Below are positions 1 to 64,000 of a stretch of 64,000 bases of DNA, piece by piece (position 1 is the stretch's first letter; the number at the start of each line of letters is the position of its first letter). The stretch is from the NCBI GenBank assembly GCA_013538805.1, contig JABXGR010000003.1, positions 62,001 through 126,000 on the forward strand. Direction: 5' to 3'. Made by a program: the position numbers and the translations under genes. Source of the DNA: Candidatus Nitrosocaldus schleperae (GTDB lineage: Archaea > Thermoproteota > Nitrososphaeria > Nitrososphaerales > Nitrosocaldaceae). A model generated the notes under the pieces. That model was not told the DNA's origin and ran no database searches. It was given only the letters and a program-made list of their open reading frames with translations.

Positions 1-1
1 T

Positions 2-1120
2 GTTGATGTTATAAAGCAAGGAGATGTTGTACTTCACAAGATAGAGGATGCTGAGATAAGCTTCAAGGAAGGTGATACTGTAAGATGCAGGGTCGATGGT
101 GAGAGGAGAGGGTTGATAATGAGGCACCACACTGCTACACATATAATCAATGCAGCATCAAGGAAGGCTCTAGGCCCATGGGTATGGCAGCACTCAGCAT
201 TCAAGGATGAAGGTTATGCTAGGCTTGATATAACACACCACTCCCCATTGAGTAGAGAGGATGTGAAGAGGATAGAGGAGTATGCAAACGATATAGTACT
301 TGCTGATCTACCAATAGAGGTTACCCTTATGGATAGGAATCTTGCTGAGCAACTATATGGCTTCAGGATATATCAAGGAGGGTATGTGCCAAACAAGAGC
401 ATAAGGATAGTCAAGATAAAGGATTGGGATATAGAGGCATGTGGAGGCACTCACTGTGAGAGGAGTGGGGAGGTTGGTATGGTGAAGATAATAAAGGCTG
501 AGAGGGTACAGGATGGTATAGTTAGGCTTGAGTTTGTTGCAGGCAAGGCAGCATTGAGGTATGCACAGATGCAGGATGAGCAGATAGCATCTATAGCAGG
601 TATCCTAGGTTCAGGCAAGGATAAGGTTGTAGATGCACTAGCAAGGAAGGTTGAGGAGGCAGATGATGCAAGGAGGAGGTTGAGGTTGATGATAAGGAGG
701 ATTGCAGATGGTATGGCAAATAGTGTTGTAAGCAACGCAAAGACTGTAACGTTTGGTATGGGTGAGAGCAGTAGCAGTAAGCCTGATAGCATGATTGATG
801 CAATCAAACTCTATGCTGTATATGATGATATGCTAGATGAGGAGTACCATATAGCGGTAGGGGAGAAGGCAATAGAGATGGAGCCAAGGCTTATGTACTG
901 TGCACTTATAGGCAAGGATAGCAAGAGTATTAGGGTTATAGTATTCTCTGGCAAATCAGCAAGTAAGAGGTTCAAGGCTAGCATTGTAGCAAAGGGCATA
1001 GCATCCATGCTTGGTGGTTCTGCTGGCGGGGATGATAGGTTTGCTCAGGGGGGAGGTCAGTACAGGGAGGTTAAGGATGCACTTGCTATAGTTGAGAAGG
1101 TCATCAAGGGTTTAGCATAA
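2..1120 (+). CDS. alaS: alanyl-tRNA synthetase, C-terminal part (5' end outside window)
   Basis: Charges tRNA-Ala in the cytoplasm. The reading frame is open from base 2, so only the editing and C-Ala domains are in the window and the class II catalytic core lies upstream. The editing-domain motif HHTATH is encoded near 118-135 and the second metal-binding motif CGGTHCERSGEVG near 434-472. The C-terminal end carries GGSAGGDDRFAQGGG, typical of the archaeal AlaRS C-Ala domain. An internal ATG at 118 is not the start because homology continues upstream. The stop lies 23 bases before the leuS ATG, so the two synthetases are probably co-transcribed. Confidence 0.95.
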   Translation, partial: VDVIKQGDVVLHKIEDAEISFKEGDTVRCRVDGERRGLIMRHHTATHIINAASRKALGPWVWQHSAFKDEGYARLDITHHSPLSREDVKRIEEYANDIVLADLPIEVTLMDRNLAEQLYGFRIYQGGYVPNKSIRIVKIKDWDIEACGGTHCERSGEVGMVKIIKAERVQDGIVRLEFVAGKAALRYAQMQDEQIASIAGILGSGKDKVVDALARKVEEADDARRRLRLMIRRIADGMANSVVSNAKTVTFGMGESSSSKPDSMIDAIKLYAVYDDMLDEEYHIAVGEKAIEMEPRLMYCALIGKDSKSIRVIVFSGKSASKRFKASIVAKGIASMLGGSAGGDDRFAQGGGQYREVKDALAIVEKVIKGLA

Positions 1121-1143
1121 TTTACAATAGGGTGTTATATACA

Positions 1144-4100
1144 ATGCCCATAGATTGGTCTGCTATTCAGAGGAGATGGATGGATGCCTGGGATGAGGCT
1201 AGGATATTCGAGAGTGATCCCTCAACCAAGGATAAGTACTTCATAACAGTAGCATATCCATACCCAAACTCTCCACAGCATATAGGACATGGAAGAACCT
1301 ATACGCTTGCCGATGTCCATGCAAGATATATGCGTATGAAGGGCTACAATGTGCTCTTCCCCATGGGCTTCCATTATACTGGTACACCAATACTTGCCAT
1401 GTCAAGGCGTATAGCAGAGCATGATAAGGAGTTGGTAGAGACGTTTGTTAACATCTATGGTGTGAAGCCAGAGTACATAGAGTACTTCAAGGACCCAGTT
1501 AATATAGCAAGGTACTTCCATGCGGAGATCAAGGAAGGGATGAGGGAGATGGGCTACTCCATAGACTGGAGGAGGGAGTTCACAACCATAGATCCATTGT
1601 ACAACAGGTTCATAACATGGCAGTTCAAGAGGTTGAAGGATAAAGGGTTGATCTCCCAAGGCTCACATCCAGTTGGATGGTGCCCTAGAGATCAGAGTCC
1701 AGTGAGCCAGCATGATACACTTGGTGATGTTGAGCCAGAGTTCATAGAGTATGTGCTGATAAAGTTCATGCTAGATGCTAGCAGTAATAATAAGAGCAAT
1801 AATAATAGCGACGATGCTAAAATCATGGAGGGACTTATCCTACCTGCAGCAACGCTAAGGGCAGAGACTGTATTTGGGGTAACCAACCTCTGGCTCAATC
1901 CTGATGCAGAGTATGCTATTGCTGTAGTGGATGGGAAGGAGAGGTGGCTTGTAAGTATGGATGCTGCTGAGAGGCTAACCTACCTTAACAGGGATGTACG
2001 TATTGAGCATAACATAAAGGGTAGAGAACTGATAGGGTTAAGGACAAGGGTACCATTGATCAATAGGTATGTGCCAATACTACCAGCAGTATTCGTTGAT
2101 CCAAAGAATGGCACTGGTATTGTTATGTCTGTACCAGCACATGCACCATATGACTATCAAGCATTGATTGATCTTAAGGCTAGCATAAATGCTGGCATTG
2201 ATACCCATGGATATGCTAGAGTTGTATATGAAGAGATAATGAAGATAGAGCCCATAGTTATGATAGAGAGCGAGTACTCAAATGCTGGTGTACCTGCATC
2301 TGTAGTAATAAAGCGGTATGGTATATCAAGGCAGGACGATCCTAGGCTTGAGGATGCTACAAACGAACTATACTCACATGAGTTCTACAAGGGCAGGCTA
2401 TCATCAGATCCTAGAATAGTTATGGACTACTCAAGCATGGGTGTTAAGGATGCTAGGGAGAAGGTTAGGGATGATATGCTCAAGAGGAACCTTGCAGATA
2501 CTATGCTTGATCTTGCAAAGCCAGTAAGATGTAGATGTGGTACACCATGTGTGGTTAAGATACTTGAGGATCAGTGGTTCATAAACTACTCCGATAAGGA
2601 ATGGAAGAGGTTAGCACATCAATGCCTTGATAGCATGCAGATACTGCCAGAGGAGATAAGGGATGAGTTTGTATACGTTATAGATTGGTTAAGGGAGAGG
2701 GCATGTGCTAGAAGATCAGGATTGGGTACAAAGCTCCCATGGGATGAGAACTGGATAATAGAGTCGCTCTCAGACTCTGTAATATACATGGCATACTACA
2801 TAATAGCAAAGTATGCTAAGATGCTCAATCCAGATAGCATAGATGATAGGTTCTTTGATTACATACTGCTAGGGGTTGGGGACCCTTCAAGCATTGCAGA
2901 GTCATGCAAGGTAAGCAAGGATCTTATTGAGCAGATTAGAGAGGAGTTCCTCTACTACTACCCTGTTGATAGCAGGCACTCTGGAAGGGATCTTGTACCA
3001 AACCATCTAACATTCTTCATCTTCAACCACGTTGCCATATTCCCTAAGGAGCTGTGGCCTAGACAGATAGTGGTCAATGGTAGTGTGCTTATGGATGGTA
3101 AGAAGATGAGCAAGTCCCTAGGCAACATAATACCATTACGTAAGGCTATAAGGGAGTATGGGAGCGATGCTATAAGGGCTTCCCTGCTTATATCGGCTGA
3201 GTTACTTCAGGATGCTGACTTTACACTTGATATGCTGAAGAGCATAAGGGAGAAGGTTGAGAGGCTCTACAACATATGCATAGAGTATGTTGGGAAGGTT
3301 AAGAGTAGTGGGAGCATAGATCATCAATGGTATAATGATAGAGCCCATAAGAGGGAGCAGGAGGATATCTGGCTCATGAGTAGGCTTCAGCATATTATAA
3401 AGGAGACAACGGATGCTATGGATAGGTTAAGGGTAAGGGAGGCATTGAACAACCTCCTCTACATAATGGATAGAGATATGCAGTGGTATATGAAGAGGGC
3501 AAGGAGCAAGGGTAGGAGCGATGATGATATAGCATATACTATCCTCCCCTTCTTGGATGCTAGGGTTAGGATGCTCTCCCCATTCATGCCATTCATATGT
3601 GAGGAGATGTGGAGCATACTTGGAGGCAAGGGGTTTGTAGCAATGGCTGAATGGCCTACTATAGCCCCATCTATGATTGACTATACTGTAGAGGAAGGCG
3701 AGTCCCTCATAATGGGTGTTATGGAGGATGTAGAGAAGATAATCAAGGTTACTACCATGAAACCAAGCAAGATAACCATATATGTAGCAGAGGGATGGAA
3801 GTGGGAACTCTACCTAAGGATATTAAGGATCATCAACGAGGGTATAACCAAGTATAGTGATGTTATGCGTATGCTTGTGAGAGGCACTAGTTCAGGTTCA
3901 GGGTTAGGATCTGATGCTGATGGTAGCGATATGGTAAAGTACGCAAAGGACAATCCAGATATTGTGAGGAAGATGATGGAGAGCATACTCTCAACACCCC
4001 CAGAGTCTAGGTCAAGCAGGGCAGGTATAGGAGTGCTTGATGAGGTTAGAGTGCTTAATGATGCAATACCACTGCTAGAGAAGGAGTACAACTGTAAAGT

Positions 4101-4182
4101 AGAGGTTATGGTAGAGGATAGTCTTGCAAAGACAAAGAAGAAGGTTGCACTACCGTATAAACCAGCAATATACCTAACCTAG
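1144..4182 (+). CDS. leuS: leucyl-tRNA synthetase
   Basis: Class I synthetase of about 1012 residues, the usual archaeal/eukaryotic LeuRS length. The HIGH motif appears as PQHIGHGRTY near residue 45 and the KMSKS loop as KKMSKSLGN near residue 650, with the CP1 editing domain between them and an anticodon-binding domain after. An in-frame GTG at 1132 is possible, but ATG at 1144 gives the family-like MPIDW start and has GGGTG about 9 bases upstream. A run of Ser, Asn and Lys codons (about 1783-1818) inside the editing-domain region looks like a lineage-specific low-complexity insert. It follows alaS closely on the same strand. Confidence 0.96.
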   Translation: MPIDWSAIQRRWMDAWDEARIFESDPSTKDKYFITVAYPYPNSPQHIGHGRTYTLADVHARYMRMKGYNVLFPMGFHYTGTPILAMSRRIAEHDKELVETFVNIYGVKPEYIEYFKDPVNIARYFHAEIKEGMREMGYSIDWRREFTTIDPLYNRFITWQFKRLKDKGLISQGSHPVGWCPRDQSPVSQHDTLGDVEPEFIEYVLIKFMLDASSNNKSNNNSDDAKIMEGLILPAATLRAETVFGVTNLWLNPDAEYAIAVVDGKERWLVSMDAAERLTYLNRDVRIEHNIKGRELIGLRTRVPLINRYVPILPAVFVDPKNGTGIVMSVPAHAPYDYQALIDLKASINAGIDTHGYARVVYEEIMKIEPIVMIESEYSNAGVPASVVIKRYGISRQDDPRLEDATNELYSHEFYKGRLSSDPRIVMDYSSMGVKDAREKVRDDMLKRNLADTMLDLAKPVRCRCGTPCVVKILEDQWFINYSDKEWKRLAHQCLDSMQILPEEIRDEFVYVIDWLRERACARRSGLGTKLPWDENWIIESLSDSVIYMAYYIIAKYAKMLNPDSIDDRFFDYILLGVGDPSSIAESCKVSKDLIEQIREEFLYYYPVDSRHSGRDLVPNHLTFFIFNHVAIFPKELWPRQIVVNGSVLMDGKKMSKSLGNIIPLRKAIREYGSDAIRASLLISAELLQDADFTLDMLKSIREKVERLYNICIEYVGKVKSSGSIDHQWYNDRAHKREQEDIWLMSRLQHIIKETTDAMDRLRVREALNNLLYIMDRDMQWYMKRARSKGRSDDDIAYTILPFLDARVRMLSPFMPFICEEMWSILGGKGFVAMAEWPTIAPSMIDYTVEEGESLIMGVMEDVEKIIKVTTMKPSKITIYVAEGWKWELYLRILRIINEGITKYSDVMRMLVRGTSSGSGLGSDADGSDMVKYAKDNPDIVRKMMESILSTPPESRSSRAGIGVLDEVRVLNDAIPLLEKEYNCKVEVMVEDSLAKTKKKVALPYKPAIYLT

Positions 4183-4224
4183 CGTGAAGTAAATAATTAT
4201 ATTGTATAAACCTCTAGCATCCAT

Positions 4225-4644
4225 GTGCTGAGAGAGGATAAGGATGGAAGATACGAGTATACAAAGGGCAAGAGTAGCAGTAGCAACAGCAGTAGTAGCA
4301 GTAGTAGTAAGGGCAAGGGTAAAGAGAAAGGCAAGTATGCATCAAGCACAGAGAATAGAAGGTTGGTATGGAACAACATAATCTGGCCACTCATATTGGA
4401 GTTGAACAAACCATGGTTCACTATAGAAGAGTACCATACAAAGAGGGATGCATTCTGCTCTTCCTATAGCGAGGAGATGAAGGGCAAGGTTGCTGGAGGC
4501 TTTGTATCGCTTATAGTTAAAGGACTCCTGCTCAAGGATAAGGATAAAGAGGTGTACAGCATACACTGGAAGTTGGTACCATACATGCGGAAGAGGCTCT
4601 GGCTTGATTATGGGGAAGCGATAAGGCTTATAAGCACAAAGTAG
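4225..4644 (+). CDS. small basic hypothetical protein with poly-Ser linker
   Basis: 139 residues from a GTG start; an in-frame stop at 4207 excludes any earlier start. Residues about 17-28 are an almost pure Ser/Asn run encoded by AGT/AGC/AAC repeats, followed by a Lys/Gly stretch. The remainder (NIIWPLILELNKPWFTIEEY onward) looks like a compact helical, possibly winged-helix, domain ending in basic residues. I do not recognise the family. It sits 43 bases after leuS on the same strand and just before tRNA-Gln. Codon use in the C-terminal part matches its neighbours, so it is probably real. Confidence 0.6.
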   Translation: MLREDKDGRYEYTKGKSSSSNSSSSSSSKGKGKEKGKYASSTENRRLVWNNIIWPLILELNKPWFTIEEYHTKRDAFCSSYSEEMKGKVAGGFVSLIVKGLLLKDKDKEVYSIHWKLVPYMRKRLWLDYGEAIRLISTK

Positions 4645-4718
4645 GCAGAAAGAAAGACAGATAATAGAGTATCATCCTATATCTGCTTACGGTAGCCCCG
4701 TCGTCTAGCGGCCAAGGA

Positions 4719-4734
4719 GGGTTAGGCCCTTGAG
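4719..4734 (+). other. 16-nt tRNA intron in the D arm
   Basis: Sequence GGGTTAGGCCCTTGAG. Exon strand CAAG (4713-4716) pairs with intron strand CTTG (4729-4732) as the 4-bp central helix. The bulges are GA|G and AG|T, the outer helix is GGC/GCC and the inner one GG/CC. Cutting after the second base of each bulge gives AAGGA joined to TGCCAGG, the expected D-arm to anticodon-arm sequence (between positions 24 and 25). Confidence 0.85.
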
Positions 4735-4747
4735 TGCCAGGCTCTGG

Positions 4748-4791
4748 ATCCCGAAAGGTATGAATGAGGGCAAGATTGGCTAGGAAGAGAG
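4748..4791 (+). other. 44-nt tRNA intron at position 37/38
   Basis: Loop bases CTCT (positions 32-35) pair with AGAG (4786-4789) as the central helix. The bulges are GG|A and AG|A, and an inner TCC/GGA helix follows. Removal leaves the loop CTCTGGA with anticodon CTG. Confidence 0.88.
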
Positions 4792-4843
4792 ACCTGGTGA
4801 CGGCAGTTCGAATCTGCCCGGGGCTACCATCCCATACATGTAT

Positions 4844-6502
4844 TCATCCAGCAGCATCAAGATGCCTCCTGAGCATGCTTATGATGTTATTCTTTCCAAC
4901 ATCGATAATGTATGGTCCAAGCCTTGGTCCATAGTCAGTGCCTATTAGCAGCATATACAGTAACCTGAAGAAGTCTTTAGGCTCTATGCCATGCTTCCTT
5001 GCAGTATCGAATATGCTTGACTGTATAACCTTTGCATCATCACTACTGCCTATAACCTGTATAAGATCCTCTATAGCCTTCCTCTGCCTCTCATCTAGAG
5101 ATACTGCCTTGGACTCAGGCCTCTGCTGTAGCACCTCCAACGCATAAAGCCTTGCCTTGAGTATCCTCTCCCTTAACCTCTCAGATACCTCGCCATCTCT
5201 TCCCTTCAGCATACCATACGCTCTAAGCCTGTTGAGTACGTATTCAACCTCCTTCCCCTCAACAGCTACTGCTGCCAACTGTGCTAAAAGCATGTATGGT
5301 ACATGCTCCCCTGCTCTACTTGGTATCCTGTTATGGTTTATATACTCATATATACCTCTCTGCTTGATCAACTTCATTGCATCTGGTGTAGTAAGAGATG
5401 AGGCATCATAACCTGTCACATTGAAGTATGTATCCTCAAGCCTATCGTACTCATCCTCAAGCCTTGGTATATCCTCAACACCAACATGCCTTGTACCTGC
5501 TATCCTTTTGAAGAGTAGGAGCATGAGAGATTGTGCAGTACCATATCTAAGCCATACTTGAGGTGTGAATACATTTCCAGCACTCTTGCTTATCTTCCTC
5601 CCACTCTTATCAAGGAACATCTCATACCTTACATGAAGGGGATGGGCATAGTTCAGTATGTTATCTGCAACCCAGTCATTAACCTTAACGCTATCCATTA
5701 TATCCTTGCCATATGCCTCGAACCTTATGCTTAGAGCACTCCACCTTGCAGCAAACTCTACCTTCCAACTCAACTTGCCCTCGGCCTTGAATACATCAGC
5801 CTCTCCCTTGTAACCACAGCCTTGTACATACTCTCTACCTATTATGCTGCCTTTGCACTCATAAAGTACTTTATGCTCATCCTCAACATACTCATATGCA
5901 TTGGCAAGGTATATCCTCTTGCAGTTTGAGCATATGGGGAAGTATGGTAGTGCTTGCCTGAACTTCTCCTGCCCAACAAGTTCTGCAATCTTCTCACCTA
6001 TAACCTTGGCATTCCTAAGCAGTACATCTATCTCCTTGTTTAGTAACCCTTGTTTATATGCCTCATACCCGCTCTGGAACCTATACCTTATGCTTAACCT
6101 GTCCAGTGCATCCATGAGCATGCTTGACATATGCATTGCATAGGATGAGTGGCATGAGAATGGATCTGGTATGTTGCATACTGGCATCGCTATATACTCC
6201 TTGAGCCACTCTGGAAGCCCATATGGAACCTTTCTTAACCCATCCATATCATCGCTATATGCTATCAACTCTGCTCTATAGCCAAGATTCTCTAATGCAA
6301 GTTTAACACCATATGCTCTAACAGCATCGCCAAGGCTACCTATATGTGGTATGCCAGATGCTCCTAGCCCAGACTCAACCCTTATTAATGAGAGATCTCT
6401 AGCAAGCCTCTTCTCCCTCTCTACAAGGGTATGGGCAACCTTATCTAGCCATGTACCCTTGCCTATTACTCTTTGCATCCTCTCTTCACCATCATCTACC
6501 AA
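4844..6502 (-). CDS. lysS: class I lysyl-tRNA synthetase
   Basis: The archaeal class I LysRS, structurally unrelated to the bacterial class II enzyme. 552 residues, normal for the family. The HIGH signature is GIPHIGSLGD near residue 50 and the KMSKS signature KISKSAGN near residue 303. A Cys cluster (PICSNCKRIY, then YECKG and GCGYKG) near residues 190-230 is the zinc-binding region. It is convergent with tRNA-Gln, whose CCA end is 14 bases away. The ATG at 6502 is the first plausible start and has TATA-like sequence within 30 bases upstream. Confidence 0.96.
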   Translation of the reverse strand: MVDDGEERMQRVIGKGTWLDKVAHTLVEREKRLARDLSLIRVESGLGASGIPHIGSLGDAVRAYGVKLALENLGYRAELIAYSDDMDGLRKVPYGLPEWLKEYIAMPVCNIPDPFSCHSSYAMHMSSMLMDALDRLSIRYRFQSGYEAYKQGLLNKEIDVLLRNAKVIGEKIAELVGQEKFRQALPYFPICSNCKRIYLANAYEYVEDEHKVLYECKGSIIGREYVQGCGYKGEADVFKAEGKLSWKVEFAARWSALSIRFEAYGKDIMDSVKVNDWVADNILNYAHPLHVRYEMFLDKSGRKISKSAGNVFTPQVWLRYGTAQSLMLLLFKRIAGTRHVGVEDIPRLEDEYDRLEDTYFNVTGYDASSLTTPDAMKLIKQRGIYEYINHNRIPSRAGEHVPYMLLAQLAAVAVEGKEVEYVLNRLRAYGMLKGRDGEVSERLRERILKARLYALEVLQQRPESKAVSLDERQRKAIEDLIQVIGSSDDAKVIQSSIFDTARKHGIEPKDFFRLLYMLLIGTDYGPRLGPYIIDVGKNNIISMLRRHLDAAG

Positions 6503-6732
6503 CCCTCTTTATATATATCTAAGAGTATATAGCAAGGAACAGTTGAATACGATAGATAGATAGAGCACTACATGGATTTGTACCTGGTTCTTTTCTTTTC
6601 TTTTCTTTAATTAAAGTACCAATATGTGCTGGAGTGTAACCATAGGTTGGTTAACAACAAATTAGTAGTAGAAAAGAAAGCGTACATGCTCTTCCTTTTG
6701 CACTTATAATAATATAATAACATATCAGCCGA

Positions 6733-8403
6733 TTAGAGTTCCTTTCCCATGTATGGTCCTTCCTTTACGTAGCCTAGCCTCTTATAGTACTCTCTTGTTC
6801 CTACAGCACTTATAACAAGCAACTTGCTTGCATGGAACTCATCTCTTGCTATACGCTCAGCCTCCTCCATGAGCATCCTCCCAAAGCCTCTATGCTGGTA
6901 ACTCCATGGATAATGCTTGCTCAAAGGCAGCACTTGACCATACACATGCAATTCTCTAACCATACATGCATTGCTCTTGCCCTTAACCTCATCCCTGTGT
7001 GCATAACTGCTTGGTCTCCTCAGCCTTAGGAAGCCGAAGAGCAGATCCTGCTCTGGATCCTCATAAGATAGAAAGACCTCCCTTCCATTACCTGCATCGT
7101 AATCCTCACGTAAGAGCACTGCCTTGCTTGGGTCTATGCTGCTAACGTTGCTCTTAAGCCCAGCCTCTCTACACCTTATGCATCTACACTTGAGCCCCTG
7201 CTCCTCAAGCCTCATTAATGCTAGTTGCCTAGCATTCCCATGCTTAATCCCTGCAACTATCTCACTGCTATCAACCTCCCTCTGGATGCGCATTATCCTA
7301 ACCCATCTAGGCACTATACTCTTCATCCTTGCTATGAGGTCTATGAACTGCTCTTCGCTGTATGGCTTGTACTCACCCCTCTCGTAGAGTTTGTATAACG
7401 GGGTATCCTTTAGCACAAGTGTAGGGTATATCTTGAGCATATCTGGCTTGAATCTAGCATCGTTGAATAACATCCTGAACTCCTCAATATCCTGCTCAAT
7501 GCTTGAGCCAGGGAGGCCAGGCATCATATGTGCAACTATCTTGTACCCTGCATCCCTTGCTATCCTAAAGGAATCAACAACATCCTGCAGTGTATGCCCT
7601 CTATTGACCAACCTGTAAACCTCATCATTCAATGCTTGCACACCAATCTCAACCCTTGTTATGCCATAGGAGAGCATGAGATCTACATGCTCCTCCTTGC
7701 AGTAGTCTGGCTTTGTCTCTACTGTAAAGCCTACATTTCGAACATCAGCATGCTCATTGTATGCTATAGCCTCATCAAGAGTACTGCTTCTAAACCCGTT
7801 GAGTGCATCATAGCATGACTTTATGAACCACCTCTGATACTCAATAGGCATGAAGAGGAACGTGCCTCCAACTATAACCAGTTCTACCTTGCTTGTGTAA
7901 TGCCCATTCCTTGCTAGAGCATCAAGCTTTGATCTTATCTGCATGTATGGGTCATAGCCATACCTCATGGCAACTATTGTTGCGGGGGAGGATGAGGTAT
8001 AGCTGTTTGGTATGTTTACCTCAACACCTCCAGGGCAGTATATGCATCTTCCATGTGGGCATGGATAGGGCTTTGGCATGACTGAGATCACTGCTACTCC
8101 AGATGCAGTCCTAGATGGCTTAACCATGAGGAGCATCCTAAGCCTTGCAGACTGTGCATCATCAAGTTTAGATACATGATTGTTGTTATTGCCATCAGGT
8201 ATGTCCTTCCTGCAGTAGTGACTCTCTATGCATGCAAGTATATCTGAGTTCTTGGGTAGTGTAGGAAGCAGGTATTTGCCTGCTATAGCCTTGATGATCT
8301 TCTTCACCTTCATCCTATCTATACAAGGATCATCCATCAATGCCTTGGCTATCTCCATGCATGCTATCTCATAGATGCCTTTATTGCCATGCTCTGCCTG
8401 CAT
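6733..8403 (-). CDS. elp3: Elp3-type tRNA wobble-uridine carboxymethyl transferase
   Basis: Archaeal Elp3 homologue of 556 residues. It combines a radical SAM domain with a C-terminal GNAT acetyltransferase and is expected to make the cm5U34 precursor on tRNAs. The Elp3 cysteine motif is PYPCPHGRCIYCPGG near residues 117-131. The TIM-barrel continues through TVETKPDYC and VEIGVQALND, and the GNAT core GFGRMLMEEAERIARDE lies near residue 515. The Elp3 C-terminus GTREYYKRLGYVKEGPYMGK is intact. It is single, with a 230-bp spacer to lysS that contains pyrimidine repeats but no gene. Confidence 0.95.
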   Translation of the reverse strand: MQAEHGNKGIYEIACMEIAKALMDDPCIDRMKVKKIIKAIAGKYLLPTLPKNSDILACIESHYCRKDIPDGNNNNHVSKLDDAQSARLRMLLMVKPSRTASGVAVISVMPKPYPCPHGRCIYCPGGVEVNIPNSYTSSSPATIVAMRYGYDPYMQIRSKLDALARNGHYTSKVELVIVGGTFLFMPIEYQRWFIKSCYDALNGFRSSTLDEAIAYNEHADVRNVGFTVETKPDYCKEEHVDLMLSYGITRVEIGVQALNDEVYRLVNRGHTLQDVVDSFRIARDAGYKIVAHMMPGLPGSSIEQDIEEFRMLFNDARFKPDMLKIYPTLVLKDTPLYKLYERGEYKPYSEEQFIDLIARMKSIVPRWVRIMRIQREVDSSEIVAGIKHGNARQLALMRLEEQGLKCRCIRCREAGLKSNVSSIDPSKAVLLREDYDAGNGREVFLSYEDPEQDLLFGFLRLRRPSSYAHRDEVKGKSNACMVRELHVYGQVLPLSKHYPWSYQHRGFGRMLMEEAERIARDEFHASKLLVISAVGTREYYKRLGYVKEGPYMGKEL

Positions 8404-8476
8404 TGTATTATGAGGATATGTAATTCAATATATTGGTTAACATCTAGACAGATAATATATATAAACATCGATATGC

Positions 8477-9562
8477 CTATCTGTAGAACCTTATACATGG
8501 TCTATCAACACTTACGCCATTGAGCATCATCCTATAGGTTGTAGGCAACCCATCTATGCATACCTCCTTGCTATCCTTCTTCACCACATATACCTTGATG
8601 AGGAGTACCTTTGCATCTATATGCACCTGCTTACTGCTATCCCTTACAACAGAGGTTACTATCCTTCCATCCTCTGTTATGACCTTGACCCTTGCCATGA
8701 AGCCATCATCTGAATCAGCATCAGCAACAACCCTTATAGACCCTATATGCAGTAAAGGCATCTCAGCATGTATGAATGCCATCCTCCTCCCTTCTACACT
8801 GCTAACATTTATGAGATTAGGCATTGTGTAATTTGTAAGCCTATCTACATCAATACTCACTCCAGTAGTAGCATCAAGTAGATTAACCAGTATGCATGAG
8901 TCACCAGAAGATAAGCATACCCTATATACACCAGCAGGCACACTAACACTTGTTACGCTCTCATAGACCTTAACACCATCTGAACCTACAACTGTTACCT
9001 TGTCTATCATCCTACTTGAATACCCTTCAAACCTTATCTCCTTGCTTTCTTTCCATACCCAGTATGGGTAGAGGTCTGGTTTTATGTAGAGTTCGTTCTT
9101 GATGAGATTGGATGTAAGGAATGCCCTCTGCACTGATACCCATGCTGTATAACCATCCATCTTGATGCTGCACCACAGATAACCTAGAAGCCTCCCATAC
9201 CTATCTCTAGGCTCAAGAGTATCGATGAGCATGTATGCATGACCATCACTGCATAGGCTCTGCAGATAAGCCTTTGCATCATTGCCTAGAGGCTCACTCA
9301 ACTCATACGCATTGTAGCCTACGAGCCTGAGGCTCTCCTTCTTATCAAGCAGTCTAACAGTATCCCCATCCACAACGCTTATCTTAACATATTCAGCATC
9401 TGGATGGTGATGCTCAAGTATGATGATATTGTACATGTTAATGTTCATGGCTAATCCTTCATTCAGTAAGGATTGAGATTGTAGTAGTACTAGTACCAAT
9501 AACATTAGTAATGGGACTGTTGCAATACTAATGCTTGATGCTTCAACTCTTTTATTATCCAT
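8477..9562 (-). CDS. secreted or membrane-anchored staphylococcal nuclease-like protein
   Basis: 361 residues. Residues about 12-30 form a hydrophobic N-terminal segment consistent with a signal anchor. A SNase domain follows: VVDGDTVRL, then LRLVGYNAYEL with the catalytic Arg and Glu positions, then RDRYGRLLGYLW with the second Arg and the Asp-Tyr. The thermonuclease triad is therefore plausibly complete. After about residue 175 comes a 180-residue beta-rich extension of unknown role, possibly Ig-like modules for surface attachment. Extracellular DNA degradation or phosphate scavenging is inference. Neighbours give no operon. Confidence 0.8.
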   Translation of the reverse strand: MDNKRVEASSISIATVPLLMLLVLVLLQSQSLLNEGLAMNINMYNIIILEHHHPDAEYVKISVVDGDTVRLLDKKESLRLVGYNAYELSEPLGNDAKAYLQSLCSDGHAYMLIDTLEPRDRYGRLLGYLWCSIKMDGYTAWVSVQRAFLTSNLIKNELYIKPDLYPYWVWKESKEIRFEGYSSRMIDKVTVVGSDGVKVYESVTSVSVPAGVYRVCLSSGDSCILVNLLDATTGVSIDVDRLTNYTMPNLINVSSVEGRRMAFIHAEMPLLHIGSIRVVADADSDDGFMARVKVITEDGRIVTSVVRDSSKQVHIDAKVLLIKVYVVKKDSKEVCIDGLPTTYRMMLNGVSVDRPCIRFYR

Positions 9563-9647
9563 GATCTATATAAAGGATATTAATATTAAAATTTTCCCCC
9601 TATGGATAACGATGAGATGATGCAAAACAAAAAATATGATGTGAGGA

Positions 9648-9848
9648 TTAAGATATAGACAGTTCAGGGAACGTTGCTTGAGGTACCTTAAGCTCGCTCT
9701 GTAGCTTCCTTATCTTCTGAGCATACTCTATCATCTTCTCCCTATCCCCTTGCACCTTGGCTATCTTGTACCCCTTCCAAGCCTTCTTCAAGGCACCCCA
9801 TGTCTGCCCTACCGTGAATGTTGCCTTTGCCTCTCTTGCTCTTGGCAT
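9648..9848 (-). CDS. small conserved helical protein
   Basis: 66 residues, rich in Lys, Ala and Trp, mostly helical (WGALKKAWKGYKIAKVQGDREKMIEYAQKIRKLQSEL). From memory, very similar short proteins are annotated as hypothetical in ammonia-oxidising archaea. ATG start, host-like codons. No catalytic motif and no membrane segment. Function unknown. Confidence 0.7.
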   Translation of the reverse strand: MPRAREAKATFTVGQTWGALKKAWKGYKIAKVQGDREKMIEYAQKIRKLQSELKVPQATFPELSIS

Positions 9849-10403
9849 GAGATGAGATAAATGTATAGGATTATTATCATGTTAGTAGAGGATTGTTAAT
9901 ACTCTGGTCAATTTGTGTTATATCAGAAGATCTTTCTTAGATGAGCAGCTTCACCATTCGTAATTCTTGTTATGGTACTGATGGTTGTTACTAAACTAAC
10001 CATCCAACATCTTTCATCATTATAATAATAAAAGAAGAATCAATGGTTGAAGATACCGCTCTACCTTCCCTATCATCTTCGATGTTTGATTACAAACAAC
10101 ATTAAGAGATGGGATGGTGAGGTATGCTGGATTAGTTATGCATAGAGCAGGTTCGATAACATGGGAATAGTAAGGTAAGGAAGGCATTATGAGTGCCCTT
10201 TATATTATAAAGTAATTGTACATGATTGGTTGATTAAATCCTATCCTGGCATCATAACAGCATGCAAAAGGGGAGCAAGTCGGCTAGTAGTACTCAAGAT
10301 CTAATCTAATCTAATCAAAGAATTAAAAACAATAATCATTATGCTCACATCTTACAAGTTCTCGAAAGACATTTTAATCTAATACCAGAACTATACTGTA
10401 GCA
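9849..10403. other. 555-bp gene-poor stretch
   Basis: No convincing ORF, RNA gene or mobile element seen. It is AT-rich, with a few short inverted repeats (for example TGGTT..AACCA near 9980-10000) and a triple CTAAT repeat near 10302-10316. It may be remnant DNA between the small helical protein and the frameshifted DUF72 gene. Confidence 0.5.
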
Positions 10404-11101
10404 ATGGAGTCTTTTATTGGGACTTCAGGTTGGTTCTACTCTTGGAACCCTGATGGAAGCCTTGATTGGTTTGTCAGGTTCTCAGGCTTGAACGCTGTAG
10501 AACTGAATATGAGCTTCTACCGCTTCCCATCCCAAACATGGTTAGATCGTGGGCTGCTAAAGGTAAGGCATTGAGATGGGCGATAAAGGTTAACAGGTTT
10601 ATAACCCATACCGTAAAGTTTGGGAAGAGAGCATTTGAGATATGGCAGAGGTTCCATGAGTTGTTCTCCCCACTTGAACCAAACATAGATCTTTACCTCT
10701 TCCAGCTCCCACCATCCATTACTCCTAAATCATTACCAGTGATTGAAGAGTTCATAGCAAGAGCAGGGTTGAAGGAAAGGTTTGCCCTTGAAGTTAGAAA
10801 CATGAGATGGTTCGATAAAACCTACATTGACTGGGCTTCTAAACTTGGCATAACATGGGTTAGTACTGACTCACCAGACTATCCCCTAGAAATATACAAC
10901 ACAAACACCATAGTATATGAAAGAATGCACGGAAGGACAGCATGGTATTCCCACTATTACACGGATGAAGAATTGAGGGGAGTAGCAGAGAAGATTCTAA
11001 AGACAAGACCCGAAAAGGTGTATGTGTTCTTCAACAACGACCATGCTATGCTTGAGAATGCTAGAACAATGCAAAAGATATTGAAAGCACTACTAAATTG
11101 A
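10404..11101 (+). pseudogene. DUF72 family protein gene with one frameshift
   Basis: The first part (ATG at 10404, frame ending in TGA at 10572-10574) encodes MESFIGTSGWFYSW...VELNMSFYRFPSQT, the typical DUF72 N-terminus. The rest of the family sequence (VRSWAAKGKALRWAIKVNRFITH, then YLFQLPP, VFFNND) continues in the -1 frame from about 10538 to the stop at 11101. A single base lost near 10533-10541 explains this, so it is a young pseudogene or a sequencing error. Codons include many GAA, AAA and CGC, unlike neighbouring genes, which suggests transfer. DUF72 proteins adopt a TIM-barrel fold, and their function is not settled. Confidence 0.8.
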
Positions 11102-11310
11102 GGATTCTCTCTTACTAATAATCTATTGATTTACATAGATGCTTCACCAGTAGAGGAGCATATTCAGATGATTTAACGCTAGAGCATTGTTCTTTAGTTA
11201 GAACATGAAGGTGTATACCTAGATGGTTAGCGTAGCGTAGATGTAAGTATGTGTAATGGTAAGGATATTGATGATACTAACCATTTGACTGATGATGGGA
11301 TGGGATGGGA

Positions 11311-11384
11311 TGGGTGCGGGCGGACTCGAACCGCCGACCACCTGCGTGTAAGGCAGGTATCCTAACCAACTAGACGACGCACCC
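11311..11384 (-). tRNA. tRNA-Val (TAC)
   Basis: On the minus strand the acceptor GGGTGCG (11384-11378) pairs with CGCACCC (11318-11312). The T arm is GGCGG-TTCGAGT-CCGCC, the anticodon stem is CCTGC/GCAGG, and the loop CTTACAC gives anticodon TAC. No intron and no encoded CCA. The flanks carry short tandem repeats, GGGAT on one side and CCTCTCCTCC on the other. Confidence 0.95.
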
Positions 11385-11563
11385 CCATAACCTCTCCTCC
11401 CCTCTCCTCCCCTCCTCCTACTTACCATCTTCTAGATATTGCTACCTAGATTATAAATAATCTTTACCTTGGAGATGATAATTAAACCATAGTCAAGCAT
11501 TAAACTGTATGTTATCTGTTTTACAGCCTAATACTAAAGTACTATTCTAGTAATAACCATGCT

Positions 11564-13006
11564 ATGGAGAGCAAGATGGTAAGAAACGACAGAAACGATG
11601 TTGTAAAAGATGGGCTGGAGCACACATGTATACCTGAGAGTCTACTTGATATATTCCTAAGAACTAAGCCAACATCCCTGCTTATAAGAGGCCCACCTGG
11701 GGCAGGGAAGACAACTCTAGCATTGGAACTACTCAAAGCAAGCAATAGAACAGGATACTACATCTCAACTAGGGTATCACTCAAGAAGATAAAGGAGCAG
11801 TTCCCATGGATTGCTGATCTTCTCAAGGAGGAGTATACAGTTAATAGCAAAGATTACAATGCTAACGGTAATTATGATGGTAGTGGTAGCATACCTGTTG
11901 TTGATGCAAGGCTTGGATCTGCTAAAGGCATACTTGAGAGAGTGCTAGACTTCATCCTTATGCATGGGGATAGTGTTATAATCCTTGATAGTTGGGATGC
12001 AATAGCAAAGGAGGCTGACAAGAATGAGAGGCTCAAGGCAGAGAAGAGCATGGTATACATGGCAGATGCAAACAATGGATTGCTGATATTCATAAGTGAG
12101 GAGCCTGAGGAGAATACAGTATCATACTTGGTTGATGGCGTAATCACACTTGATATGGAGTATAGGGATGGGTTCAGGATGAGGAAGATGAGGTTCGATA
12201 AGATGAGGGGAGTTGAGGTTAAGCATAGCATAGTGCCTTACACCTTGAAGGGCTCAAGGTTCATACCATTACCAGTAGGTATAGGCTATAATTATCCAGA
12301 ACATCCAAGGTACTTTGAGCGTATAGATGCTGGTGAAGAGTTTATCTCAACAGGAAGCAAGGATCTGGATAAGGCATTATATGGAGGAATAAGGAAGGGT
12401 AGCATAATCCTCCTAGAGAGGGATCAGAGTGCAAGCAAGGTATACATCACACATATACTTGCCTCTCTTGTACTCAACTCGCTTAGGAGTGGAATACCTA
12501 CATTCACTACACCAGCACCATATGTGCCATTGAAGAGTGTGATGAAGTATGTAAAGCCATTCTGCAATGCTGAAGAACTTAGGCTATACACGGTATTCAC
12601 CAAGAATGATGAGGCTGATGATGCTATCAATGTATGCAAGTTAACAGATGATGTTAAATTGAATGTTAATCAGACATGCAGCCTCTACATGAGTGCAATA
12701 AGCAGGCATAGGCGTGCAGTGCTTACATGCGATACATCACTTGCAAGTGTTAACTATGACCTTGATGATGTTCTTAATGGAATAAAGAAGGTCAAGGCTA
12801 GCGATGGCATACTCTTTATGATAAGCAGCAAGGACTCGCCATTATTCAGTGCTGTGCAGAGTGTAGCAGATATACACATGAAGATATGGGAGGAGAATGG
12901 TGTTACCATGCTAAGGCTTGTGAGACCATACAATGGAGTGTATGCTATGCTGCTGGAGAGCATCATGAAAGGTTATCCATCGTACAGGCTTATAGAGGTG
13001 GTATGA
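11564..13006 (+). CDS. KaiC/GvpD-like RecA-superfamily ATPase
   Basis: 480 residues with Walker A GPPGAGKTT near residues 43-51 and a Walker B-like VIILDSWDAIAKE near residue 140. A second, degenerate RecA-like half begins near residue 260 (FISTGSKDLDKALYGGIRKGSIILLERD) and has no good P-loop. This two-lobe plan with one active site is seen in archaeal proteins annotated KaiC-like or GvpD-like. Role probably regulatory; substrate unknown. It overlaps the next gene by four bases (ATGA), so the two products are likely translationally coupled. Confidence 0.75.
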   Translation: MESKMVRNDRNDVVKDGLEHTCIPESLLDIFLRTKPTSLLIRGPPGAGKTTLALELLKASNRTGYYISTRVSLKKIKEQFPWIADLLKEEYTVNSKDYNANGNYDGSGSIPVVDARLGSAKGILERVLDFILMHGDSVIILDSWDAIAKEADKNERLKAEKSMVYMADANNGLLIFISEEPEENTVSYLVDGVITLDMEYRDGFRMRKMRFDKMRGVEVKHSIVPYTLKGSRFIPLPVGIGYNYPEHPRYFERIDAGEEFISTGSKDLDKALYGGIRKGSIILLERDQSASKVYITHILASLVLNSLRSGIPTFTTPAPYVPLKSVMKYVKPFCNAEELRLYTVFTKNDEADDAINVCKLTDDVKLNVNQTCSLYMSAISRHRRAVLTCDTSLASVNYDLDDVLNGIKKVKASDGILFMISSKDSPLFSAVQSVADIHMKIWEENGVTMLRLVRPYNGVYAMLLESIMKGYPSYRLIEVV

Positions 13007-13335
13007 TATTGCAGGATCAGCATGCTATGAGCCATGATGAGTTTGTTATGAGGATAGGTAAGTTGGTTAGAGAGCATCTAACAAGGGTTCTAGGCTCTAG
13101 TACAGTAATGGTTATAGACTCTTGGTTAAGGCAGAGAGGCTGTAGAGGTATAGAGGAGGTATGCATAGATCCAGAGAAGGTAAAGATGTATCTACACATG
13201 ATATTCAGGGATGCTGCTATCCTGCTAGAGAATGAGGTTGCTAGAACGCTTGAGGAGGAGTTCCTTTCATATCCAGAAGATAATGAGCGTGTGAGGGAGG
13301 TTATGCTAATAGTAAAGAAGCTCAGAACCAAATAA
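13003..13335 (+). CDS. hypothetical partner of the KaiC-like ATPase
   Basis: 110 residues starting at the ATG that overlaps the ATPase stop (ATGA at 13003-13006). A longer reading frame upstream lies inside the ATPase gene in another frame and is discounted. Predicted mostly alpha-helical with no signal peptide or cofactor motif. The coupling suggests a complex with, or regulation of, the ATPase. Confidence 0.7.
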   Translation: MILQDQHAMSHDEFVMRIGKLVREHLTRVLGSSTVMVIDSWLRQRGCRGIEEVCIDPEKVKMYLHMIFRDAAILLENEVARTLEEEFLSYPEDNERVREVMLIVKKLRTK

Positions 13336-13356
13336 CAGATTACCAATTTTTGTGAT

Positions 13357-14091
13357 ATGATACAAGAATTATTTATTATAGATGGTGCAGATGCAATACG
13401 TATCACTATATGTATAGTTATGCTAGTGGTTGCATCTATCATGGATGTTAGAAAGAGGGAGATAAGCGATAAGGTATGGGTATCAGCATTGATAGCAGGA
13501 GGGCTTGTATCGATAGTATTGATGCCTACTCACCTACAGTACGATGAACTGCTAGTTAGATACCTTCTGAGTATATCTCTTACTGCACCTCTAGCATACA
13601 TTGCATACATCAAAGGACTGTTTGGGGGTGCAGATGCCAAGGCTCTGATAGTGATAAGCATCCTTGTACCATCGTATGAGATGCATTACAGTATACATGG
13701 AATACCAGCCTTAACAGTACTTACAAACGCATCCCTATTAACCTTAGCAAATGTACTTCACAACGTATTCAGGAATCTAACTGCTATTCTTAAGGGCAAG
13801 GATATCTTCAAAGGTTTTGATGAACCATTGTACAAAAAGATGCTTGCATTCATGATGGGATATGTTGCTAGACCAAAAGGCTACCTATTTGCGTTAGAGG
13901 AGGTGAGGGATGGTAAGAGGATGTTTAATCTAGCACCAAAGGCAGATAGCGAGTTTGTAGAGCAGAGTGATGAGATATGGGTCACGCAGGCACTGCCTTT
14001 CATAATTTATATCACGATAGGATTTGTGCTGATGCTATTGGTTGGGGATCTGATTGCTTATGCAATTAACTTAACATTGCTTACCAAATAA
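13357..14091 (+). CDS. archaeal type IV prepilin peptidase (A24 family)
   Basis: Membrane aspartyl protease that would process class III signal peptides of archaellins and pilins. 244 residues with several hydrophobic segments. The first catalytic Asp is in ASIMDVRKREISDKVW near residue 28, a classic PibD/FlaK motif. The second is in GLFGGADAKAL near residue 92, matching the GxGD-type signature. No pilin gene is adjacent. It lies 21 bases after the previous gene on the same strand and may share its transcript. Confidence 0.88.
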   Translation: MIQELFIIDGADAIRITICIVMLVVASIMDVRKREISDKVWVSALIAGGLVSIVLMPTHLQYDELLVRYLLSISLTAPLAYIAYIKGLFGGADAKALIVISILVPSYEMHYSIHGIPALTVLTNASLLTLANVLHNVFRNLTAILKGKDIFKGFDEPLYKKMLAFMMGYVARPKGYLFALEEVRDGKRMFNLAPKADSEFVEQSDEIWVTQALPFIIYITIGFVLMLLVGDLIAYAINLTLLTK

Positions 14092-14382
14092 AGAAATAGG
14101 GAATTTATTCTGTATCTTGCCTTATATTCAGCATTTCTGCAGTCCAAGGCAAGGCATCCATGTATTTACCACTGCAGTGCTACACTGCCCTTTATTGTTA
14201 GTTCTATACAACTATAGAGTAAATAGGTAATTATATAAATATTTTGGTCAGATTTAGTTGATAAGTAAGAAAAATCACCTTAAACGGTGAATAATCAGCA
14301 CCATACTTGTAGAGGCGTGTATCCCTTATTATATTTAACTCATGATGATTAATATATAACTTGTAGGGCGGATAATAATGTA

Positions 14383-15141
14383 TTGAAGGTAGAGATCAAA
14401 TCAATAATTACAAAGTTGGTATTTTATTCATCGATCCTCTTGCTATGGTATGTTATAGCTGGAGCAGATATACTCCCAGATTACGTACTCCCCTCCCCAT
14501 TGGATGTTGCTAAAGAGTATACATCATCAAGCATTAGACTTGTAACCTCTTTAGCAATAAGCATGCAGAGGCTCTTCCTTGGATTCATACTATCCATACT
14601 TGTTGGCTTTGCATTTGGCTATGCTATGGCTAAGATCAAGGTAGTGTATGATACTGTAGGCTCCCTAGTTATAGCATTAGCCTCTCTACCAAGTATAGTA
14701 TGGGTACCCATAGGCATGATATGGTTTGGTTATAGTGAGGCAATGGTAGCATTTGTTATAGTTGCAAGCACGGTATTTGCATTCACGCTCTCAACCTACA
14801 CAAGTATAAAGAACGTGCCTCCAATATATATAAAGGCAGCAAGGAATATGGGTGCCAAAGGGTTCAACATGCTTGCCTATGTTATAGTGCCAGCAGCAAC
14901 ACCAAACCTACTCATAGGGATAAGGAATGCATGGTCATTCTCATGGCGAGGGCTTATGAATGCTGAGGTTGTTAGCGGGTATCTAGGGCTAGGGTTCATG
15001 CTTGAGAGTGCAAGGGAGGTATTCAACATGGCACATGTTATTGCTGTAGTGCTTATAATAATGGCTATAGGACTGCTTGTAGATGCTCTGCTCTTCTCAA
15101 GGGTTGAGAGGTATGTTGAACAGAGATGGGGATTACATTAG
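14383..15141 (+). CDS. ABC transporter permease, nitrate/sulfonate/taurine type, without partners
   Basis: 252 residues from a TTG start, with about six membrane segments. The cytoplasmic coupling loop lies near residues 150-175 (YIKAARNMGAKGFNMLAYVIVPAATPNLLIGIR), the EAA-type loop of binding-protein-dependent importers (SsuC/TauC/NrtB group). No ATPase or substrate-binding protein gene is next to it, so those must be elsewhere. The start is fixed by TTG because the nearby ATG at 14378 leads straight to a stop. A TATA-like element (TTAATATATAAC) lies about 25-35 bases upstream. Confidence 0.85.
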   Translation: MKVEIKSIITKLVFYSSILLLWYVIAGADILPDYVLPSPLDVAKEYTSSSIRLVTSLAISMQRLFLGFILSILVGFAFGYAMAKIKVVYDTVGSLVIALASLPSIVWVPIGMIWFGYSEAMVAFVIVASTVFAFTLSTYTSIKNVPPIYIKAARNMGAKGFNMLAYVIVPAATPNLLIGIRNAWSFSWRGLMNAEVVSGYLGLGFMLESAREVFNMAHVIAVVLIIMAIGLLVDALLFSRVERYVEQRWGLH

Positions 15142-15185
15142 CAAGAGATAGATAGAGAGAAATAGGATTATGTATATAGTATGAT

Positions 15186-15248
15186 CATCCCTATGATGTA
15201 AGGAAGAGCCGTCTGAGCAGTGATGATACCAGTTCAATCTGAGGGATG
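15186..15248 (+). ncRNA. box C/D guide sRNA
   Basis: Terminal stem CATCCCT/AGGGATG (15186-15192 with 15242-15248) encloses box C ATGATGT (15193-15199), box D' CTGA (15213-15216), box C' GTGATGA (15220-15226) and box D CTGA (15239-15242, its A shared with the stem). Guide lengths are 13 and 12 nt, normal for archaeal sRNAs. The D' guide AAGGAAGAGCCG is complementary to the CGGCUCUUCC stretch that, from memory, precedes helix 90-92 in archaeal 23S rRNA. By the box+5 rule it would direct methylation of the C after CGG. Target of the D guide not recognised. Confidence 0.85.
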
Positions 15249-15276
15249 TTATACTAGAAAAAAATAATTGGTGTGT

Positions 15277-15870
15277 ATGATTATCCTATCCCACTCTATA
15301 ATAGAAGGTTTTGTATGTAATGCCATTAACATACAATACAAATATCTCATAACAATAAATATCATAGCAAGTATGGTGGTAGTCTCATCCATAGATCTGA
15401 TTCCAAGCATTCAAGTAATAGTGTTTGGTGTAGCATCTGCACTATTTGTAATGCTACTACTAATAAGGAAGAGGAGGAAGAGCAAGGAGAGGCTCAAGAG
15501 GCTCACACTTGAGAAGTTGAAGTGCATGGATGCTAAAGGGTTTGAGCATGTAGTTGCAGATATTCTAAGGGCAATGGGCTACAAGGATGTAAAGGTTGTA
15601 GGAGGCTCTGGTGATCTTGCAGTTGATATAACTGCTAGACATGGTAGGGATAAGGTTGTTGTTCAGTGCAAGAGGTATACAAGTAAGAAGGTTACAAGCC
15701 CAGAGATGCAGATGTTCATAGGGATGATGCTTACAGAGTACAATGCAAGGAAGGGTATATACGTTACAACCTCCTCCTTCACACAAGATGCTGTAGAACT
15801 TGCTAGGAGGCATGGCATAGAGCTATGGGATGGCAATACTCTAGCAGAGATTGTATCTAGGCTGGGCTAA
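15277..15870 (+). CDS. membrane-anchored Mrr-type restriction endonuclease-like protein
   Basis: About 197 residues from ATG 15277; TTG 15268 and ATG 15373 are alternatives. Two hydrophobic segments (about residues 23-45 and 48-64) precede a basic RKRRKSKERLKR stretch. A PD-(D/E)XK domain of Mrr type follows: the Glu in GFEHVVADILRAMGY, the Asp in GSGDLAVDI and the QCK motif in VVVQCKRY, so the active site looks complete. The membrane tether suggests surveillance of incoming DNA or a housekeeping role rather than a classical restriction system. No methylase gene is nearby. Confidence 0.8.
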   Translation: MIILSHSIIEGFVCNAINIQYKYLITINIIASMVVVSSIDLIPSIQVIVFGVASALFVMLLLIRKRRKSKERLKRLTLEKLKCMDAKGFEHVVADILRAMGYKDVKVVGGSGDLAVDITARHGRDKVVVQCKRYTSKKVTSPEMQMFIGMMLTEYNARKGIYVTTSSFTQDAVELARRHGIELWDGNTLAEIVSRLG

Positions 15871-15905
15871 GCTAACTAACTAAGTATGGCAGGTTAAGAT
15901 GTAGC

Positions 15906-16580
15906 ATGAGGCTAGGCATACTCTACTCAGGAGGCAAGGATAGCAACATTGCAATGTATAAAGCATATCTACAGGGTCATGAGATAGCATGCCTTATAAC
16001 CATTATACCAGCAAGTGATGAGAGCATGCTCTTCCATTACCCAAACGCACCATACACATCAGTGCAGGCAGAGTGCTTAGGACTACCTTTAATCTCTAGC
16101 ATTAGCAGTAGTGATGAGGAGGGTTTGCTTGAGGAACTACTCACCAATGCAAGTGAGAGGTTCGGCATAGATGGTGTTGTAACTGGTGCAATAGCAAGCA
16201 GGTATCAGTATGAGAGGTTCACAAGCATAGCATCAAGGGTTGGGTTGAAGCATATAGCACCATGCTATGGGGAGGATCAGTACATGCATATGCAGGAGTT
16301 GCTTGCAAATAACTTCTCTGTAATGATAACATCTGTATCAGCCTATGGACTTGATGCTAGCATGCTTGGAAGGGTTATAGATGCTGATATGCTCTCAAGG
16401 TTGAGGGATTTAAGTATCAAGTATGGCTTCAACTTATCGTTCGAAGGTGGTGAGGCAGAGACATTCGTACTAGATATGCCTCTATTCATGAAGAGGATAG
16501 TAGTAGATTGCTACACACTACATTGGGATGGTGTTAGAGGGTATGTAGAGTTCACAGATCTTAGCATTGAAGATAAGTGA
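15906..16580 (+). CDS. dph6: diphthine-ammonia ligase (diphthamide synthesis, last step)
   Basis: ATP-dependent amidation of diphthine on elongation factor 2. 224 residues of the PP-loop ATPase superfamily, with SGGKDS at residues 9-14 and the family motifs GAIASRYQYERF near residue 97 and FEGGEAETFVLDMPLF near residue 181. Its substrate protein, EF-2, is encoded in this window (60769-63024) and keeps the acceptor histidine region. ATG start, same strand as srp54. Confidence 0.92.
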   Translation: MRLGILYSGGKDSNIAMYKAYLQGHEIACLITIIPASDESMLFHYPNAPYTSVQAECLGLPLISSISSSDEEGLLEELLTNASERFGIDGVVTGAIASRYQYERFTSIASRVGLKHIAPCYGEDQYMHMQELLANNFSVMITSVSAYGLDASMLGRVIDADMLSRLRDLSIKYGFNLSFEGGEAETFVLDMPLFMKRIVVDCYTLHWDGVRGYVEFTDLSIEDK

Positions 16581-16634
16581 ATTACATATTGCTTGCTAGA
16601 TAAGGTTAAAAGTAGTGCTATGTAAGTAAGGTAT

Positions 16635-17978
16635 ATGGTGCTTGATAACCTTAAGCAAGGGTTAAGGGCAACACTCAAGAAACTGGTAGGTGCATCAAGT
16701 ATAGATGAGAATATCATAAAGGAACTTGCTAGGGATGTGCAGAGATCATTGCTTCAGGCAGATGTTAATGTTAGGCTAGTACTTGAACTAACCAATAGAC
16801 TTCAGGAGAGGGCATTGAAGGAGCAGCCTCCTCCAGGGCTCTCAAGGAAGGATCACATCGTGAAGATACTCTATGAGGAACTCTCAAGACTGCTTGGAGG
16901 GGATGAGGTTGGTTTACCGTTGAGGAAGGATAAGAGCAACATCGTGTTGATGGTTGGTATAGAGGGCTCAGGCAAGACAAGTGCTACTGCAAAGCTTGCA
17001 AAGTGGTTGCTTAAGCATGGCTATAGTGTTGGTGTTATAGGCACAGATACCTATAGACCTGCTGCACTTGAGCAGTTGAGAACACTATGCAAGAGGATAA
17101 ATGTTGAGGTTTATGGTGATGAGAAGAGCAAGGATCCAGTACAGATAGCACTGAGGGGCGTGGCTTACTTCACTGGAGAGAGGAGGAAGGATGTAGTGCT
17201 TATAGATACTGCTGGTAGGCACAAGGAGGAGAAGGGTCTGCTTGAGGAGATGAGACTCATGTATGATGCTGTAAAGCCAGATCTTGTACTCCTTGTTATA
17301 GATGGAACGATAGGGCAACAGGCATATGCACAGGCAGATACATTCCATAAGAACGTGCCAGTTGGAGGCATAATAGTGACGAAGTTGGATGGTTCAGCAA
17401 AGGGGGGTGGAGCATTATCAGCAACTGCAGCAACTGGTGCAAGGATAATGTTCATCTCTACTGGTGAGAGGGTTGATGATCTTGAGCAGTTCTCCCCAAC
17501 AAGGTTCGTTGGAAGATTGCTAGGCATGGGTGATATCAAAGCATTGCTTGAGATGGCTAAGCAATTAGAGCAGGAGGCAGATGAGGTTAAGATAAGGAGG
17601 ATAATGAGTGGGAAGATGACCATAGAGGATTTCTACTATCAGATAGAGCAGGTTGGGAAGATGGGCTCTCTAAGGGCATTGTTCGAGCATATACCTGGGG
17701 TAGCAGGCATGGTTAAGGATGAGGATGTGGATGTTATGGAGGAGAAGATGAGTAGATGGCGTTACATCATCCAATCCATGAGCAAGGAGGAGAGGGCAAA
17801 TCCTGATATCATAAACGCATCAAGGATAAGGAGGATTGCAAGAGGCTCAGGTACAAGCGAGAGGGATGTGAAGGAGATGCTTACCCAATACAAGAGATCT
17901 AAGGATATGATGAAGGCAATGAAGGGTAGGCAGATGATGGGCTTCCTGAAGAGGCTAGGTTTTGGAAGGAATGAGTAG
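16635..17978 (+). CDS. srp54: signal recognition particle 54 kDa protein
   Basis: SRP GTPase that binds signal sequences and 7S RNA and delivers ribosomes to the FtsY receptor. 447 residues: N domain 1-90, then the G domain with GIEGSGKTSATAK near residue 110, DTYRPAALEQL, DTAGRHKEEKG and TKLDGSAKGG. The Met-rich M domain lies from about residue 310 and ends in MMKAMKGRQMMGFLKRLGF. Standard length and intact. It starts 55 bases after dph6 on the same strand. Confidence 0.97.
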   Translation: MVLDNLKQGLRATLKKLVGASSIDENIIKELARDVQRSLLQADVNVRLVLELTNRLQERALKEQPPPGLSRKDHIVKILYEELSRLLGGDEVGLPLRKDKSNIVLMVGIEGSGKTSATAKLAKWLLKHGYSVGVIGTDTYRPAALEQLRTLCKRINVEVYGDEKSKDPVQIALRGVAYFTGERRKDVVLIDTAGRHKEEKGLLEEMRLMYDAVKPDLVLLVIDGTIGQQAYAQADTFHKNVPVGGIIVTKLDGSAKGGGALSATAATGARIMFISTGERVDDLEQFSPTRFVGRLLGMGDIKALLEMAKQLEQEADEVKIRRIMSGKMTIEDFYYQIEQVGKMGSLRALFEHIPGVAGMVKDEDVDVMEEKMSRWRYIIQSMSKEERANPDIINASRIRRIARGSGTSERDVKEMLTQYKRSKDMMKAMKGRQMMGFLKRLGFGRNE

Positions 17979-18077
17979 AGTAGAATAGAGAAGTAGAGTA
18001 GAGATGGTAGTTGATGGGATGAGCATATCATTCTATTTGATTGGTTATTATACTCGTTGCAATAAAGCATCATTGTT

Positions 18078-19079
18078 ATGCTGCAATTATGCCATCTCTG
18101 TGCGGTTAGGCAGGGGCTACATGTAGGTAGCAGTGTTGTAAGCGATGGTGATGGATGCTACATATGTCGTGGTCTCATGTCAAGGTTGAACGATATATTC
18201 ATGCTAGTTGAGGATGCAGTTAAGGGTTATGAGTTCAGATCGTTCCTCATAGGTGCTACATTACCTCAAGATATACTGGAGAGGGAGGATGAGGTAAGGG
18301 CAAAGTTGAAGATTAGAGGGCTAGAGAGTATAAAGAGCAGTATAACAAGGGAACTAGGCATGATGCTATCTAGCAAGGGTTACAGGGTAGATTATGAGAG
18401 GCCAGAGATAGATATACATCTTGATCTTATAAGCATGGATGTGAACGTTAGAGCAAGGCCGATCTACCTACTTGCTAGATATAGAAAGAGTAGAAGAGGG
18501 CTCAAGCAGAAGGGCTATGATAACAGTATAGAGAGCATAGTTAGAGGATGGATAGTCAAGGAGTTCAATGCTAGGGATGCAAGGTTCCTCTGGATTGGGG
18601 GAGAGGATAAGGATAGCCTTGTGATAGGTGAAGGGAGGCCATTCTTCATAAAGGTCTTAGATGCAAGGAAGAGATCTGGATACTCAGAGAGGTTAAGTAG
18701 CGATAGCGATGGTATAGATGTTACCATAGTTAGGAAGGTTGATGGCTTTCCAAGGCAGATAAGGTTCACTAGCAAGGTTAGGCTCTATCTTGATGGCGAT
18801 CAAAGCATAATGGATAGGGTTAGAGATGTCATCTCTAAAGGGAGCATAAGTATAAGGTTTAGGGAGGATGGTTATGGTAGGTATGTAGTGAAGAGGATGC
18901 ATGTTATCGATGCTAGATACTGCTCTGAAGCAGGAGTGGTTGAGGTAGATATACTTGTAGATGGTGGGTTTACACTGAAGAGGTTTGCTGAAGGGCATGA
19001 TGTTGAACCTAACATGCATGATCTATTCGGTAATGTAAGGCTAAGATATTTCGATGTACTTGATGTTAGGATCTGCTGA
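18078..19079 (+). CDS. pus10: tRNA pseudouridine synthase Pus10
   Basis: Makes pseudouridine 54/55 in archaeal tRNAs. 333 residues, somewhat short for the family. The N-terminal zinc-binding domain has CHLC (residues 5-8) and CYIC (29-32). The catalytic region FLWIGGEDKDSLVIGEGRPF holds the ED-x-D motif with the catalytic Asp and the GRPF signature. The C-terminus FTLKRFAEGHD...VLDV matches the Pus10 end, so the gene is complete. ATG start; 99-bp spacer after srp54. Confidence 0.92.
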   Translation: MLQLCHLCAVRQGLHVGSSVVSDGDGCYICRGLMSRLNDIFMLVEDAVKGYEFRSFLIGATLPQDILEREDEVRAKLKIRGLESIKSSITRELGMMLSSKGYRVDYERPEIDIHLDLISMDVNVRARPIYLLARYRKSRRGLKQKGYDNSIESIVRGWIVKEFNARDARFLWIGGEDKDSLVIGEGRPFFIKVLDARKRSGYSERLSSDSDGIDVTIVRKVDGFPRQIRFTSKVRLYLDGDQSIMDRVRDVISKGSISIRFREDGYGRYVVKRMHVIDARYCSEAGVVEVDILVDGGFTLKRFAEGHDVEPNMHDLFGNVRLRYFDVLDVRIC

Positions 19080-19106
19080 TTGATCTGCTTATAGGAATTA
19101 AGGTTC

Positions 19107-19439
19107 TCATCTAATATTTATTATCCTCTCATCATACTCAACCTCTTTATGCTCCTGTATTATGCTTGCCCTTATCCTTACCTTTTGTGCATCCTTGCCC
19201 TCTATAACGGATCTGATGAGCAACTTGCCATCACTCTTCTCTATATCATCTCTGCTAATGAATAGTCTGTACATGCTTACCTGCTTACCATTAACCTCTG
19301 TGAACCTTACAATACCTTTAGCATCGTACACATGTGCATTAACCTGGATACCATCATACCTCATAGCGTAGTTCACCTTTATCGATATATTGATGATGCC
19401 ATCTGCAACCTCTACACTCTCAATCCTCACTGTACTCAT
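19107..19439 (-). CDS. hypothetical beta-rich protein
   Basis: 110 residues, no signal peptide or membrane segment. The alternating pattern (VRIESVEVADGIINISIKVNYAM, IRASIIQEHKEVEYDERIINIR) suggests a beta-sandwich. No family recognised. First of three short minus-strand genes (with 19477 and 19825) that may form an operon reading away from the surface-protein promoter. Confidence 0.65.
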   Translation of the reverse strand: MSTVRIESVEVADGIINISIKVNYAMRYDGIQVNAHVYDAKGIVRFTEVNGKQVSMYRLFISRDDIEKSDGKLLIRSVIEGKDAQKVRIRASIIQEHKEVEYDERIINIR

Positions 19440-19476
19440 AACACCAGCCTTTCATTTAAATCCTATAATAATTTAC

Positions 19477-19791
19477 TTATTCGTTCATCACATAGTAGTT
19501 GTAGCGCTTCTCCACATCCTTGTTCTTTCCCTGAATAACCTGTTCAATCTCACGCTTAAGCATCACATCAACAAAGTTCTTGAGATCATCAAAGCCATCA
19601 AGGCCTCTAAACATCTCAAGCATGTTTGTATAAGCAAGCATGAACTCAGCAACCTTCCTCCTATACTCTTCCCTGCTTGGTCTACTCTTCTTGCTTAGCC
19701 TGAAGTAGCAGTTTGCATTAGGCACACCAATGCTCTTTGCTAAACCTTCTATCATTAACTCCAACTCAAAGTATCTATCATGCATGACCAA
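19477..19791 (-). CDS. hypothetical alpha-helical protein
   Basis: 104 residues, charged, predicted helical (MVMHDRYFELELMIEGLAKSIG... RGLDGFDDLKNFVDVMLKREIEQVIQ). Host-like codon use. Family not recognised. Spacing of 33-37 bases to both flanking minus-strand genes supports co-transcription with TusA. Confidence 0.65.
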   Translation of the reverse strand: MVMHDRYFELELMIEGLAKSIGVPNANCYFRLSKKSRPSREEYRRKVAEFMLAYTNMLEMFRGLDGFDDLKNFVDVMLKREIEQVIQGKNKDVEKRYNYYVMNE

Positions 19792-19824
19792 TCATCGTTG
19801 GTTGCAAGAGTAGAGTGTGTTAAT

Positions 19825-20103
19825 TCACTTCCTTATCCTAACATACCATAACCCTGTATCTACCTTTATAACAGCATAATCCAAGCCTCTCCTCTCACAA
19901 ACCTTTGGTATAGAGTCTATGGCAGACTCTTCGCTATCAGTTATAACCTCTAGAACCTCGCCCTTGCTTATGGTGCTTAGAGCCTTGACAGCCTCGAACG
20001 ATGGGTATGGGCATGACATACCTCTAGTATCTATCCTCTTCACTACACTTGCATCTAGGAGTGAAGGTTGCCCTTCCCTACTCTTGCTCAAGAGCACTTG
20101 CAT
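19825..20103 (-). CDS. TusA/SirA-like sulfur carrier protein
   Basis: 92 residues. The family signature DTRGMSCPYPSFEA carries the active Cys of the CPxP motif at about residue 31. In bacteria TusA relays persulfide sulfur to tRNA thiolation; in archaea the partners are uncertain. A TTG at 20145 would lengthen the N-terminus, but ATG 20103 is preferred because the TATA box on this strand (about 20122-20134) sits 25 bases upstream. Confidence 0.88.
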   Translation of the reverse strand: MQVLLSKSREGQPSLLDASVVKRIDTRGMSCPYPSFEAVKALSTISKGEVLEVITDSEESAIDSIPKVCERRGLDYAVIKVDTGLWYVRIRK

Positions 20104-20121
20104 GACTAACCTACAGGCACA

Positions 20122-20134
20122 ATTATATATAAAC
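20122..20134 (-). promoter_or_regulatory. TATA box of the tusA operon
   Basis: Minus strand TTTATATATAATT, about 25 bases before ATG 20103, implying a leaderless or near-leaderless transcript. Confidence 0.6.
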
Positions 20135-20171
20135 GATACTTGCAAATATGTTGTATCATGGGATAATTGTT

Positions 20172-20189
20172 ATGTAACACAAGTTACAT
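20172..20189. promoter_or_regulatory. candidate operator palindrome in a divergent promoter
   Basis: ATGTAAC-ACAA-GTTACAT, a perfect 7-bp inverted repeat with a 4-base spacer. It lies just upstream of the TATA box (20195-20202) of the surface-protein gene and about 40 bases upstream of the tusA TATA box. Position and symmetry fit a dimeric transcription factor site. Confidence 0.55.
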
Positions 20190-20194
20190 GGGGA

Positions 20195-20202
20195 TTTATA
20201 TA
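20195..20202 (+). promoter_or_regulatory. TATA box of the PEF-type surface protein
   Basis: TTTATATA centred about 24 bases upstream of ATG 20222. This spacing predicts transcription starting at or next to the start codon. Confidence 0.65.
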
Positions 20203-20221
20203 GTGCTACTATATAATCATA

Positions 20222-20857
20222 ATGAAGTCCAAATTGTACATAGGTGCAATACTGACCATTACAGCAGTGCTTGTACTTGGACCAATACTTGCAGAACAGG
20301 CGTATGCAAATCCAAATGGTCCTAACAACAACGGTCCTGGTAATGGTGGTCCTAACCAAGGTTCTCCAATAAACGCAAAGGTTAGAGCAATACAGAATGG
20401 CAACTCCTTGGATATGGATAATGCTGGAGTGCTTGGAGAGAATATATGGTGTGTTGGAGGCATAGATGAGGATTCTGAGGCAAATGATATACACTGCTAC
20501 CTTCTTCCAGATGGGGTACCAACAGATGAGTACAATACACATCCAGATGTTATAAAGAGGGATGGCGATTCAACTAATATAGGCTCATGTCCAGATGGTG
20601 CAGGCTTCCAGGCTAGCGATATCTGCTTCTGGGTACTCTTCCCAGCATCAGACTTCCCAACAGCAGGGCACTACAGGTTTGTAGCGGAGTTCACAAAGAA
20701 TGGCAATATAATAGACCTTGCAGGAACAGACTTTAGGAACCACTCATTCATGGTTGTGCCAGAGTTCCTGCTTGGTAGCATAGGCTTAGTAGGCTCACTG
20801 CTAGGAACGTTCTACCTGTACAGGAGAAGGAGTGCAAAAGCAAGAGAAGAGGAGTAG
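20222..20857 (+). CDS. secreted protein with PEF-type C-terminal sorting signal
   Basis: 211 residues. The signal peptide is residues 1-29 (hydrophobic core IGAILTITAVLVLGPI, likely cut after AYA). A Gly/Asn/Pro-rich linker (residues 30-50) is followed by a Cys- and Asp-containing ectodomain. The C-terminus has VPEF, then a hydrophobic helix (LLGSIGLVGSLLGTFYLY), then RRRSAKAREEE. This tripartite layout matches PEF-CTERM/PEFG-type substrates of archaeosortases. It is probably surface-anchored after processing; binding target unknown. Single gene with its own promoter and palindrome. Confidence 0.8.
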   Translation: MKSKLYIGAILTITAVLVLGPILAEQAYANPNGPNNNGPGNGGPNQGSPINAKVRAIQNGNSLDMDNAGVLGENIWCVGGIDEDSEANDIHCYLLPDGVPTDEYNTHPDVIKRDGDSTNIGSCPDGAGFQASDICFWVLFPASDFPTAGHYRFVAEFTKNGNIIDLAGTDFRNHSFMVVPEFLLGSIGLVGSLLGTFYLYRRRSAKAREEE

Positions 20858-20950
20858 TAATACTCCCCTCTTATTTAATCATCATAAGAACCATCTATTA
20901 CTTGTGTTTATCATCTATGTATCACTTAAACTTATAACCTATGCTGAGTA

Positions 20951-21391
20951 ATGATGCTCATGCTGCTATTCAACAGATGCCTTGTAGAACCAATACTTGC
21001 AGGAAGGAAGGTTGAGACTAGGAGGGTGTGGAAGCGATGCCTAGTGAAGCCAAACAGGGTATACTCTGCCAGCACAGATTACAGCAGAGATGGTATATTT
21101 GCTCATCTCTACATCAAGTATGTGAAGAAACAAAGGTTAGGGGAGATGAGTGATGAGGATGCCATGTTAGAGGGGTTCTCTTCCCTAGAAGAGTTCAAGG
21201 ATGTATGGATAGAATGTTATGGTATAGATTCATGGGACCCTATGCTTGAGGTCTACGTTATAGGCTTCAGGGTAGTTGATGTTGTTGCTACTACTACTGC
21301 TACCCATCATGAACGTTGTTGTAGTTATAATGTAGAGCAGAATCACTTGATGCACAACTATCATCGCTATGCAAGCATGTATGATGGTTAG
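20951..21391 (+). CDS. ASCH-domain protein
   Basis: 146 residues. LLFNRCLVEPILAGRKVETRRVWKR at the N-terminus is the ASCH RNA-binding-like motif (basic KxxTRR pattern), and WIECYGIDSWDPMLEVYVIGFRVV closes the beta-barrel. ASCH domains resemble PUA domains, and RNA-linked roles are proposed. The last about 30 residues (VVATTTATHHERCC...) look like low-complexity extension. ATG 20951 or 20960 could be the start. Confidence 0.8.
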   Translation: MMLMLLFNRCLVEPILAGRKVETRRVWKRCLVKPNRVYSASTDYSRDGIFAHLYIKYVKKQRLGEMSDEDAMLEGFSSLEEFKDVWIECYGIDSWDPMLEVYVIGFRVVDVVATTTATHHERCCSYNVEQNHLMHNYHRYASMYDG

Positions 21392-21426
21392 ATGCCTGCT
21401 TACCTACCTACGTCTAAACCAGCCAA

Positions 21427-21615
21427 TTAATTATTATTATCTTCTTTATGCTTACCCTTACCATCTCTATCAGTTACACTACACTTGTGAACATGGTAGT
21501 GCTCTATGCAGAAGTCCTTATTGCATTCATAACAGTGCCATCTGCCAATGGTGAAGCATGTACTACATACAGCAACTGGTTTATTGTAATCTAGATAACG
21601 TGGTTTACTCCTCAT
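21427..21615 (-). CDS. small zinc-finger protein
   Basis: 62 residues with CSTCFTIGRWHCYECNKDFCIEHYHVHKC, a Cys/His pattern that can bind two zinc ions and resembles a B-box or AN1-type finger. The tail is charged and low-complexity. Family not recognised. A similar Tyr/Cys-rich small protein lies at 48617-48826. Confidence 0.7.
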   Translation of the reverse strand: MRSKPRYLDYNKPVAVCSTCFTIGRWHCYECNKDFCIEHYHVHKCSVTDRDGKGKHKEDNNN

Positions 21616-21639
21616 CCTTTACCTTTAACCTCACACAGA

Positions 21640-21660
21640 AGGGTTATATGCTATAACCCT
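21640..21660. promoter_or_regulatory. perfect palindrome in the zinc-finger/purU divergent region
   Basis: Arms AGGGTTATA and TATAACCCT separated by TGC, a 9-bp perfect inverted repeat. It lies 25 bases upstream of the minus-strand zinc-finger start, where a TATA box would be, so binding could block that promoter. Operator role is inferred. Confidence 0.5.
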
Positions 21661-21760
21661 CTCATCTCTACTCATACCATCATCATTACTCTCGTTACTC
21701 AATGAATCATCTACCCATAACATATATTTAAATATTGATGTGTATGTAAGCGTTAGTAAC

Positions 21761-22687
21761 ATGCAGAGAGAGGGGAAGATAATAGGGGAGATAACAGTTA
21801 TAGGCCCAGATAAGAAGGGTATAGTTGCTAAAGTTACAAACTACATATTCGAGAACCAAGGCAATATAGAGAAGATAAGCCAGAATGTTGTGAGAGGATT
21901 ATTTGGTATGCAGTTGGAGGCATCATTCAATGGCATAGATAAGGATAGGTTCACAAGAGGGCTTAGAAGGTTATGCAGGAGCCTAGGCATGGATGCCAAG
22001 GTACACTTTGATGAGCCTGATAGGTTGAAGAACATGGCTATACTTGTAAGCAAGGAGCCTCACTGCCTTGAAGCCATACTTAAGGCTAAGGAGAGGGGAG
22101 AGTTGAGAGTCAGCATACCCCTCATAGTTGGTACAGAGAATACTTTAAAGCCTATAGCAAGCAAGTACAACATACCATTCTACCATGTTAACCATAAGGA
22201 TCAGGCAAGTGCAGAGGCTAGGATCCTCAAACTCTTAGATAAATATAACATAGACTTTATAGTCCTTGCTAGATACATGCGTATATTAACACCAAACTTC
22301 GTATGGCGTTACCCAAACAGGATAATAAATATACATCCTTCTCTACTCCCTGCATTCCCTGGTGCATATGCCTATATTCAGGCACATGAGAGGGGCACGC
22401 AGATAATAGGATGTACAGCACACTTTGTTACTGAGGAGTTAGATGCTGGACCAATAATATGGCAGGAAGCGTTTAGGATAAGGAATGGCGAGAGCCTTGA
22501 GAGTATAAAGAGGAGAGGGCAGAGTTTGGAGGCTAAAGCACTACTCAAAGCAATCAAGTTGTACATAGAGGGTAGGTTAGAGGTTTACTGGGGTAAGGTA
22601 TACATCAAGAGTAGTAGGAGTAGGAGTGTTAGCAAAAGCGTTGATATTGGTGAAGGTGATAAGGATGCTAATGGAAATAACACTTAA
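21761..22687 (+). CDS. purU: formyltetrahydrofolate deformylase
   Basis: Hydrolyses 10-formyl-THF to formate and THF. ATG 21761 gives 308 residues and is preferred over GTG 21740 because the TATA box (about 21723-21733) is correctly spaced for it. The ACT domain (GEITVIGPDKKGIVAKVTNYIFENQGNIEKI) occupies residues 5-85. The formyltransferase-fold domain has INIHPSLLPAFPGA with the catalytic His and AGPIIWQ with the catalytic Asp. A Ser/Arg/Asp-rich tail after about residue 285 is unusual. In archaea using PurP, formate supply for purine synthesis is a plausible role. Confidence 0.92.
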   Translation: MQREGKIIGEITVIGPDKKGIVAKVTNYIFENQGNIEKISQNVVRGLFGMQLEASFNGIDKDRFTRGLRRLCRSLGMDAKVHFDEPDRLKNMAILVSKEPHCLEAILKAKERGELRVSIPLIVGTENTLKPIASKYNIPFYHVNHKDQASAEARILKLLDKYNIDFIVLARYMRILTPNFVWRYPNRIINIHPSLLPAFPGAYAYIQAHERGTQIIGCTAHFVTEELDAGPIIWQEAFRIRNGESLESIKRRGQSLEAKALLKAIKLYIEGRLEVYWGKVYIKSSRSRSVSKSVDIGEGDKDANGNNT

Positions 22688-22694
22688 AACAAGT

Positions 22695-23588
22695 TCATCC
22701 TCTTTCATTAAGAGATGGTAGCCTTAACCCACCTCCCTTATCATCCATTTCTTCTTCCTTGACCTTGCCCTTGCCCCTATCCCCAAACCATACTGTAACC
22801 TGTTGGAATGGTATCTCTATACCATTTGCATCTAAAGCCTCCTTTATCTTCTTCACCAACTCACCTCTAACATTGAAGAACTCCTGTGTTGGGACCCAGC
22901 ACCATACATTTATGTTAACACTTGAACTCCCCAACTCCCAGACCATGATCCTAGGCTCTGGTAGTGCAAGTATCCTAGGATCCTCATCCACAATCTTCCT
23001 TATAACCTCAATAGCCTTGTTCATATCCTCCTTATATGCTATACCAACTGTAACCTCAACCCTCCTTGCAATATTCCTCCCAAAGTTCCTTACCTGAGAG
23101 GTGAATATCTTCTCATTTGGTATCCTAACATATACACCATCGAACCTCCTTAGCACTACAGAGAATGCTGTTATATCTGTAACAACACCAGCAACGTTCA
23201 TCTCAGCAACCTCTATGGCATCACCTATCCTGAATGCTCTATCTATCTGCATGAAGAGTCCAGAGAATAGGTTTGCTACAGTTGATTGTACAGCAAACCC
23301 AATTATTATACCTGCTATACCTCCAGCAAGTAGAACCCCTGTCAACTCTACTCCTAGATTGCCTATTGCTGATAGTACTGCTACACCAACTATTATCCAG
23401 AATACTGCCTTGCTTGCTAGAGGGGCTGCTTGAGGGGCATACTTTGTAAGGAAGTAGGATACAGGTATCCTAACAAGCCTTGCTACAACAACACCAGCAG
23501 CAACTATCGCTATTGAGATGAGCACCTTTAGTAGTTCTATCCTAGTCCCAAGGATCTCTATGGTGCCTAGTGCTATCTCCTCAACCAT
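22695..23588 (-). CDS. MscS-type mechanosensitive channel
   Basis: 297 residues. Three membrane segments occupy residues about 15-110. The third holds the pore helix GGIAGIIIGFAVQSTVANLFSGLF, followed by the MscS beta domain (IEVAEMNVAGVVTDITAFSVVLRRFDGVYVRIPNEKIF) and the cytoplasmic alpha-beta domain. Osmotic safety valve by family. It lies 14 bases after the 251-residue gene on the same strand, so the two form an operon. Confidence 0.93.
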   Translation of the reverse strand: MVEEIALGTIEILGTRIELLKVLISIAIVAAGVVVARLVRIPVSYFLTKYAPQAAPLASKAVFWIIVGVAVLSAIGNLGVELTGVLLAGGIAGIIIGFAVQSTVANLFSGLFMQIDRAFRIGDAIEVAEMNVAGVVTDITAFSVVLRRFDGVYVRIPNEKIFTSQVRNFGRNIARRVEVTVGIAYKEDMNKAIEVIRKIVDEDPRILALPEPRIMVWELGSSSVNINVWCWVPTQEFFNVRGELVKKIKEALDANGIEIPFQQVTVWFGDRGKGKVKEEEMDDKGGGLRLPSLNERG

Positions 23589-23602
23589 CTACTCACCAAC
23601 AT

Positions 23603-24358
23603 CTAGAACCCCAACTCCATAGTGTAACTCCTAGCAACTACTGCAGGGTTAACATTGGTCTTCCTCCACCCTGATTCGCTACCCTCCTCAACCTTAACCT
23701 CTACTACCTCATTGCGTATACCCTGCTTGATCACAGCATTGACAGTATCAAGCATAGCCTCACTCCCAGAGTAGTATAGATCTATACCATCTATGGGTAT
23801 TACAAGCATGTTAACGGTAACTATCCTATCAAGGTAGTTATGCAAGCGTACATGTGCTACTGCCTCTGCCAATGGTTCTGCCTTGGGCATCTTAAAGTAT
23901 ACAGTAGACTCTCTATATCTGCATATAACACCATTATCTGGCATGCCATACAATGCATACTTGATGAGTTTTGTTGCAAAAACATCTATCATTGTTGCTC
24001 TTCCATCATACATCTCGAATATGCCAACCTCCACTGGCATCTTAATATAGCATTCTAGCGAGGACTTTACATCCATAACCAATGGATCCTTGAACTTGAG
24101 TAGTAGATGCTTAGCGTAGTTTGCTGGTTGAGGTGTGTACACTGCCACAACAGGGTATATGCATAGATGGAGTGAATCTGATACACTTGTATCTATGAAC
24201 CTACTTGAGACCCTCTTATCCCCCTCATACCTCTCATAAACGTACTTGCCATGCTCAACACGCTTTATGCTTAGCATTATCTTATCCGTTAACCTACCAT
24301 TCCACTCCTCTTCCTCTATAATGTAATCTCCATACGTTACTACCTCCCTTTGAAGCAC
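23603..24358 (-). CDS. conserved archaeal protein, possibly DUF432 family
   Basis: 251 residues, soluble, beta-rich, no signal peptide. The pattern of an N-terminal YGDYIIEEEE segment and central YPVVAVYTPQPANYAKHLLLKFKDPLVM reminds me of DUF432, but I cannot confirm it. Encoded immediately upstream of mscS with a 14-bp gap, suggesting a regulatory or accessory role for the channel. Confidence 0.6.
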   Translation of the reverse strand: MLQREVVTYGDYIIEEEEWNGRLTDKIMLSIKRVEHGKYVYERYEGDKRVSSRFIDTSVSDSLHLCIYPVVAVYTPQPANYAKHLLLKFKDPLVMDVKSSLECYIKMPVEVGIFEMYDGRATMIDVFATKLIKYALYGMPDNGVICRYRESTVYFKMPKAEPLAEAVAHVRLHNYLDRIVTVNMLVIPIDGIDLYYSGSEAMLDTVNAVIKQGIRNEVVEVKVEEGSESGWRKTNVNPAVVARSYTMELGF

Positions 24359-24406
24359 AGATCATACAACCATATAATAATAACATAAAGGTTACTAACT
24401 ACCTGT

Positions 24407-25180
24407 ATGAACGCATCATATGCAAGGGATGAGGAGGTAAGGGATGCTATTAGAAATGATGCAAGGATCAAGGCTATACTCCCCATAGGCTCACTTGAGC
24501 AGCATGGTAGGCATCTACCATTGGCAACAGATTCTATCATAGCAGAGCATGTAGCAGCAAGGGTTGCTGAGAGGATCAATGCCATACTACTACCATGCAT
24601 AGGCTATGGGATATCATATGAGCATGAACCACTCTTTAACGTTAGTATAAGTGCACATACCCTCTATATGCTTGTAGAGGATATATGCAGATCTCTAGCA
24701 GAGAATGGTGTAAAGAGGGTAATTATACTCAATGCACACTATGGGAATGATCATGCACTGCTCTCATGTGTGAAGGAGTTAGCAAAGAAGTACAAGGATA
24801 AAGGTATGTTGATATGCAGCATAACATACTCACTCCTCCTTGATAGGCCTGATCATGCTGGAGAGAATGAGACATCTCTCATGCTTGCCATAAGGCCAGA
24901 TCTTGTAAGGATGGATGAATTAAGCAAGGGGGATGGGTTAAGGCATGAAGGCTATAGAGGTGAAGGTAGAGATGGCAAGTATAGTGATAACATAATCTCA
25001 AGGATAATAACACTTCTTCCAGGCTCTATAGCAGATATGGCAAGGGATGGCGTTATAGGTTATCCTATGATGGCAAGCAAGGATAAGGGTTATGCTCTGC
25101 TAGAGGAGATATCTTGCAAGTTGATCAAGATGATAGAGGAGATAGAGCATGCTTATGAGCAGATGAGTAAGCATAAATAA
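24407..25180 (+). CDS. creatininase-family amidohydrolase (possible ArfB-type formamide hydrolase)
   Basis: 257 residues with the creatininase metal-binding motifs: Glu/His in LPIGSLEQHGRHLPLATD near residue 30, NAHYGND near residue 108 and DHAGENETS near residue 145. In archaea this family includes ArfB, which removes formate from the first ring-opened intermediate of riboflavin and F420 synthesis; that role is likely but not shown here. Divergent from the mscS operon, with overlapping promoter space. Confidence 0.85.
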   Translation: MNASYARDEEVRDAIRNDARIKAILPIGSLEQHGRHLPLATDSIIAEHVAARVAERINAILLPCIGYGISYEHEPLFNVSISAHTLYMLVEDICRSLAENGVKRVIILNAHYGNDHALLSCVKELAKKYKDKGMLICSITYSLLLDRPDHAGENETSLMLAIRPDLVRMDELSKGDGLRHEGYRGEGRDGKYSDNIISRIITLLPGSIADMARDGVIGYPMMASKDKGYALLEEISCKLIKMIEEIEHAYEQMSKHK

Positions 25181-25242
25181 GAAAGAAGGATAGGGATAGA
25201 GATGATTTATATATGCAATCAACAAAGGATGAGCGATAGGAT

Positions 25243-25470
25243 ATGTCTGTAGATATGGCAGTCAAGGTATTGGATGAGAGCGTTGGAGGTGTAGTGCTTA
25301 TAAAGATGAAGGGAGGTAAGGTGATAAGAGGTACACTGCTAGGCTATGACCAGCATATGAACCTACTCCTCTCAAAGTCTGAAGAGATACTTGATGATGG
25401 CAAGGCTGTAGAACTAGGCACAATAGTAGTTAGAGGGGATAATGTAGTACTCATATCACCACCAAAGTGA
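25243..25470 (+). CDS. LSm/Sm-like RNA-binding protein
   Basis: 75 residues, the size of an archaeal Sm protein that forms heptameric rings on U-rich RNA. Sm1 motif [29 protein letters not shown] and Sm2 motif [13 protein letters not shown] are intact. A TATA box (TTTATATA near 25206) is correctly placed. The L37e gene follows after 6 bases, a pairing common in archaea. Confidence 0.95.
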
Positions 25471-25476
25471 TGAGTG

Positions 25477-25617
25477 ATGAAGGGTACCCCCTCGATGGGG
25501 AAGCATAACAAGGGAAGGGTACATGTAAGGTGTAGGAGGTGTGGTAATAACTCATTCCATGTGAGGAAGAAGCGCTGCTCAAGCTGTGGCTTCCCAGATA
25601 GCAAGTGGAGGCAGTGA
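25477..25617 (+). CDS. rpl37e: ribosomal protein L37e
   Basis: 46 residues ([19 protein letters not shown]...). The zinc ribbon is formed by CRRC (residues 19-22) and CSSC (34-37), with the family ending GFPDSKWRQ. Length is slightly short but complete. Begins 6 bases after the LSm stop, with GAGTG just upstream of the ATG. Confidence 0.94.
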
Positions 25618-25683
25618 AGGTAAGACAGTATAGTAGAAGGAGGTAAATGAATAATAGGAAGAGGATGATGATGGAGGAGTAGG

Positions 25684-26676
25684 ATGATAGAAGTGCTCAT
25701 CGCTGCTGCACTGGCTGGAGTAGTAACAACCCTTACCAGAGCAATGAGGAGGGAGAAGGGCAGAGATGGTAGGGATGAGGTTTATTATGGTTCAACCCTA
25801 TCCAATGATGCAGGTGTAGTAAATAGCACTACACAGGGCTATGTAGAGGATGATGAGAAGGGTAGGGCAATGGTGTATAAGGGCATAGAGCATAGGATAA
25901 GGAGTATTGCAGATATAAGGCTCAAGGAGTACTTGAATGATGGTAGGATAAGTGAGGAGGAGTATAGGGAACTTACTGGTTATTCTACCAATAATAAAGA
26001 GGTAAATCATGGTTATACTCTTCATACTCGTTATGGTGTAGATCAACATGATGAGAATGGTAGCAGGATAAGGAAGAGGATAGGGAGCGAGATAGGGAGC
26101 AATAGCATGATGATGCAGGAGATACTACTAAGGCTTGATAGGTTAAATTCTAGGCTCGATTCACTAGAGTGTAAGGTAGATGCGAATAGGATAGGCAGTT
26201 TATACATAGCAACCCCTTCTTCTTCACTCCCTTCTATGCCTAAAGTTGTACATGATAATAGGAAGAGGAGCTCTAGTGTGAAGAGGAGAGGAATATCACG
26301 AGAGAGTGATGATGGTAGCGTTAGTAATGTTAGGATTGTGAATGGTGAAGGCAGAGAGGATAAGAAGGTTCATGATCATGATGAAGGGTTAGAGGTCATG
26401 GTTATAGATGATAGAGGCTCAGATTCTATTAAGGGTAGTATGATGAAGGAGATTAGGGATGTGTCTTATGAACCTGTGCATATGATGGAGCATGATGATG
26501 GTAGAAGGGATGATAATAACACTAGTAGTAGCAACAGTAGCAGTAACAGTAGTAATAGTAATAGTATAATTGCTGCTGGTGCTGGAAGCATTAAATATGA
26601 TAGCAGTAATGATGAGTTGGAGAGTATAAAGAAGCAGATAATGGATGTACTAGCAAGACTGGAGAAGGATGTATGA
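25684..26676 (+). CDS. hypothetical protein with N-terminal anchor and low-complexity tail
   Basis: 330 residues. A short hydrophobic N-terminus (MIEVLIAAALAGVVTTLTRAM) may be a membrane anchor. Residues about 65-100 contain a short SHOCT-like helical motif (IADIRLKEYLNDGRISEEEYREL). A heptad-like segment near 140-160 (EILLRLDRLNSRLDSLECKV) could be a coiled coil. Residues about 280-300 are a Ser/Asn microsatellite run, and a final helix EDLESIKKQIMDVLARLEK-like segment closes the protein. Function unknown; scaffold role conceivable. Confidence 0.6.
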   Translation: MIEVLIAAALAGVVTTLTRAMRREKGRDGRDEVYYGSTLSNDAGVVNSTTQGYVEDDEKGRAMVYKGIEHRIRSIADIRLKEYLNDGRISEEEYRELTGYSTNNKEVNHGYTLHTRYGVDQHDENGSRIRKRIGSEIGSNSMMMQEILLRLDRLNSRLDSLECKVDANRIGSLYIATPSSSLPSMPKVVHDNRKRSSSVKRRGISRESDDGSVSNVRIVNGEGREDKKVHDHDEGLEVMVIDDRGSDSIKGSMMKEIRDVSYEPVHMMEHDDGRRDDNNTSSSNSSSNSSNSNSIIAAGAGSIKYDSSNDELESIKKQIMDVLARLEKDV

Positions 26677-26717
26677 ATAACAAAAATAAAATAAATAATC
26701 TATAGCATATGTAGGGC

Positions 26718-27410
26718 ATGAATATCACAACCATGGCTAAGATGCTTGAATCTGTAGTATATGATAATGTAAGGAATGGTATGATAATAGGTCTTGGTTC
26801 TGGCAGAACAGTTGCAGCCCTTCTAGATGTACTTGCAAGGCTGAGTAGAAGTGTTAGCATAGATATGGAAAGTATAAGGTTCATACCAACATCACTCCAG
26901 ATAAAGATGAAGGCTGAGGAACTCAAGATGAGTATAGGGGATGAGTCACTCATCCCTAGCATAGATCTTGTATTAGATGGTGCAGATCAGATAGATGCTA
27001 ATAACCTAGTTATGATAAAGGGTGGGGGAGGTGCATTGCTTAGGGAGAAGGTGCTCATGTATGCAGCAAGGAAGGTTGTGATACTTGCAGATGAGAGCAA
27101 GTATGTTGATAAGCTTACACTTCCCATACCCATAGAGGTAGTACCATATGCAAGAGCATATGTTAGCAGTACGCTAAGGAGCATACATGCAGAACCCCAT
27201 GTTAGAGTCAATGATAGAGGCTACCCTGTCATGACTGAGAATGGGAATATAATAATAGATACTGCATTTAGTAGCATAGAAGATCCCTATAGCCTTGAGC
27301 ATAGGCTGAAATGCATACCAGGAGTTGTTGAGGTTGGGTTATTTAGCAAGGTTGCAGATCTATACTATAAGGCAAGGGGAGATGGAGGGTTCGATGTTAT
27401 AAGTAGATGA
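26718..27410 (+). CDS. rpiA: ribose-5-phosphate isomerase A
   Basis: Interconverts ribose-5-phosphate and ribulose-5-phosphate. 230 residues. Motifs GLGSGRTVAALLDVL (phosphate binding), DGADQID with the catalytic Asp, and KGGGGALLREKVL with the catalytic Glu and Lys are all present. The 3' end overlaps the converging hydantoinase-like gene by 14 bases. Confidence 0.95.
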   Translation: MNITTMAKMLESVVYDNVRNGMIIGLGSGRTVAALLDVLARLSRSVSIDMESIRFIPTSLQIKMKAEELKMSIGDESLIPSIDLVLDGADQIDANNLVMIKGGGGALLREKVLMYAARKVVILADESKYVDKLTLPIPIEVVPYARAYVSSTLRSIHAEPHVRVNDRGYPVMTENGNIIIDTAFSSIEDPYSLEHRLKCIPGVVEVGLFSKVADLYYKARGDGGFDVISR

Positions 27411-28827
27411 ATCTAGAAGGTCTCCTTGCAATATACCTACCATAGCCCTTCTCCCCTACAACCATACCATCCTCCATAACAACCTTGCCTCTAACTATTG
27501 TGTATATTGGCCAACCTCTCAGCATTAACCCATCATATATAGTGTAATCAGAGTAAGAGCATAGCAACTCTGGGCTTACCCTTTGCTCTTTATCAAGATC
27601 TACGAGCACTATATCTGCATCACTACCAACTGCTATAGAACCTTTACCTTCAAGCCCAAATATCCTTGCTGCGTTGAGGCTTGTAAGTTCTACAAGCCTC
27701 TCAAGGGTTATCCTGCCCTTGTTGACACCCTCGCTAAGCATAACAGGAAGTATCGTTGCTATGCCAGGGAAACCTGCAAGGGCTGACCATACATCATCAT
27801 TATTACTACTACTCAACTTCATATCAAGTCTGTTTGCTACATGATCACTACCTATGCAGTCTATCAAGCCATTACTTACTGCATCCCATACCATTGCAAC
27901 ATCATCCTTACTCCTCAATGGAGGCACAACCTTACCTCTGAGATCAAAGCAATGAGTATGCGTTAAGTAATGGGGGCATGTCTCAACATAAACCTTGCTT
28001 GAACCATTCCTTCTTCTTTTATTTTCTGCAAGTACCTGAAGAGCCTTTGATGAGCCAACATGTACTATGTAGATGCTTGCACCATACCTCCTTGCTACAT
28101 CTGTAACATAGGCTATTGCCTTCTCTTCAGCCTCTGCTGGTCTAGCATCGCTCCATGCCTTAAGCCCATTCAAGCCCTGCTCCTTAACCCTCTTCATCTC
28201 CCTAGAGCATATCTCAGGATCCTCAGCATGTACAAGTGTTATGCATGAGAGCATTGCTGCTCTTGCTATTGCAGCCTCAACCATCTCCTGCGTAGTATTA
28301 ACTTTGCCATATACTAGAGTATCTGAGTATGGATCTATATCCATGTATATGCCTCCAATATCTCCCCTCAAGTTCATGTACACCTTGAATGATGTTATCC
28401 CTTTACCAACACAGAACTCCATCTCATCCAGATGCTCATCAAGGAGTATAGATGCATGGTAAGCATAATCAACTAGATGTGAACCTTTGCTAGCCTCTAG
28501 ATGCATATCTAGCTTTGCCCTATAGGATGAGTAGAGTCTTAGCATACGCATCATAGTTGTTACACCCCCAACAGCAGCAGATCTAGACTCAGTCTCTGCA
28601 GCCTTGTCTATTGGTGTGAATACTCCATAGTGTACGTGTGGATCTATTGCACCAGGTATTACATATACCCCTGGCTTAGATGCATCTATGCTTACATCTG
28701 CATCAACCCTATCCCTAGTTAGACTCTTAACCTTACCATCATCAACAACTATGTTAGCATCAACCACCCCTACGCCTGGGATGACAACCCTAGCATCCCT
28801 TATCAGCATATCAGCAACAGTAGTCAT
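27397..28827 (-). CDS. dihydroorotase/hydantoinase-family cyclic amidohydrolase
   Basis: 476 residues of the amidohydrolase superfamily. Metal ligands: HVH in PGAIDPHVHYG near residue 64, a carboxylated Lys candidate in ITSFKVYMN near residue 146, His in LVHAED and IVHVGS, and Asp in CIGSDHVAN. The FKxYM motif and overall length favour dihydropyrimidinase/hydantoinase-like or type I dihydroorotase proteins. I cannot decide the substrate; no pyr genes are adjacent. Residues near 338-345 include a Ser/Asn insert. Confidence 0.8.
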   Translation of the reverse strand: MTTVADMLIRDARVVIPGVGVVDANIVVDDGKVKSLTRDRVDADVSIDASKPGVYVIPGAIDPHVHYGVFTPIDKAAETESRSAAVGGVTTMMRMLRLYSSYRAKLDMHLEASKGSHLVDYAYHASILLDEHLDEMEFCVGKGITSFKVYMNLRGDIGGIYMDIDPYSDTLVYGKVNTTQEMVEAAIARAAMLSCITLVHAEDPEICSREMKRVKEQGLNGLKAWSDARPAEAEEKAIAYVTDVARRYGASIYIVHVGSSKALQVLAENKRRRNGSSKVYVETCPHYLTHTHCFDLRGKVVPPLRSKDDVAMVWDAVSNGLIDCIGSDHVANRLDMKLSSSNNDDVWSALAGFPGIATILPVMLSEGVNKGRITLERLVELTSLNAARIFGLEGKGSIAVGSDADIVLVDLDKEQRVSPELLCSYSDYTIYDGLMLRGWPIYTIVRGKVVMEDGMVVGEKGYGRYIARRPSRFIYL

Positions 28828-28887
28828 ACCTTTCCCATCATCACCTAATCATTAAAGGTATTTATTTATGCAACACTTACGAAGGAT

Positions 28888-29766
28888 ATGCTCCTATCAA
28901 GGATAAAGGATGGTGATGCTGTTGTTGTGCCAGGTGTGTATGATGCTCTAAGCGCAAAGATAGCAGAGCAGGTTGGGTTTGATGCTGTATTCCAGTCAGG
29001 GTATAGTGTTGCTGCAAGTATGCTAGGGCTTCCAGATTATGGGCTGTTGAATGCAAACGAGGTCATTGAGCAGGCTAGAAGGATAGCAGCAGCAGTCTCA
29101 ATACCCCTAATAGTCGATATAGATACTGGGTATGGGAATGCCTTGAACGTTAGAAGGGTTGTTCAAGAACTTGAGAGGGCAGGGGCAAAGGGTATATTCC
29201 TTGAGGATCAGGTATGGCCCAAGCGTTGTGGGCATATGCAGGGCAAGCAGGTCATAGCAGTTGAGGAGTACATGCAGAAGCTCTATGCTGCTCTAGATGC
29301 AAGGAGTAGCAAAGAGTTCATTATAGTTGCTAGGACTGATGCATTAGAGCCATTGGGGATAGATGAGGCAATAGATAGGGCAAATAGATATGCTAAAGCA
29401 GGTGCAGATATAGTCTTCGTTGAAGCCCCTCGTAGCATTGAGGAGATGAGGAGGATATGTAGAGAGGTTAAGGCACCATTGGTAGCAAACATGATAGAGG
29501 GTGGGAGGACACCACTGCTTAGCGTAAATGAGTTGAAGTCTCTAGGCTATAGGTTCATACTATTCCCCCTTACAGCACTGCTATCAGCAGCATACGCAAT
29601 AAGGGAGATGCTCTCACTCCTCAAGGCTGATGGGCTAGTTGCTACTATCAATAGCAATAGTAGAGGTGTAGAGAGAAGGATGCTCATATTTGATGAGTTC
29701 AACAAGCTCATAGGGCTTGACAATCTTAAGAGTATAGAGGCTAGATATGCTAGACCAACATCATAG
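28888..29766 (+). CDS. isocitrate lyase/PEP mutase family lyase (methylisocitrate lyase-like)
   Basis: 292 residues. TIM-barrel with VPGVYDALSAKIAEQVGFDAVFQSGYSVA at the N-terminus, the metal-binding DIDTGYGN near residue 74 and the catalytic KRCGH loop (EDQVWPKRCGHMQGK) near residue 112. KRCGH is the isocitrate/methylisocitrate lyase signature; residues around it resemble PrpB and related C-C lyases. Whether it serves propionate metabolism, oxaloacetate decarboxylation or another reaction is open. Confidence 0.82.
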   Translation: MLLSRIKDGDAVVVPGVYDALSAKIAEQVGFDAVFQSGYSVAASMLGLPDYGLLNANEVIEQARRIAAAVSIPLIVDIDTGYGNALNVRRVVQELERAGAKGIFLEDQVWPKRCGHMQGKQVIAVEEYMQKLYAALDARSSKEFIIVARTDALEPLGIDEAIDRANRYAKAGADIVFVEAPRSIEEMRRICREVKAPLVANMIEGGRTPLLSVNELKSLGYRFILFPLTALLSAAYAIREMLSLLKADGLVATINSNSRGVERRMLIFDEFNKLIGLDNLKSIEARYARPTS

Positions 29767-29875
29767 AATGGATCTTTATAAATTATATTATAAAATATAA
29801 AGGTAGTTAAGTTTATGTATGTATAATAGATGATTAACTTACCCATAAATCATACAATGCTTATCCATCTATGAT

Positions 29876-31249
29876 ATGATGCAGGCAAGCAGGCTTGATG
29901 TGGAGGATGATGGTATTGTTATACTTGATGAGATAACTACTAGCATGGATAAACTAAGCAAGAGTGTAGATAAGAACAAGATATACATGGATGAGATGCT
30001 TGCAATACTTAATGAGCAGGCAAATGGTATAGCGAATATCTCAACTGCAGTAAGCACTATAACAAATAGTATACAGAACATATCGGTTGCACTATCAGAT
30101 ACAAGCAATATAACAGATAACCTTGCAAAGAGCAGTGCAGAGTCTGCAGATCATGCAAGGCAGGTTCTTGCTGAGGTCACAAAGATAAATGAGGTTGTTA
30201 AATCATTCAATAGCATAAACGTGGAGGTAAGGGAGAAGTTCAAGGCAATAAACAACATAGTAAAGTTCATAGATAAGGTTGCTGATAGAACCAATCTACT
30301 TGCACTCAACGCTGCTATAGAGGCAGCAAGGGCAGGAGAAGCAGGGAGAGGGTTTACTGTTGTTGCTGAGGAGGTTAGAGCATTAGCAATCGATACAGGC
30401 AAGAATGCAAATGAGATAGCAAAGATGATATCTAATATCTCAAACCTCTTTGATGCTTTAAGCAAGAGCATAGGTGAGAATGTTGAGATGCTGAACAGTA
30501 CAGTTAGGAAGGTTACTGATATACTGAATGCATTGCAATCAATTGCTGAAGGGGTGAAGAGTATAAATGAGAATATAAGGCAGATAGCAGCCTCCTCGCA
30601 AGAGGTTGCAGCAGGAAGCGAAGAGTTGACAGCAACTACAGAGCAGTTGAAGAGTTCTACAGATGCAAACATGAAGCATGTTAATGAGATCAGTATAGCG
30701 TTAAAGGATATGATTAGCATTAGCCATAACATGAGCAATCTAACAAGTAAGTTGAGGCAGATAGTGGATGTGTTCTCATGCATAGCAGATGCCTCTATAG
30801 TATCAATGACAGATGTTGAAGGCGACATAAATTATGTGAACAAGAAGTTCCTAAATGTAAGCAAGTATAGCAGGGATGAACTATATGGTCAGAACCACAG
30901 GATACTCAAATCTGGCTTCCATGATGCTAGTGTATTTGAGAGCATGTGGAGAACTATAAGCAATGGAGGTACATTCATAGGTTATGTAAGGAATAGAGCA
31001 AAGGATGGAAGCATATACTGGGTTAAGGCCGTTATAAAGCCAACATACTCTAGCAATGGCAAGATAGATGGGTATGTTGCTGTAAGGACTCCAGTAACTG
31101 AACTCATGGTAAGCCTAGGCGTTGAGGATGCAATAAGGTTGATTGCCCAAGGTAAAGCAAAGAAGGTTGATCCAAGGGTAAGAGAGTTGGTAGATGAGTT
31201 GAGGTATGGAAGGTACAGGATATACGATAACTACGCTAATGGTTACTGA
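29876..31249 (+). CDS. soluble methyl-accepting chemotaxis-like protein with C-terminal PAS domain
   Basis: 457 residues with no membrane segment. Residues 15-300 form a long coiled coil holding the MCP signalling tip [29 protein letters not shown] near residues 143-170, which contacts CheA/CheW. A PAS domain with PAC motif lies at about 305-415 ([46 protein letters not shown]), similar to Aer-type redox sensors. The usual order is reversed, with the sensor after the signalling domain. It precedes an FNR-like flavoprotein by 56 bases on the same strand. No che genes are nearby. Confidence 0.88.
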
Positions 31250-31305
31250 TAGATGGAGATAGCAAACTAAGATAGCAACTAATAACATGCAGGTGAAATG
31301 TATGT

Positions 31306-31977
31306 ATGTACAAGGCTAAGATACTTGGCAAGAGGTATGTTACAGAGGCTAGGGATGTTGTTGAGGTTAGGATGAGCAAGTGCTTAAGCAGTTACAAACC
31401 TGGGCAGCATATCAGGATCTACATAGATTGTGATGATGCAAAGAGGTTCAGGGAGATGAACCTAACCTCTATACCAGATGATGACCATCTATCATTTGCA
31501 TTCAGGGTATCTGATAGCATATGGAAGAGGAGGATGATGATGCTGAAGCCCATGGATGAGGTTAGCATTAATGGTCCATATGGGATATTTACGCTCCCAG
31601 ATAAACCATCAAGGATAGGTATGATAGCCTCAGGAATAGGAGTAACACCATTAATATCAATGGTTAGGTACTCTATCAGGAAGAGCATGCATGAGATAGC
31701 ACTCTTGTACATAAATAAGGATAGAGATACTGCACCATACATAGATGAACTTGAATCACTAGCATGCAATAACTTCAGATTATTCGAACTATTCTCTTGC
31801 TCTCTCAAGGATATAGATGAATGGATCAAGGATATGAGCAAGGATGATTATGATGATAGGGTTGAGTACTGGTATGTATCTGGGGAACCTGCAAATGTTA
31901 GAGCAATAAGGCAGATGCTACTGAACTCTGGTATACAAAGCACTAGCATAAAGACTGAAGAGTTCACTGGCTATTGA
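31306..31977 (+). CDS. FAD/NAD(P)-binding oxidoreductase (ferredoxin-NADP reductase-like)
   Basis: 223 residues. The N-terminal FAD-binding barrel has YKPGQHIRIYID and GPYGIFTLP. The Rossmann domain begins with GMIASGIGVTPLISMVRYS, the nucleotide-binding signature. YVSGEPANVRAIRQML and the terminal EEFTGY complete an FNR-like fold. No iron-sulfur ligands. Downstream of the PAS chemoreceptor on the same strand, so an electron-transfer or redox-signal link is possible. Confidence 0.85.
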   Translation: MYKAKILGKRYVTEARDVVEVRMSKCLSSYKPGQHIRIYIDCDDAKRFREMNLTSIPDDDHLSFAFRVSDSIWKRRMMMLKPMDEVSINGPYGIFTLPDKPSRIGMIASGIGVTPLISMVRYSIRKSMHEIALLYINKDRDTAPYIDELESLACNNFRLFELFSCSLKDIDEWIKDMSKDDYDDRVEYWYVSGEPANVRAIRQMLLNSGIQSTSIKTEEFTGY

Positions 31978-32006
31978 TTGATCAATCAATCGATTGATTG
32001 ATCAAT
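31977..32006. terminator. 30-bp perfect palindrome between convergent genes
   Basis: Arms ATTGATCAATCAAT and ATTGATTGATCAAT around a central CG, beginning at the last base of the reductase stop codon. It separates two convergent genes and can form a cruciform or an RNA hairpin on either strand, so a bidirectional transcription end is plausible. A pyrimidine tract follows at 32013-32037. Confidence 0.5.
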
Positions 32007-32034
32007 TGATCTGCTTCCTCCCTCCCTTCCTTCC

Positions 32035-32640
32035 TTACTCATTCAACCCAGCAAGCTTATCAACTGCCCTCAACTGCTCCCTTATCTGCTCCTCATCCTC
32101 TGAGCCATAGGTTATGAGTATCCTATCCCCATCCTTTATAACATACTTATCGTACTGATCATTAAGCACTCCATTAACGTAGAACTTGAGCGTATTTGTA
32201 CCATCGTTGCAGTATGATCTACCATCATCAAGCACAAAGCAGTCCTTAGTGAACTTCATCTTCATACTCTCGAATAGGTAGCCTAGATCAACATTTGCAG
32301 CATGCCTATGTATTATGGTTCCATTGTTATTCTCAAAGTGTATGTATGGAGTTCTCAACTGGTACTTACTCTTTGAAAAGTCAACAGGCTCCTTGCCATG
32401 GATGTATAACTTGAAGACAGCATGTACATGCTCCCCAGGCGCATTTATAGGCCCAAATGCTGCAGTCCTACTCTTCTCAGCCTCAGTACGCATGTAGTAA
32501 GCATAGGATACAACTGCTGCTATACCAACTATGGCTGCTACTGCTGCTATTGCTATGAACTTGTACCTGCTCTTCCTTCTTATAATCTCTGTAGCCTTGT
32601 CCTTCTCCCTCTTGCTCCTCTCTTCCTTACCCTTATGCAC
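32035..32640 (-). CDS. membrane-anchored His-rich protein of thaumarchaeal type
   Basis: 201 residues: a basic N-terminus, one membrane helix at about residues 27-50 (YKFIAIAAVAAIVGIAAVVSYAYYM), then an extracytoplasmic domain. This domain has repeated His motifs (GEHVHAVFKLYIHG near residue 70, THIHF-like YIHFENNNGTIIHRHAANVDLGYLF near 100) and two Cys (DCFVLDDGRSYCND). From memory, proteins with this HIHA...HKHA pattern recur in ammonia-oxidising archaea. Metal binding, perhaps copper, is inference. Confidence 0.72.
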   Translation of the reverse strand: MHKGKEERSKREKDKATEIIRRKSRYKFIAIAAVAAIVGIAAVVSYAYYMRTEAEKSRTAAFGPINAPGEHVHAVFKLYIHGKEPVDFSKSKYQLRTPYIHFENNNGTIIHRHAANVDLGYLFESMKMKFTKDCFVLDDGRSYCNDGTNTLKFYVNGVLNDQYDKYVIKDGDRILITYGSEDEEQIREQLRAVDKLAGLNE

Positions 32641-32767
32641 AAGTTAGTAATCCATCAGGTATAATTTAAAGTTGTAGTGATTACAAATGCTTTATTACAT
32701 TGCCTGTGCCTGTCTAGCCTTGATCAATCCTTTTATTTAACCTGTGATGATCTGGTATAGAGATAGG

Positions 32768-34732
32768 ATGAGGGTACTTGCATTGCACTCCAACTTCATA
32801 GAGTATGAGCCTATAGAGAAGGAGATAGATCTTGCAGAAGCAGCAGAGAAAGGTAAGAGGGTAAGGCTAGATGATATACTTGTAGCATTCATAGCAGTTG
32901 AGAAGGGTGATGATGAGTCTATAGCAGAGAAGGTTAGCAATGAGATAAGAGCATGGATGAAGCGTATAGGATGTGATAGAGTGCTACTCTACCCATATGC
33001 ACATTTGAGCAGTTATCTTGCTAGGGCAGGAGATGCATTAGCCATGCTAAGTAGGATTGAGTCTATGCTGAGTACAGATGGTGTATCTGTGTACAAGGCA
33101 CCATTTGGATGGACCAAGGCATTCACCATAAGCATAAAGGGGCACCCGCTAGCAGAGCATTCCATATCACTACAGGAGCATAGCAAGGGAAGCAATGTGA
33201 AGGCTAGTAGAGAGGCTATCTCCCAAGCACTACAGAGAGAAGAGAGGCTAACATCAAGATGGTACATACTTGAGCCAGATGGTAGCAAGGTACCATTAGA
33301 GGATTATGATCTCAGCAGATACCCAAGACTCAAGATGCTTGCTGAGTATGAGGTTAAGAAGAGGAGGGAGGTTGATGAGGAGCCACCTCACGTTAGGCTT
33401 ATGAAGAGGCTAGCAATAGCAGACCATGAGCCAGCATCAGATGTAGGCAACCTAAGGTTCTATCCTAAGGGTAGGCTAATAAAATCGCTCATAGAGCAGT
33501 ATGTGACTAGGAAGGTTATAGAGTATGGGGCAGTGGAGGTTGAGACACCAATCATGTATGATGTTGAGCATCCAAGCCTTGCAAGCTACTTCAATAGGTT
33601 CCCTGCTAGGCAGTACATGATAGAGTCTGAGGGCAAGGAGTTCTTCCTCCGCTTCGCAGCATGCTTTGGACAGTTCCTGATGGCTAAGGACTTCACCATC
33701 TCCTATAGGCATCTACCCCTCAAGATATACGAACTAACAAGGTACTCATTCAGGAGGGAGAAGAGTGGGGAACTTGTAGGGTTGAGAAGGTTAAGAGCAT
33801 TTACCATGCCTGACTGCCATGCTCTCTGTAGGGATATTGAGCAGGCTAAGCAAGAGATGCTTAAGAGGCTAGAGTTATCAAAGCAGGTTATAGAGGGCTT
33901 AGGGATAAGCCTTATGGATGATGTTGAGGTAGCGATAAGGGTTACTTCGGACTTTTATAATGAGAATAGGGAGTTTATAGCAGAATTGGTGCAAAGAATA
34001 GGTAAGCCAGTACTCCTTGAGGAGTGGAGTGAGAGGTTCTTCTACTTCGTGCTTAAATGGGAGTTCAACTTTGTAGACAACATAGCAAAGGCATCAGCAC
34101 TATCAACTGATCAGATAGATGTTGAGAATGGAGCAAGGTATGGCATATACTTCGTTGATGAGGATGGTAGTAGGAGGAATCCAATAATACTGCACAACTC
34201 CCCTAGTGGAGCAGTTGAGAGGGTTATGTATGCATTGCTGGAGAAGGCATACAGGATGCAGAAGGAAGGCAAGGCACCAATGCTTCCACTATGGCTCTCT
34301 CCTACACAGGTTAGACTCATACCAGTGAGGAGTAGAGATAAGGGGGAGGATGGTGAGGAAGGAGGTAAGAGTGCTGAGAGCAGTAGTACTAGTTCTGCTA
34401 ATTATACATCATCTCTATACTTGGATTATTGTAGTAGAATAATGCATAGACTTGAGGGCTCATATATAAGGGTTGATGTTGATGATAGGGATGAGAGTGT
34501 AGGCAAGAGGATAAGGGAGGCTGAGATGGAATGGGTACCATACATAGTTGTTGTAGGCGAGAAGGAGATTACAAGCAATAGGTTGAGTGTTAGAGATAGG
34601 GTATCTGGCAAGGTTAGGGAGATGAGTGTTGAGGAACTTGAGCATGAGATAGTAAGTGCTCTGAAGGATAAGCCATACATGCCATTAAATATGCCAAGAT
34701 ATCTTAGTATGAGACCTCAGATAATGGTATGA
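32768..34732 (+). CDS. thrS: threonyl-tRNA synthetase, archaeal type
   Basis: 654 residues from ATG 32768, which gives the family start MRVLALHSNFIEYEP; GTG 32744 is less likely. The N-terminal archaeal editing domain (D-aminoacyl deacylase-like) spans residues 1-140. Class II core motifs are visible (RFPARQYMIESEGKEFFLRFAACFGQFLMAK, FRREKSGELVGLRRLRAFTMPDCHALC). The anticodon-binding domain follows after about residue 520. An acidic, Ser-rich insert (GEDGEEGGKSAESSSTSS) near residue 530 looks lineage-specific. Confidence 0.95.
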   Translation: MRVLALHSNFIEYEPIEKEIDLAEAAEKGKRVRLDDILVAFIAVEKGDDESIAEKVSNEIRAWMKRIGCDRVLLYPYAHLSSYLARAGDALAMLSRIESMLSTDGVSVYKAPFGWTKAFTISIKGHPLAEHSISLQEHSKGSNVKASREAISQALQREERLTSRWYILEPDGSKVPLEDYDLSRYPRLKMLAEYEVKKRREVDEEPPHVRLMKRLAIADHEPASDVGNLRFYPKGRLIKSLIEQYVTRKVIEYGAVEVETPIMYDVEHPSLASYFNRFPARQYMIESEGKEFFLRFAACFGQFLMAKDFTISYRHLPLKIYELTRYSFRREKSGELVGLRRLRAFTMPDCHALCRDIEQAKQEMLKRLELSKQVIEGLGISLMDDVEVAIRVTSDFYNENREFIAELVQRIGKPVLLEEWSERFFYFVLKWEFNFVDNIAKASALSTDQIDVENGARYGIYFVDEDGSRRNPIILHNSPSGAVERVMYALLEKAYRMQKEGKAPMLPLWLSPTQVRLIPVRSRDKGEDGEEGGKSAESSSTSSANYTSSLYLDYCSRIMHRLEGSYIRVDVDDRDESVGKRIREAEMEWVPYIVVVGEKEITSNRLSVRDRVSGKVREMSVEELEHEIVSALKDKPYMPLNMPRYLSMRPQIMV

Positions 34733-34747
34733 TTGCATAACCTTATA

Positions 34748-35758
34748 CTATAGCCTCCTAGCATACATAAGGATGGCCTCAAGCATAATCTTTGCTGCAA
34801 GGACCGCAGTTATACCATTATCACATGGGGGACATAGTTCAACAACATCAACGCATACTATCCTCTTACCCCTCTCTACGATGAAGTTAAGTACCTCGAG
34901 TAGATGTAATGGATGCAACCCAAATGGCTCTGGGGTACCAACACCTGGAGCAAAAGATGGATCTATAGCATCTAGGTCTATACTTATGTACAGCTTATCA
35001 TAACTTGATATCGAATCTGCAATCCTATTCTTAATCTCGCTACCTATAGTGTTACTAAATATTAAATCCCTTGCATATACTATATTCATCCTACTCTTAA
35101 TAGCATAATCCATCTCCTCCTTGCTGTACCCTCTAGCCCCTATATGCAGTACATTCCTCCCATCATCACTATTATCCTCCACTATCCTACGAAGATAGGT
35201 AGCATGGTTCAATCTACAATCGTTAAACTCATCTCTGAGATCAAAATGTGCATCGAACACAACAAGCATTGTATCAGCACTTCCATTGCTCTTAGCACTA
35301 ATACTAATACTACTACTACTGCTATTGCTACTGCTATTGCTACTACTACTACCATTATCCATACCTATACTCTTCACAATACCAGTGTATGATCCTAGGG
35401 TCAGTAGATGCTCACCTCCAAGGACTGTTACTAGCCTTCCCTTGCTACCAAGTTCGCTCATAACCTTGCTAAGCATATCAACCATAACATCTGGGCTTGT
35501 GGTACTCCTCAGATTGCCCACATCAACTAGGTTAACATCCTCAAGCGTTATACCATCTTGCATTATGGAGTTGAACTCTATGTTTGCTAATGCCTCTCTT
35601 ATAGCATCTGGGCCAAACCTTGTGCCAGGCCTGTATGATGTTGTAGAGTCGAATGGTACGCCAAGCATATAAACACTTGCACTACTACTATTACTACTAT
35701 TGCTTATACTAGCAACCCTTCCCTTGCTTAGGTATAGATCTGTATAGCCCATCGGCAA
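34748..35758 (-). CDS. speB: agmatinase/arginase family ureohydrolase
   Basis: 336 residues of the ureohydrolase family. Mn-binding motifs GGEHLLT, DAHFDLRDE and SIDLDAIDPSFAPGVGTPEP are complete. The last favours agmatinase, which makes putrescine from agmatine. A Ser/Asn run of roughly 20 residues (DNA about 35288-35347) interrupts the fold between GGEH and DAHFD, and a shorter one sits near residue 20. Next gene on the same strand is deoxyhypusine synthase, which needs a polyamine donor, so a hypusine pathway pair is likely. Confidence 0.88.
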   Translation of the reverse strand: MPMGYTDLYLSKGRVASISNSSNSSSASVYMLGVPFDSTTSYRPGTRFGPDAIREALANIEFNSIMQDGITLEDVNLVDVGNLRSTTSPDVMVDMLSKVMSELGSKGRLVTVLGGEHLLTLGSYTGIVKSIGMDNGSSSSNSSSNSSSSSISISAKSNGSADTMLVVFDAHFDLRDEFNDCRLNHATYLRRIVEDNSDDGRNVLHIGARGYSKEEMDYAIKSRMNIVYARDLIFSNTIGSEIKNRIADSISSYDKLYISIDLDAIDPSFAPGVGTPEPFGLHPLHLLEVLNFIVERGKRIVCVDVVELCPPCDNGITAVLAAKIMLEAILMYARRL

Positions 35759-35795
35759 GGCTCAGGAGTTATCCACATAAATACTTACACAGAAG

Positions 35796-36944
35796 TTAAT
35801 CTGTAGACCTTGCTCTCTCATCCCTAACTACATACATCTCATACTCTTTCTTGAGCTTGTTATAGTACTCAGCCAACCTTGAGTACAATCTTTTATGCCT
35901 CCTAGGCTCATGTTTTGCTATAGCATAGAGGCAGAGTAGTGGGAATGTTATGCTTGCATCCCCATAAACTGTTACAATGTTAGCATGTGATGTCTTCACC
36001 TTGCCCCAACTCTTACCCTCTTGAAGAGTTGCTCCAGATAAGCCACCGCTATCAGGTCTAGCATCTGTCAACTGTATTATGTAATCTAACCCTCCATGAT
36101 TTAGATGTAATATCTGATCAAGTGCTGGGCCAGTCTGCTGTGCTGTATTCTTTGGCACCCCTCCTCCTATCTCTAGTGCACCATTACTCTTAGAGTTGTA
36201 CACTATAGCTGCTTGCTCTACTATCTCCCTAACAACATCTATAAGCACTCTCTTCCCTTCAAGCCTGAATGGGATGAGATCTAATGCTAGAGAGGAGTCC
36301 TTGAATGTTGATATGTACACTGGCACATCATGCTCATATGCACTTGCAATGAACGATCTATCTGGGCTCTTTGCATATCCTTTCACATACTTACCAAGCA
36401 TATATGATATCTCAGCAGTAGTTAGAGTTAGAGTCTCATCATCTCTACTATAATAAGTGAAGATCTCCTGTATTATCTTATCCTGTACCTGTAGTGTCTC
36501 ATCCTCCTTTATGTAAACATCATATATCCTAACTATATTCTTCTTGTGCAGTATATCATCATCAACATCGTAATGACCTTGCTTAACTGGCAGGTTCCAT
36601 GCAAAGTGTGCATCATGGTATATGTTTGCCCCAGTAGATATTATCCAGTCTACAAAGCCATGATCTATCAACTCCTTTATTATGCCACCATAGCCTATTG
36701 GTGTCATTGCACCTGCAACTGTAAGGCATATGGTAGCATCATCATCTATCATCTTGTAGAATAGTTTTGCTGCTTCCCCTAACCTCCTTGCATTGTAGCC
36801 AGCAGATGCATAGAGTTCTATCAACTGCTCAATGCTCATATCCTTGCTTATCTTTGCATATGGGATATCTTTACCAGTGAAAGAATGCCTATCACTGCTT
36901 CCATTGCTACTCCAGTTAGCCTTATGCATTCCCTCCATCTTCAT
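35796..36944 (-). CDS. dys: deoxyhypusine synthase family protein
   Basis: 382 residues. Transfers an aminobutyl group from spermidine, or a related polyamine, to a Lys of translation factor aIF5A. NAD-binding STGANIYHDAHFAWNLPV near residue 100, GGGVPKNTAQQTGPA near residue 262, and the catalytic Lys region LQEGKSWGKVKTSHANIVTVYGDASITFP near residue 312 are present. The sequence is of the DHS-like subtype (GLSGATLQEG rather than SGARPDEA), so the exact acceptor or polyamine may differ. Upstream of agmatinase with a 37-bp gap. Confidence 0.85.
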   Translation of the reverse strand: MKMEGMHKANWSSNGSSDRHSFTGKDIPYAKISKDMSIEQLIELYASAGYNARRLGEAAKLFYKMIDDDATICLTVAGAMTPIGYGGIIKELIDHGFVDWIISTGANIYHDAHFAWNLPVKQGHYDVDDDILHKKNIVRIYDVYIKEDETLQVQDKIIQEIFTYYSRDDETLTLTTAEISYMLGKYVKGYAKSPDRSFIASAYEHDVPVYISTFKDSSLALDLIPFRLEGKRVLIDVVREIVEQAAIVYNSKSNGALEIGGGVPKNTAQQTGPALDQILHLNHGGLDYIIQLTDARPDSGGLSGATLQEGKSWGKVKTSHANIVTVYGDASITFPLLCLYAIAKHEPRRHKRLYSRLAEYYNKLKKEYEMYVVRDERARSTD

Positions 36945-37033
36945 TTAGCATTGCACTAATTAAACTTGTTGTTTAGAGAATGGGATGTTATGATGTAAGT
37001 ATGTTATTAACATACAGATAAAATGATAGAAGT

Positions 37034-37835
37034 TTACTCTTGAATCTCTACTGAACCTGCTATCTTTGCAAGTTCTTCTAAAGGCAATCCTCCCCTAACA
37101 GTTATGCCAAGGTTGTACTCTTTGCAAGTACCGCACCAGCCTGCTCAGCATATTCTCCAGTATATAGCACGTATCCTTCAGCAACTGTACCATCGTCGTA
37201 TGTGCATGTAACATTATCTGCATAATCTATGAGTGCATTATTAACAGTCTTGCCTTCAAACTCTGAGCATCTTTCCATTGCCATCCCGCTTACCCTCGTG
37301 AACTGCTCCCATCCAACTGCCCTATACCCATGGCTCAGCATAACCTCTTGCACCTCCACGTATAACATTCTTCCTCCTCTGGTAGTCTGCTAGAGCCTCA
37401 TCTACTTGAGTATATTGACGCCCTTTACTGGGCCCTTCATCGGTAGAGTTATTATGTATAAAGGCACCATGCACAGCATATGCCTTGTTCTCACTCTCTG
37501 TAGAGTTCTATACAACTGCCCTTATCCCAATAGATCAACTTTACCTAGCCATTTGGTGTATTTGGGCCATTTATTATCCAGTCTACCGAAACCAACTTGT
37601 AACCTTCAGGTATGTATGTTGGGAATGCAAGTCTAACATTAAATGGATACCTTGCATCTAGTGCAGTAGGTATTATCTCATTCATCTGTATATCAACATC
37701 ACATGTTGTGTAATAATTCCATATGTTATCGCCTTTCGCAATTATACCCTTTATGCTCTTTGCATTAGTTAGAGGATGGATGTTAGTGCTAAGAGATGCA
37801 ACAGTTACTGCAAGTGCAACAACCACTAATATCAT
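37034..37835 (-). pseudogene. decayed gene for a secreted protein, IPEGYKL type
   Basis: The intact start (37835) encodes a signal peptide (MILVVVALAVTVASLS) and a segment with LAFPTYIPEGYKLVSVDWI, then a stop at 37545. Continuing the homologous-looking sequence needs several frame changes: NKAYAVHGAFIHNNS, then GYRAVGWEQFTRV with DNVTCTYDDGTVAEGYVLYTG, then CKEYNLGITVRGGLPLEELAKIAGSVE ending in TAA at 37034-37036. The PTYIPEGY and LPLEELxKIA segments resemble DUF4367-like secreted proteins. At least three lesions argue against a single sequencing error. Confidence 0.7.
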
Positions 37836-37959
37836 TAGATGTTTGTGTTCATATTACGATTCACCTACTATATCCCAACTTGTTGTATCCTGTGTACATT
37901 CATCCACAGTATATGTAGGAGGCCTGTGCCAAACTTTCTAGCATTCGATAGATAATCTA

Positions 37960-38615
37960 TCACCCAATTTGTAGGATTATTTGATGAGTTGCTTCATTTA
38001 CTTTCACTAACATATTGATCAAAGAACGAACGACCAACCAACCAATATTACCTGAACTGTCACGCCAGTAGTATCTTAGGTTATCGAATAGATTTGCTAG
38101 TGTATTCTGGTTTGCACTGTATGTTGAGAATGCTCTACTTGTTGCTCCAGGTGTATCAGTGGTGAAGTTTACATCATAACATCTGCCCTTCGTAAGTGAG
38201 TATCCTCTACTAGTATCAATTACTGAACCTATCCAGCATGTTCCAGTTGTAGTAGCGTTGCATGAGGTACTTGTAGAGCTGGTTACCTTGCATGCAGACG
38301 CACTAACAGTTAGAGACGATTGTGTGCAATAGCCTGAATATACATAATGTATTAAGTGGGTCATGTACAAATACCATAAGCCATCCTATTATACCACCTG
38401 TATTTGTCTTATACAATTCATCCCTGCTCCAATGGCCTGTTTATTACCACTTGTACTGTATTAATTATAGATGGCTTGTATGATGTTATAGTACCACCTA
38501 CACCATATTCTAATCTATTACCAGGATTGATCGCATAATAGGTATCTACCTGGAATGTTGGTTGTGAGTGCACAAGAGGTAATGTCAATACCATCACTGT
38601 TATTATATATACCAT
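37960..38615 (-). pseudogene. second decayed gene for a secreted protein
   Basis: A signal-peptide start (MVYIITVMVLTLPLVHSQ, from 38615) runs into a stop at 38418. The neighbouring frame continues GHWSRDELYKTNTGGIIGWLMVFVHDP, and after another shift comes a Cys/Ser/Thr-rich part (SACKVTSSTSTSCNATTTGTCWIGS) ending with YYWRDSSGNIGWLVV. The two GxIGWLxV segments look like an internal duplication. Adjacent to another broken secreted-protein gene; this block has lower GC than its flanks. Confidence 0.6.
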
Positions 38616-38792
38616 CCCTTTAATTATTTTTGCTGTATTAGGTGGTTATTATGAATAAGTTATATAAAAATCGGTGAAATTTATTCAATATTTAGGCGAA
38701 TTGAGTCAATGTATAATTATATCATTTATCTAAACTGATTGTATCTACAGTTACTTACTAAAGTATTTCATTATGCAGGTTCTGGAAGTGCT

Positions 38793-38966
38793 ATGGCATA
38801 CAGATGCAAATGTGGAGTGTTGCTAGATAAACCATGGATGGAGAGAGCACATAGATGCATGTATAAAGATATGAAGAAAGAGTCTAGAGGCTTCTGGAAG
38901 AAGTTTGTAATAGTTGAAGGTGCATTGATGATGTTTATTGCAATAGTGTATCTGCTTGGAATATAA
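38793..38966 (+). CDS. small zinc-binding single-pass membrane protein
   Basis: 57 residues from ATG 38793 (MAYRCKCGVLL). A Cys/His cluster (CKC, HRC) is followed by a basic helix and a C-terminal membrane helix FVIVEGALMMFIAIVYLLGI, so it is probably tail-anchored. An upstream extension to 38739 is possible but lacks homology-like composition. Function unknown. Confidence 0.65.
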   Translation: MAYRCKCGVLLDKPWMERAHRCMYKDMKKESRGFWKKFVIVEGALMMFIAIVYLLGI

Positions 38967-39011
38967 ATGTAAAGGGAAGGATTATTATATCAACATGCAG
39001 ATAAACCAAAT

Positions 39012-39137
39012 ATGCCCAGTATGGAGAGTAAGGAGAGATGCCCAATCTGCTCTGAAGAGATGATAGAGTTGAAGGGAGGAGGATGCTTGCTTATATGTCC
39101 AAACTGTGGAGCAAGGTTAGACTGCTCAGATATATAG
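39012..39137 (+). CDS. 41-residue zinc-ribbon protein
   Basis: ATG 39012 to TAG 39137. Two CxxC knuckles (CPIC at residues 10-13, CPNC at 29-32), the typical size of archaeal zinc-ribbon microproteins. Lies 45 bases after the tail-anchored protein on the same strand and converges on the polymerase gene. Confidence 0.7.
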   Translation: MPSMESKERCPICSEEMIELKGGGCLLICPNCGARLDCSDI

Positions 39138-39174
39138 CCTTATATAGCAAAAGGGCAAACAACGTAACTATTAC

Positions 39175-41745
39175 TTACTTATCTATGAAGAAGAAATCCT
39201 CCAACTTCGATGCACCAAGGATCACATCGAACTCGTAGCCTAATGCACCAAGTATCTGATCGAATGTTGTTCTCATATACTCTATGTACTTATCAACATC
39301 AACCTCATCAACCCTAGCAAGCTCTACAGGCTTAACACCTGGAGGAGTTGTTGTCTTCACAAAGGAGATGATGTCCCCAGCCTTAACCTCCCTCTTCCCA
39401 TGATCCTGTAGCAGTTGGGCAGCCCTTATGTGTTGAGGTATGGTCTTCTTGTAATCCTCTGGTGCCTTTCCAACCATAACATTGAACGCTAGATCCTCGA
39501 GTGGAATCTTCCTGCTCTTCAACCTACTAGCATAATCCTTGATTATCCTCCTGATCTCCTCTCTAGCATACTCAAAGTCTTGCTCAGTGTTAACCTTGCT
39601 CAGTATATCAACAACAGCATAGAAAGCATCCCTAACGAACTGAGGTGTATGGCTCTTCTTCCCTGTAAGCCCTTTAACATCAACATTCCCATCAATCAGC
39701 ACACCAAGGTAGTTCTTCTTCCTCTCACTCAACGCTATATACCTGTACTGCTTATCAAGATCTAGGTCAACGCCCAACTCCTTCCTAGCCCACTTTGCTA
39801 TACTCTCAATCTGCTCTTTAGATGGACCTTTAAGGAAGAGCGAATCTGTATCCCCATATATAACCTCTATGCCAAGTTCATGGCACTTCCTTATCGTACT
39901 TGTTATTATGTATCTACCTATTGCTGCTGTTGCCTCTGCAACTGGTAAGCAGTAAAGAGGGAATATATCTGCACCCATGACTCCATAACTTGCGTTTAGG
40001 ATGACCTTCAATGCTTGGCTTATAACACTGTACAGTTCCTTATCCTCAGGCTTTAATGTCTTATCCTTGGATAACTGCTTGTAGTAATTCACTCTTAGAT
40101 CACGTAAAGAGCCTATCAGCAGTGATGTTATACCCTTCCTCTTCTTGCATACCCAGTGCTCAGTCTCAGGTATCATGTTTACTTTGCACTCTTCATGCAC
40201 ACATCTTACAGTCTCATAGGATAGGTTGTAGACCTTGATTATGCTTGGGTATAGGCTTGCAAAGTCTAGAACAACAACATTGAAGTGTACTCCAGGCTTT
40301 GGCTCAACTACAAACCCTCCTCTATACTTCTTATCCTTTATAACTGCTGTTGTTGATGCATAACCCTTCTGCTCCAACTCCTCCTTCCTAGGGATTAGAG
40401 CATTCCTCCTCCTATGCTCAAAGTAGAGCATGCTCCTTATCCATTGCGATACCCCTAGCCTAGATAGATCCTCTATTGGCATCTTTGCTATCCTTGCAAC
40501 TGCTATGAGTAGTTTCATGAGCAGATTGTTGCTGAATACAGTTAACCTGTACGTTATCCTTGCATCATTGTAGCAGTAGTTTGCAAGTTCATACAATGGA
40601 AGATCCCCTATGCTGCCCTCAAACTTTATCTTTGATTCGTTGATCAATGCTTCACTTATAGCATTAAGTGTATACTCTGAGTACTTATGGCTGAATGCAT
40701 ATATCTGTATGGATCTGTTTGTAAACGTTCTGTAAAGATCGATATGCACACCATGCTTCACTGCTGCTGAATCCCTCTGCAATGTTATAGGTATCTCATC
40801 TCTTGCTATACCAAGGTTCAATGCTCTATTGTAAAGGTATGGCAGATCGAACTCATCACCATTGAATGTTATTATGAATGGATAATCAAGCATCCTGCTG
40901 AATACACTCCTAAGCAACTCTCTCTCATCATCGAAGAATCTAACGTTAACATTAGCATCAAGAGCATCCTTGTTGCCTATACTATTCCCCTTTCTGTTGA
41001 GCAGGAATACTTCATGCCTATCATCGCTCCCAACCATTGCAACTGCTATAACCTCATTCCTTGCCCTATTTGCATCTGGTATCCTATCATCCTCAGATAC
41101 AACCTCTATATCCAATGCTACCCTCTTTATCTCAGGTATTGGTTGGTTGAGGAGTTTTGCCCACTCTTGAAGGTAACTCCTTAACTCTTCACTACTAGTC
41201 TTATCACCTGCTATACTATCCCATATCAACTTCTTCAGTGCTAGATCAACGCTCTCAGCAACCTTGTATTCATGCCTCTTCAGCACTCCATCCTCTATAG
41301 AGTAGTAGAGCCCAACTATAAGCCCATTATCATACAGATAGTTCTCATAGTACTTTATATCTGACTCCCATGTCCTGAGCATGTTTCTAACGCTCTTCTC
41401 AGTACCTCCTATTGCAAGTGGGTCTGTAGCAACTATCTTCAGCATATCAACCTCCTTATCGTTGAGCAGATCTACCTTCTTAACACGCTCTATAGCAAGT
41501 ATATCCTTCCTATCCCTTATACTATCTATTGCTTGCTCATCCATGGCAAAGCAGTATGGTTTGTGCCCAGTCTTATCATACCATACATGGATCATACCAT
41601 CATCAGGATTGTAGAACTTGAGTACTGCTGCCCTCTTCTCCCCATCGTACGTTGCTGATACAAGCAGGGATGGTGCAAGGCTATAGGTATCTGAACAGAG
41701 CACCTTTATCCTCTCTGCTACGCTCATGTTAACAGTACTCTGCAT
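39175..41745 (-). CDS. polB: family B DNA polymerase
   Basis: Replicative/repair polymerase with proofreading, 856 residues. Exo I motif RVALDIEVVSE near residue 212 and Exo II NGDEFDLPYLYNRA. Polymerase motif A VLDFASLYPSIIKVYNLSYET near residue 495, motif B KVILNASYGVMGADIFPLY and motif C YGDTDSLF. All catalytic Asp residues are present. No intein or intron. Convergent with the zinc-ribbon gene. Confidence 0.96.
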   Translation of the reverse strand: MQSTVNMSVAERIKVLCSDTYSLAPSLLVSATYDGEKRAAVLKFYNPDDGMIHVWYDKTGHKPYCFAMDEQAIDSIRDRKDILAIERVKKVDLLNDKEVDMLKIVATDPLAIGGTEKSVRNMLRTWESDIKYYENYLYDNGLIVGLYYSIEDGVLKRHEYKVAESVDLALKKLIWDSIAGDKTSSEELRSYLQEWAKLLNQPIPEIKRVALDIEVVSEDDRIPDANRARNEVIAVAMVGSDDRHEVFLLNRKGNSIGNKDALDANVNVRFFDDERELLRSVFSRMLDYPFIITFNGDEFDLPYLYNRALNLGIARDEIPITLQRDSAAVKHGVHIDLYRTFTNRSIQIYAFSHKYSEYTLNAISEALINESKIKFEGSIGDLPLYELANYCYNDARITYRLTVFSNNLLMKLLIAVARIAKMPIEDLSRLGVSQWIRSMLYFEHRRRNALIPRKEELEQKGYASTTAVIKDKKYRGGFVVEPKPGVHFNVVVLDFASLYPSIIKVYNLSYETVRCVHEECKVNMIPETEHWVCKKRKGITSLLIGSLRDLRVNYYKQLSKDKTLKPEDKELYSVISQALKVILNASYGVMGADIFPLYCLPVAEATAAIGRYIITSTIRKCHELGIEVIYGDTDSLFLKGPSKEQIESIAKWARKELGVDLDLDKQYRYIALSERKKNYLGVLIDGNVDVKGLTGKKSHTPQFVRDAFYAVVDILSKVNTEQDFEYAREEIRRIIKDYASRLKSRKIPLEDLAFNVMVGKAPEDYKKTIPQHIRAAQLLQDHGKREVKAGDIISFVKTTTPPGVKPVELARVDEVDVDKYIEYMRTTFDQILGALGYEFDVILGASKLEDFFFIDK

Positions 41746-41937
41746 ACACTATAACACCATCTGACATACTTATTAATCAATGGGTATAGATATTTTTTAT
41801 ATGATGTGCATGGAGTTATGCTTTAGAATAGATGGACAGATAGCAATAACAAGTAGGCATTGATATGAATGATATTAGGTTGATAGGATGGATGGAGTGG
41901 ATGGAAGTGGGTAGGAGTGGGAGGTAGATAGGTAGGT

Positions 41938-43656
41938 ATGAGCACTGATATGAGTAGAGACTCAAGCAACAGCAATTATAATGATGATAGTGAATGGGTT
42001 GAGCATGAACTTATAAAGCCAAGGAGCATAGAGAGGAGAGGGTATCAGATAAGTATTGCAAGTACTGCAATGAAGAAGAATACGCTTGTTGTGCTACCTA
42101 CTGGCTTGGGCAAAACAACTATAGCACTACTCCTAATAGCAGATACGCTCAAGCAAGGTAGGAGAGCATTGTTCCTTGCACCAACTAGGGTGCTTGTGCA
42201 TCAGCACTACAACTTCCTTAAGGAGCATCTATTGCATGATGGTATTGCAGTGCTCACTGGCAATACACCAAGGCATGAGAGGATGGATATATGGAGCAAT
42301 GCAAGTGTTGTATGCTCTACTCCTCAAGTTACACTTAACGATATAGAGAGAGGGTTTATAGATGCTGGTGACTTTGCCCTGCTAGTATTTGATGAAGCAC
42401 ACAGGGCAGTTGGAGATTACTCATATAGCAGGATAGCATCACTACTAGCAACAAAGGCAAGCAATACAGCAATAAGGATAATTGGTTTTACAGCTACACT
42501 CCCAGATGATAGGGAGAAGGTGCTAGAGATAGCAAGGAACCTCATGATAGATAGGATAGAGGTTAGGGATGAGAGTAGCCCAGATGTTAGACCATACATA
42601 AAGGATACAAGGATAGAGCTTGTAACTGTTACTCTTACACCAGTTATGATGAAGATAAGGATGCATTTAGAGAGGGCACTCCAGAGTAGGCTTGAGGAGC
42701 TGAAGAGGTTAGGAGTAATAAGTAGTACAAAGGCTAATATGAGCAATCTGATAGAGGCTAGAGAGAGCATATCTGGGGTTAAGGGCTCTGCAGCACAACT
42801 CTACAGTGCTATAAGGCTTAGCCATGCACTCAAGGTACTTGATACCCAAGGAATAACAGCATTCACAAGGTTCTATGAACGCTTGATGGAGAAAGGAGGC
42901 ATAGGTGTAAGAAGTCTATTGGAAGATAGAGAGTTGAGGACTGCATTTGAACTTGCTAGGGGGGCTATGGTATCTGGATTGGAGCACCCAAAGCTCTCAA
43001 GGCTGGTAGAGATACTAAGGAGGGAAGGGTTTGCTCCAGATATGGGCAATTATAGCAGTTATGGCAGTAGTGATAGTAATAGCAAGAGTAACAATAACAA
43101 TAACAGTAGTAGTAGCAGCAGTAGCAGTAATAGCAGTAGAGGCAAAGCACTCATATTCACAAGTTACAGGGACTCTGTTGAGGTCATCACATCAAGGCTA
43201 ATAGATGAAGGGTTCAGGGTTGGCTACCTGATAGGCAAGGCAGGGGAGTATGGACTTAGGCAGGAGGAGCAGGTAGAGGCAGTTAACAGGTTCAGGGCTG
43301 GTGAGTATAACATCCTTGTAGCAACAAGCGTTGGGGAGGAAGGGCTTGATATAGCTGAATGTAACCTAGTCATCTTCTACGATAACGTGCCTAGTGCGAT
43401 AAGGTTTGTGCAGAGGAAGGGTAGAACAGGGAGGAGGATACCTGGCAGGGTGATAGTGCTTGTAACAAAGGATACCATAGATGAGGCATATCACTGGATA
43501 AGCAGGAAGAAGGTTAGACAGGTTAGGGGTATAGTAAACATGGTGAATAGGATTATAGGTGATAAGGCTTGTAGCAATTATAACGATAAAGGTAGTAGCA
43601 GTAATACCTACCATAACAGCACTAATCTAAGCAGGTTGGATGATTTCCTAAGATAG
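41938..43656 (+). CDS. Hef/FANCM-type superfamily 2 helicase without nuclease domain
   Basis: 572 residues. Motif I LPTGLGKTTIAL near residue 55, Ia APTRVLVHQHYNF, II VFDEAHRAVGDYSY, III GFTATLP, and VI QRKGRTGRRIPGR. The Hef insertion between the two RecA domains is present. The C-terminal XPF-type nuclease and HhH of euryarchaeal Hef are absent, as in other helicase-only homologues. A Ser/Asn run of about 25 residues (43060-43138) lies just before motif IV. Expected role: remodelling of stalled forks. Confidence 0.88.
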   Translation: MSTDMSRDSSNSNYNDDSEWVEHELIKPRSIERRGYQISIASTAMKKNTLVVLPTGLGKTTIALLLIADTLKQGRRALFLAPTRVLVHQHYNFLKEHLLHDGIAVLTGNTPRHERMDIWSNASVVCSTPQVTLNDIERGFIDAGDFALLVFDEAHRAVGDYSYSRIASLLATKASNTAIRIIGFTATLPDDREKVLEIARNLMIDRIEVRDESSPDVRPYIKDTRIELVTVTLTPVMMKIRMHLERALQSRLEELKRLGVISSTKANMSNLIEARESISGVKGSAAQLYSAIRLSHALKVLDTQGITAFTRFYERLMEKGGIGVRSLLEDRELRTAFELARGAMVSGLEHPKLSRLVEILRREGFAPDMGNYSSYGSSDSNSKSNNNNNSSSSSSSSNSSRGKALIFTSYRDSVEVITSRLIDEGFRVGYLIGKAGEYGLRQEEQVEAVNRFRAGEYNILVATSVGEEGLDIAECNLVIFYDNVPSAIRFVQRKGRTGRRIPGRVIVLVTKDTIDEAYHWISRKKVRQVRGIVNMVNRIIGDKACSNYNDKGSSSNTYHNSTNLSRLDDFLR

Positions 43657-43696
43657 CCATATAAATTTAAATATCTTCCTGTAAAGAATCTATATA

Positions 43697-44251
43697 GTGC
43701 TGCCTCCAGTAACACTTGTACTTCTTACACTCAATGTAACTGTATTTATGTTTGTACAGAATATCAACTGGTATAGATTCGGTTCAATCCCATCATACCT
43801 GCTTAATGATCCAGCCATGTTCCTAATAACATCATTCACCTCCATGTTCTTACATGCAAACATAGTGCATATAGCATTCAATATGCTAGCATTGGTAGCC
43901 CTAGGAAGGGTTATAGAAGAGGTCATAGGCTCGATGAGATACGCTATAGTATACATTCTAGCTGGGTTGAGCGGAGTTGCATTGCATACCATCTACTCTC
44001 TTGCTACTAATAATGGCTTCAATACACCCATGGTTGGTGCATCTGGCGCAATATCAGGTATAATAGGATTAGCAGCAGCAATGGGTGATAGGTTCTCCTA
44101 CATCTGGCTTGCTGTTCAGTTTGTATTTGCTATTGTAGGATTATCATCTATAGCATACTTTGCACATATAGGAGGCTTCATCTTTGGCTTCCTCATAGGG
44201 AAGATCTACCATGATAGTATGTATGGAGATAGTACTTATCTTACAAGATGA
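43697..44251 (+). CDS. rhomboid family intramembrane serine protease
   Basis: 184 residues, about six membrane helices. The catalytic Ser is in VGASGAISGIIG near residue 116 and the catalytic His in YFAHIGGFIFGFLIG near residue 156; HANIVHIAFNM carries the conserved L1-side His pair. GTG start at 43697, matching a TATA box (ATTTAAATAT near 43667-43676) about 26 bases upstream, so probably leaderless. Confidence 0.93.
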   Translation: MLPPVTLVLLTLNVTVFMFVQNINWYRFGSIPSYLLNDPAMFLITSFTSMFLHANIVHIAFNMLALVALGRVIEEVIGSMRYAIVYILAGLSGVALHTIYSLATNNGFNTPMVGASGAISGIIGLAAAMGDRFSYIWLAVQFVFAIVGLSSIAYFAHIGGFIFGFLIGKIYHDSMYGDSTYLTR

Positions 44252-44333
44252 TTGCTTATAGCATGTAGATTTTTCAACAGATTAATTAATAATCCTTGCT
44301 CTAAATGATAGAGTAATGTGAATTAGAAGGAAT

Positions 44334-44553
44334 GGTCATCCACATTCAGGAGTATGTGGCTTTCTACACCCATACTGCTTGGGGGTTCAACCCAATATGG
44401 GTGTAGTTGGCCCTCACCTCTATCCTGCAGGTCTATACGGGTTGCCCCGTTCCCCCTCTGCCTGATAGAGGCGACCACCAGCCATACGGACACCAAGGCT
44501 TCCCTTGATGCCAGGCCTGCTTGGTGGATCGCTCCTTCACCTGGTGGATGACC
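44334..44553 (-). ncRNA. unassigned structured RNA, about 220 nt
   Basis: A GC-rich non-coding block in a 362-bp gap. Its ends pair perfectly (GGTCATCCAC/GTGGATGACC). Inside are an 11-bp hairpin (CTACACCCATA with TATGGGTGTAG), an 8-bp helix (CCTCTATC with GATAGAGG) containing a stem ACGGG-GCAA-CCCGT, and a helix CACCAAG/CTTGGTG. The GCAA tetraloop is GNRA only on the minus strand. A TATA box on that strand (44577-44584) lies 27 bases before the 5' end. Conserved cores of SRP and RNase P RNA are not visible. Transcribed strand and class are inference. Confidence 0.6.
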
Positions 44554-44576
44554 TACTATTATTATACAGGAGGAAT

Positions 44577-44584
44577 GATATAAA
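44577..44584 (-). promoter_or_regulatory. TATA box of the structured RNA
   Basis: Minus strand TTTATATC, centred about 27 bases upstream of the first paired base of the RNA (44553). Confidence 0.5.
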
Positions 44585-44613
44585 CATTACTGATTAAGAT
44601 ATTGATATTACAC

Positions 44614-45276
44614 TCAATATAATTTGATCCCCATGCTATCTATGCTTGATCTGATACTCTCAACATAACTGTCTGGATCGATCTCTATAACTCTTGTATC
44701 ATCAACATTTATTATCATTATTGAGTGTAACCTAGCATTCTTTATCTCCTCCATGCTTATTGGAGGGTTGGAGTAGTATCTATCACACAATGCCTTAACA
44801 CTTGCTATCTCTTCCTTGTTTCTATACCTTGGTGGCTTAAGGAAGAGTCCCTGGACTGGTAGAAGGCTAAGCACAGGGGTTGCAAGTGCAAACTTGCCTG
44901 CAAATGCACTATACCTTGCTATCTTGCTTGCTACCCTTGCTGCACTATATGCTATAGGATCTAGAGCATGATCTGGAGGAACAAACCCAGTCTCTATCTC
45001 AACTATGAACACATTATCCCCCTTGCTTGCATACACATCGCATATGAGCACATCATTCAACTGCCTCTCAACATCAACATCATACCCATACTTTATGAGA
45101 TACTTTGCACATATCAGTTCAAGTACAGAATGGTTTATCTTCACTAGATTACGCTTGTATAGTTCTATGAGTCTATGCTTGACATAGTTGATCTTCTTGA
45201 GTATCAGTTGCTCCTCATTGCTTGACAACCTTGCTGCAACATGCTCTATATCCTCTGCGAACCTCTCTATATCCAC
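44614..45276 (-). CDS. PD-(D/E)XK nuclease-like hypothetical protein
   Basis: 220 residues. HSVLELICAKYLIKYGYDVDVERQL followed by CDVYA and NVFIVEIETGF resembles the restriction-endonuclease fold core (Glu in the first helix, Asp, then E-x-E in place of E-x-K). The Lys of the motif is replaced, so catalysis is uncertain. The remaining C-terminal 100 residues are unassigned. Same strand as the JAMM gene, 48 bases apart. Confidence 0.6.
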   Translation of the reverse strand: MDIERFAEDIEHVAARLSSNEEQLILKKINYVKHRLIELYKRNLVKINHSVLELICAKYLIKYGYDVDVERQLNDVLICDVYASKGDNVFIVEIETGFVPPDHALDPIAYSAARVASKIARYSAFAGKFALATPVLSLLPVQGLFLKPPRYRNKEEIASVKALCDRYYSNPPISMEEIKNARLHSIMIINVDDTRVIEIDPDSYVESIRSSIDSMGIKLY

Positions 45277-45324
45277 CCCACCATCTTTTTAGCAGAATTC
45301 AAATAAATATATTATCTTCTATCA

Positions 45325-45714
45325 CTACTCTTCTACACTAAACTCCAACTTCTCCCCTCTTGAGTCATAGATATGGATGTCATCATCCTCATATGGGTAA
45401 CTTACTATCATGCTTATGTAGCCTATAAAGTCAGCATTTAGATCTGTAAGCGATGGCTCGCTAGAGCCATTTGGATGGGAGTGCATTACACCAAGTATAG
45501 AGCGGTCGAATGGGAGCAACATTGTGGGGAAGCCAGAGTAGTATGGACCAAAGTATGAGAATGGAGGTATCATGAGCCTCTCAACAATAGCAGTATCCTT
45601 ACTACTCTTACCACAGAGGAGTAGTATAGCCTCATTTGGATGCCTCATCTTGCAGTAAGATATTATGCTATCAAGGGCGCTCCTCTTTATAATTACCTTC
45701 CTCCTCTTGACCAT
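45325..45714 (-). CDS. JAMM/MPN+ metalloprotease
   Basis: 129 residues. The JAMM motif is complete: Glu in HPNEAILLLCG near residue 28, then HSHPNGSSEPSLTDL (HxHPxGxxxPSxxD) near residue 78. Archaeal members cleave isopeptide bonds of ubiquitin-like SAMP proteins. No SAMP or E1-like gene is visible in the window. Divergent from mpgS. Confidence 0.9.
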   Translation of the reverse strand: MVKRRKVIIKRSALDSIISYCKMRHPNEAILLLCGKSSKDTAIVERLMIPPFSYFGPYYSGFPTMLLPFDRSILGVMHSHPNGSSEPSLTDLNADFIGYISMIVSYPYEDDDIHIYDSRGEKLEFSVEE

Positions 45715-45802
45715 AGCGATATAGGTATTGGTTATACATCCATTGATTAGTCTTACTTTATCTTACATTAACTTTATATCGTATGGCTTCTATTCATTAA
45801 CA

Positions 45803-47017
45803 ATGAAGCTGGATTATGCTAGGTATAGTGAGAGGTTCGGCGCACTAACCATAAACTCCGTACAGCATGTGCATGAACTTGACTCTGGGAGTGCAGAGTA
45901 CCATAGGAGTAGAACAGTTGCTCAGATATCTGAAAGGGAGTTGTACGATATGTATAGTAGGTTTGCAATAGTTGTGCCAGTCAAGAATGAGAGGCTTAAA
46001 CTACTTGAAGGTGTGGTAAGCGGGATACCACATGACTGCCTTGTTATAGTTGTATCAAACAGCTCAAGGAACCCAGTCGATAGGTACAAGTTGGAGAGGG
46101 ATACGCTCAAGCATCATGTGCTCTTAACCGATAGAGATGTGATCCTTGTACACCAGCAGGATCCAGAACTTGCAAGTGTGTTTGAGGAGTTGAACTATCC
46201 ATACATACTTGATGGAAGTATTGTTAGGGCTGGAAAGGGAGAGGGCATGATGATAGGGCTGCTAATAGCAAAGATGATGGGCAAGGAGTACATAGGGTTC
46301 ATAGACTCTGACAACTACATGCCTGGAGCAGTCAATGAGTATGTTAAGATATATGCTGCTGGTATGCTCATCTCAGAGTCTCCCTATACTATGGTTAGAA
46401 TAGCATGGCGCTACAAACCAAAGGTTGCACAAGGTGAACTCTACTTTGCAAAGTGGGGTAGAATATCTGAGTATACAAACAAGTATCTAAACATGCTCAT
46501 ATCAAGCCATACAGGGTTTGAGACCGATGTTGTAAAGACTGGGAATGCTGGTGAGCATGCTATGAGCATGAGACTTGCTGAACTACTAGACTACTCATCA
46601 GGCTTTGCTATAGAGCCATATGAACTTGTTTACATGATGGAGGAGTTTGGAGGTGTGCTTGAGAGTAGGCATGCTGAGGCTATGTATGAGGGAGTAAACG
46701 TGCTCCAGATAGAGAGTAGGAACCCTCATCTGCATGAGGAGAAGGGCTCCTCACACATAAGGGAGATGCTTAGAGACTCCCTAGCAAGCATATACTTCAG
46801 TAGGCTCTGCACCCCTACCCTAAAGAAGCAGATACTCAAGGATCTAAGGAGGGCTGGAGCTATAAGGAGCAAGGATGATGTGCATAGTCCCCTGCTTATG
46901 CCTTCGATCAAGGATATTGATATCAACGAGTTTGCTAGACTAATCAAGGTTAGATGCTCAACACTGCAGTACTTTGGAAGCAACATAAGTGCACAGATGG
47001 AGGCTATAGCAACCTAG
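45803..47017 (+). CDS. mpgS: mannosyl-3-phosphoglycerate synthase
   Basis: Family GT55 enzyme that makes mannosyl-3-phosphoglycerate from GDP-mannose and 3-phosphoglycerate, the first step to the solute mannosylglycerate. 404 residues. FAIVVPVKNERLKLLEGVVSGIPHDC near residue 55, RAGKGEGMMIGLLIAKMMGKEYIGFIDSDNY with the DxD motif near residue 150, and MVRIAWRYKPK. Start ATG 45803 is chosen over GTG 45728 because a TATA box (CTTTATATCG, about 45771-45780) sits 26 bases upstream. No phosphatase gene (mpgP) is adjacent. Confidence 0.93.
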   Translation: MKLDYARYSERFGALTINSVQHVHELDSGSAEYHRSRTVAQISERELYDMYSRFAIVVPVKNERLKLLEGVVSGIPHDCLVIVVSNSSRNPVDRYKLERDTLKHHVLLTDRDVILVHQQDPELASVFEELNYPYILDGSIVRAGKGEGMMIGLLIAKMMGKEYIGFIDSDNYMPGAVNEYVKIYAAGMLISESPYTMVRIAWRYKPKVAQGELYFAKWGRISEYTNKYLNMLISSHTGFETDVVKTGNAGEHAMSMRLAELLDYSSGFAIEPYELVYMMEEFGGVLESRHAEAMYEGVNVLQIESRNPHLHEEKGSSHIREMLRDSLASIYFSRLCTPTLKKQILKDLRRAGAIRSKDDVHSPLLMPSIKDIDINEFARLIKVRCSTLQYFGSNISAQMEAIAT

Positions 47018-47096
47018 TTAGTTAGTCATCTCCTTTTGCCTTACATTACCCTCATTATGTAGTATAATTAAAATTGGGATACTCAAGATCAACCCT

Positions 47097-48587
47097 GTGT
47101 ACAGATCAAGGCTGAAGGGGAGTCTGGATGAGCATGTACTAGCATATCTCTCATCCATGGATGAGGATACATCTCTACTCCCTTACGATATAGTTGGGAG
47201 CGAGGCACACTCTATAATGCTTTATGAGCAGGGCTTGATAGATAAGGATGAACTAGCAAGGATACTTGAGGCACTTGAGAGTGCAAAGAGCATCTCTCTA
47301 GATGAGTTGAGGAGCATGAAGGAGCGGTATGAGGATGTGCATGAAGCGTTGGAGGCATATGTTATAGGCAAGGCAGGTATGGATGCTGGAGGGAAGATGC
47401 ATACAGCAAGGTCAAGGAATGACCAAGTCACGCTAGATCTTAGGATGAAGGTTAGGGATGATATAACAGCAGTAGAGTATGCTATACTTGATCTAGTGGA
47501 TGCTCTACTTGCTAGAGCAAAGGAGTGCATTGATGCTGTCATGCCCATGTACACACATCTTCAGCATGCACAGATAGGCTCATTCTCCCACTACCTATTA
47601 GCATATGCTGATATGCTTTTAAGGGATGTTGATAGACTTGAATCATGCTATGCTAGAGTTAACCTATCCCCCCTAGGCTCATCTGCAATAGGAGGGACCT
47701 CTCTTCCAGTTAATAGAGATAGGGTTGCAAGCCTCTTAGGCTTCAATGGTATAGTTGAGAATAGCATAGATGCTACAAGTAGCAGGGACTTCCTGCTAGA
47801 GTTCTGCTCTTGCTTATGCATAACAATGCTTGATCTGAGCAGGATGGCTGAGGATATGGTGCTATGGTCATCATCAGAGTTCAACTACATAGAGTTGCCA
47901 GATGAACTTGCATCAACCTCAAGCGTTATGCCACAGAAGAAGAACCCATGCCCATTGGAGTTGATGCGTGCTAGAGCATCAACTGTGCTTGGACTACTTG
48001 CTTCCATAATGGGTATAGTAAGATCATTACCTTCTGGCTACAGTAGGGATCTGCAGGAGAGTAAGAGGATAGCATTTGATATATTCAAGATAGTGTATGA
48101 GTCATTGCTTATGATGAGGCAGATAGTATTAGGGATCATCGTGAAGAGGGAGGATATGCTCAAGGCTGCAGAGAAGAGTTATGCAATAGCACTTGATGTT
48201 GCAGAGGAGTTGGTGAAGAGAAGAGGTATAGCATTCAGGGTTGCTCACAGGCTGGTTGGGGCAATTGTAGCATATGCAAGCTCACATGGTAAGACTCTAA
48301 GGGATCTAAGCATGGATGATCTAAAGGCTGCACTAGATCCTTTTAGGATGGATCATGGGGTAGATATGGTTGAGGCTATATCATCAATCTTAAGGGATTC
48401 AGACCCATCAGGCTCGTTGAGGAGGAGATCATCCAAGGGTTCTCCAAATCCAAGTGAGCAGGAGAGGATGATACATGAGAGAGAGGTTAGAAGTAAGGAG
48501 CATAGAGCAGAGATAGATGTAAGGCAGGAGAGGCTTGAGTATGCTCTAGCATCACTCCAAGATACTGTTAACAGGTTCTTGGGCTAG
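47097..48587 (+). CDS. argH: argininosuccinate lyase
   Basis: Last step of arginine synthesis. 496 residues. GKMHTARSRNDQVTLDLR near residue 100, THLQHAQIGSFSHYL, and the catalytic loop SSVMPQKKNPCPLELMRA near residue 280. GTG start fits a TATA box about 26 bases upstream. A charged C-terminal insert (RRRSSKGSPNPSEQERMIHERE) near residue 440 is unusual for the family. Confidence 0.95.
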   Translation: MYRSRLKGSLDEHVLAYLSSMDEDTSLLPYDIVGSEAHSIMLYEQGLIDKDELARILEALESAKSISLDELRSMKERYEDVHEALEAYVIGKAGMDAGGKMHTARSRNDQVTLDLRMKVRDDITAVEYAILDLVDALLARAKECIDAVMPMYTHLQHAQIGSFSHYLLAYADMLLRDVDRLESCYARVNLSPLGSSAIGGTSLPVNRDRVASLLGFNGIVENSIDATSSRDFLLEFCSCLCITMLDLSRMAEDMVLWSSSEFNYIELPDELASTSSVMPQKKNPCPLELMRARASTVLGLLASIMGIVRSLPSGYSRDLQESKRIAFDIFKIVYESLLMMRQIVLGIIVKREDMLKAAEKSYAIALDVAEELVKRRGIAFRVAHRLVGAIVAYASSHGKTLRDLSMDDLKAALDPFRMDHGVDMVEAISSILRDSDPSGSLRRRSSKGSPNPSEQERMIHEREVRSKEHRAEIDVRQERLEYALASLQDTVNRFLG

Positions 48588-48616
48588 TAAACAGTATAAC
48601 ATTAAGGCTTAGTTAA

Positions 48617-48826
48617 TCATCTTAACTCCTTGCTGAGATCTATTGCACACTGACTCTTATCACGCTTGTACAAGCCCTTGCACTTGTAGCAGTAGTAGTA
48701 TGTGTTCTTATGGTATGCACACCACTGACTGTATATGATGAGGCCATCGCAGTAGCAGTAGTAGCGGGGGGATGTGCATCTATCATCTCTCTCTGGATTG
48801 AATACAACATCCTGCTCATCCATCAT
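48617..48826 (-). CDS. small Cys/Tyr-rich protein
   Basis: 69 residues with CTSPRYYCYCDGL, WCAYHKNTYYYCYKCKGLY and SQC, a Cys/His set able to bind zinc. Similar in style to the zinc-finger protein at 21427-21615. No family recognised. Confidence 0.6.
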   Translation of the reverse strand: MMDEQDVVFNPERDDRCTSPRYYCYCDGLIIYSQWCAYHKNTYYYCYKCKGLYKRDKSQCAIDLSKELR

Positions 48827-48888
48827 AGATACTAGTTAGTTAGTGCAGGGAAAGATATATCTTGTTTGGTACACTCCCATGATTAAAG

Positions 48889-49236
48889 ATGAAGGATGAT
48901 GATAAGGAGGAGGAAGGATCGTTCATAGCCTACCTTATAACCAAAGGTAGGAAGAGTGGGAAGGAGCATAGGGTACCACTTAGACTCGTTAGATACAATG
49001 GCAGACTATATGCATCTAGGCGTGATATGAATAGTGATTGGATGAAGAATATACTACATGATCCACACGTTATAGTTGAGATGATAGATGGCAGTAGGCT
49101 TGAAGGTATAGCAAGGCTTGTTGATGATGAATCTCTCTGCAGGATAGTATCTATGTTAAAGTATAAGGATGATGTTAGAGCACGTATGAAGAGGGCAGTT
49201 ATAGAGATAGAGGTTGAGGGGGATAGTAAAGAATAA
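48889..49236 (+). CDS. F420-type nitroreductase/PNPOx-like split-barrel protein
   Basis: 115 residues. ITKGRKSGKEHRVPLRLVRYNGRLYASRRDMNSDWMKNILHDPHVIVEM resembles the deazaflavin-dependent nitroreductase (DUF385) split barrel, including the TxGRKSG and WxxNxxxxPxV pattern. Cofactor F420 is likely by family but unproven. Located 25 bases before the L15e start on the same strand. Confidence 0.75.
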   Translation: MKDDDKEEEGSFIAYLITKGRKSGKEHRVPLRLVRYNGRLYASRRDMNSDWMKNILHDPHVIVEMIDGSRLEGIARLVDDESLCRIVSMLKYKDDVRARMKRAVIEIEVEGDSKE

Positions 49237-49261
49237 TTTACCATTATCCTATGCAAGAGCC

Positions 49262-49717
49262 ATGGTAGGGATGTACAAGCAGATAGCAGAGACTTGGAAG
49301 AGGTTATACAAGGAGAAGAGTGATATACTGAAGCAGAAGATCATTGCTGCTAGAAGGGAGCATGCTATAGTTAGGGTTGATAAGCCATCTAGACTAGATA
49401 GGGCTAGAGCATTAGGCTATAAGGCAAAGCAGGGGTTCATAGTTGTAAGGGTAAGGGTAAGCAAGGGAGGGATGAGGAGGAAGAGGGCAAGGGCAGGAAG
49501 GAGACCCAAGCACATAGGCGTTGTGAAGATAAAGCAGGCTGAGAGTATGAAGGTTGTTGCTGAGCGTAGGGTTGCTGAACGTTATCCAAACATGGAGGTT
49601 AAGGGTTCATACTATCTATTCGAGGATGGCAGATATTACTGGTTTGAATGCATACTTGTGGATAAGGCACACCCAGCAGTAAAGAACGATAGAGAGTTAA
49701 GGCATCAATTGGCATAG
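49262..49717 (+). CDS. rpl15e: ribosomal protein L15e
   Basis: Large-subunit protein, 151 residues. MVGMYKQIAETWKRLYKEKS and the basic segment GMRRKRARAGRRPKHIGVVKIKQ are typical. ATG 49262 is chosen; an upstream in-frame GTG at 49214 overlaps the preceding gene and ATG 49271 (MYKQ) is also possible. Confidence 0.95.
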   Translation: MVGMYKQIAETWKRLYKEKSDILKQKIIAARREHAIVRVDKPSRLDRARALGYKAKQGFIVVRVRVSKGGMRRKRARAGRRPKHIGVVKIKQAESMKVVAERRVAERYPNMEVKGSYYLFEDGRYYWFECILVDKAHPAVKNDRELRHQLA

Positions 49718-49913
49718 CATAGATATCAACTTGATTCACAAGCATATAGGAGATAAGCATAACAACTTATGTTATAATAACAGTAATAGAAACAGCATTG
49801 CTATTTAGATATTAAAGTAGAGCAACCTTTCAAATAGAAGTTTATATAGTATGTTTATTAAGCAACGTATTATTATTACTTGAGAGCATATTAGATAAAT
49901 CTCTCTACTAGAA

Positions 49914-51248
49914 TTAGAATCCTACAAGTGCTGGTCGCACTGGTTTTATAATCTCCCTTAACAGTATAGTTGCATAGCTCCCCTTTGGGAGGGCAAATCT
50001 AACCTGTATGCTCTCATCATCTTTGTTGATCTCAAACATATTGTAGAGCAATAACAGTGGTAATGGTCTAAACCCACCTTCTATGCTTACCTCCTGCATC
50101 TCTTTTATGTAGAAATCCTTAGTGCTGATCTCTTCTTCCTTCATAATGCCCTCAACTATTGCACCAAACCTACCTATAGGCTTGAATGCAAACCCTGCTA
50201 ATGGCATTGCAGGAACCAAGTGTGCATCGCTAGTATCATCATATCTGCATATATCACAAACCCTGTTATTAGCATCTACGGTGAAGCATATATCACCAAT
50301 TCTAGGGGTTGAGATATCATACCCTTCCCTTATAGCAGTACTTAACGCTCTATTGAATATATATGCTTGGTATGCCTCAACGAATAGCCTCCTAACACTC
50401 ACTGGTAACCTCCTTAGTGCCTTTATGGGATCCCCATCCTTGATTATGCCTTTTGCTAACTCTCTCTCAAGGTCCATACTGTATGGAATACCCTCCACGA
50501 TCTCAGCATTAAGGTTACCCAGCATTAGCCTTACCCTTCTACTCTGCTCACTCTCATGCTCGCCCACGTATGTAAGGAATGTATCTACAGCCTCCTTGAA
50601 CCTCCTCTTCACTATTGCTTTACCTATAAGATGTGTTACTGGTCTAATGCTACCAAACCTCTGATAACCATAAAAGTTCCCAACCCTTCTAGCCTTAACA
50701 TCCATCATTACTCTATGTACCTTCAAGTATACATCATCATAATCTATGCTAGACTCCAACTCTATGGTGATTGTGAATCTATTGCCTACCAGTTCCCTCT
50801 TCCTTAACATCCTATCAGAATATCCTGCTAGTGTAAGTACGCAATGCCTTGTATGCAACTCCTCTCCAATAACCTTATCTGTAGTAACATACTGAAGGGT
50901 TAGAGCATTGGCATCCTTCAAGCCAAGTGCATTCAACTTAAGCCCATACTTAGATTCCAACTCCTTCAAGGCATGTATAGTATCTATACCCTCCTTCCTT
51001 AGGATGAATACTGGATATCTATGCTTCCCATCATTAACCTTGGATATGCTTACTCTACTATGATCTATAACCTCCTCAACCACAAAGTTATCATATCCAT
51101 AGCCATAGCCATAGCCATGCCCATATCCATTACTCCCCTTCCTCCTCTTTATCCTTCCCTTTACCCCTTCAGTTGTAGTTGAGTACACCTCTAACCCTAT
51201 CATCCTATCCAGATCTGGTACTATCTGCATCATAGCATTATCACTCAA
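49914..51248 (-). CDS. truD: tRNA pseudouridine-13 synthase TruD
   Basis: 444 residues. Catalytic motif ALGLKDANALTLQYV with the Asp near residue 112, GNRFTITIE, RVGNFYGYQRFGSIRP and FKPIGRFG near the C-terminus. A Gly/Tyr repeat (GYGHGYGYGYGYD) near residue 41 is a local low-complexity insert. The start overlaps the end of the upstream beta-propeller gene by 8 bases, so the two are co-transcribed. Confidence 0.93.
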   Translation of the reverse strand: MSDNAMMQIVPDLDRMIGLEVYSTTTEGVKGRIKRRKGSNGYGHGYGYGYGYDNFVVEEVIDHSRVSISKVNDGKHRYPVFILRKEGIDTIHALKELESKYGLKLNALGLKDANALTLQYVTTDKVIGEELHTRHCVLTLAGYSDRMLRKRELVGNRFTITIELESSIDYDDVYLKVHRVMMDVKARRVGNFYGYQRFGSIRPVTHLIGKAIVKRRFKEAVDTFLTYVGEHESEQSRRVRLMLGNLNAEIVEGIPYSMDLERELAKGIIKDGDPIKALRRLPVSVRRLFVEAYQAYIFNRALSTAIREGYDISTPRIGDICFTVDANNRVCDICRYDDTSDAHLVPAMPLAGFAFKPIGRFGAIVEGIMKEEEISTKDFYIKEMQEVSIEGGFRPLPLLLLYNMFEINKDDESIQVRFALPKGSYATILLREIIKPVRPALVGF

Positions 51249-52866
51249 CTATAAGCCTTACAATCTTGGAGTATGCTACCTCATTGCTCCTTGCACCTAT
51301 GGTTAGTGTGTACTCACCACTCTCCAACTCATTGGGCTTAAGTGTTAATATTACAGTCTTGCTTGATCTACCATCCAACCTAAGAGAATACTCGCTATAC
51401 TCTGCAGATATCTTACTCTTACTGAGCCTACCATTGGCATCTATACTGCCTGATGCAAGCATATCAACAACTACAGGCTCTCTAGCCTCTACATTCACCT
51501 CTACTCTAGCAGTATCACCCTTCTTTACCTTGATGGTATCTGTATTAACACTTACAGTAAATGGTAGTTCCTTTGCATCTGGGTCTAGCATACCTAACTT
51601 GTTCTCAGTGAACTCTGTAAACCATACCTTAACCCTGCTACCATCATCCTGTAGTGCGAACCTTAGGGCATTGGCTATACCACATTGCTCATCACTACCC
51701 TCACACTTCCCCCATGCCTTGTTGTATGATGGGATGTTGTACTCTATCAGTGTTGAATCATCTGGATTGAATACAGCAATAGCATTGCCTTGATGCTCGT
51801 TGAACCATACCCTACCCTTTGAGTCTATAGCATTCCAGTAAGGTAGTGATACAGGGTAGCCAGAGCATTCAAGCCTTGGATTGCTCTTTATACAATCCTC
51901 GTATAGCCCTATGTTTGTATACCTTGCTGGTAGTGATGTTGAATATCTTATTACCTCATTGGTTGATGGGTTGAATGATATGAAGAGATTACTACCATGA
52001 TCGTTTATCCATATCTTGCCTCTAGCCTCATCTATACTTATCCCAACAGGACTCCCTATAGGAAGATCGTAAGCCTTCATCTCCTTGCTTGTAGGATCTA
52101 ACATGTATAGCATGCCTTTTGTACCTAGGGTTAGTGCTGTGAACCATACATTACCTTTGCTATCAACATCTATAGTGCCTAAAGCGTTCAGATCAACATC
52201 TATAGGCATCTCTACCAACTCTAGTGTGTTGAGGTCTATCATGCCTATATGCTTGCTATACACACCAACAAACCATAACCTGTCCTTGCTAACCTTGATA
52301 TCCACAGGCATGGATGTGCCGAAGGGCTCTGCCTTCTGGAGTTTGAACTCCTTGAACATCTCACTAGTGCTTATAGATGGGTTGAACATCCATATACTGT
52401 TATTCTCACTATCTGTGATCCATAGCCTACCATTGCCATCAAATGCTAGAGCCCACATGGGTAGTGGTATACCTGATGTTACATTACCTACTTGGGATGG
52501 TATCTTGAACTCCTCGAACTCTTCAGTGCTTGGATCAAACCTTATCACAGAGTTGGTAACAGATGATGCAGTCCATACAGTGCCATCCTTATCTACTGCT
52601 ATACCAACAGGCATAACACACTCTTGAGGGATCATGTACTCCTTTATGAAACTGTTTGATCTTACTATGCCATCGCCACACCTACTCATCTTGAATATCT
52701 CTTCTTGCTTCTTTCTTGCCTCTTCCAACTGCTTTGCCTGCTGCTCCTCTGCAAGCCTTGAGGAGTATACTATGGCGAATGTTGATGCTACTAGTGCTGC
52801 TATCACTCCAAATATTATTATCTTCTTACTAGTGCTTATACCCTTACTTGAACCCCGTTTAGGCAT
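51241..52866 (-). CDS. membrane-anchored beta-propeller protein (virginiamycin B lyase-like)
   Basis: 541 residues. A signal anchor at about 19-35 is followed by a short coiled segment. A six- to seven-bladed propeller spans about 75-415, with repeats of the type GIAVDKDGTVWTASSVTNSVIRFDPST, ALAFDGNGRLWITDSENNSIWMFNPS and DVDSKGNVWFTALT. A C-terminal Ig-like domain (VNTDTIKVKKGDTARVEVNVEA...SGEYTLTIGARSNEV) ends the protein. The repeats resemble Vgb/NHL proteins, but lyase activity is not implied. Exported, role unknown; upstream of truD with an 8-base overlap. Confidence 0.82.
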   Translation of the reverse strand: MPKRGSSKGISTSKKIIIFGVIAALVASTFAIVYSSRLAEEQQAKQLEEARKKQEEIFKMSRCGDGIVRSNSFIKEYMIPQECVMPVGIAVDKDGTVWTASSVTNSVIRFDPSTEEFEEFKIPSQVGNVTSGIPLPMWALAFDGNGRLWITDSENNSIWMFNPSISTSEMFKEFKLQKAEPFGTSMPVDIKVSKDRLWFVGVYSKHIGMIDLNTLELVEMPIDVDLNALGTIDVDSKGNVWFTALTLGTKGMLYMLDPTSKEMKAYDLPIGSPVGISIDEARGKIWINDHGSNLFISFNPSTNEVIRYSTSLPARYTNIGLYEDCIKSNPRLECSGYPVSLPYWNAIDSKGRVWFNEHQGNAIAVFNPDDSTLIEYNIPSYNKAWGKCEGSDEQCGIANALRFALQDDGSRVKVWFTEFTENKLGMLDPDAKELPFTVSVNTDTIKVKKGDTARVEVNVEAREPVVVDMLASGSIDANGRLSKSKISAEYSEYSLRLDGRSSKTVILTLKPNELESGEYTLTIGARSNEVAYSKIVRLIVE

Positions 52867-53044
52867 AAATCATCTATTCCAGTACTTTATATCAAGGTTT
52901 AGAAGTCCTTTATTGTATAATAACAGACCATATTTAATATCATAATCATATACAATATGATGCTAATGTCTATTATTGCATATAGCATATTATATCCGTA
53001 ACATTAATAAATAGCTACATTATAATATAGAGTAGTGAAATAAT

Positions 53045-53416
53045 ATGCAGAGCCTCCATAATATAGGAAGGAAGAATATTAAGGAGATGGATGCGCTAGA
53101 GATAGCACTTAGCCTTAAGCGTAGACCTGCGTATGTGCAATGCTACTGTGTGCTAAAGTGTGTCTCCATGAACTCAAACCTCAAGTTGTATCAACTCTCT
53201 AGGCTGCTTGGTCTTGACTATTATCAGGTGATGAAGAGGGTTAGCGAACTCTCTATGAAGGGATTCCTGAATCTTAAGAATGGTACTATAAGCATAACTG
53301 ATGATGGGATCAAGTTAAAGGATGCCCTTGAGAGCCTTATAATGTTACTCCATGCAAAGGATGTTGATGAGGATGATGTAAGTAAACGCCTAAGCTTGTA
53401 TGAGATACTAGCATAG
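53045..53416 (+). CDS. winged-helix transcription regulator
   Basis: 123 residues. Predicted wHTH: VLKCVSMNSNLKLYQLSRLLGLDYYQVMKRVSELSMKGFLNLKNGTISITDDGIKL, with recognition helix DYYQVMKRVSELSMKGFL. ATG 53045 or 53090 may be the start. Single gene with its own T-rich terminator. Target unknown. Confidence 0.78.
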   Translation: MQSLHNIGRKNIKEMDALEIALSLKRRPAYVQCYCVLKCVSMNSNLKLYQLSRLLGLDYYQVMKRVSELSMKGFLNLKNGTISITDDGIKLKDALESLIMLLHAKDVDEDDVSKRLSLYEILA

Positions 53417-53421
53417 TACCT

Positions 53422-53440
53422 CTCCTTTTATTTTTTGCTT
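53422..53440 (+). terminator. T-rich transcription terminator
   Basis: CTCCTTTTATTTTTTGCTT directly after the regulator stop codon, the oligo-T signal typical of archaeal termination. Confidence 0.6.
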
Positions 53441-53524
53441 CTATTATATTATAAGAGCCTTACATATTATGATATAGCAAATTAATACACTATGCTTATT
53501 ATAAGGCAGGTTAAATCTAATTTC

Positions 53525-53968
53525 ATGGCTAGGATACTGTACTGGCATCTAACACCCCAAGAGGTTCTAGCCAAGCCTTATCCTGTAGATAAGTTACTCC
53601 ACTGGGAGATAAGATGCATACTCTCAGCAGAGTCATACTCTAGCCTATACTGGTTCAAGGCTGGAGTACCATATGATAAGGAGCCTATACTTGGGCTAGC
53701 ATTCTATGCAAACGGTGTAAGCAAGGGATTGGAGGATGAGATGATAGAGTTCATACATGCTAGAGTAGGAGGGAGACTGATGAGGAGAGGTGAGAGGACA
53801 TTCTTCGCATATGCTAGGGCAGGGATTGATAATGAGTACATAGCAAGGTTGGCATTGAGCATGGAGGCTAAGTTTAACGCAAGGTGTGAGATATGGCTAG
53901 AGTTTGATCTGCTCAACGATGATGAGGTTAAATCACTATATACAGCAAAGGCAGTACCTATAGCATGA
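53525..53968 (+). CDS. conserved hypothetical protein
   Basis: 147 residues from ATG 53525 (MARILYWHLTPQEVLAKPYPVDKLLHWEIR); ATG 53492 would add 11 residues. Mixed alpha/beta, Trp- and Tyr-rich, no signal peptide. Two repeated-looking halves (YWFKAGVPYDKEPILGLAFYANG; FFAYARAGIDNEYIARLALSM) may be ferredoxin-like units. Family not recognised. Confidence 0.6.
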   Translation: MARILYWHLTPQEVLAKPYPVDKLLHWEIRCILSAESYSSLYWFKAGVPYDKEPILGLAFYANGVSKGLEDEMIEFIHARVGGRLMRRGERTFFAYARAGIDNEYIARLALSMEAKFNARCEIWLEFDLLNDDEVKSLYTAKAVPIA

Positions 53969-54031
53969 ATATGCATGTAGGAAGAGGAGTAGAGATAAGG
54001 ATAAAATTATTCATTCTAAATCAATTAGTTA

Positions 54032-54862
54032 GTGGAAGAGCAGACTGTAAGAGAGCATCTTGATGAGTTAAGGATAAGGGTAGTAAGGATAGTCCTTGCT
54101 ATAATAATAATCTCAGCAATAAACCTTACAATAAGCTTGAGATGGATAGATTTGGATGGTATACCTTTTCCATTACCCTATCCATATCCTGATATTCTGA
54201 ACAGTGTATCCATTCAGGTTATACAGGCAATGAGCAAGCAGTTGGTGCCAGAGCATGTTGAATTGGTACAACTTGCACCAGGACAGGCTTTCTTTGCACA
54301 ACTGCAGGTAGCAATAATCCTTGCATCTATACTAGCAATGCCTATAATAGTCAGAGAGGTAGCAGGGTTCATAGGACCAGCACTGTATGAGGATGAGGTT
54401 ATGGTTGTGAAGAGGATAACCCTACCAGCAGTAGCATTATTCGCTTCAGGTTGCATCTTCTCCTACATGGTTATAATACCATTCATGCTAGACTTCCTCT
54501 ACAGGTATGGTGAGACTCTTGGCATACATACATTCCTAAGCATAGGCGAGTTCATAAACTTCGTCATGCAGTTCATAGTAGCCTTTGGGCTCTCATTCCT
54601 CCTTCCTATAGCAATGTGGGTAGTAAGTAGTGCTGATCTGGTTGATAAGCAGTTCTGGAGGAGGAACATAAGATATGCTGTAGTTGTTATAGCAATATTT
54701 GGGGCATTGATAACCCCTGATGGGAGTGGTATAACGATGTGGTTCGTTGCACTTCCACTCATAGCACTTTATGCAGTTGGTATGGTTGTTGTTGAGTTCA
54801 AGATTAAGGATAGCAGTAAGAGTGATGAGAGGAGTAAAAGAAGTAAATACCATTTACAGTGA
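54032..54862 (+). CDS. tatC: twin-arginine translocase subunit TatC
   Basis: 276 residues, six membrane helices, receptor for RR signal peptides. EQTVREHLDELRIRVVRI at the N-terminus is the TatC start motif, and QLQVAIILASILAMPIIVREVAGFIGPALYEDE carries the family loop. GTG start. Overlaps or abuts tatA, the usual partner. Confidence 0.94.
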   Translation: MEEQTVREHLDELRIRVVRIVLAIIIISAINLTISLRWIDLDGIPFPLPYPYPDILNSVSIQVIQAMSKQLVPEHVELVQLAPGQAFFAQLQVAIILASILAMPIIVREVAGFIGPALYEDEVMVVKRITLPAVALFASGCIFSYMVIIPFMLDFLYRYGETLGIHTFLSIGEFINFVMQFIVAFGLSFLLPIAMWVVSSADLVDKQFWRRNIRYAVVVIAIFGALITPDGSGITMWFVALPLIALYAVGMVVVEFKIKDSSKSDERSKRSKYHLQ

Positions 54863-54939
54863 TGAATACTGTTAGATATGTATGTAGGCAGACAAGCAAG
54901 TATGAGGTAGATTTAAATCTCTATCCTCTGATTAATAAG

Positions 54940-55251
54940 GTGTTGCTATTCATAAGTGGTGCAGAGTGGATCTGGATAATAGTCATAGTAGGAGTACTAC
55001 TATTTGGTGCAAAGAAGATCCCTGAACTAGCAAGATCCCTAGGCAGGGCAACTGGTGAGTATGAGAAGGCTAGGCTTGAGGCTGAGAGAGAGATAAGAGG
55101 ATATAGGGCAGATGGTAGCAAGGCTAGCAGGGAGAAGTTAGAGGCTATAGCAAAGACACTAGGTATAGACCCCTCTGGCAAGGATGATGATGAGCTTAGA
55201 GAAGAGATAGAGAGGGCTATAGGTAGTAGTGGTAGTAATGGTAGCAAATAA
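54940..55251 (+). CDS. tatA: twin-arginine translocase subunit TatA
   Basis: About 103 residues from GTG 54940. The single membrane helix WIWIIVIVGVLLFGAKKIPELARSLGRATGEYEKAR includes the FGAKKIPEL hinge. ATG 54862 (overlapping the tatC stop) would add 26 residues that are atypical for TatA. A TATA box (ATTTAAAT, 54911-54918) lies 26 bases before the GTG, so an internal leaderless promoter is likely. The amphipathic helix and Ser/Gly tail follow. Confidence 0.85.
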   Translation: MLLFISGAEWIWIIVIVGVLLFGAKKIPELARSLGRATGEYEKARLEAEREIRGYRADGSKASREKLEAIAKTLGIDPSGKDDDELREEIERAIGSSGSNGSK

Positions 55252-55297
55252 TGTTATAACAGCAATAAAAGCAAGAAGGAATGAATAAGAGTAATTA

Positions 55298-56392
55298 ATG
55301 ATACATAATAATAGGATGTTAGGAATGTATGCAGTAGAGACCATAAACCTAAGCAGGGTATTCGAACTCAAAGGTAAGAGCATACTTGCTCTAGATGATG
55401 TTAACATAAGGATAAGCAAGGGAGAGATCCTTGGTCTTCTAGGAGCAAATGGTGCTGGCAAGACAACCTTGGTTAAGATACTCTCAACACTACTGCTACC
55501 AAGCAAGGGTTCAGCGTACATACATGGATATGATGTTGTGAGGGATGCAAAGCATGTTAGGAGGATTATAAACCTTGTATCTGGAGGAGAGACACCAGGC
55601 TATGGTATGCTCACTGTTAGGGAGAACCTCTGGTTCTTCTCGCAACTCTATGGTCTAGCAAGTAGTTTAGCAAAGGAGAGGATAGATATGCTCATCAAGG
55701 ATATGGAGTTGGAGCAGTATAGAGATGTTAGGATGCATAAGCTCTCAACAGGCTATAAGCAGAGGCTTAACCTTGCTAGGGGGTTCATAAACGATCCTAG
55801 AGTACTCTTCCTCGATGAGCCTACGCTAGGGCTTGATGTTATGAATGCAAGGCATATGCGTAAGTACATAAGGGATTGGGTTGATGAGGATAGTGCAAGA
55901 ACCATACTGCTAACAACACACTACCTTGCAGAGGCTGAAGAGGTATGCGATAAGATAGCAATAATATACAAGGGGAGGATAGTTGCATATGAGACACCTT
56001 TAGCGTTGAAGGCATCTCTAAGCAATGGTGTATCTATTCAAGTTGAGATCTTTAGCAATGACTTAACCTCTTCCAGTAGCATGATAGTAGATAAGATAAG
56101 CAGGAGTAGTGGTGTACTTGCATGCATGCTAGAAGGGTTTGATGGCGATGAGGATGAGAAGGGTAAGGTGGTTAAGAGTTGGAGCAACACTGGTAACAAT
56201 AACAGGCATGATTATAATAGCAATGGTGATGAGAGAGTAACTAGACTAAGGATCATGCTTGATGATGACTCAAAGATACCTGATCTTGTAAGTATGCTGG
56301 TGATCAATGGTTATAAGGTGTTATCTGTAAAGAGGGATCAGCCTACACTTGAGGATGTTTACATGAGATACATAACTAGCATTAATGAATGA
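55298..56392 (+). CDS. ABC exporter ATPase
   Basis: 364 residues. Walker A GANGAGKTT near residue 51, Q-loop VSGGETPGYG, signature LSTGYKQRLNLARGF near residue 150, Walker B VLFLDEPTLGLD and the switch His in LLTTHYLAEAEE. The C-terminal 120 residues contain an Asp/Asn/Gly-rich insert (NNNRHDYNSNGDE). ATG 55298, 55316 or 55325 may start. Followed on the same strand by two ABC-2 membrane subunits: a drug or lipid exporter of the DrrA/CcmA type. Confidence 0.9.
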   Translation: MIHNNRMLGMYAVETINLSRVFELKGKSILALDDVNIRISKGEILGLLGANGAGKTTLVKILSTLLLPSKGSAYIHGYDVVRDAKHVRRIINLVSGGETPGYGMLTVRENLWFFSQLYGLASSLAKERIDMLIKDMELEQYRDVRMHKLSTGYKQRLNLARGFINDPRVLFLDEPTLGLDVMNARHMRKYIRDWVDEDSARTILLTTHYLAEAEEVCDKIAIIYKGRIVAYETPLALKASLSNGVSIQVEIFSNDLTSSSSMIVDKISRSSGVLACMLEGFDGDEDEKGKVVKSWSNTGNNNRHDYNSNGDERVTRLRIMLDDDSKIPDLVSMLVINGYKVLSVKRDQPTLEDVYMRYITSINE

Positions 56393-56429
56393 ATGAATAA
56401 AGGAAGGAAGAAGGAGGGATCATGGTATG

Positions 56430-56535
56430 TTGTTGTGGTTGTTGTTGCTGTTGCTGATGCTAATACTCTTGATGTTGATCATGAATCATACTATTACTAC
56501 TACCACTACCACTACTACCATTATTACCATTAATT
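56430..56535 (+). repeat. trinucleotide-rich spacer
   Basis: Imperfect GTT/GCT repeats run into ACT/ACC/ATT repeats between the ABC ATPase and its first membrane subunit. The two halves are partly complementary and could pair. No ORF is supported. Confidence 0.55.
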
Positions 56536-56573
56536 CATTCTCTTCTTCTGAGGATCTATAGGGTTGATAGGAT

Positions 56574-57416
56574 ATGAGTACAAATCATCATATAAGCAAG
56601 TATGATGATCTTATACTTAACCTCAAGGTTGTCTATGCTAGGGCATATGTTAGGCTCAAAGGATTGCTGAGAGAACCCCATTGGAGTATAGCAGAGGTTA
56701 TCATACCACTACTCTCCCTTAGTGCCTATGTTTACATGTACACTATGCTTGATGCACCAGCAGAGTATACGGCATTCGTTGTTGTTGGAGGAGCAATGCT
56801 TGCCTTCTGGAGCAACGTACTCTGGGGCATGTCTGCTCAACTCTACTGGGAGAAGGAGACTGGCATGCTCCAGCACTACATGCTCTCTCCAGCATCAAGA
56901 ATGGCAGTGCTCTTGGGCATGGCTGTAGGAGGAGCATTGAACACAACCCTACGCTCCATATCTATACTGCTTGTAGGTACACTACTCTTCCCTATTGAGT
57001 ACAACCTTGTGGATGCTAACGCATTGCTGATAGTATTCCTGCTTACCATAATAGCACTTTATGGCATGGGCATGCTCTTTGCATCACTCTTCCTCCTCTA
57101 CGGAAGAGAGGCAACCCATATAGCAGATCTTCTGCAGGAGCCCATATACCTGTTCTCTGGCATATACTATCCTGTTCTAAGCAGTCAGGTATTCTCATAT
57201 GCAGTAAAGTTAGTAGCAAGTATTATACCATTAACCTTTGGTATAGATGCAATAAGGTTACTGCTCATAATGGGTAAAGGTATTGGGGATGTTACCCTAC
57301 ATATAGTAGGATTATCCCTTCTAGTTGCTATACTCTTACCCCTAGCATATATAGCGTTAAGGAGGATGGAAGAGACTAGTAAGAGGCATGGTAGGCTAAC
57401 ATTGAGGTGGCAGTAG
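56574..57416 (+). CDS. ABC-2 type transporter membrane subunit
   Basis: 280 residues, about six membrane helices. The ABC-2 signature region SASRMAVLLGMAVGGALNTTLRSISILL and PIYLFSGIYYPV near residue 190 are typical. ATG 56574. Likely pairs with the next gene to form a heterodimeric channel with the ATPase upstream. Confidence 0.88.
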   Translation: MSTNHHISKYDDLILNLKVVYARAYVRLKGLLREPHWSIAEVIIPLLSLSAYVYMYTMLDAPAEYTAFVVVGGAMLAFWSNVLWGMSAQLYWEKETGMLQHYMLSPASRMAVLLGMAVGGALNTTLRSISILLVGTLLFPIEYNLVDANALLIVFLLTIIALYGMGMLFASLFLLYGREATHIADLLQEPIYLFSGIYYPVLSSQVFSYAVKLVASIIPLTFGIDAIRLLLIMGKGIGDVTLHIVGLSLLVAILLPLAYIALRRMEETSKRHGRLTLRWQ

Positions 57417-57475
57417 ATGGTCAGGAAGGCAAACAATAAACAAGCAAGCAAACAAGTAGTGATAGGTTGGTTCAC

Positions 57476-58330
57476 ATGCTAGATGTGCATGCAAGCAGTG
57501 TTGTAAGGGCAGTAGTACAGGGGATATGGCTTGGTTGGAAGGTAGAATCAAACTGGACCAATCCATTTGTATTCCTAACATACCTCATAGCAAAGCCTAT
57601 AGCAAGTGTTATCCTAGTAGGCTTGGTATTCGTTATTGGTAGCAGTGCATCTGGCATGAGCAGGGATGACCTCTTCTTCTACACATTCACTGGGGCTGTA
57701 TTCTTCATATACCCTGCAACCATAACAATATCTCTAGCATATCTGGTGCATGAGGATAGGGCAAAGTATGAGGTCTTGAAGCATATATACATAACACCAT
57801 CATCACTCAAGCCATACATAGTTGGAAGGGGAGTAGCATCTGCAATAAACGCAAGTGTATCTGTTGTAGTATCAATGCTGATAGGTAGCATTGTATTCTC
57901 AAACTACTTTGCACTACACCTGCCCATAGATGCTTCAAAGATAGACTACCCTGCTCTAATAGCATCTATACCTTTAGGAGTAGCAGCATTCATATCCCTA
58001 GGGGTTATACTATACGCAATAAACCTTGTAACATTCAAGTTACAGTACTCTCTTAGTGAGTATACAACTGGCATACTCTTCCTCTTCTCTGGCGTAGTAT
58101 TCCCTCCAAGTATGCTCCCATACCCTGTATCGTTGATAGGGGGAGTATTACCAACTACACACTTCCTCAACGTTGTAAGAGCATCCCTTATGGGCTACAA
58201 TGCATATGAGAGCATGGCATATCTACTGCTTAGCACTATACTCATGATAGCAGTAGCATTGATATTCATGAATAGGGTAGAGAGTATAGCAAGGTTCAAG
58301 GGTACAATAGATAGAAAGGCTGAGTACTGA
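57476..58330 (+). CDS. second ABC-2 type transporter membrane subunit
   Basis: About 284 residues, six membrane helices. GILFLFSGVVFPPSMLPYPVSLIGGVLPTTHFLNVVRASLMG near residue 205 is the ABC-2 C-terminal signature. ATG 57476 is preferred over TTG 57467. Sixty bases after the first membrane subunit; a GCAAACAAGCAA repeat lies in the spacer. Confidence 0.88.
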   Translation: MLDVHASSVVRAVVQGIWLGWKVESNWTNPFVFLTYLIAKPIASVILVGLVFVIGSSASGMSRDDLFFYTFTGAVFFIYPATITISLAYLVHEDRAKYEVLKHIYITPSSLKPYIVGRGVASAINASVSVVVSMLIGSIVFSNYFALHLPIDASKIDYPALIASIPLGVAAFISLGVILYAINLVTFKLQYSLSEYTTGILFLFSGVVFPPSMLPYPVSLIGGVLPTTHFLNVVRASLMGYNAYESMAYLLLSTILMIAVALIFMNRVESIARFKGTIDRKAEY

Positions 58331-58376
58331 ATGAGCAGTAGTGGTAGTATAATCAGCATATTCTACATAGTAGAGA

Positions 58377-58811
58377 TCAACCACGTGCAGTAACCTTCAC
58401 AACCTTAAACTCCCCTAGCACTCTATTGTTTAGACCATCCCTGTACTTGTAACTCCCCTCAGGTACCCCACTCACATATATTGTATCCTCATCCCCATTG
58501 CCAAGTACCTTACTCATGGCTATCCTATCTATAACGAGTTGATGCCTATCATCATCAAGGTTCTTAACTGTTATAGCCAATTGATGCATGTTTGAACTCC
58601 TTGCAACTAGCAAGGGATTTGTACCAGTTATACCCTTTATACCCTCTACATTGCCAGAGGAGTTGAATACAAGCGTTATGTATGTAGTCTCCTTGTAGTT
58701 CGATGACTGCTCTAGCATCTCACTTGCAATAACACCAATTATTGATGCAAGTACTGCAAAGAGGCTAACGCTAAATAGCACTATATGCTTGGTTGAGATG
58801 AGTGTAAGCAT
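58377..58811 (-). CDS. membrane-anchored cupredoxin-fold-like protein lacking copper ligands
   Basis: 144 residues. Hydrophobic segment IVLFSVSLFAVLASIIGVIAS at about 10-30. The rest has the plastocyanin-like pattern HQLAITVKNLDDDRHQLVID ... GVPEGSYKYRDGLNNRVLGEFKVVKV, where copper proteins carry Cys-x-x-His-x-x-Met. Here the Cys and Met ligands are missing. Structural rather than redox role is inferred. Confidence 0.6.
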   Translation of the reverse strand: MLTLISTKHIVLFSVSLFAVLASIIGVIASEMLEQSSNYKETTYITLVFNSSGNVEGIKGITGTNPLLVARSSNMHQLAITVKNLDDDRHQLVIDRIAMSKVLGNGDEDTIYVSGVPEGSYKYRDGLNNRVLGEFKVVKVTARG

Positions 58812-58918
58812 GTACTAATATTACAGTTCTGATGATATAAATGGCGTATACAATTCTCATCTCTAAGAATCATCTACATATATCAATAGAAATACTGATT
58901 ATAGACATCCCTTGGTAT

Positions 58919-60046
58919 ATGTACATGCAACTGGATAGAGAGTATGTAAGGAGCATAGTTGATAGGTATAGTAGGCTGAGCACAGATGATCTAACCATAT
59001 GCGCCTTAGGTAGCCATTCAGCATTAGAGATAATGGATGGGGCAAAGGATGAGGGCTTAAGGACAGTTGTTGTATGCCAGAAGGGGAGGGAGTTGCCATA
59101 CAAGAGGTTCAAAAGGCTTGCAGATGAGGTTATAGTACTTGATAACTTCAAGGATATGCTTAGCAAGGATGTGCAATCTAGGCTGTTGGAGATGAATGCT
59201 ATAATGATACCCCATAGAGCATTGACAGCATACCTAGGATATGATGCGGTTGAGCATGAACTCATGCTACCCATCTTTGGTAACAGGAGTATGCTTAGAA
59301 TAGAGGATAGACAGTATGAGAGGAACCAGTACTACTTACTTGCTAGAGCAGGTATAAGGTATCCAAGGGTAATCAAGGATGCTAGAAGCATAGATAGACC
59401 AGTTATAGTCAAGGTGCAGGAGGCAAAGCGTAAACTTGAGAGAGCATTCTTCATAGCATCATCATACGAGGATTATGTAAGGAAGGCTGAGGCAAGGATA
59501 GAGAAGGGCTTGATAAGCAGGGAGGATCTTGCAAATGCTACAATAGAGGAGTTTGTAATAGGTACATACTTCAACTTCAACTACTTCTACTCCCCATTAA
59601 GTGATGAGGTTGAGTTCTTAGGCATAGAGCGTAGGTTGCAGACAAACCTACATGACTTCATAAGCATACCAGCAAGGCAGCAGTTGGAGATAATGGATGA
59701 GTTGGATATAGCAGTGCAGAATATAGAGATTGGGCATATGCCAGCAAGCATAAGGGAGTCTATGCTTGAGAAGGTCTTTGAGTTAGGGGATAGGTTTGCT
59801 AGAGCAGCAAAGCAGGAGTACCCTCCAGGCATGATAGGTGTATTCTCACTGCAGAGTGTAGTAACGAGTGATCTCGATGTGGTAGTGTATGATGTATCGC
59901 CTCGAGTACCAGGGAACCCTATACTTGCTACTACAAGCCCTTACACAAAGTATATGCATGGCGAGGTCTTTGGTGTTGGTAGAAGGATAGCGATGGAGAT
60001 AAGGAAGGCAATAGAGATGGGAATGCTACATAGAGTACTAACCTGA
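58919..60046 (+). CDS. purP: FAICAR synthetase PurP (formate-dependent)
   Basis: ATP- and formate-dependent formylation of AICAR in archaeal purine synthesis. About 375 residues from ATG 58919; ATG 58925 is equally possible and the longer frame from 58841 overlaps a TATA-like element. LTICALGSHSALEIMDGAKDEG, PVIVKVQEAKRKLERAFF (ATP-grasp), YFNFNYFYSPLSDEVEFLGIERRLQ and SPRVPGNP are characteristic. With purU in the same window, formate may be recycled from formyl-THF. Confidence 0.93.
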   Translation: MYMQLDREYVRSIVDRYSRLSTDDLTICALGSHSALEIMDGAKDEGLRTVVVCQKGRELPYKRFKRLADEVIVLDNFKDMLSKDVQSRLLEMNAIMIPHRALTAYLGYDAVEHELMLPIFGNRSMLRIEDRQYERNQYYLLARAGIRYPRVIKDARSIDRPVIVKVQEAKRKLERAFFIASSYEDYVRKAEARIEKGLISREDLANATIEEFVIGTYFNFNYFYSPLSDEVEFLGIERRLQTNLHDFISIPARQQLEIMDELDIAVQNIEIGHMPASIRESMLEKVFELGDRFARAAKQEYPPGMIGVFSLQSVVTSDLDVVVYDVSPRVPGNPILATTSPYTKYMHGEVFGVGRRIAMEIRKAIEMGMLHRVLT

Positions 60047-60075
60047 TGCATAATCACATATGGCAAATAATAAAC

Positions 60076-60534
60076 TCATCTTAACTTCTCCACATCCAAC
60101 TCATCGTAGAAGAGGTCCTTCTTAACCTTTATGGGTATATCGTAGTATGCAGCAAGGGCTATAGAGTCTGATGCCCTATAGTTCCTCAACACTATATCCT
60201 TGTTCTTGCCCTTGAAGTAAAGGTTTGCCCTAAGTGCTGAGCCACTAGGATATACTCTAACCTCAGTAAGCAGTAGATCCTCCAACTCTGCTATCTCATT
60301 AACGAGGTTGTATATGGTTGGTATGCTGTTCTTGTCGCCCTGCCTAAACCTATCTATGTGCCTTGCAACCTCGCCAGAGAATGCACGCATATGGAATACC
60401 TTCCCATCGTTAGATCTAAGCACTAACGCACCCTCTATCCCATATGGATCGACGAACCCAACATCGCTTATACTTGCAAGTACGTAATCATCCCCATCTC
60501 CATTTCCACTATCCTCATCATGCTCCTTGTCCAT
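60076..60534 (-). CDS. bifunctional nuclease domain (DUF151) protein
   Basis: 152 residues. YGIEGALVLRSNDGKVFHMRAFSGEVARHID, IYNLVNEIAELEDLLLTEVRVYP and DSIALAAYYDIPIKV match the BFN/DUF151 family. N-terminal 15 residues are acidic and low-complexity. Activity in archaea uncertain. Confidence 0.85.
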   Translation of the reverse strand: MDKEHDEDSGNGDGDDYVLASISDVGFVDPYGIEGALVLRSNDGKVFHMRAFSGEVARHIDRFRQGDKNSIPTIYNLVNEIAELEDLLLTEVRVYPSGSALRANLYFKGKNKDIVLRNYRASDSIALAAYYDIPIKVKKDLFYDELDVEKLR

Positions 60535-60768
60535 TATAGTAATATAACTACAATGGTAAAATTAAGTCTTCTGTTACATCTCTTCAATAGCATTATTACT
60601 CCATACCATACTATACCATATGATATAAGTAAGCCAAGCCAACTCATACCTTGCTCATGAACTAAGAATATATAATAAAGGTAGGAGTAGGTAGCTATTC
60701 AACCGCTATGCTAGCCTACATCTCCCTTTCTTCCAACCTACCCTTCCCTTGCCTTACTCGTTAGATGT

Positions 60769-63024
60769 CTACTCCTTATCTATGAACTCATCTGCTCTAG
60801 GTGGCTCTGGACTCAGCCCCTTCCTCTTCCTTATCTCTGCTATCAACTGCTGTGTTAGTGATGCTGGTACTGCCTGCCACATCTTGAAGTGTGTATTCCA
60901 CATAGCCTTGCCTGCTGTTGCTCCCCTCATAACCTCTGAGAGGTCAGATGTCTCTGCTGCAGGTATCTCACCATTAATTATTGCTATTATCCCCTTCTGA
61001 TCTATGTTGAGCAGTTTACCCCTCTTGCTTGAGAGTACTCCTGCTACAGTGCCTATCATCTCTGCAGGGCACCTTATCTCTATGCCAAGTATGGGCTCTA
61101 GTATGACTGGATCAGCACTCAGCATTGCACCCATTATAGCCCTTCTTGCTGCTGGGAGCAGTTGAGCAAGGGTCCTATGTGCTGGGTCCTCATGTGGCAC
61201 AAAGTGGTGGAGTATAACCTTCACTCCTCTGCACTGCTCCTGTACAAGTGGACCAGCAAGCATCACATCCGTAAACCCTGAACGTAGAGAGTCCATGGAC
61301 TCCTGCAGGTACTGAACACCTTTGGTTGCATCAACGAATACATTGCTCCCTTCTATTGCTACTATACCCTTGGCCTCATCAGCATCCCAACCCTTCTCTC
61401 TCAAGAGAGATGCTATCTGCTTCCTATCCATGTTCTCGTTTATCTTGCCAGTAACAAGCATATCTATAACATCGCTATCCAATGGCTCTACCCTAACATA
61501 CACCTTGTTGTGCCTATTTGGAGACTTTGCCATCACAGGACCAGCCTTGCTCCTTATGGATTCTCTGTAGTTTATCAACGGCTTAGATGTTACAATCTCT
61601 AATCCTTGCTGTTGTAGTAGCGTTGTTGCTATCTCAAGATGGAGCACACCCATACCAGACATGAGCATCTCCCCAGTCTCTTCATTTATCTTCACAACAA
61701 GGTTGGGATCCTCTATGCTTATCCTCCTCAACGCTTCAACAAGCTTTGGTAGATCCTTTGGATGCTTAGGCTCTATTGCAACTGTAACTACTGGCTCAGA
61801 TACATACCTTATCGATTCAAATGGCACTATATCCTTTATGCTTGATATAGTCTCCCCAGCCCTTGCATGCTCTAGACCTAGAAGGGCTGGTATGTTACCT
61901 GCTGTTAGACTCCCAACTATCTCTCTATATGGACCCATGAACATCGTCACTGACTGCACCCTCTCCATCCTCTTGCTCCCTACAAGGTAGACCTGATCAC
62001 CATCATGTATGGTTCCAGAGTAGAGCCTCCCTACAGCAACAGGCCCTGCTTGAGGATCAACAACAACATTGGTAACCATCATGACTGCTGGACCATTCTC
62101 ATCACACTCTAGCAATGCCCTTCCAACATCAGACTCAAGGTCGCCCTTCCATATCTTCGGTATCCTATACTTCTGAGCAACGTGAGGAGGGGGGTGATGT
62201 TTAACAACCATACCAAGTATCGCTTCATGTAATGGCACCCTCTCTGCCAATCCCTTTGCCCCATCTGGGCTTGTGTATGCATCATAAACATCCTTGAACC
62301 TGAAGCCCTTCTTTGCTGCTATGCTTGCTGTTATACCCCATCTATCCTTTGCTGATCCAAACGCAACACTATCGTTCTGGATACTGACCTTCCACTTATC
62401 CTTGAACTCAGGCTCAGCATATATATCGATGAGCCTGTTGAAGTCTGCTATTATCCTAGCAAGCCACTCCTGCATCTTATCTGGAGTTAGCCTCAACTCC
62501 TTCACAAGCCTATCTATCTTGTTTATGTAAAGCACTGGTCTAACCCTCTCCTCCAATGCCTGCCTTGTCACAGTCTCAGTCTGTGTCATTATCCCTTCTA
62601 CAGAATCACATACAACGCATACACCATCTATTGCTCTAAGGCTCCTAGTAACTCTACCTGTGAAGTCTATGTGCCCTGGTGTGTCTATCATGTTTATAAC
62701 GTATGGCTTGCCTTCATGCTCATAGTAGAGGGTAACATTTGCAGCCTTGATGGTCATCTGCCTCTGCTGCTCAAGGTCCCAGTAATCTAGTGCTAGAGCC
62801 TCTCCAGCAACGCTAGGACTTATCATCCCAGTTGCAGCAAGTAGGCTATCACTCATCGTAGTCTTGCCATGATCTACATGGGCTATGACACCAAAATCAT
62901 TCGGGTGTGGAGCAAGCAAGTATTAATTAATTAATTAATCAACTAACTAACTCCACACCTTTCGAATCTGGTCCTTCTGCCCTATTATCTTCAATGCCTC
63001 TTGAACAGTCTTGAATCTAGGCAT
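60769..63024 (-). CDS. fusA: elongation factor 2, coding sequence interrupted by an intron
   Basis: Ribosomal translocase GTPase. Exon 1 is 63024-62961 (ATG with AGGTG 8 bases upstream; MPRFKTVQEALKIIGQKDQI); exon 2 is 62897-60769. Joining them gives 730 residues, normal for archaeal EF-2, with QIRNFGVIAHVDHGKTT across the junction. G1 is AHVDHGKTT, G3 DTPGH, G4 NKIDRL. Domain IV keeps the diphthamide loop HEDPAHRTLAQ, the substrate of the Dph enzymes. Without splicing, translation from 63024 stops after 25 codons. A TTG at 62919 could start a version lacking the conserved N-terminal helix but has no ribosome site. Confidence 0.92.
62898..62960 (-). other. 63-nt archaeal mRNA intron in the EF-2 gene
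   Basis: On the minus strand, exon bases TTCG (62966-62963) pair with intron bases CGAA (62903-62900) as the 4-bp central helix. The bulges are AA|A (62962-62960) and TG|A (62899-62897). The inner helix is GGTGTGGAG (62959-62951) with CTCCACACC (62912-62904), 9 perfect pairs. The loop is AT-rich with TTAG and TTAA repeats and includes the in-frame stop. Cutting after the second base of each bulge restores frame and family sequence exactly. Confidence 0.88.
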
Positions 63025-63197
63025 GTGTAATGCACCTGCTATAGATTATTTAATCCTTTGCTACTTCATTCATTAAGAGCCTCCTATAGTTGCTTAATGC
63101 TGATATTCAACATCTCACCGCATAGGAAGAGATAAAGTAAATGTTATAGGAGCAATTAAATTAGATTTAATACTCATAGAGAATAACATGGTAGAAG

Positions 63198-63863
63198 ATG
63201 AGGTCTAGACATGATTTAAGATACGCATCTGGTATATTCTTCATAAGCATAGCAGTAGGTATAGCATCAGCATCTTACATGAGCGAGGTAGCATACATCT
63301 ACCATGCATCACTGTACATGTACCCACTGTTATGGTTCAGTGCATTAGCGTTGAGCATATACCTCTTCAGGTTAAAGAACCCAGATATATTCAAGGCCAT
63401 AGGTATAAGGTTCAGACAAAGCACCTCATGGCCTAGATGGGCAAAGGCTGTTAATGGTTTAGCATGGGCATTGCCATTTCTACTTATAGCAATGTATCCA
63501 GCAGATTACCCATACCTAATACTTCTAGGCATAGGATGTGGTAACATATCTACATACATACTTAGCAGAATAACTGAATCAAGGGATAGATATGGGATAA
63601 GGGGAGATGAGGAGGAGAGGAAGAAGAAAGAGGAGAAGGAGGGGTGGGAAGAGCATGGAAAGGAAAGGATTGGCGCTGATGGTAATCTAGGCAAGGAGCA
63701 GTTTATAGTAGGGCTAGTATCATCATCCCTTCTTCCAGTAGCAATGCTTGTAGGATCATCATCATTGCTACCAGTAGATTTACTGCATATGCTCTCAAGA
63801 TTGTTCATAGCAGTTGCTTATGCAAGTGGAGGCATCTATGCACTGATAAGTGATGGTTGCTAG
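63198..63863 (+). CDS. hypothetical multi-pass membrane protein
   Basis: 221 residues with about six hydrophobic segments (for example IFFISIAVGIASASYM, LYMYPLLWFSALALSIYLF, WALPFLLIAMYPADYPYLILLGIG). A strongly charged loop (GDEEERKKKEEKEGWEEHGKE) lies near residue 140. No transport or catalytic motif recognised. ATG 63198. Confidence 0.7.
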   Translation: MRSRHDLRYASGIFFISIAVGIASASYMSEVAYIYHASLYMYPLLWFSALALSIYLFRLKNPDIFKAIGIRFRQSTSWPRWAKAVNGLAWALPFLLIAMYPADYPYLILLGIGCGNISTYILSRITESRDRYGIRGDEEERKKKEEKEGWEEHGKERIGADGNLGKEQFIVGLVSSSLLPVAMLVGSSSLLPVDLLHMLSRLFIAVAYASGGIYALISDGC

Positions 63864-63879
63864 ATGTGTATGTATGTAG

Positions 63880-64000
63880 TCCCGCGGGGGTGATTTGAAC
63901 ACCCGACACTCCGGTCTCTGGCTAGGTGTTCTCTTCTGTTGCCTAGTAGGGCTGAACGAGTCAGCCTAATTGCAAGGCCAACCACTACAGCCGGAAGCTC
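63880..64000 (-). tRNA. tRNA-Tyr (GTA), 3' part with intron; 5' part beyond window
   Basis: On the minus strand from 64000: the end of the D arm, anticodon stem TCCGG (63995-63991), loop CTGTAG with anticodon GTA (63988-63986), an intron, then CCGGA (63914-63910), variable loop, T arm GGGTG-TTCAAAT-CACCC and acceptor CCGCGGG with discriminator A at 63880. The 5' acceptor strand is outside the window. Confidence 0.88.
63916..63984 (-). other. 69-nt tRNA-Tyr intron at 37/38
   Basis: The exon loop ends CTGTAG and resumes with A38. Central helix CTGT against CCAG has three of four pairs, so the bulge-helix-bulge is slightly relaxed. Bulges are AG|T and AG|A. Confidence 0.75.

Follow-up and report, generated by a model that had tools for sequence, protein, structure and literature searches.

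An undescribed archaeal RNA family recurrently encoded near a predicted PD-(D/E)XK-fold nuclease-like protein

Introduction

Large, deeply conserved structured RNAs without a known function are, to our knowledge, rare in archaea. Structured RNAs encoded next to a nuclease gene are found in TnpB systems, with their omegaRNA, and in type III toxin-antitoxin systems, where RNA repeats bind the product of a downstream gene, a ToxN-type endoribonuclease, and inhibit it. The described RNA nearest in character to the one reported here is Tan1 (Thalassoarchaea ncRNA 1), an abundant RNA of 229 nt from marine group II Euryarchaeota, reported solely from Thalassoarchaea (PMC5069720). Both RNAs are archaeal, similar in size, complex in fold and without a known function.

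The new RNA was found in a 64-kb stretch of DNA from the thermophilic, ammonia-oxidizing archaeon Candidatus Nitrosocaldus schleperae, the stretch being referred to below in its whole length as the window. An initial annotation of its sequence had proposed a minus-strand structured RNA, assigned to no family and served by a promoter of its own. That proposal is supported: Rfam searches were negative, the genome has its SRP and RNase P RNA genes at other loci, the TATA box is conserved and covariation support is overwhelming.

Locus and transcription

The RNA block occupies exactly the position first claimed for it (44334-44553), isolated between a rhomboid gene ending at 44251 and a nuclease-like gene, with empty flanks (Table 1). 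In the genus it shares the strand of the nuclease-like gene and follows it at a distance of 60 nt. Ahead of the nuclease-like gene, and again with this orientation in the genus, is a Prok-JAB domain gene (45325-45714). A helicase gene of the window (DEAD and Helicase_C domains, 41938-43656) encodes a long low-complexity linker of Ser and Asn, which differs among genus members.

The TATA box had been read as favouring the minus strand; it is conserved in the genus. When 57 non-redundant homologs are aligned at the 5' end of P1, exact TATA-like hexamers number 34 at -31 to -28 and ~1 per position elsewhere. This cluster at about -30, seen in several families, suggests that P1 marks the start of an independent primary transcript. 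T-runs immediately 3' of P1 in many homologs match the expectation for archaeal termination. Judging from these signals, the RNA is probably transcribed independently, from its own promoter.

The source genome (G000) and each of five other Candidatus Nitrosocaldus genomes carry a single copy (six genomes searched), which led us to reject a MITE or other mobile or repeat element. Some MAGs (G175, G127, G231, G292, G007 and G066) have two to six copies that could be paralogs or mixed strains; the pair in G066 has identical scores.

Table 1 Features of the RNA locus, in window coordinates.
Feature	Coordinates	Strand	Sequence	Description
ncRNA gene, 220 nt	44334..44553	-		P1, P2 (two alternative registers) and hairpins A, B and C
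TATA box	44577..44585	-	GTTTATATC	Centre ~27 nt upstream of the RNA 5' end; conserved in the genus, at equivalent position across families
P1 5' arm	44544..44553	-	GGUCAUCCAC	RNA positions 1-10; 10/10 pairs with both-side changes in A4
P1 3' arm	44334..44343	-	GUGGAUGACC	RNA positions 211-220
Hairpin A	44475..44527	-	GGGAAGCC (conserved loop)	Loop nearly invariant in the genus
Hairpin B	44414..44474	-		GNRA-type apical loop (GCAA here)
Hairpin C	44358..44412	-		3x3 A-rich internal loop (CAA/AAA) over basal pairs
Conserved core, 5' half	44406..44415	-	GAGGGCNAAC	
Conserved core, 3' half	44354..44364	-	GAAAGCCACAU	
Linked gene	44614..45276	-		220-aa nuclease-like protein of predicted PD-(D/E)XK fold; recurrent neighbour of the RNA

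Fold and covariation

The structural elements named in the initial annotation are all present: a perfect 10-bp terminal helix (P1) in which GGTCATCCAC (44334-44343) pairs with GTGGATGACC (44544-44553), long hairpins, of which there are three, and a GCAA tetraloop on the minus strand (CGGGGCAACCCG). A stalk of P1 and P2 bears hairpins A, B and C, and a core at the junction (GGGCNAAC/GAAAGCCACAU) is conserved in Nitrososphaeria. A close look-alike of the hairpin A loop is retained in part of another class, that of genome G546.

Predicted folding energies are -114.6 kcal/mol for the minus strand (z=-7.35) and -103.2 kcal/mol for the plus strand (z=-5.97), and 0/200 shuffles were as stable in either case. 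The genus alignment (six sequences) shows that the minus strand was the right call: its consensus comprises 75 pairs, nine with changes on both sides and three with a mismatch, versus ten mismatch pairs on the plus strand, mostly because G-U pairs turn into A-C. A covariation analysis of homologs, which the initial annotation had recommended, gave overwhelming support. Both-side changes affect 61/75 pairs in an alignment of 15 homologs (A3; 258 such cells versus 81 shuffled) and 68/75 pairs in one of 84 sequences, 60 of them distinct (A4; covariation score 0.612 observed versus 0.219 shuffled, with slid controls at or below 0.107); both alignments are model-fitted, which favours structure, and the unfitted genus alignment is concordant.

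Helix P2 is formed by a 5' stretch at 44528-44543 and a 3' strand at 44344-44357; the 3' strand can pair with either the proximal or the distal of two neighbouring 5' segments. For each register, matched sequence pairs beat shuffled ones (0/1000 shuffles each), and both are supported across families. From this pattern, P2 is possibly a slipping or switching helix, and it may act as a conformational switch.

Comparison with known RNA classes

A search of Rfam 15, likewise recommended at the outset, matched the RNA to no family. Over the whole 64-kb window nothing rose above threshold except one tRNA, with no match to the RNA region at E<1, and homologs from the order and from other classes gave no credible match over the RNA. 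The archaeal SRP RNA model (RF01857) had no match in this region at E<5, nor did the archaeal RNase P RNA model (RF00373) match the RNA region. Both genes lie on separate contigs of the source genome (SRP RNA at G000:C15:44499-44811, 149 bits; RNase P RNA at G000:C13:74649-74928, 224 bits), and both are also encoded elsewhere in all close relatives. The initial annotation had noted that the block lacks the visible signatures of these two RNAs, and its suggestion of a highly divergent known RNA finds no support, with no Rfam match and both RNAs found separately.

Other classes were considered by inspection. An H/ACA guide RNA is marked by a large pseudouridylation pocket, a lower stem of ~9-10 bp ahead of the ACA and a kink-turn; an ACA does follow hairpin C, but the basal stem has 3 bp and the internal loop is 3x3, and this class was rejected. 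So was a C/D box RNA: the alignment has no conserved pair of box C (RUGAUGA) and box D (CUGA), and homologs are 180-245 nt long versus about 50-70 nt for that class. We also rejected a coding sequence (1-nt indels within the genus disrupt reading frames), a riboswitch or cis-regulatory leader (downstream genes vary between families) and a phage or plasmid origin (blastn gave no matches). A type III toxin-antitoxin system is a poor fit, the RNA having no repeat units and the partner a predicted PD-(D/E)XK-like fold. A literature search, with most subscription papers and preprints outside its reach, found no report of this RNA. The RNA family is undescribed and absent from Rfam.

Conservation and distribution

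Among six members of Candidatus Nitrosocaldus the RNA is 88-98% identical. Mean identity in the genus is 92.5% for the RNA, 92.2% for RNase P RNA and 86.1% for the DNA of the nuclease gene; over the 120 nt downstream of the RNA it is only 33%.

Three rounds of covariance-model search traced the family outward. The first model, built from the genus, picked up homologs from further genera and families, with E down to 1e-32; the second, from 15 sequences, found them in 57/400 genomes of the order. The third, from 84 matches, reached 51/300 genomes of the class, with a different order (G400) among them, and 12/398 genomes of the phylum, including two outside the class (G453 and G546). The family thus extends to many families of the order, to a second order within the class and, within the phylum, to two further classes. 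It is unassigned, but the further suggestion that it might be lineage-specific was too narrow, since it passes beyond genus, family, order and class. Genome G453 retains the core, as GAGGGC...GGAAAGCCACAU.

The exact core pattern was matched 29 times in 84,980 species genomes, with 28 of these matches in contigs labelled Thaumarchaeota, Nitrosocaldus, 'archaeon' or with names beginning Nitrososphaer. The remaining match, in a contig labelled Amylibacter (L119), had no covariance-model match and was taken as chance; a single pattern match in the viral_contigs set (L144) likewise had no covariance-model match. Occurrence across relatives is patchy, and even a sensitive search found no RNA in most Nitrosopumilus-type genomes of family f9 or in genus g8 of family f7. 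We set aside a core-like 9-mer (AAGCCACAT) found next to the nuclease gene of Nitrosopumilus-type genomes; it had no model match with filters off and apparently lies inside a small CDS. On computational evidence it is close to certain that the RNA is a conserved family.

Association with a nuclease-like protein

The initial annotation had recorded the nuclease-like gene as a flank of the RNA without remarking on a link between the two. The encoded protein matched no family in Pfam or NCBIfam, and no relative with a known structure was found by sequence. Its AlphaFold model (pLDDT 92) has weak Foldseek matches, mostly to PD-(D/E)XK proteins (CdiA-CT, XisH, Bax1, Can2 and EndoMS), the CdiA-CT nuclease ranking first. 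The modelling supports a PD-(D/E)XK fold. Residues E53, D80, E93, E95 and K118 are invariant. Catalysis is not assured, because motif III reads E-x-E where PD-(D/E)XK proteins have E-x-K; K118 may substitute for the missing lysine.

Across 21 neighbourhoods, six families have the nuclease-like gene no more than 2.5 kb from the RNA; every other gene comes this close in two families at most. Relative to the RNA it is placed in four ways: upstream and co-oriented in f1 and f2, downstream and convergent in f6 and f8, downstream and co-oriented in f10, and upstream and divergent in f7. The class of G546 has nuclease orthologs in 29/44 genomes, and at 24 of these 29 loci the RNA is directly downstream and convergent, 12 detected by the third model at E<=4e-4 and the rest by P1/P2, hairpin A, fold or eye. 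These RNAs are GC-rich and share the P1/P2 stalk, hairpin A and architecture; the core GAAAGCCACAU is not conserved in them. In parts of this class the 3' ends of the RNA and the nuclease gene overlap convergently.

The two also occur together. Among 61 genomes of the order, the protein is present in 20/21 RNA-positive and 14/40 RNA-negative genomes (Fisher p=6e-6, kinship ignored), a count in which RNA absence depends on model sensitivity. Scanned genomes of f2, f7, f8 and f10 carry either both or neither, and the pair is unlinked in G006, f13, f9, G022, G400 and several f7 genomes. The genomic and phyletic association of RNA and protein is old. Because the protein occurs alone and the RNA almost never without it, the RNA is, on this distribution, more likely than the protein to be the dependent partner; the 14 RNA-negative genomes indicate that the protein can work without detectable RNA.

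Families f2, f7 and f8 have further neighbours of the RNA in common, and part of the adjacency may therefore be inherited gene order. Two other arrangements were observed. In f13 (L181, L182, L183 and L192) the RNA is ~310 nt downstream of carB on the same strand, with carA before carB, and in f9 carA/carB are at least 3.5 kb from the RNA; carA and carB, the latter the carbamoyl-phosphate synthase large subunit, were named by sequence reading. In f6 (L090 and L067; G011 and G025) the nuclease-like gene stands between the SRP RNA gene and the new RNA.

Proposed function and alternatives

We infer, with the case about evenly poised, that this undescribed RNA family functions together with the PD-(D/E)XK nuclease-like protein, as regards both partnership and function. 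Joint function is the best-supported hypothesis because adjacency outlasts rearrangement and co-occurrence persists when the genes are unlinked. Since flanking genes vary between families, the RNA would act in trans.

It is conceivable, though we lean well away from the idea, that the RNA is instead a housekeeping, trans-acting structural RNA serving the ribosome, secretion, RNA processing or polymerase regulation, its position by the nuclease gene being old gene order that survived by chance. Conservation at the level of RNase P RNA fits such a role, as do a promoter resembling those of the SRP and RNase P genes of the same genomes, the unlinked pairs of several families and the other neighbours shared by f2, f7 and f8. 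However, the nuclease alone recurs over six families, in four arrangements, and in another class as well, and it tracks the RNA phyletically even when unlinked; a universal role is further opposed by the patchy presence of the RNA.

That the RNA regulates or counteracts the nuclease, in the manner of a type III toxin-antitoxin system, seems unlikely. It would then inhibit the enzyme, or its convergent 3' end would regulate the nuclease mRNA, readings suggested by the tight adjacency of the genes, by the 3'-end overlap in parts of the other class and by the CdiA-CT nuclease as top structural match. The protein is nevertheless found in 14 genomes without detected RNA, the RNA has no repeats, and its same-strand or unlinked placement in several lineages excludes a general antisense role.

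We regard it as highly improbable that the RNA is an extremely diverged form of an established archaeal class (SRP, RNase P, H/ACA or C/D guide RNA): size and stability are comparable, but the SRP and RNase P RNAs are separate in the same genomes, the window and the homologs from the order and other classes have no Rfam match, and the defining motifs are missing. Least credible is a cis-regulatory element or untranslated region belonging to an adjacent gene. The same-strand position in the genus, 60 nt past the nuclease gene, would suit this reading, but the intervening TATA box kept across families, the inconsistent downstream gene and the convergent orientation in another class would not.

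Returning to joint function, we hypothesize that the RNA would fold into a stable scaffold that binds the PD-(D/E)XK-fold protein, the two forming one ribonucleoprotein. Within this complex the RNA could direct or regulate the nuclease, or the nuclease could mature or protect the RNA. A more specific version, which we offer tentatively and think rather doubtful, is an old archaeal ribonucleoprotein in which the multi-branched RNA directs or switches the PD-(D/E)XK nuclease, possibly by way of the two P2 registers.

Comparison with known systems

Like archaeal SRP RNA (RF01857) and RNase P RNA (RF00373), the new RNA appears to be a stable, trans-acting molecule closed by a terminal helix, with its own TATA-type promoter and similar conservation within the genus. 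It differs from them in that neither model matches it and the genome has separate genes for both. From Tan1 it is set apart by description, its core pattern being almost confined to Thaumarchaeota among the 84,980 genomes.

The RNA resembles omegaRNA and type III antitoxin RNA in adjoining a nuclease gene. Unlike those systems, the new pair shows no sign of a mobile element, guide or repeats and is single-copy in the genus, and the PD-(D/E)XK-like fold of its protein is, we take it, unrelated to RuvC or ToxN. If an RNA does direct or switch a PD-(D/E)XK nuclease here, the pair would make up a kind of RNA-dependent nuclease system distinct from CRISPR, TnpB and toxin-antitoxin pairs. The RNA is present in ammonia-oxidizing lineages, and its recurrent pairing with one uncharacterized nuclease-like protein provides a concrete candidate partner of a kind that most orphan RNAs do not have.
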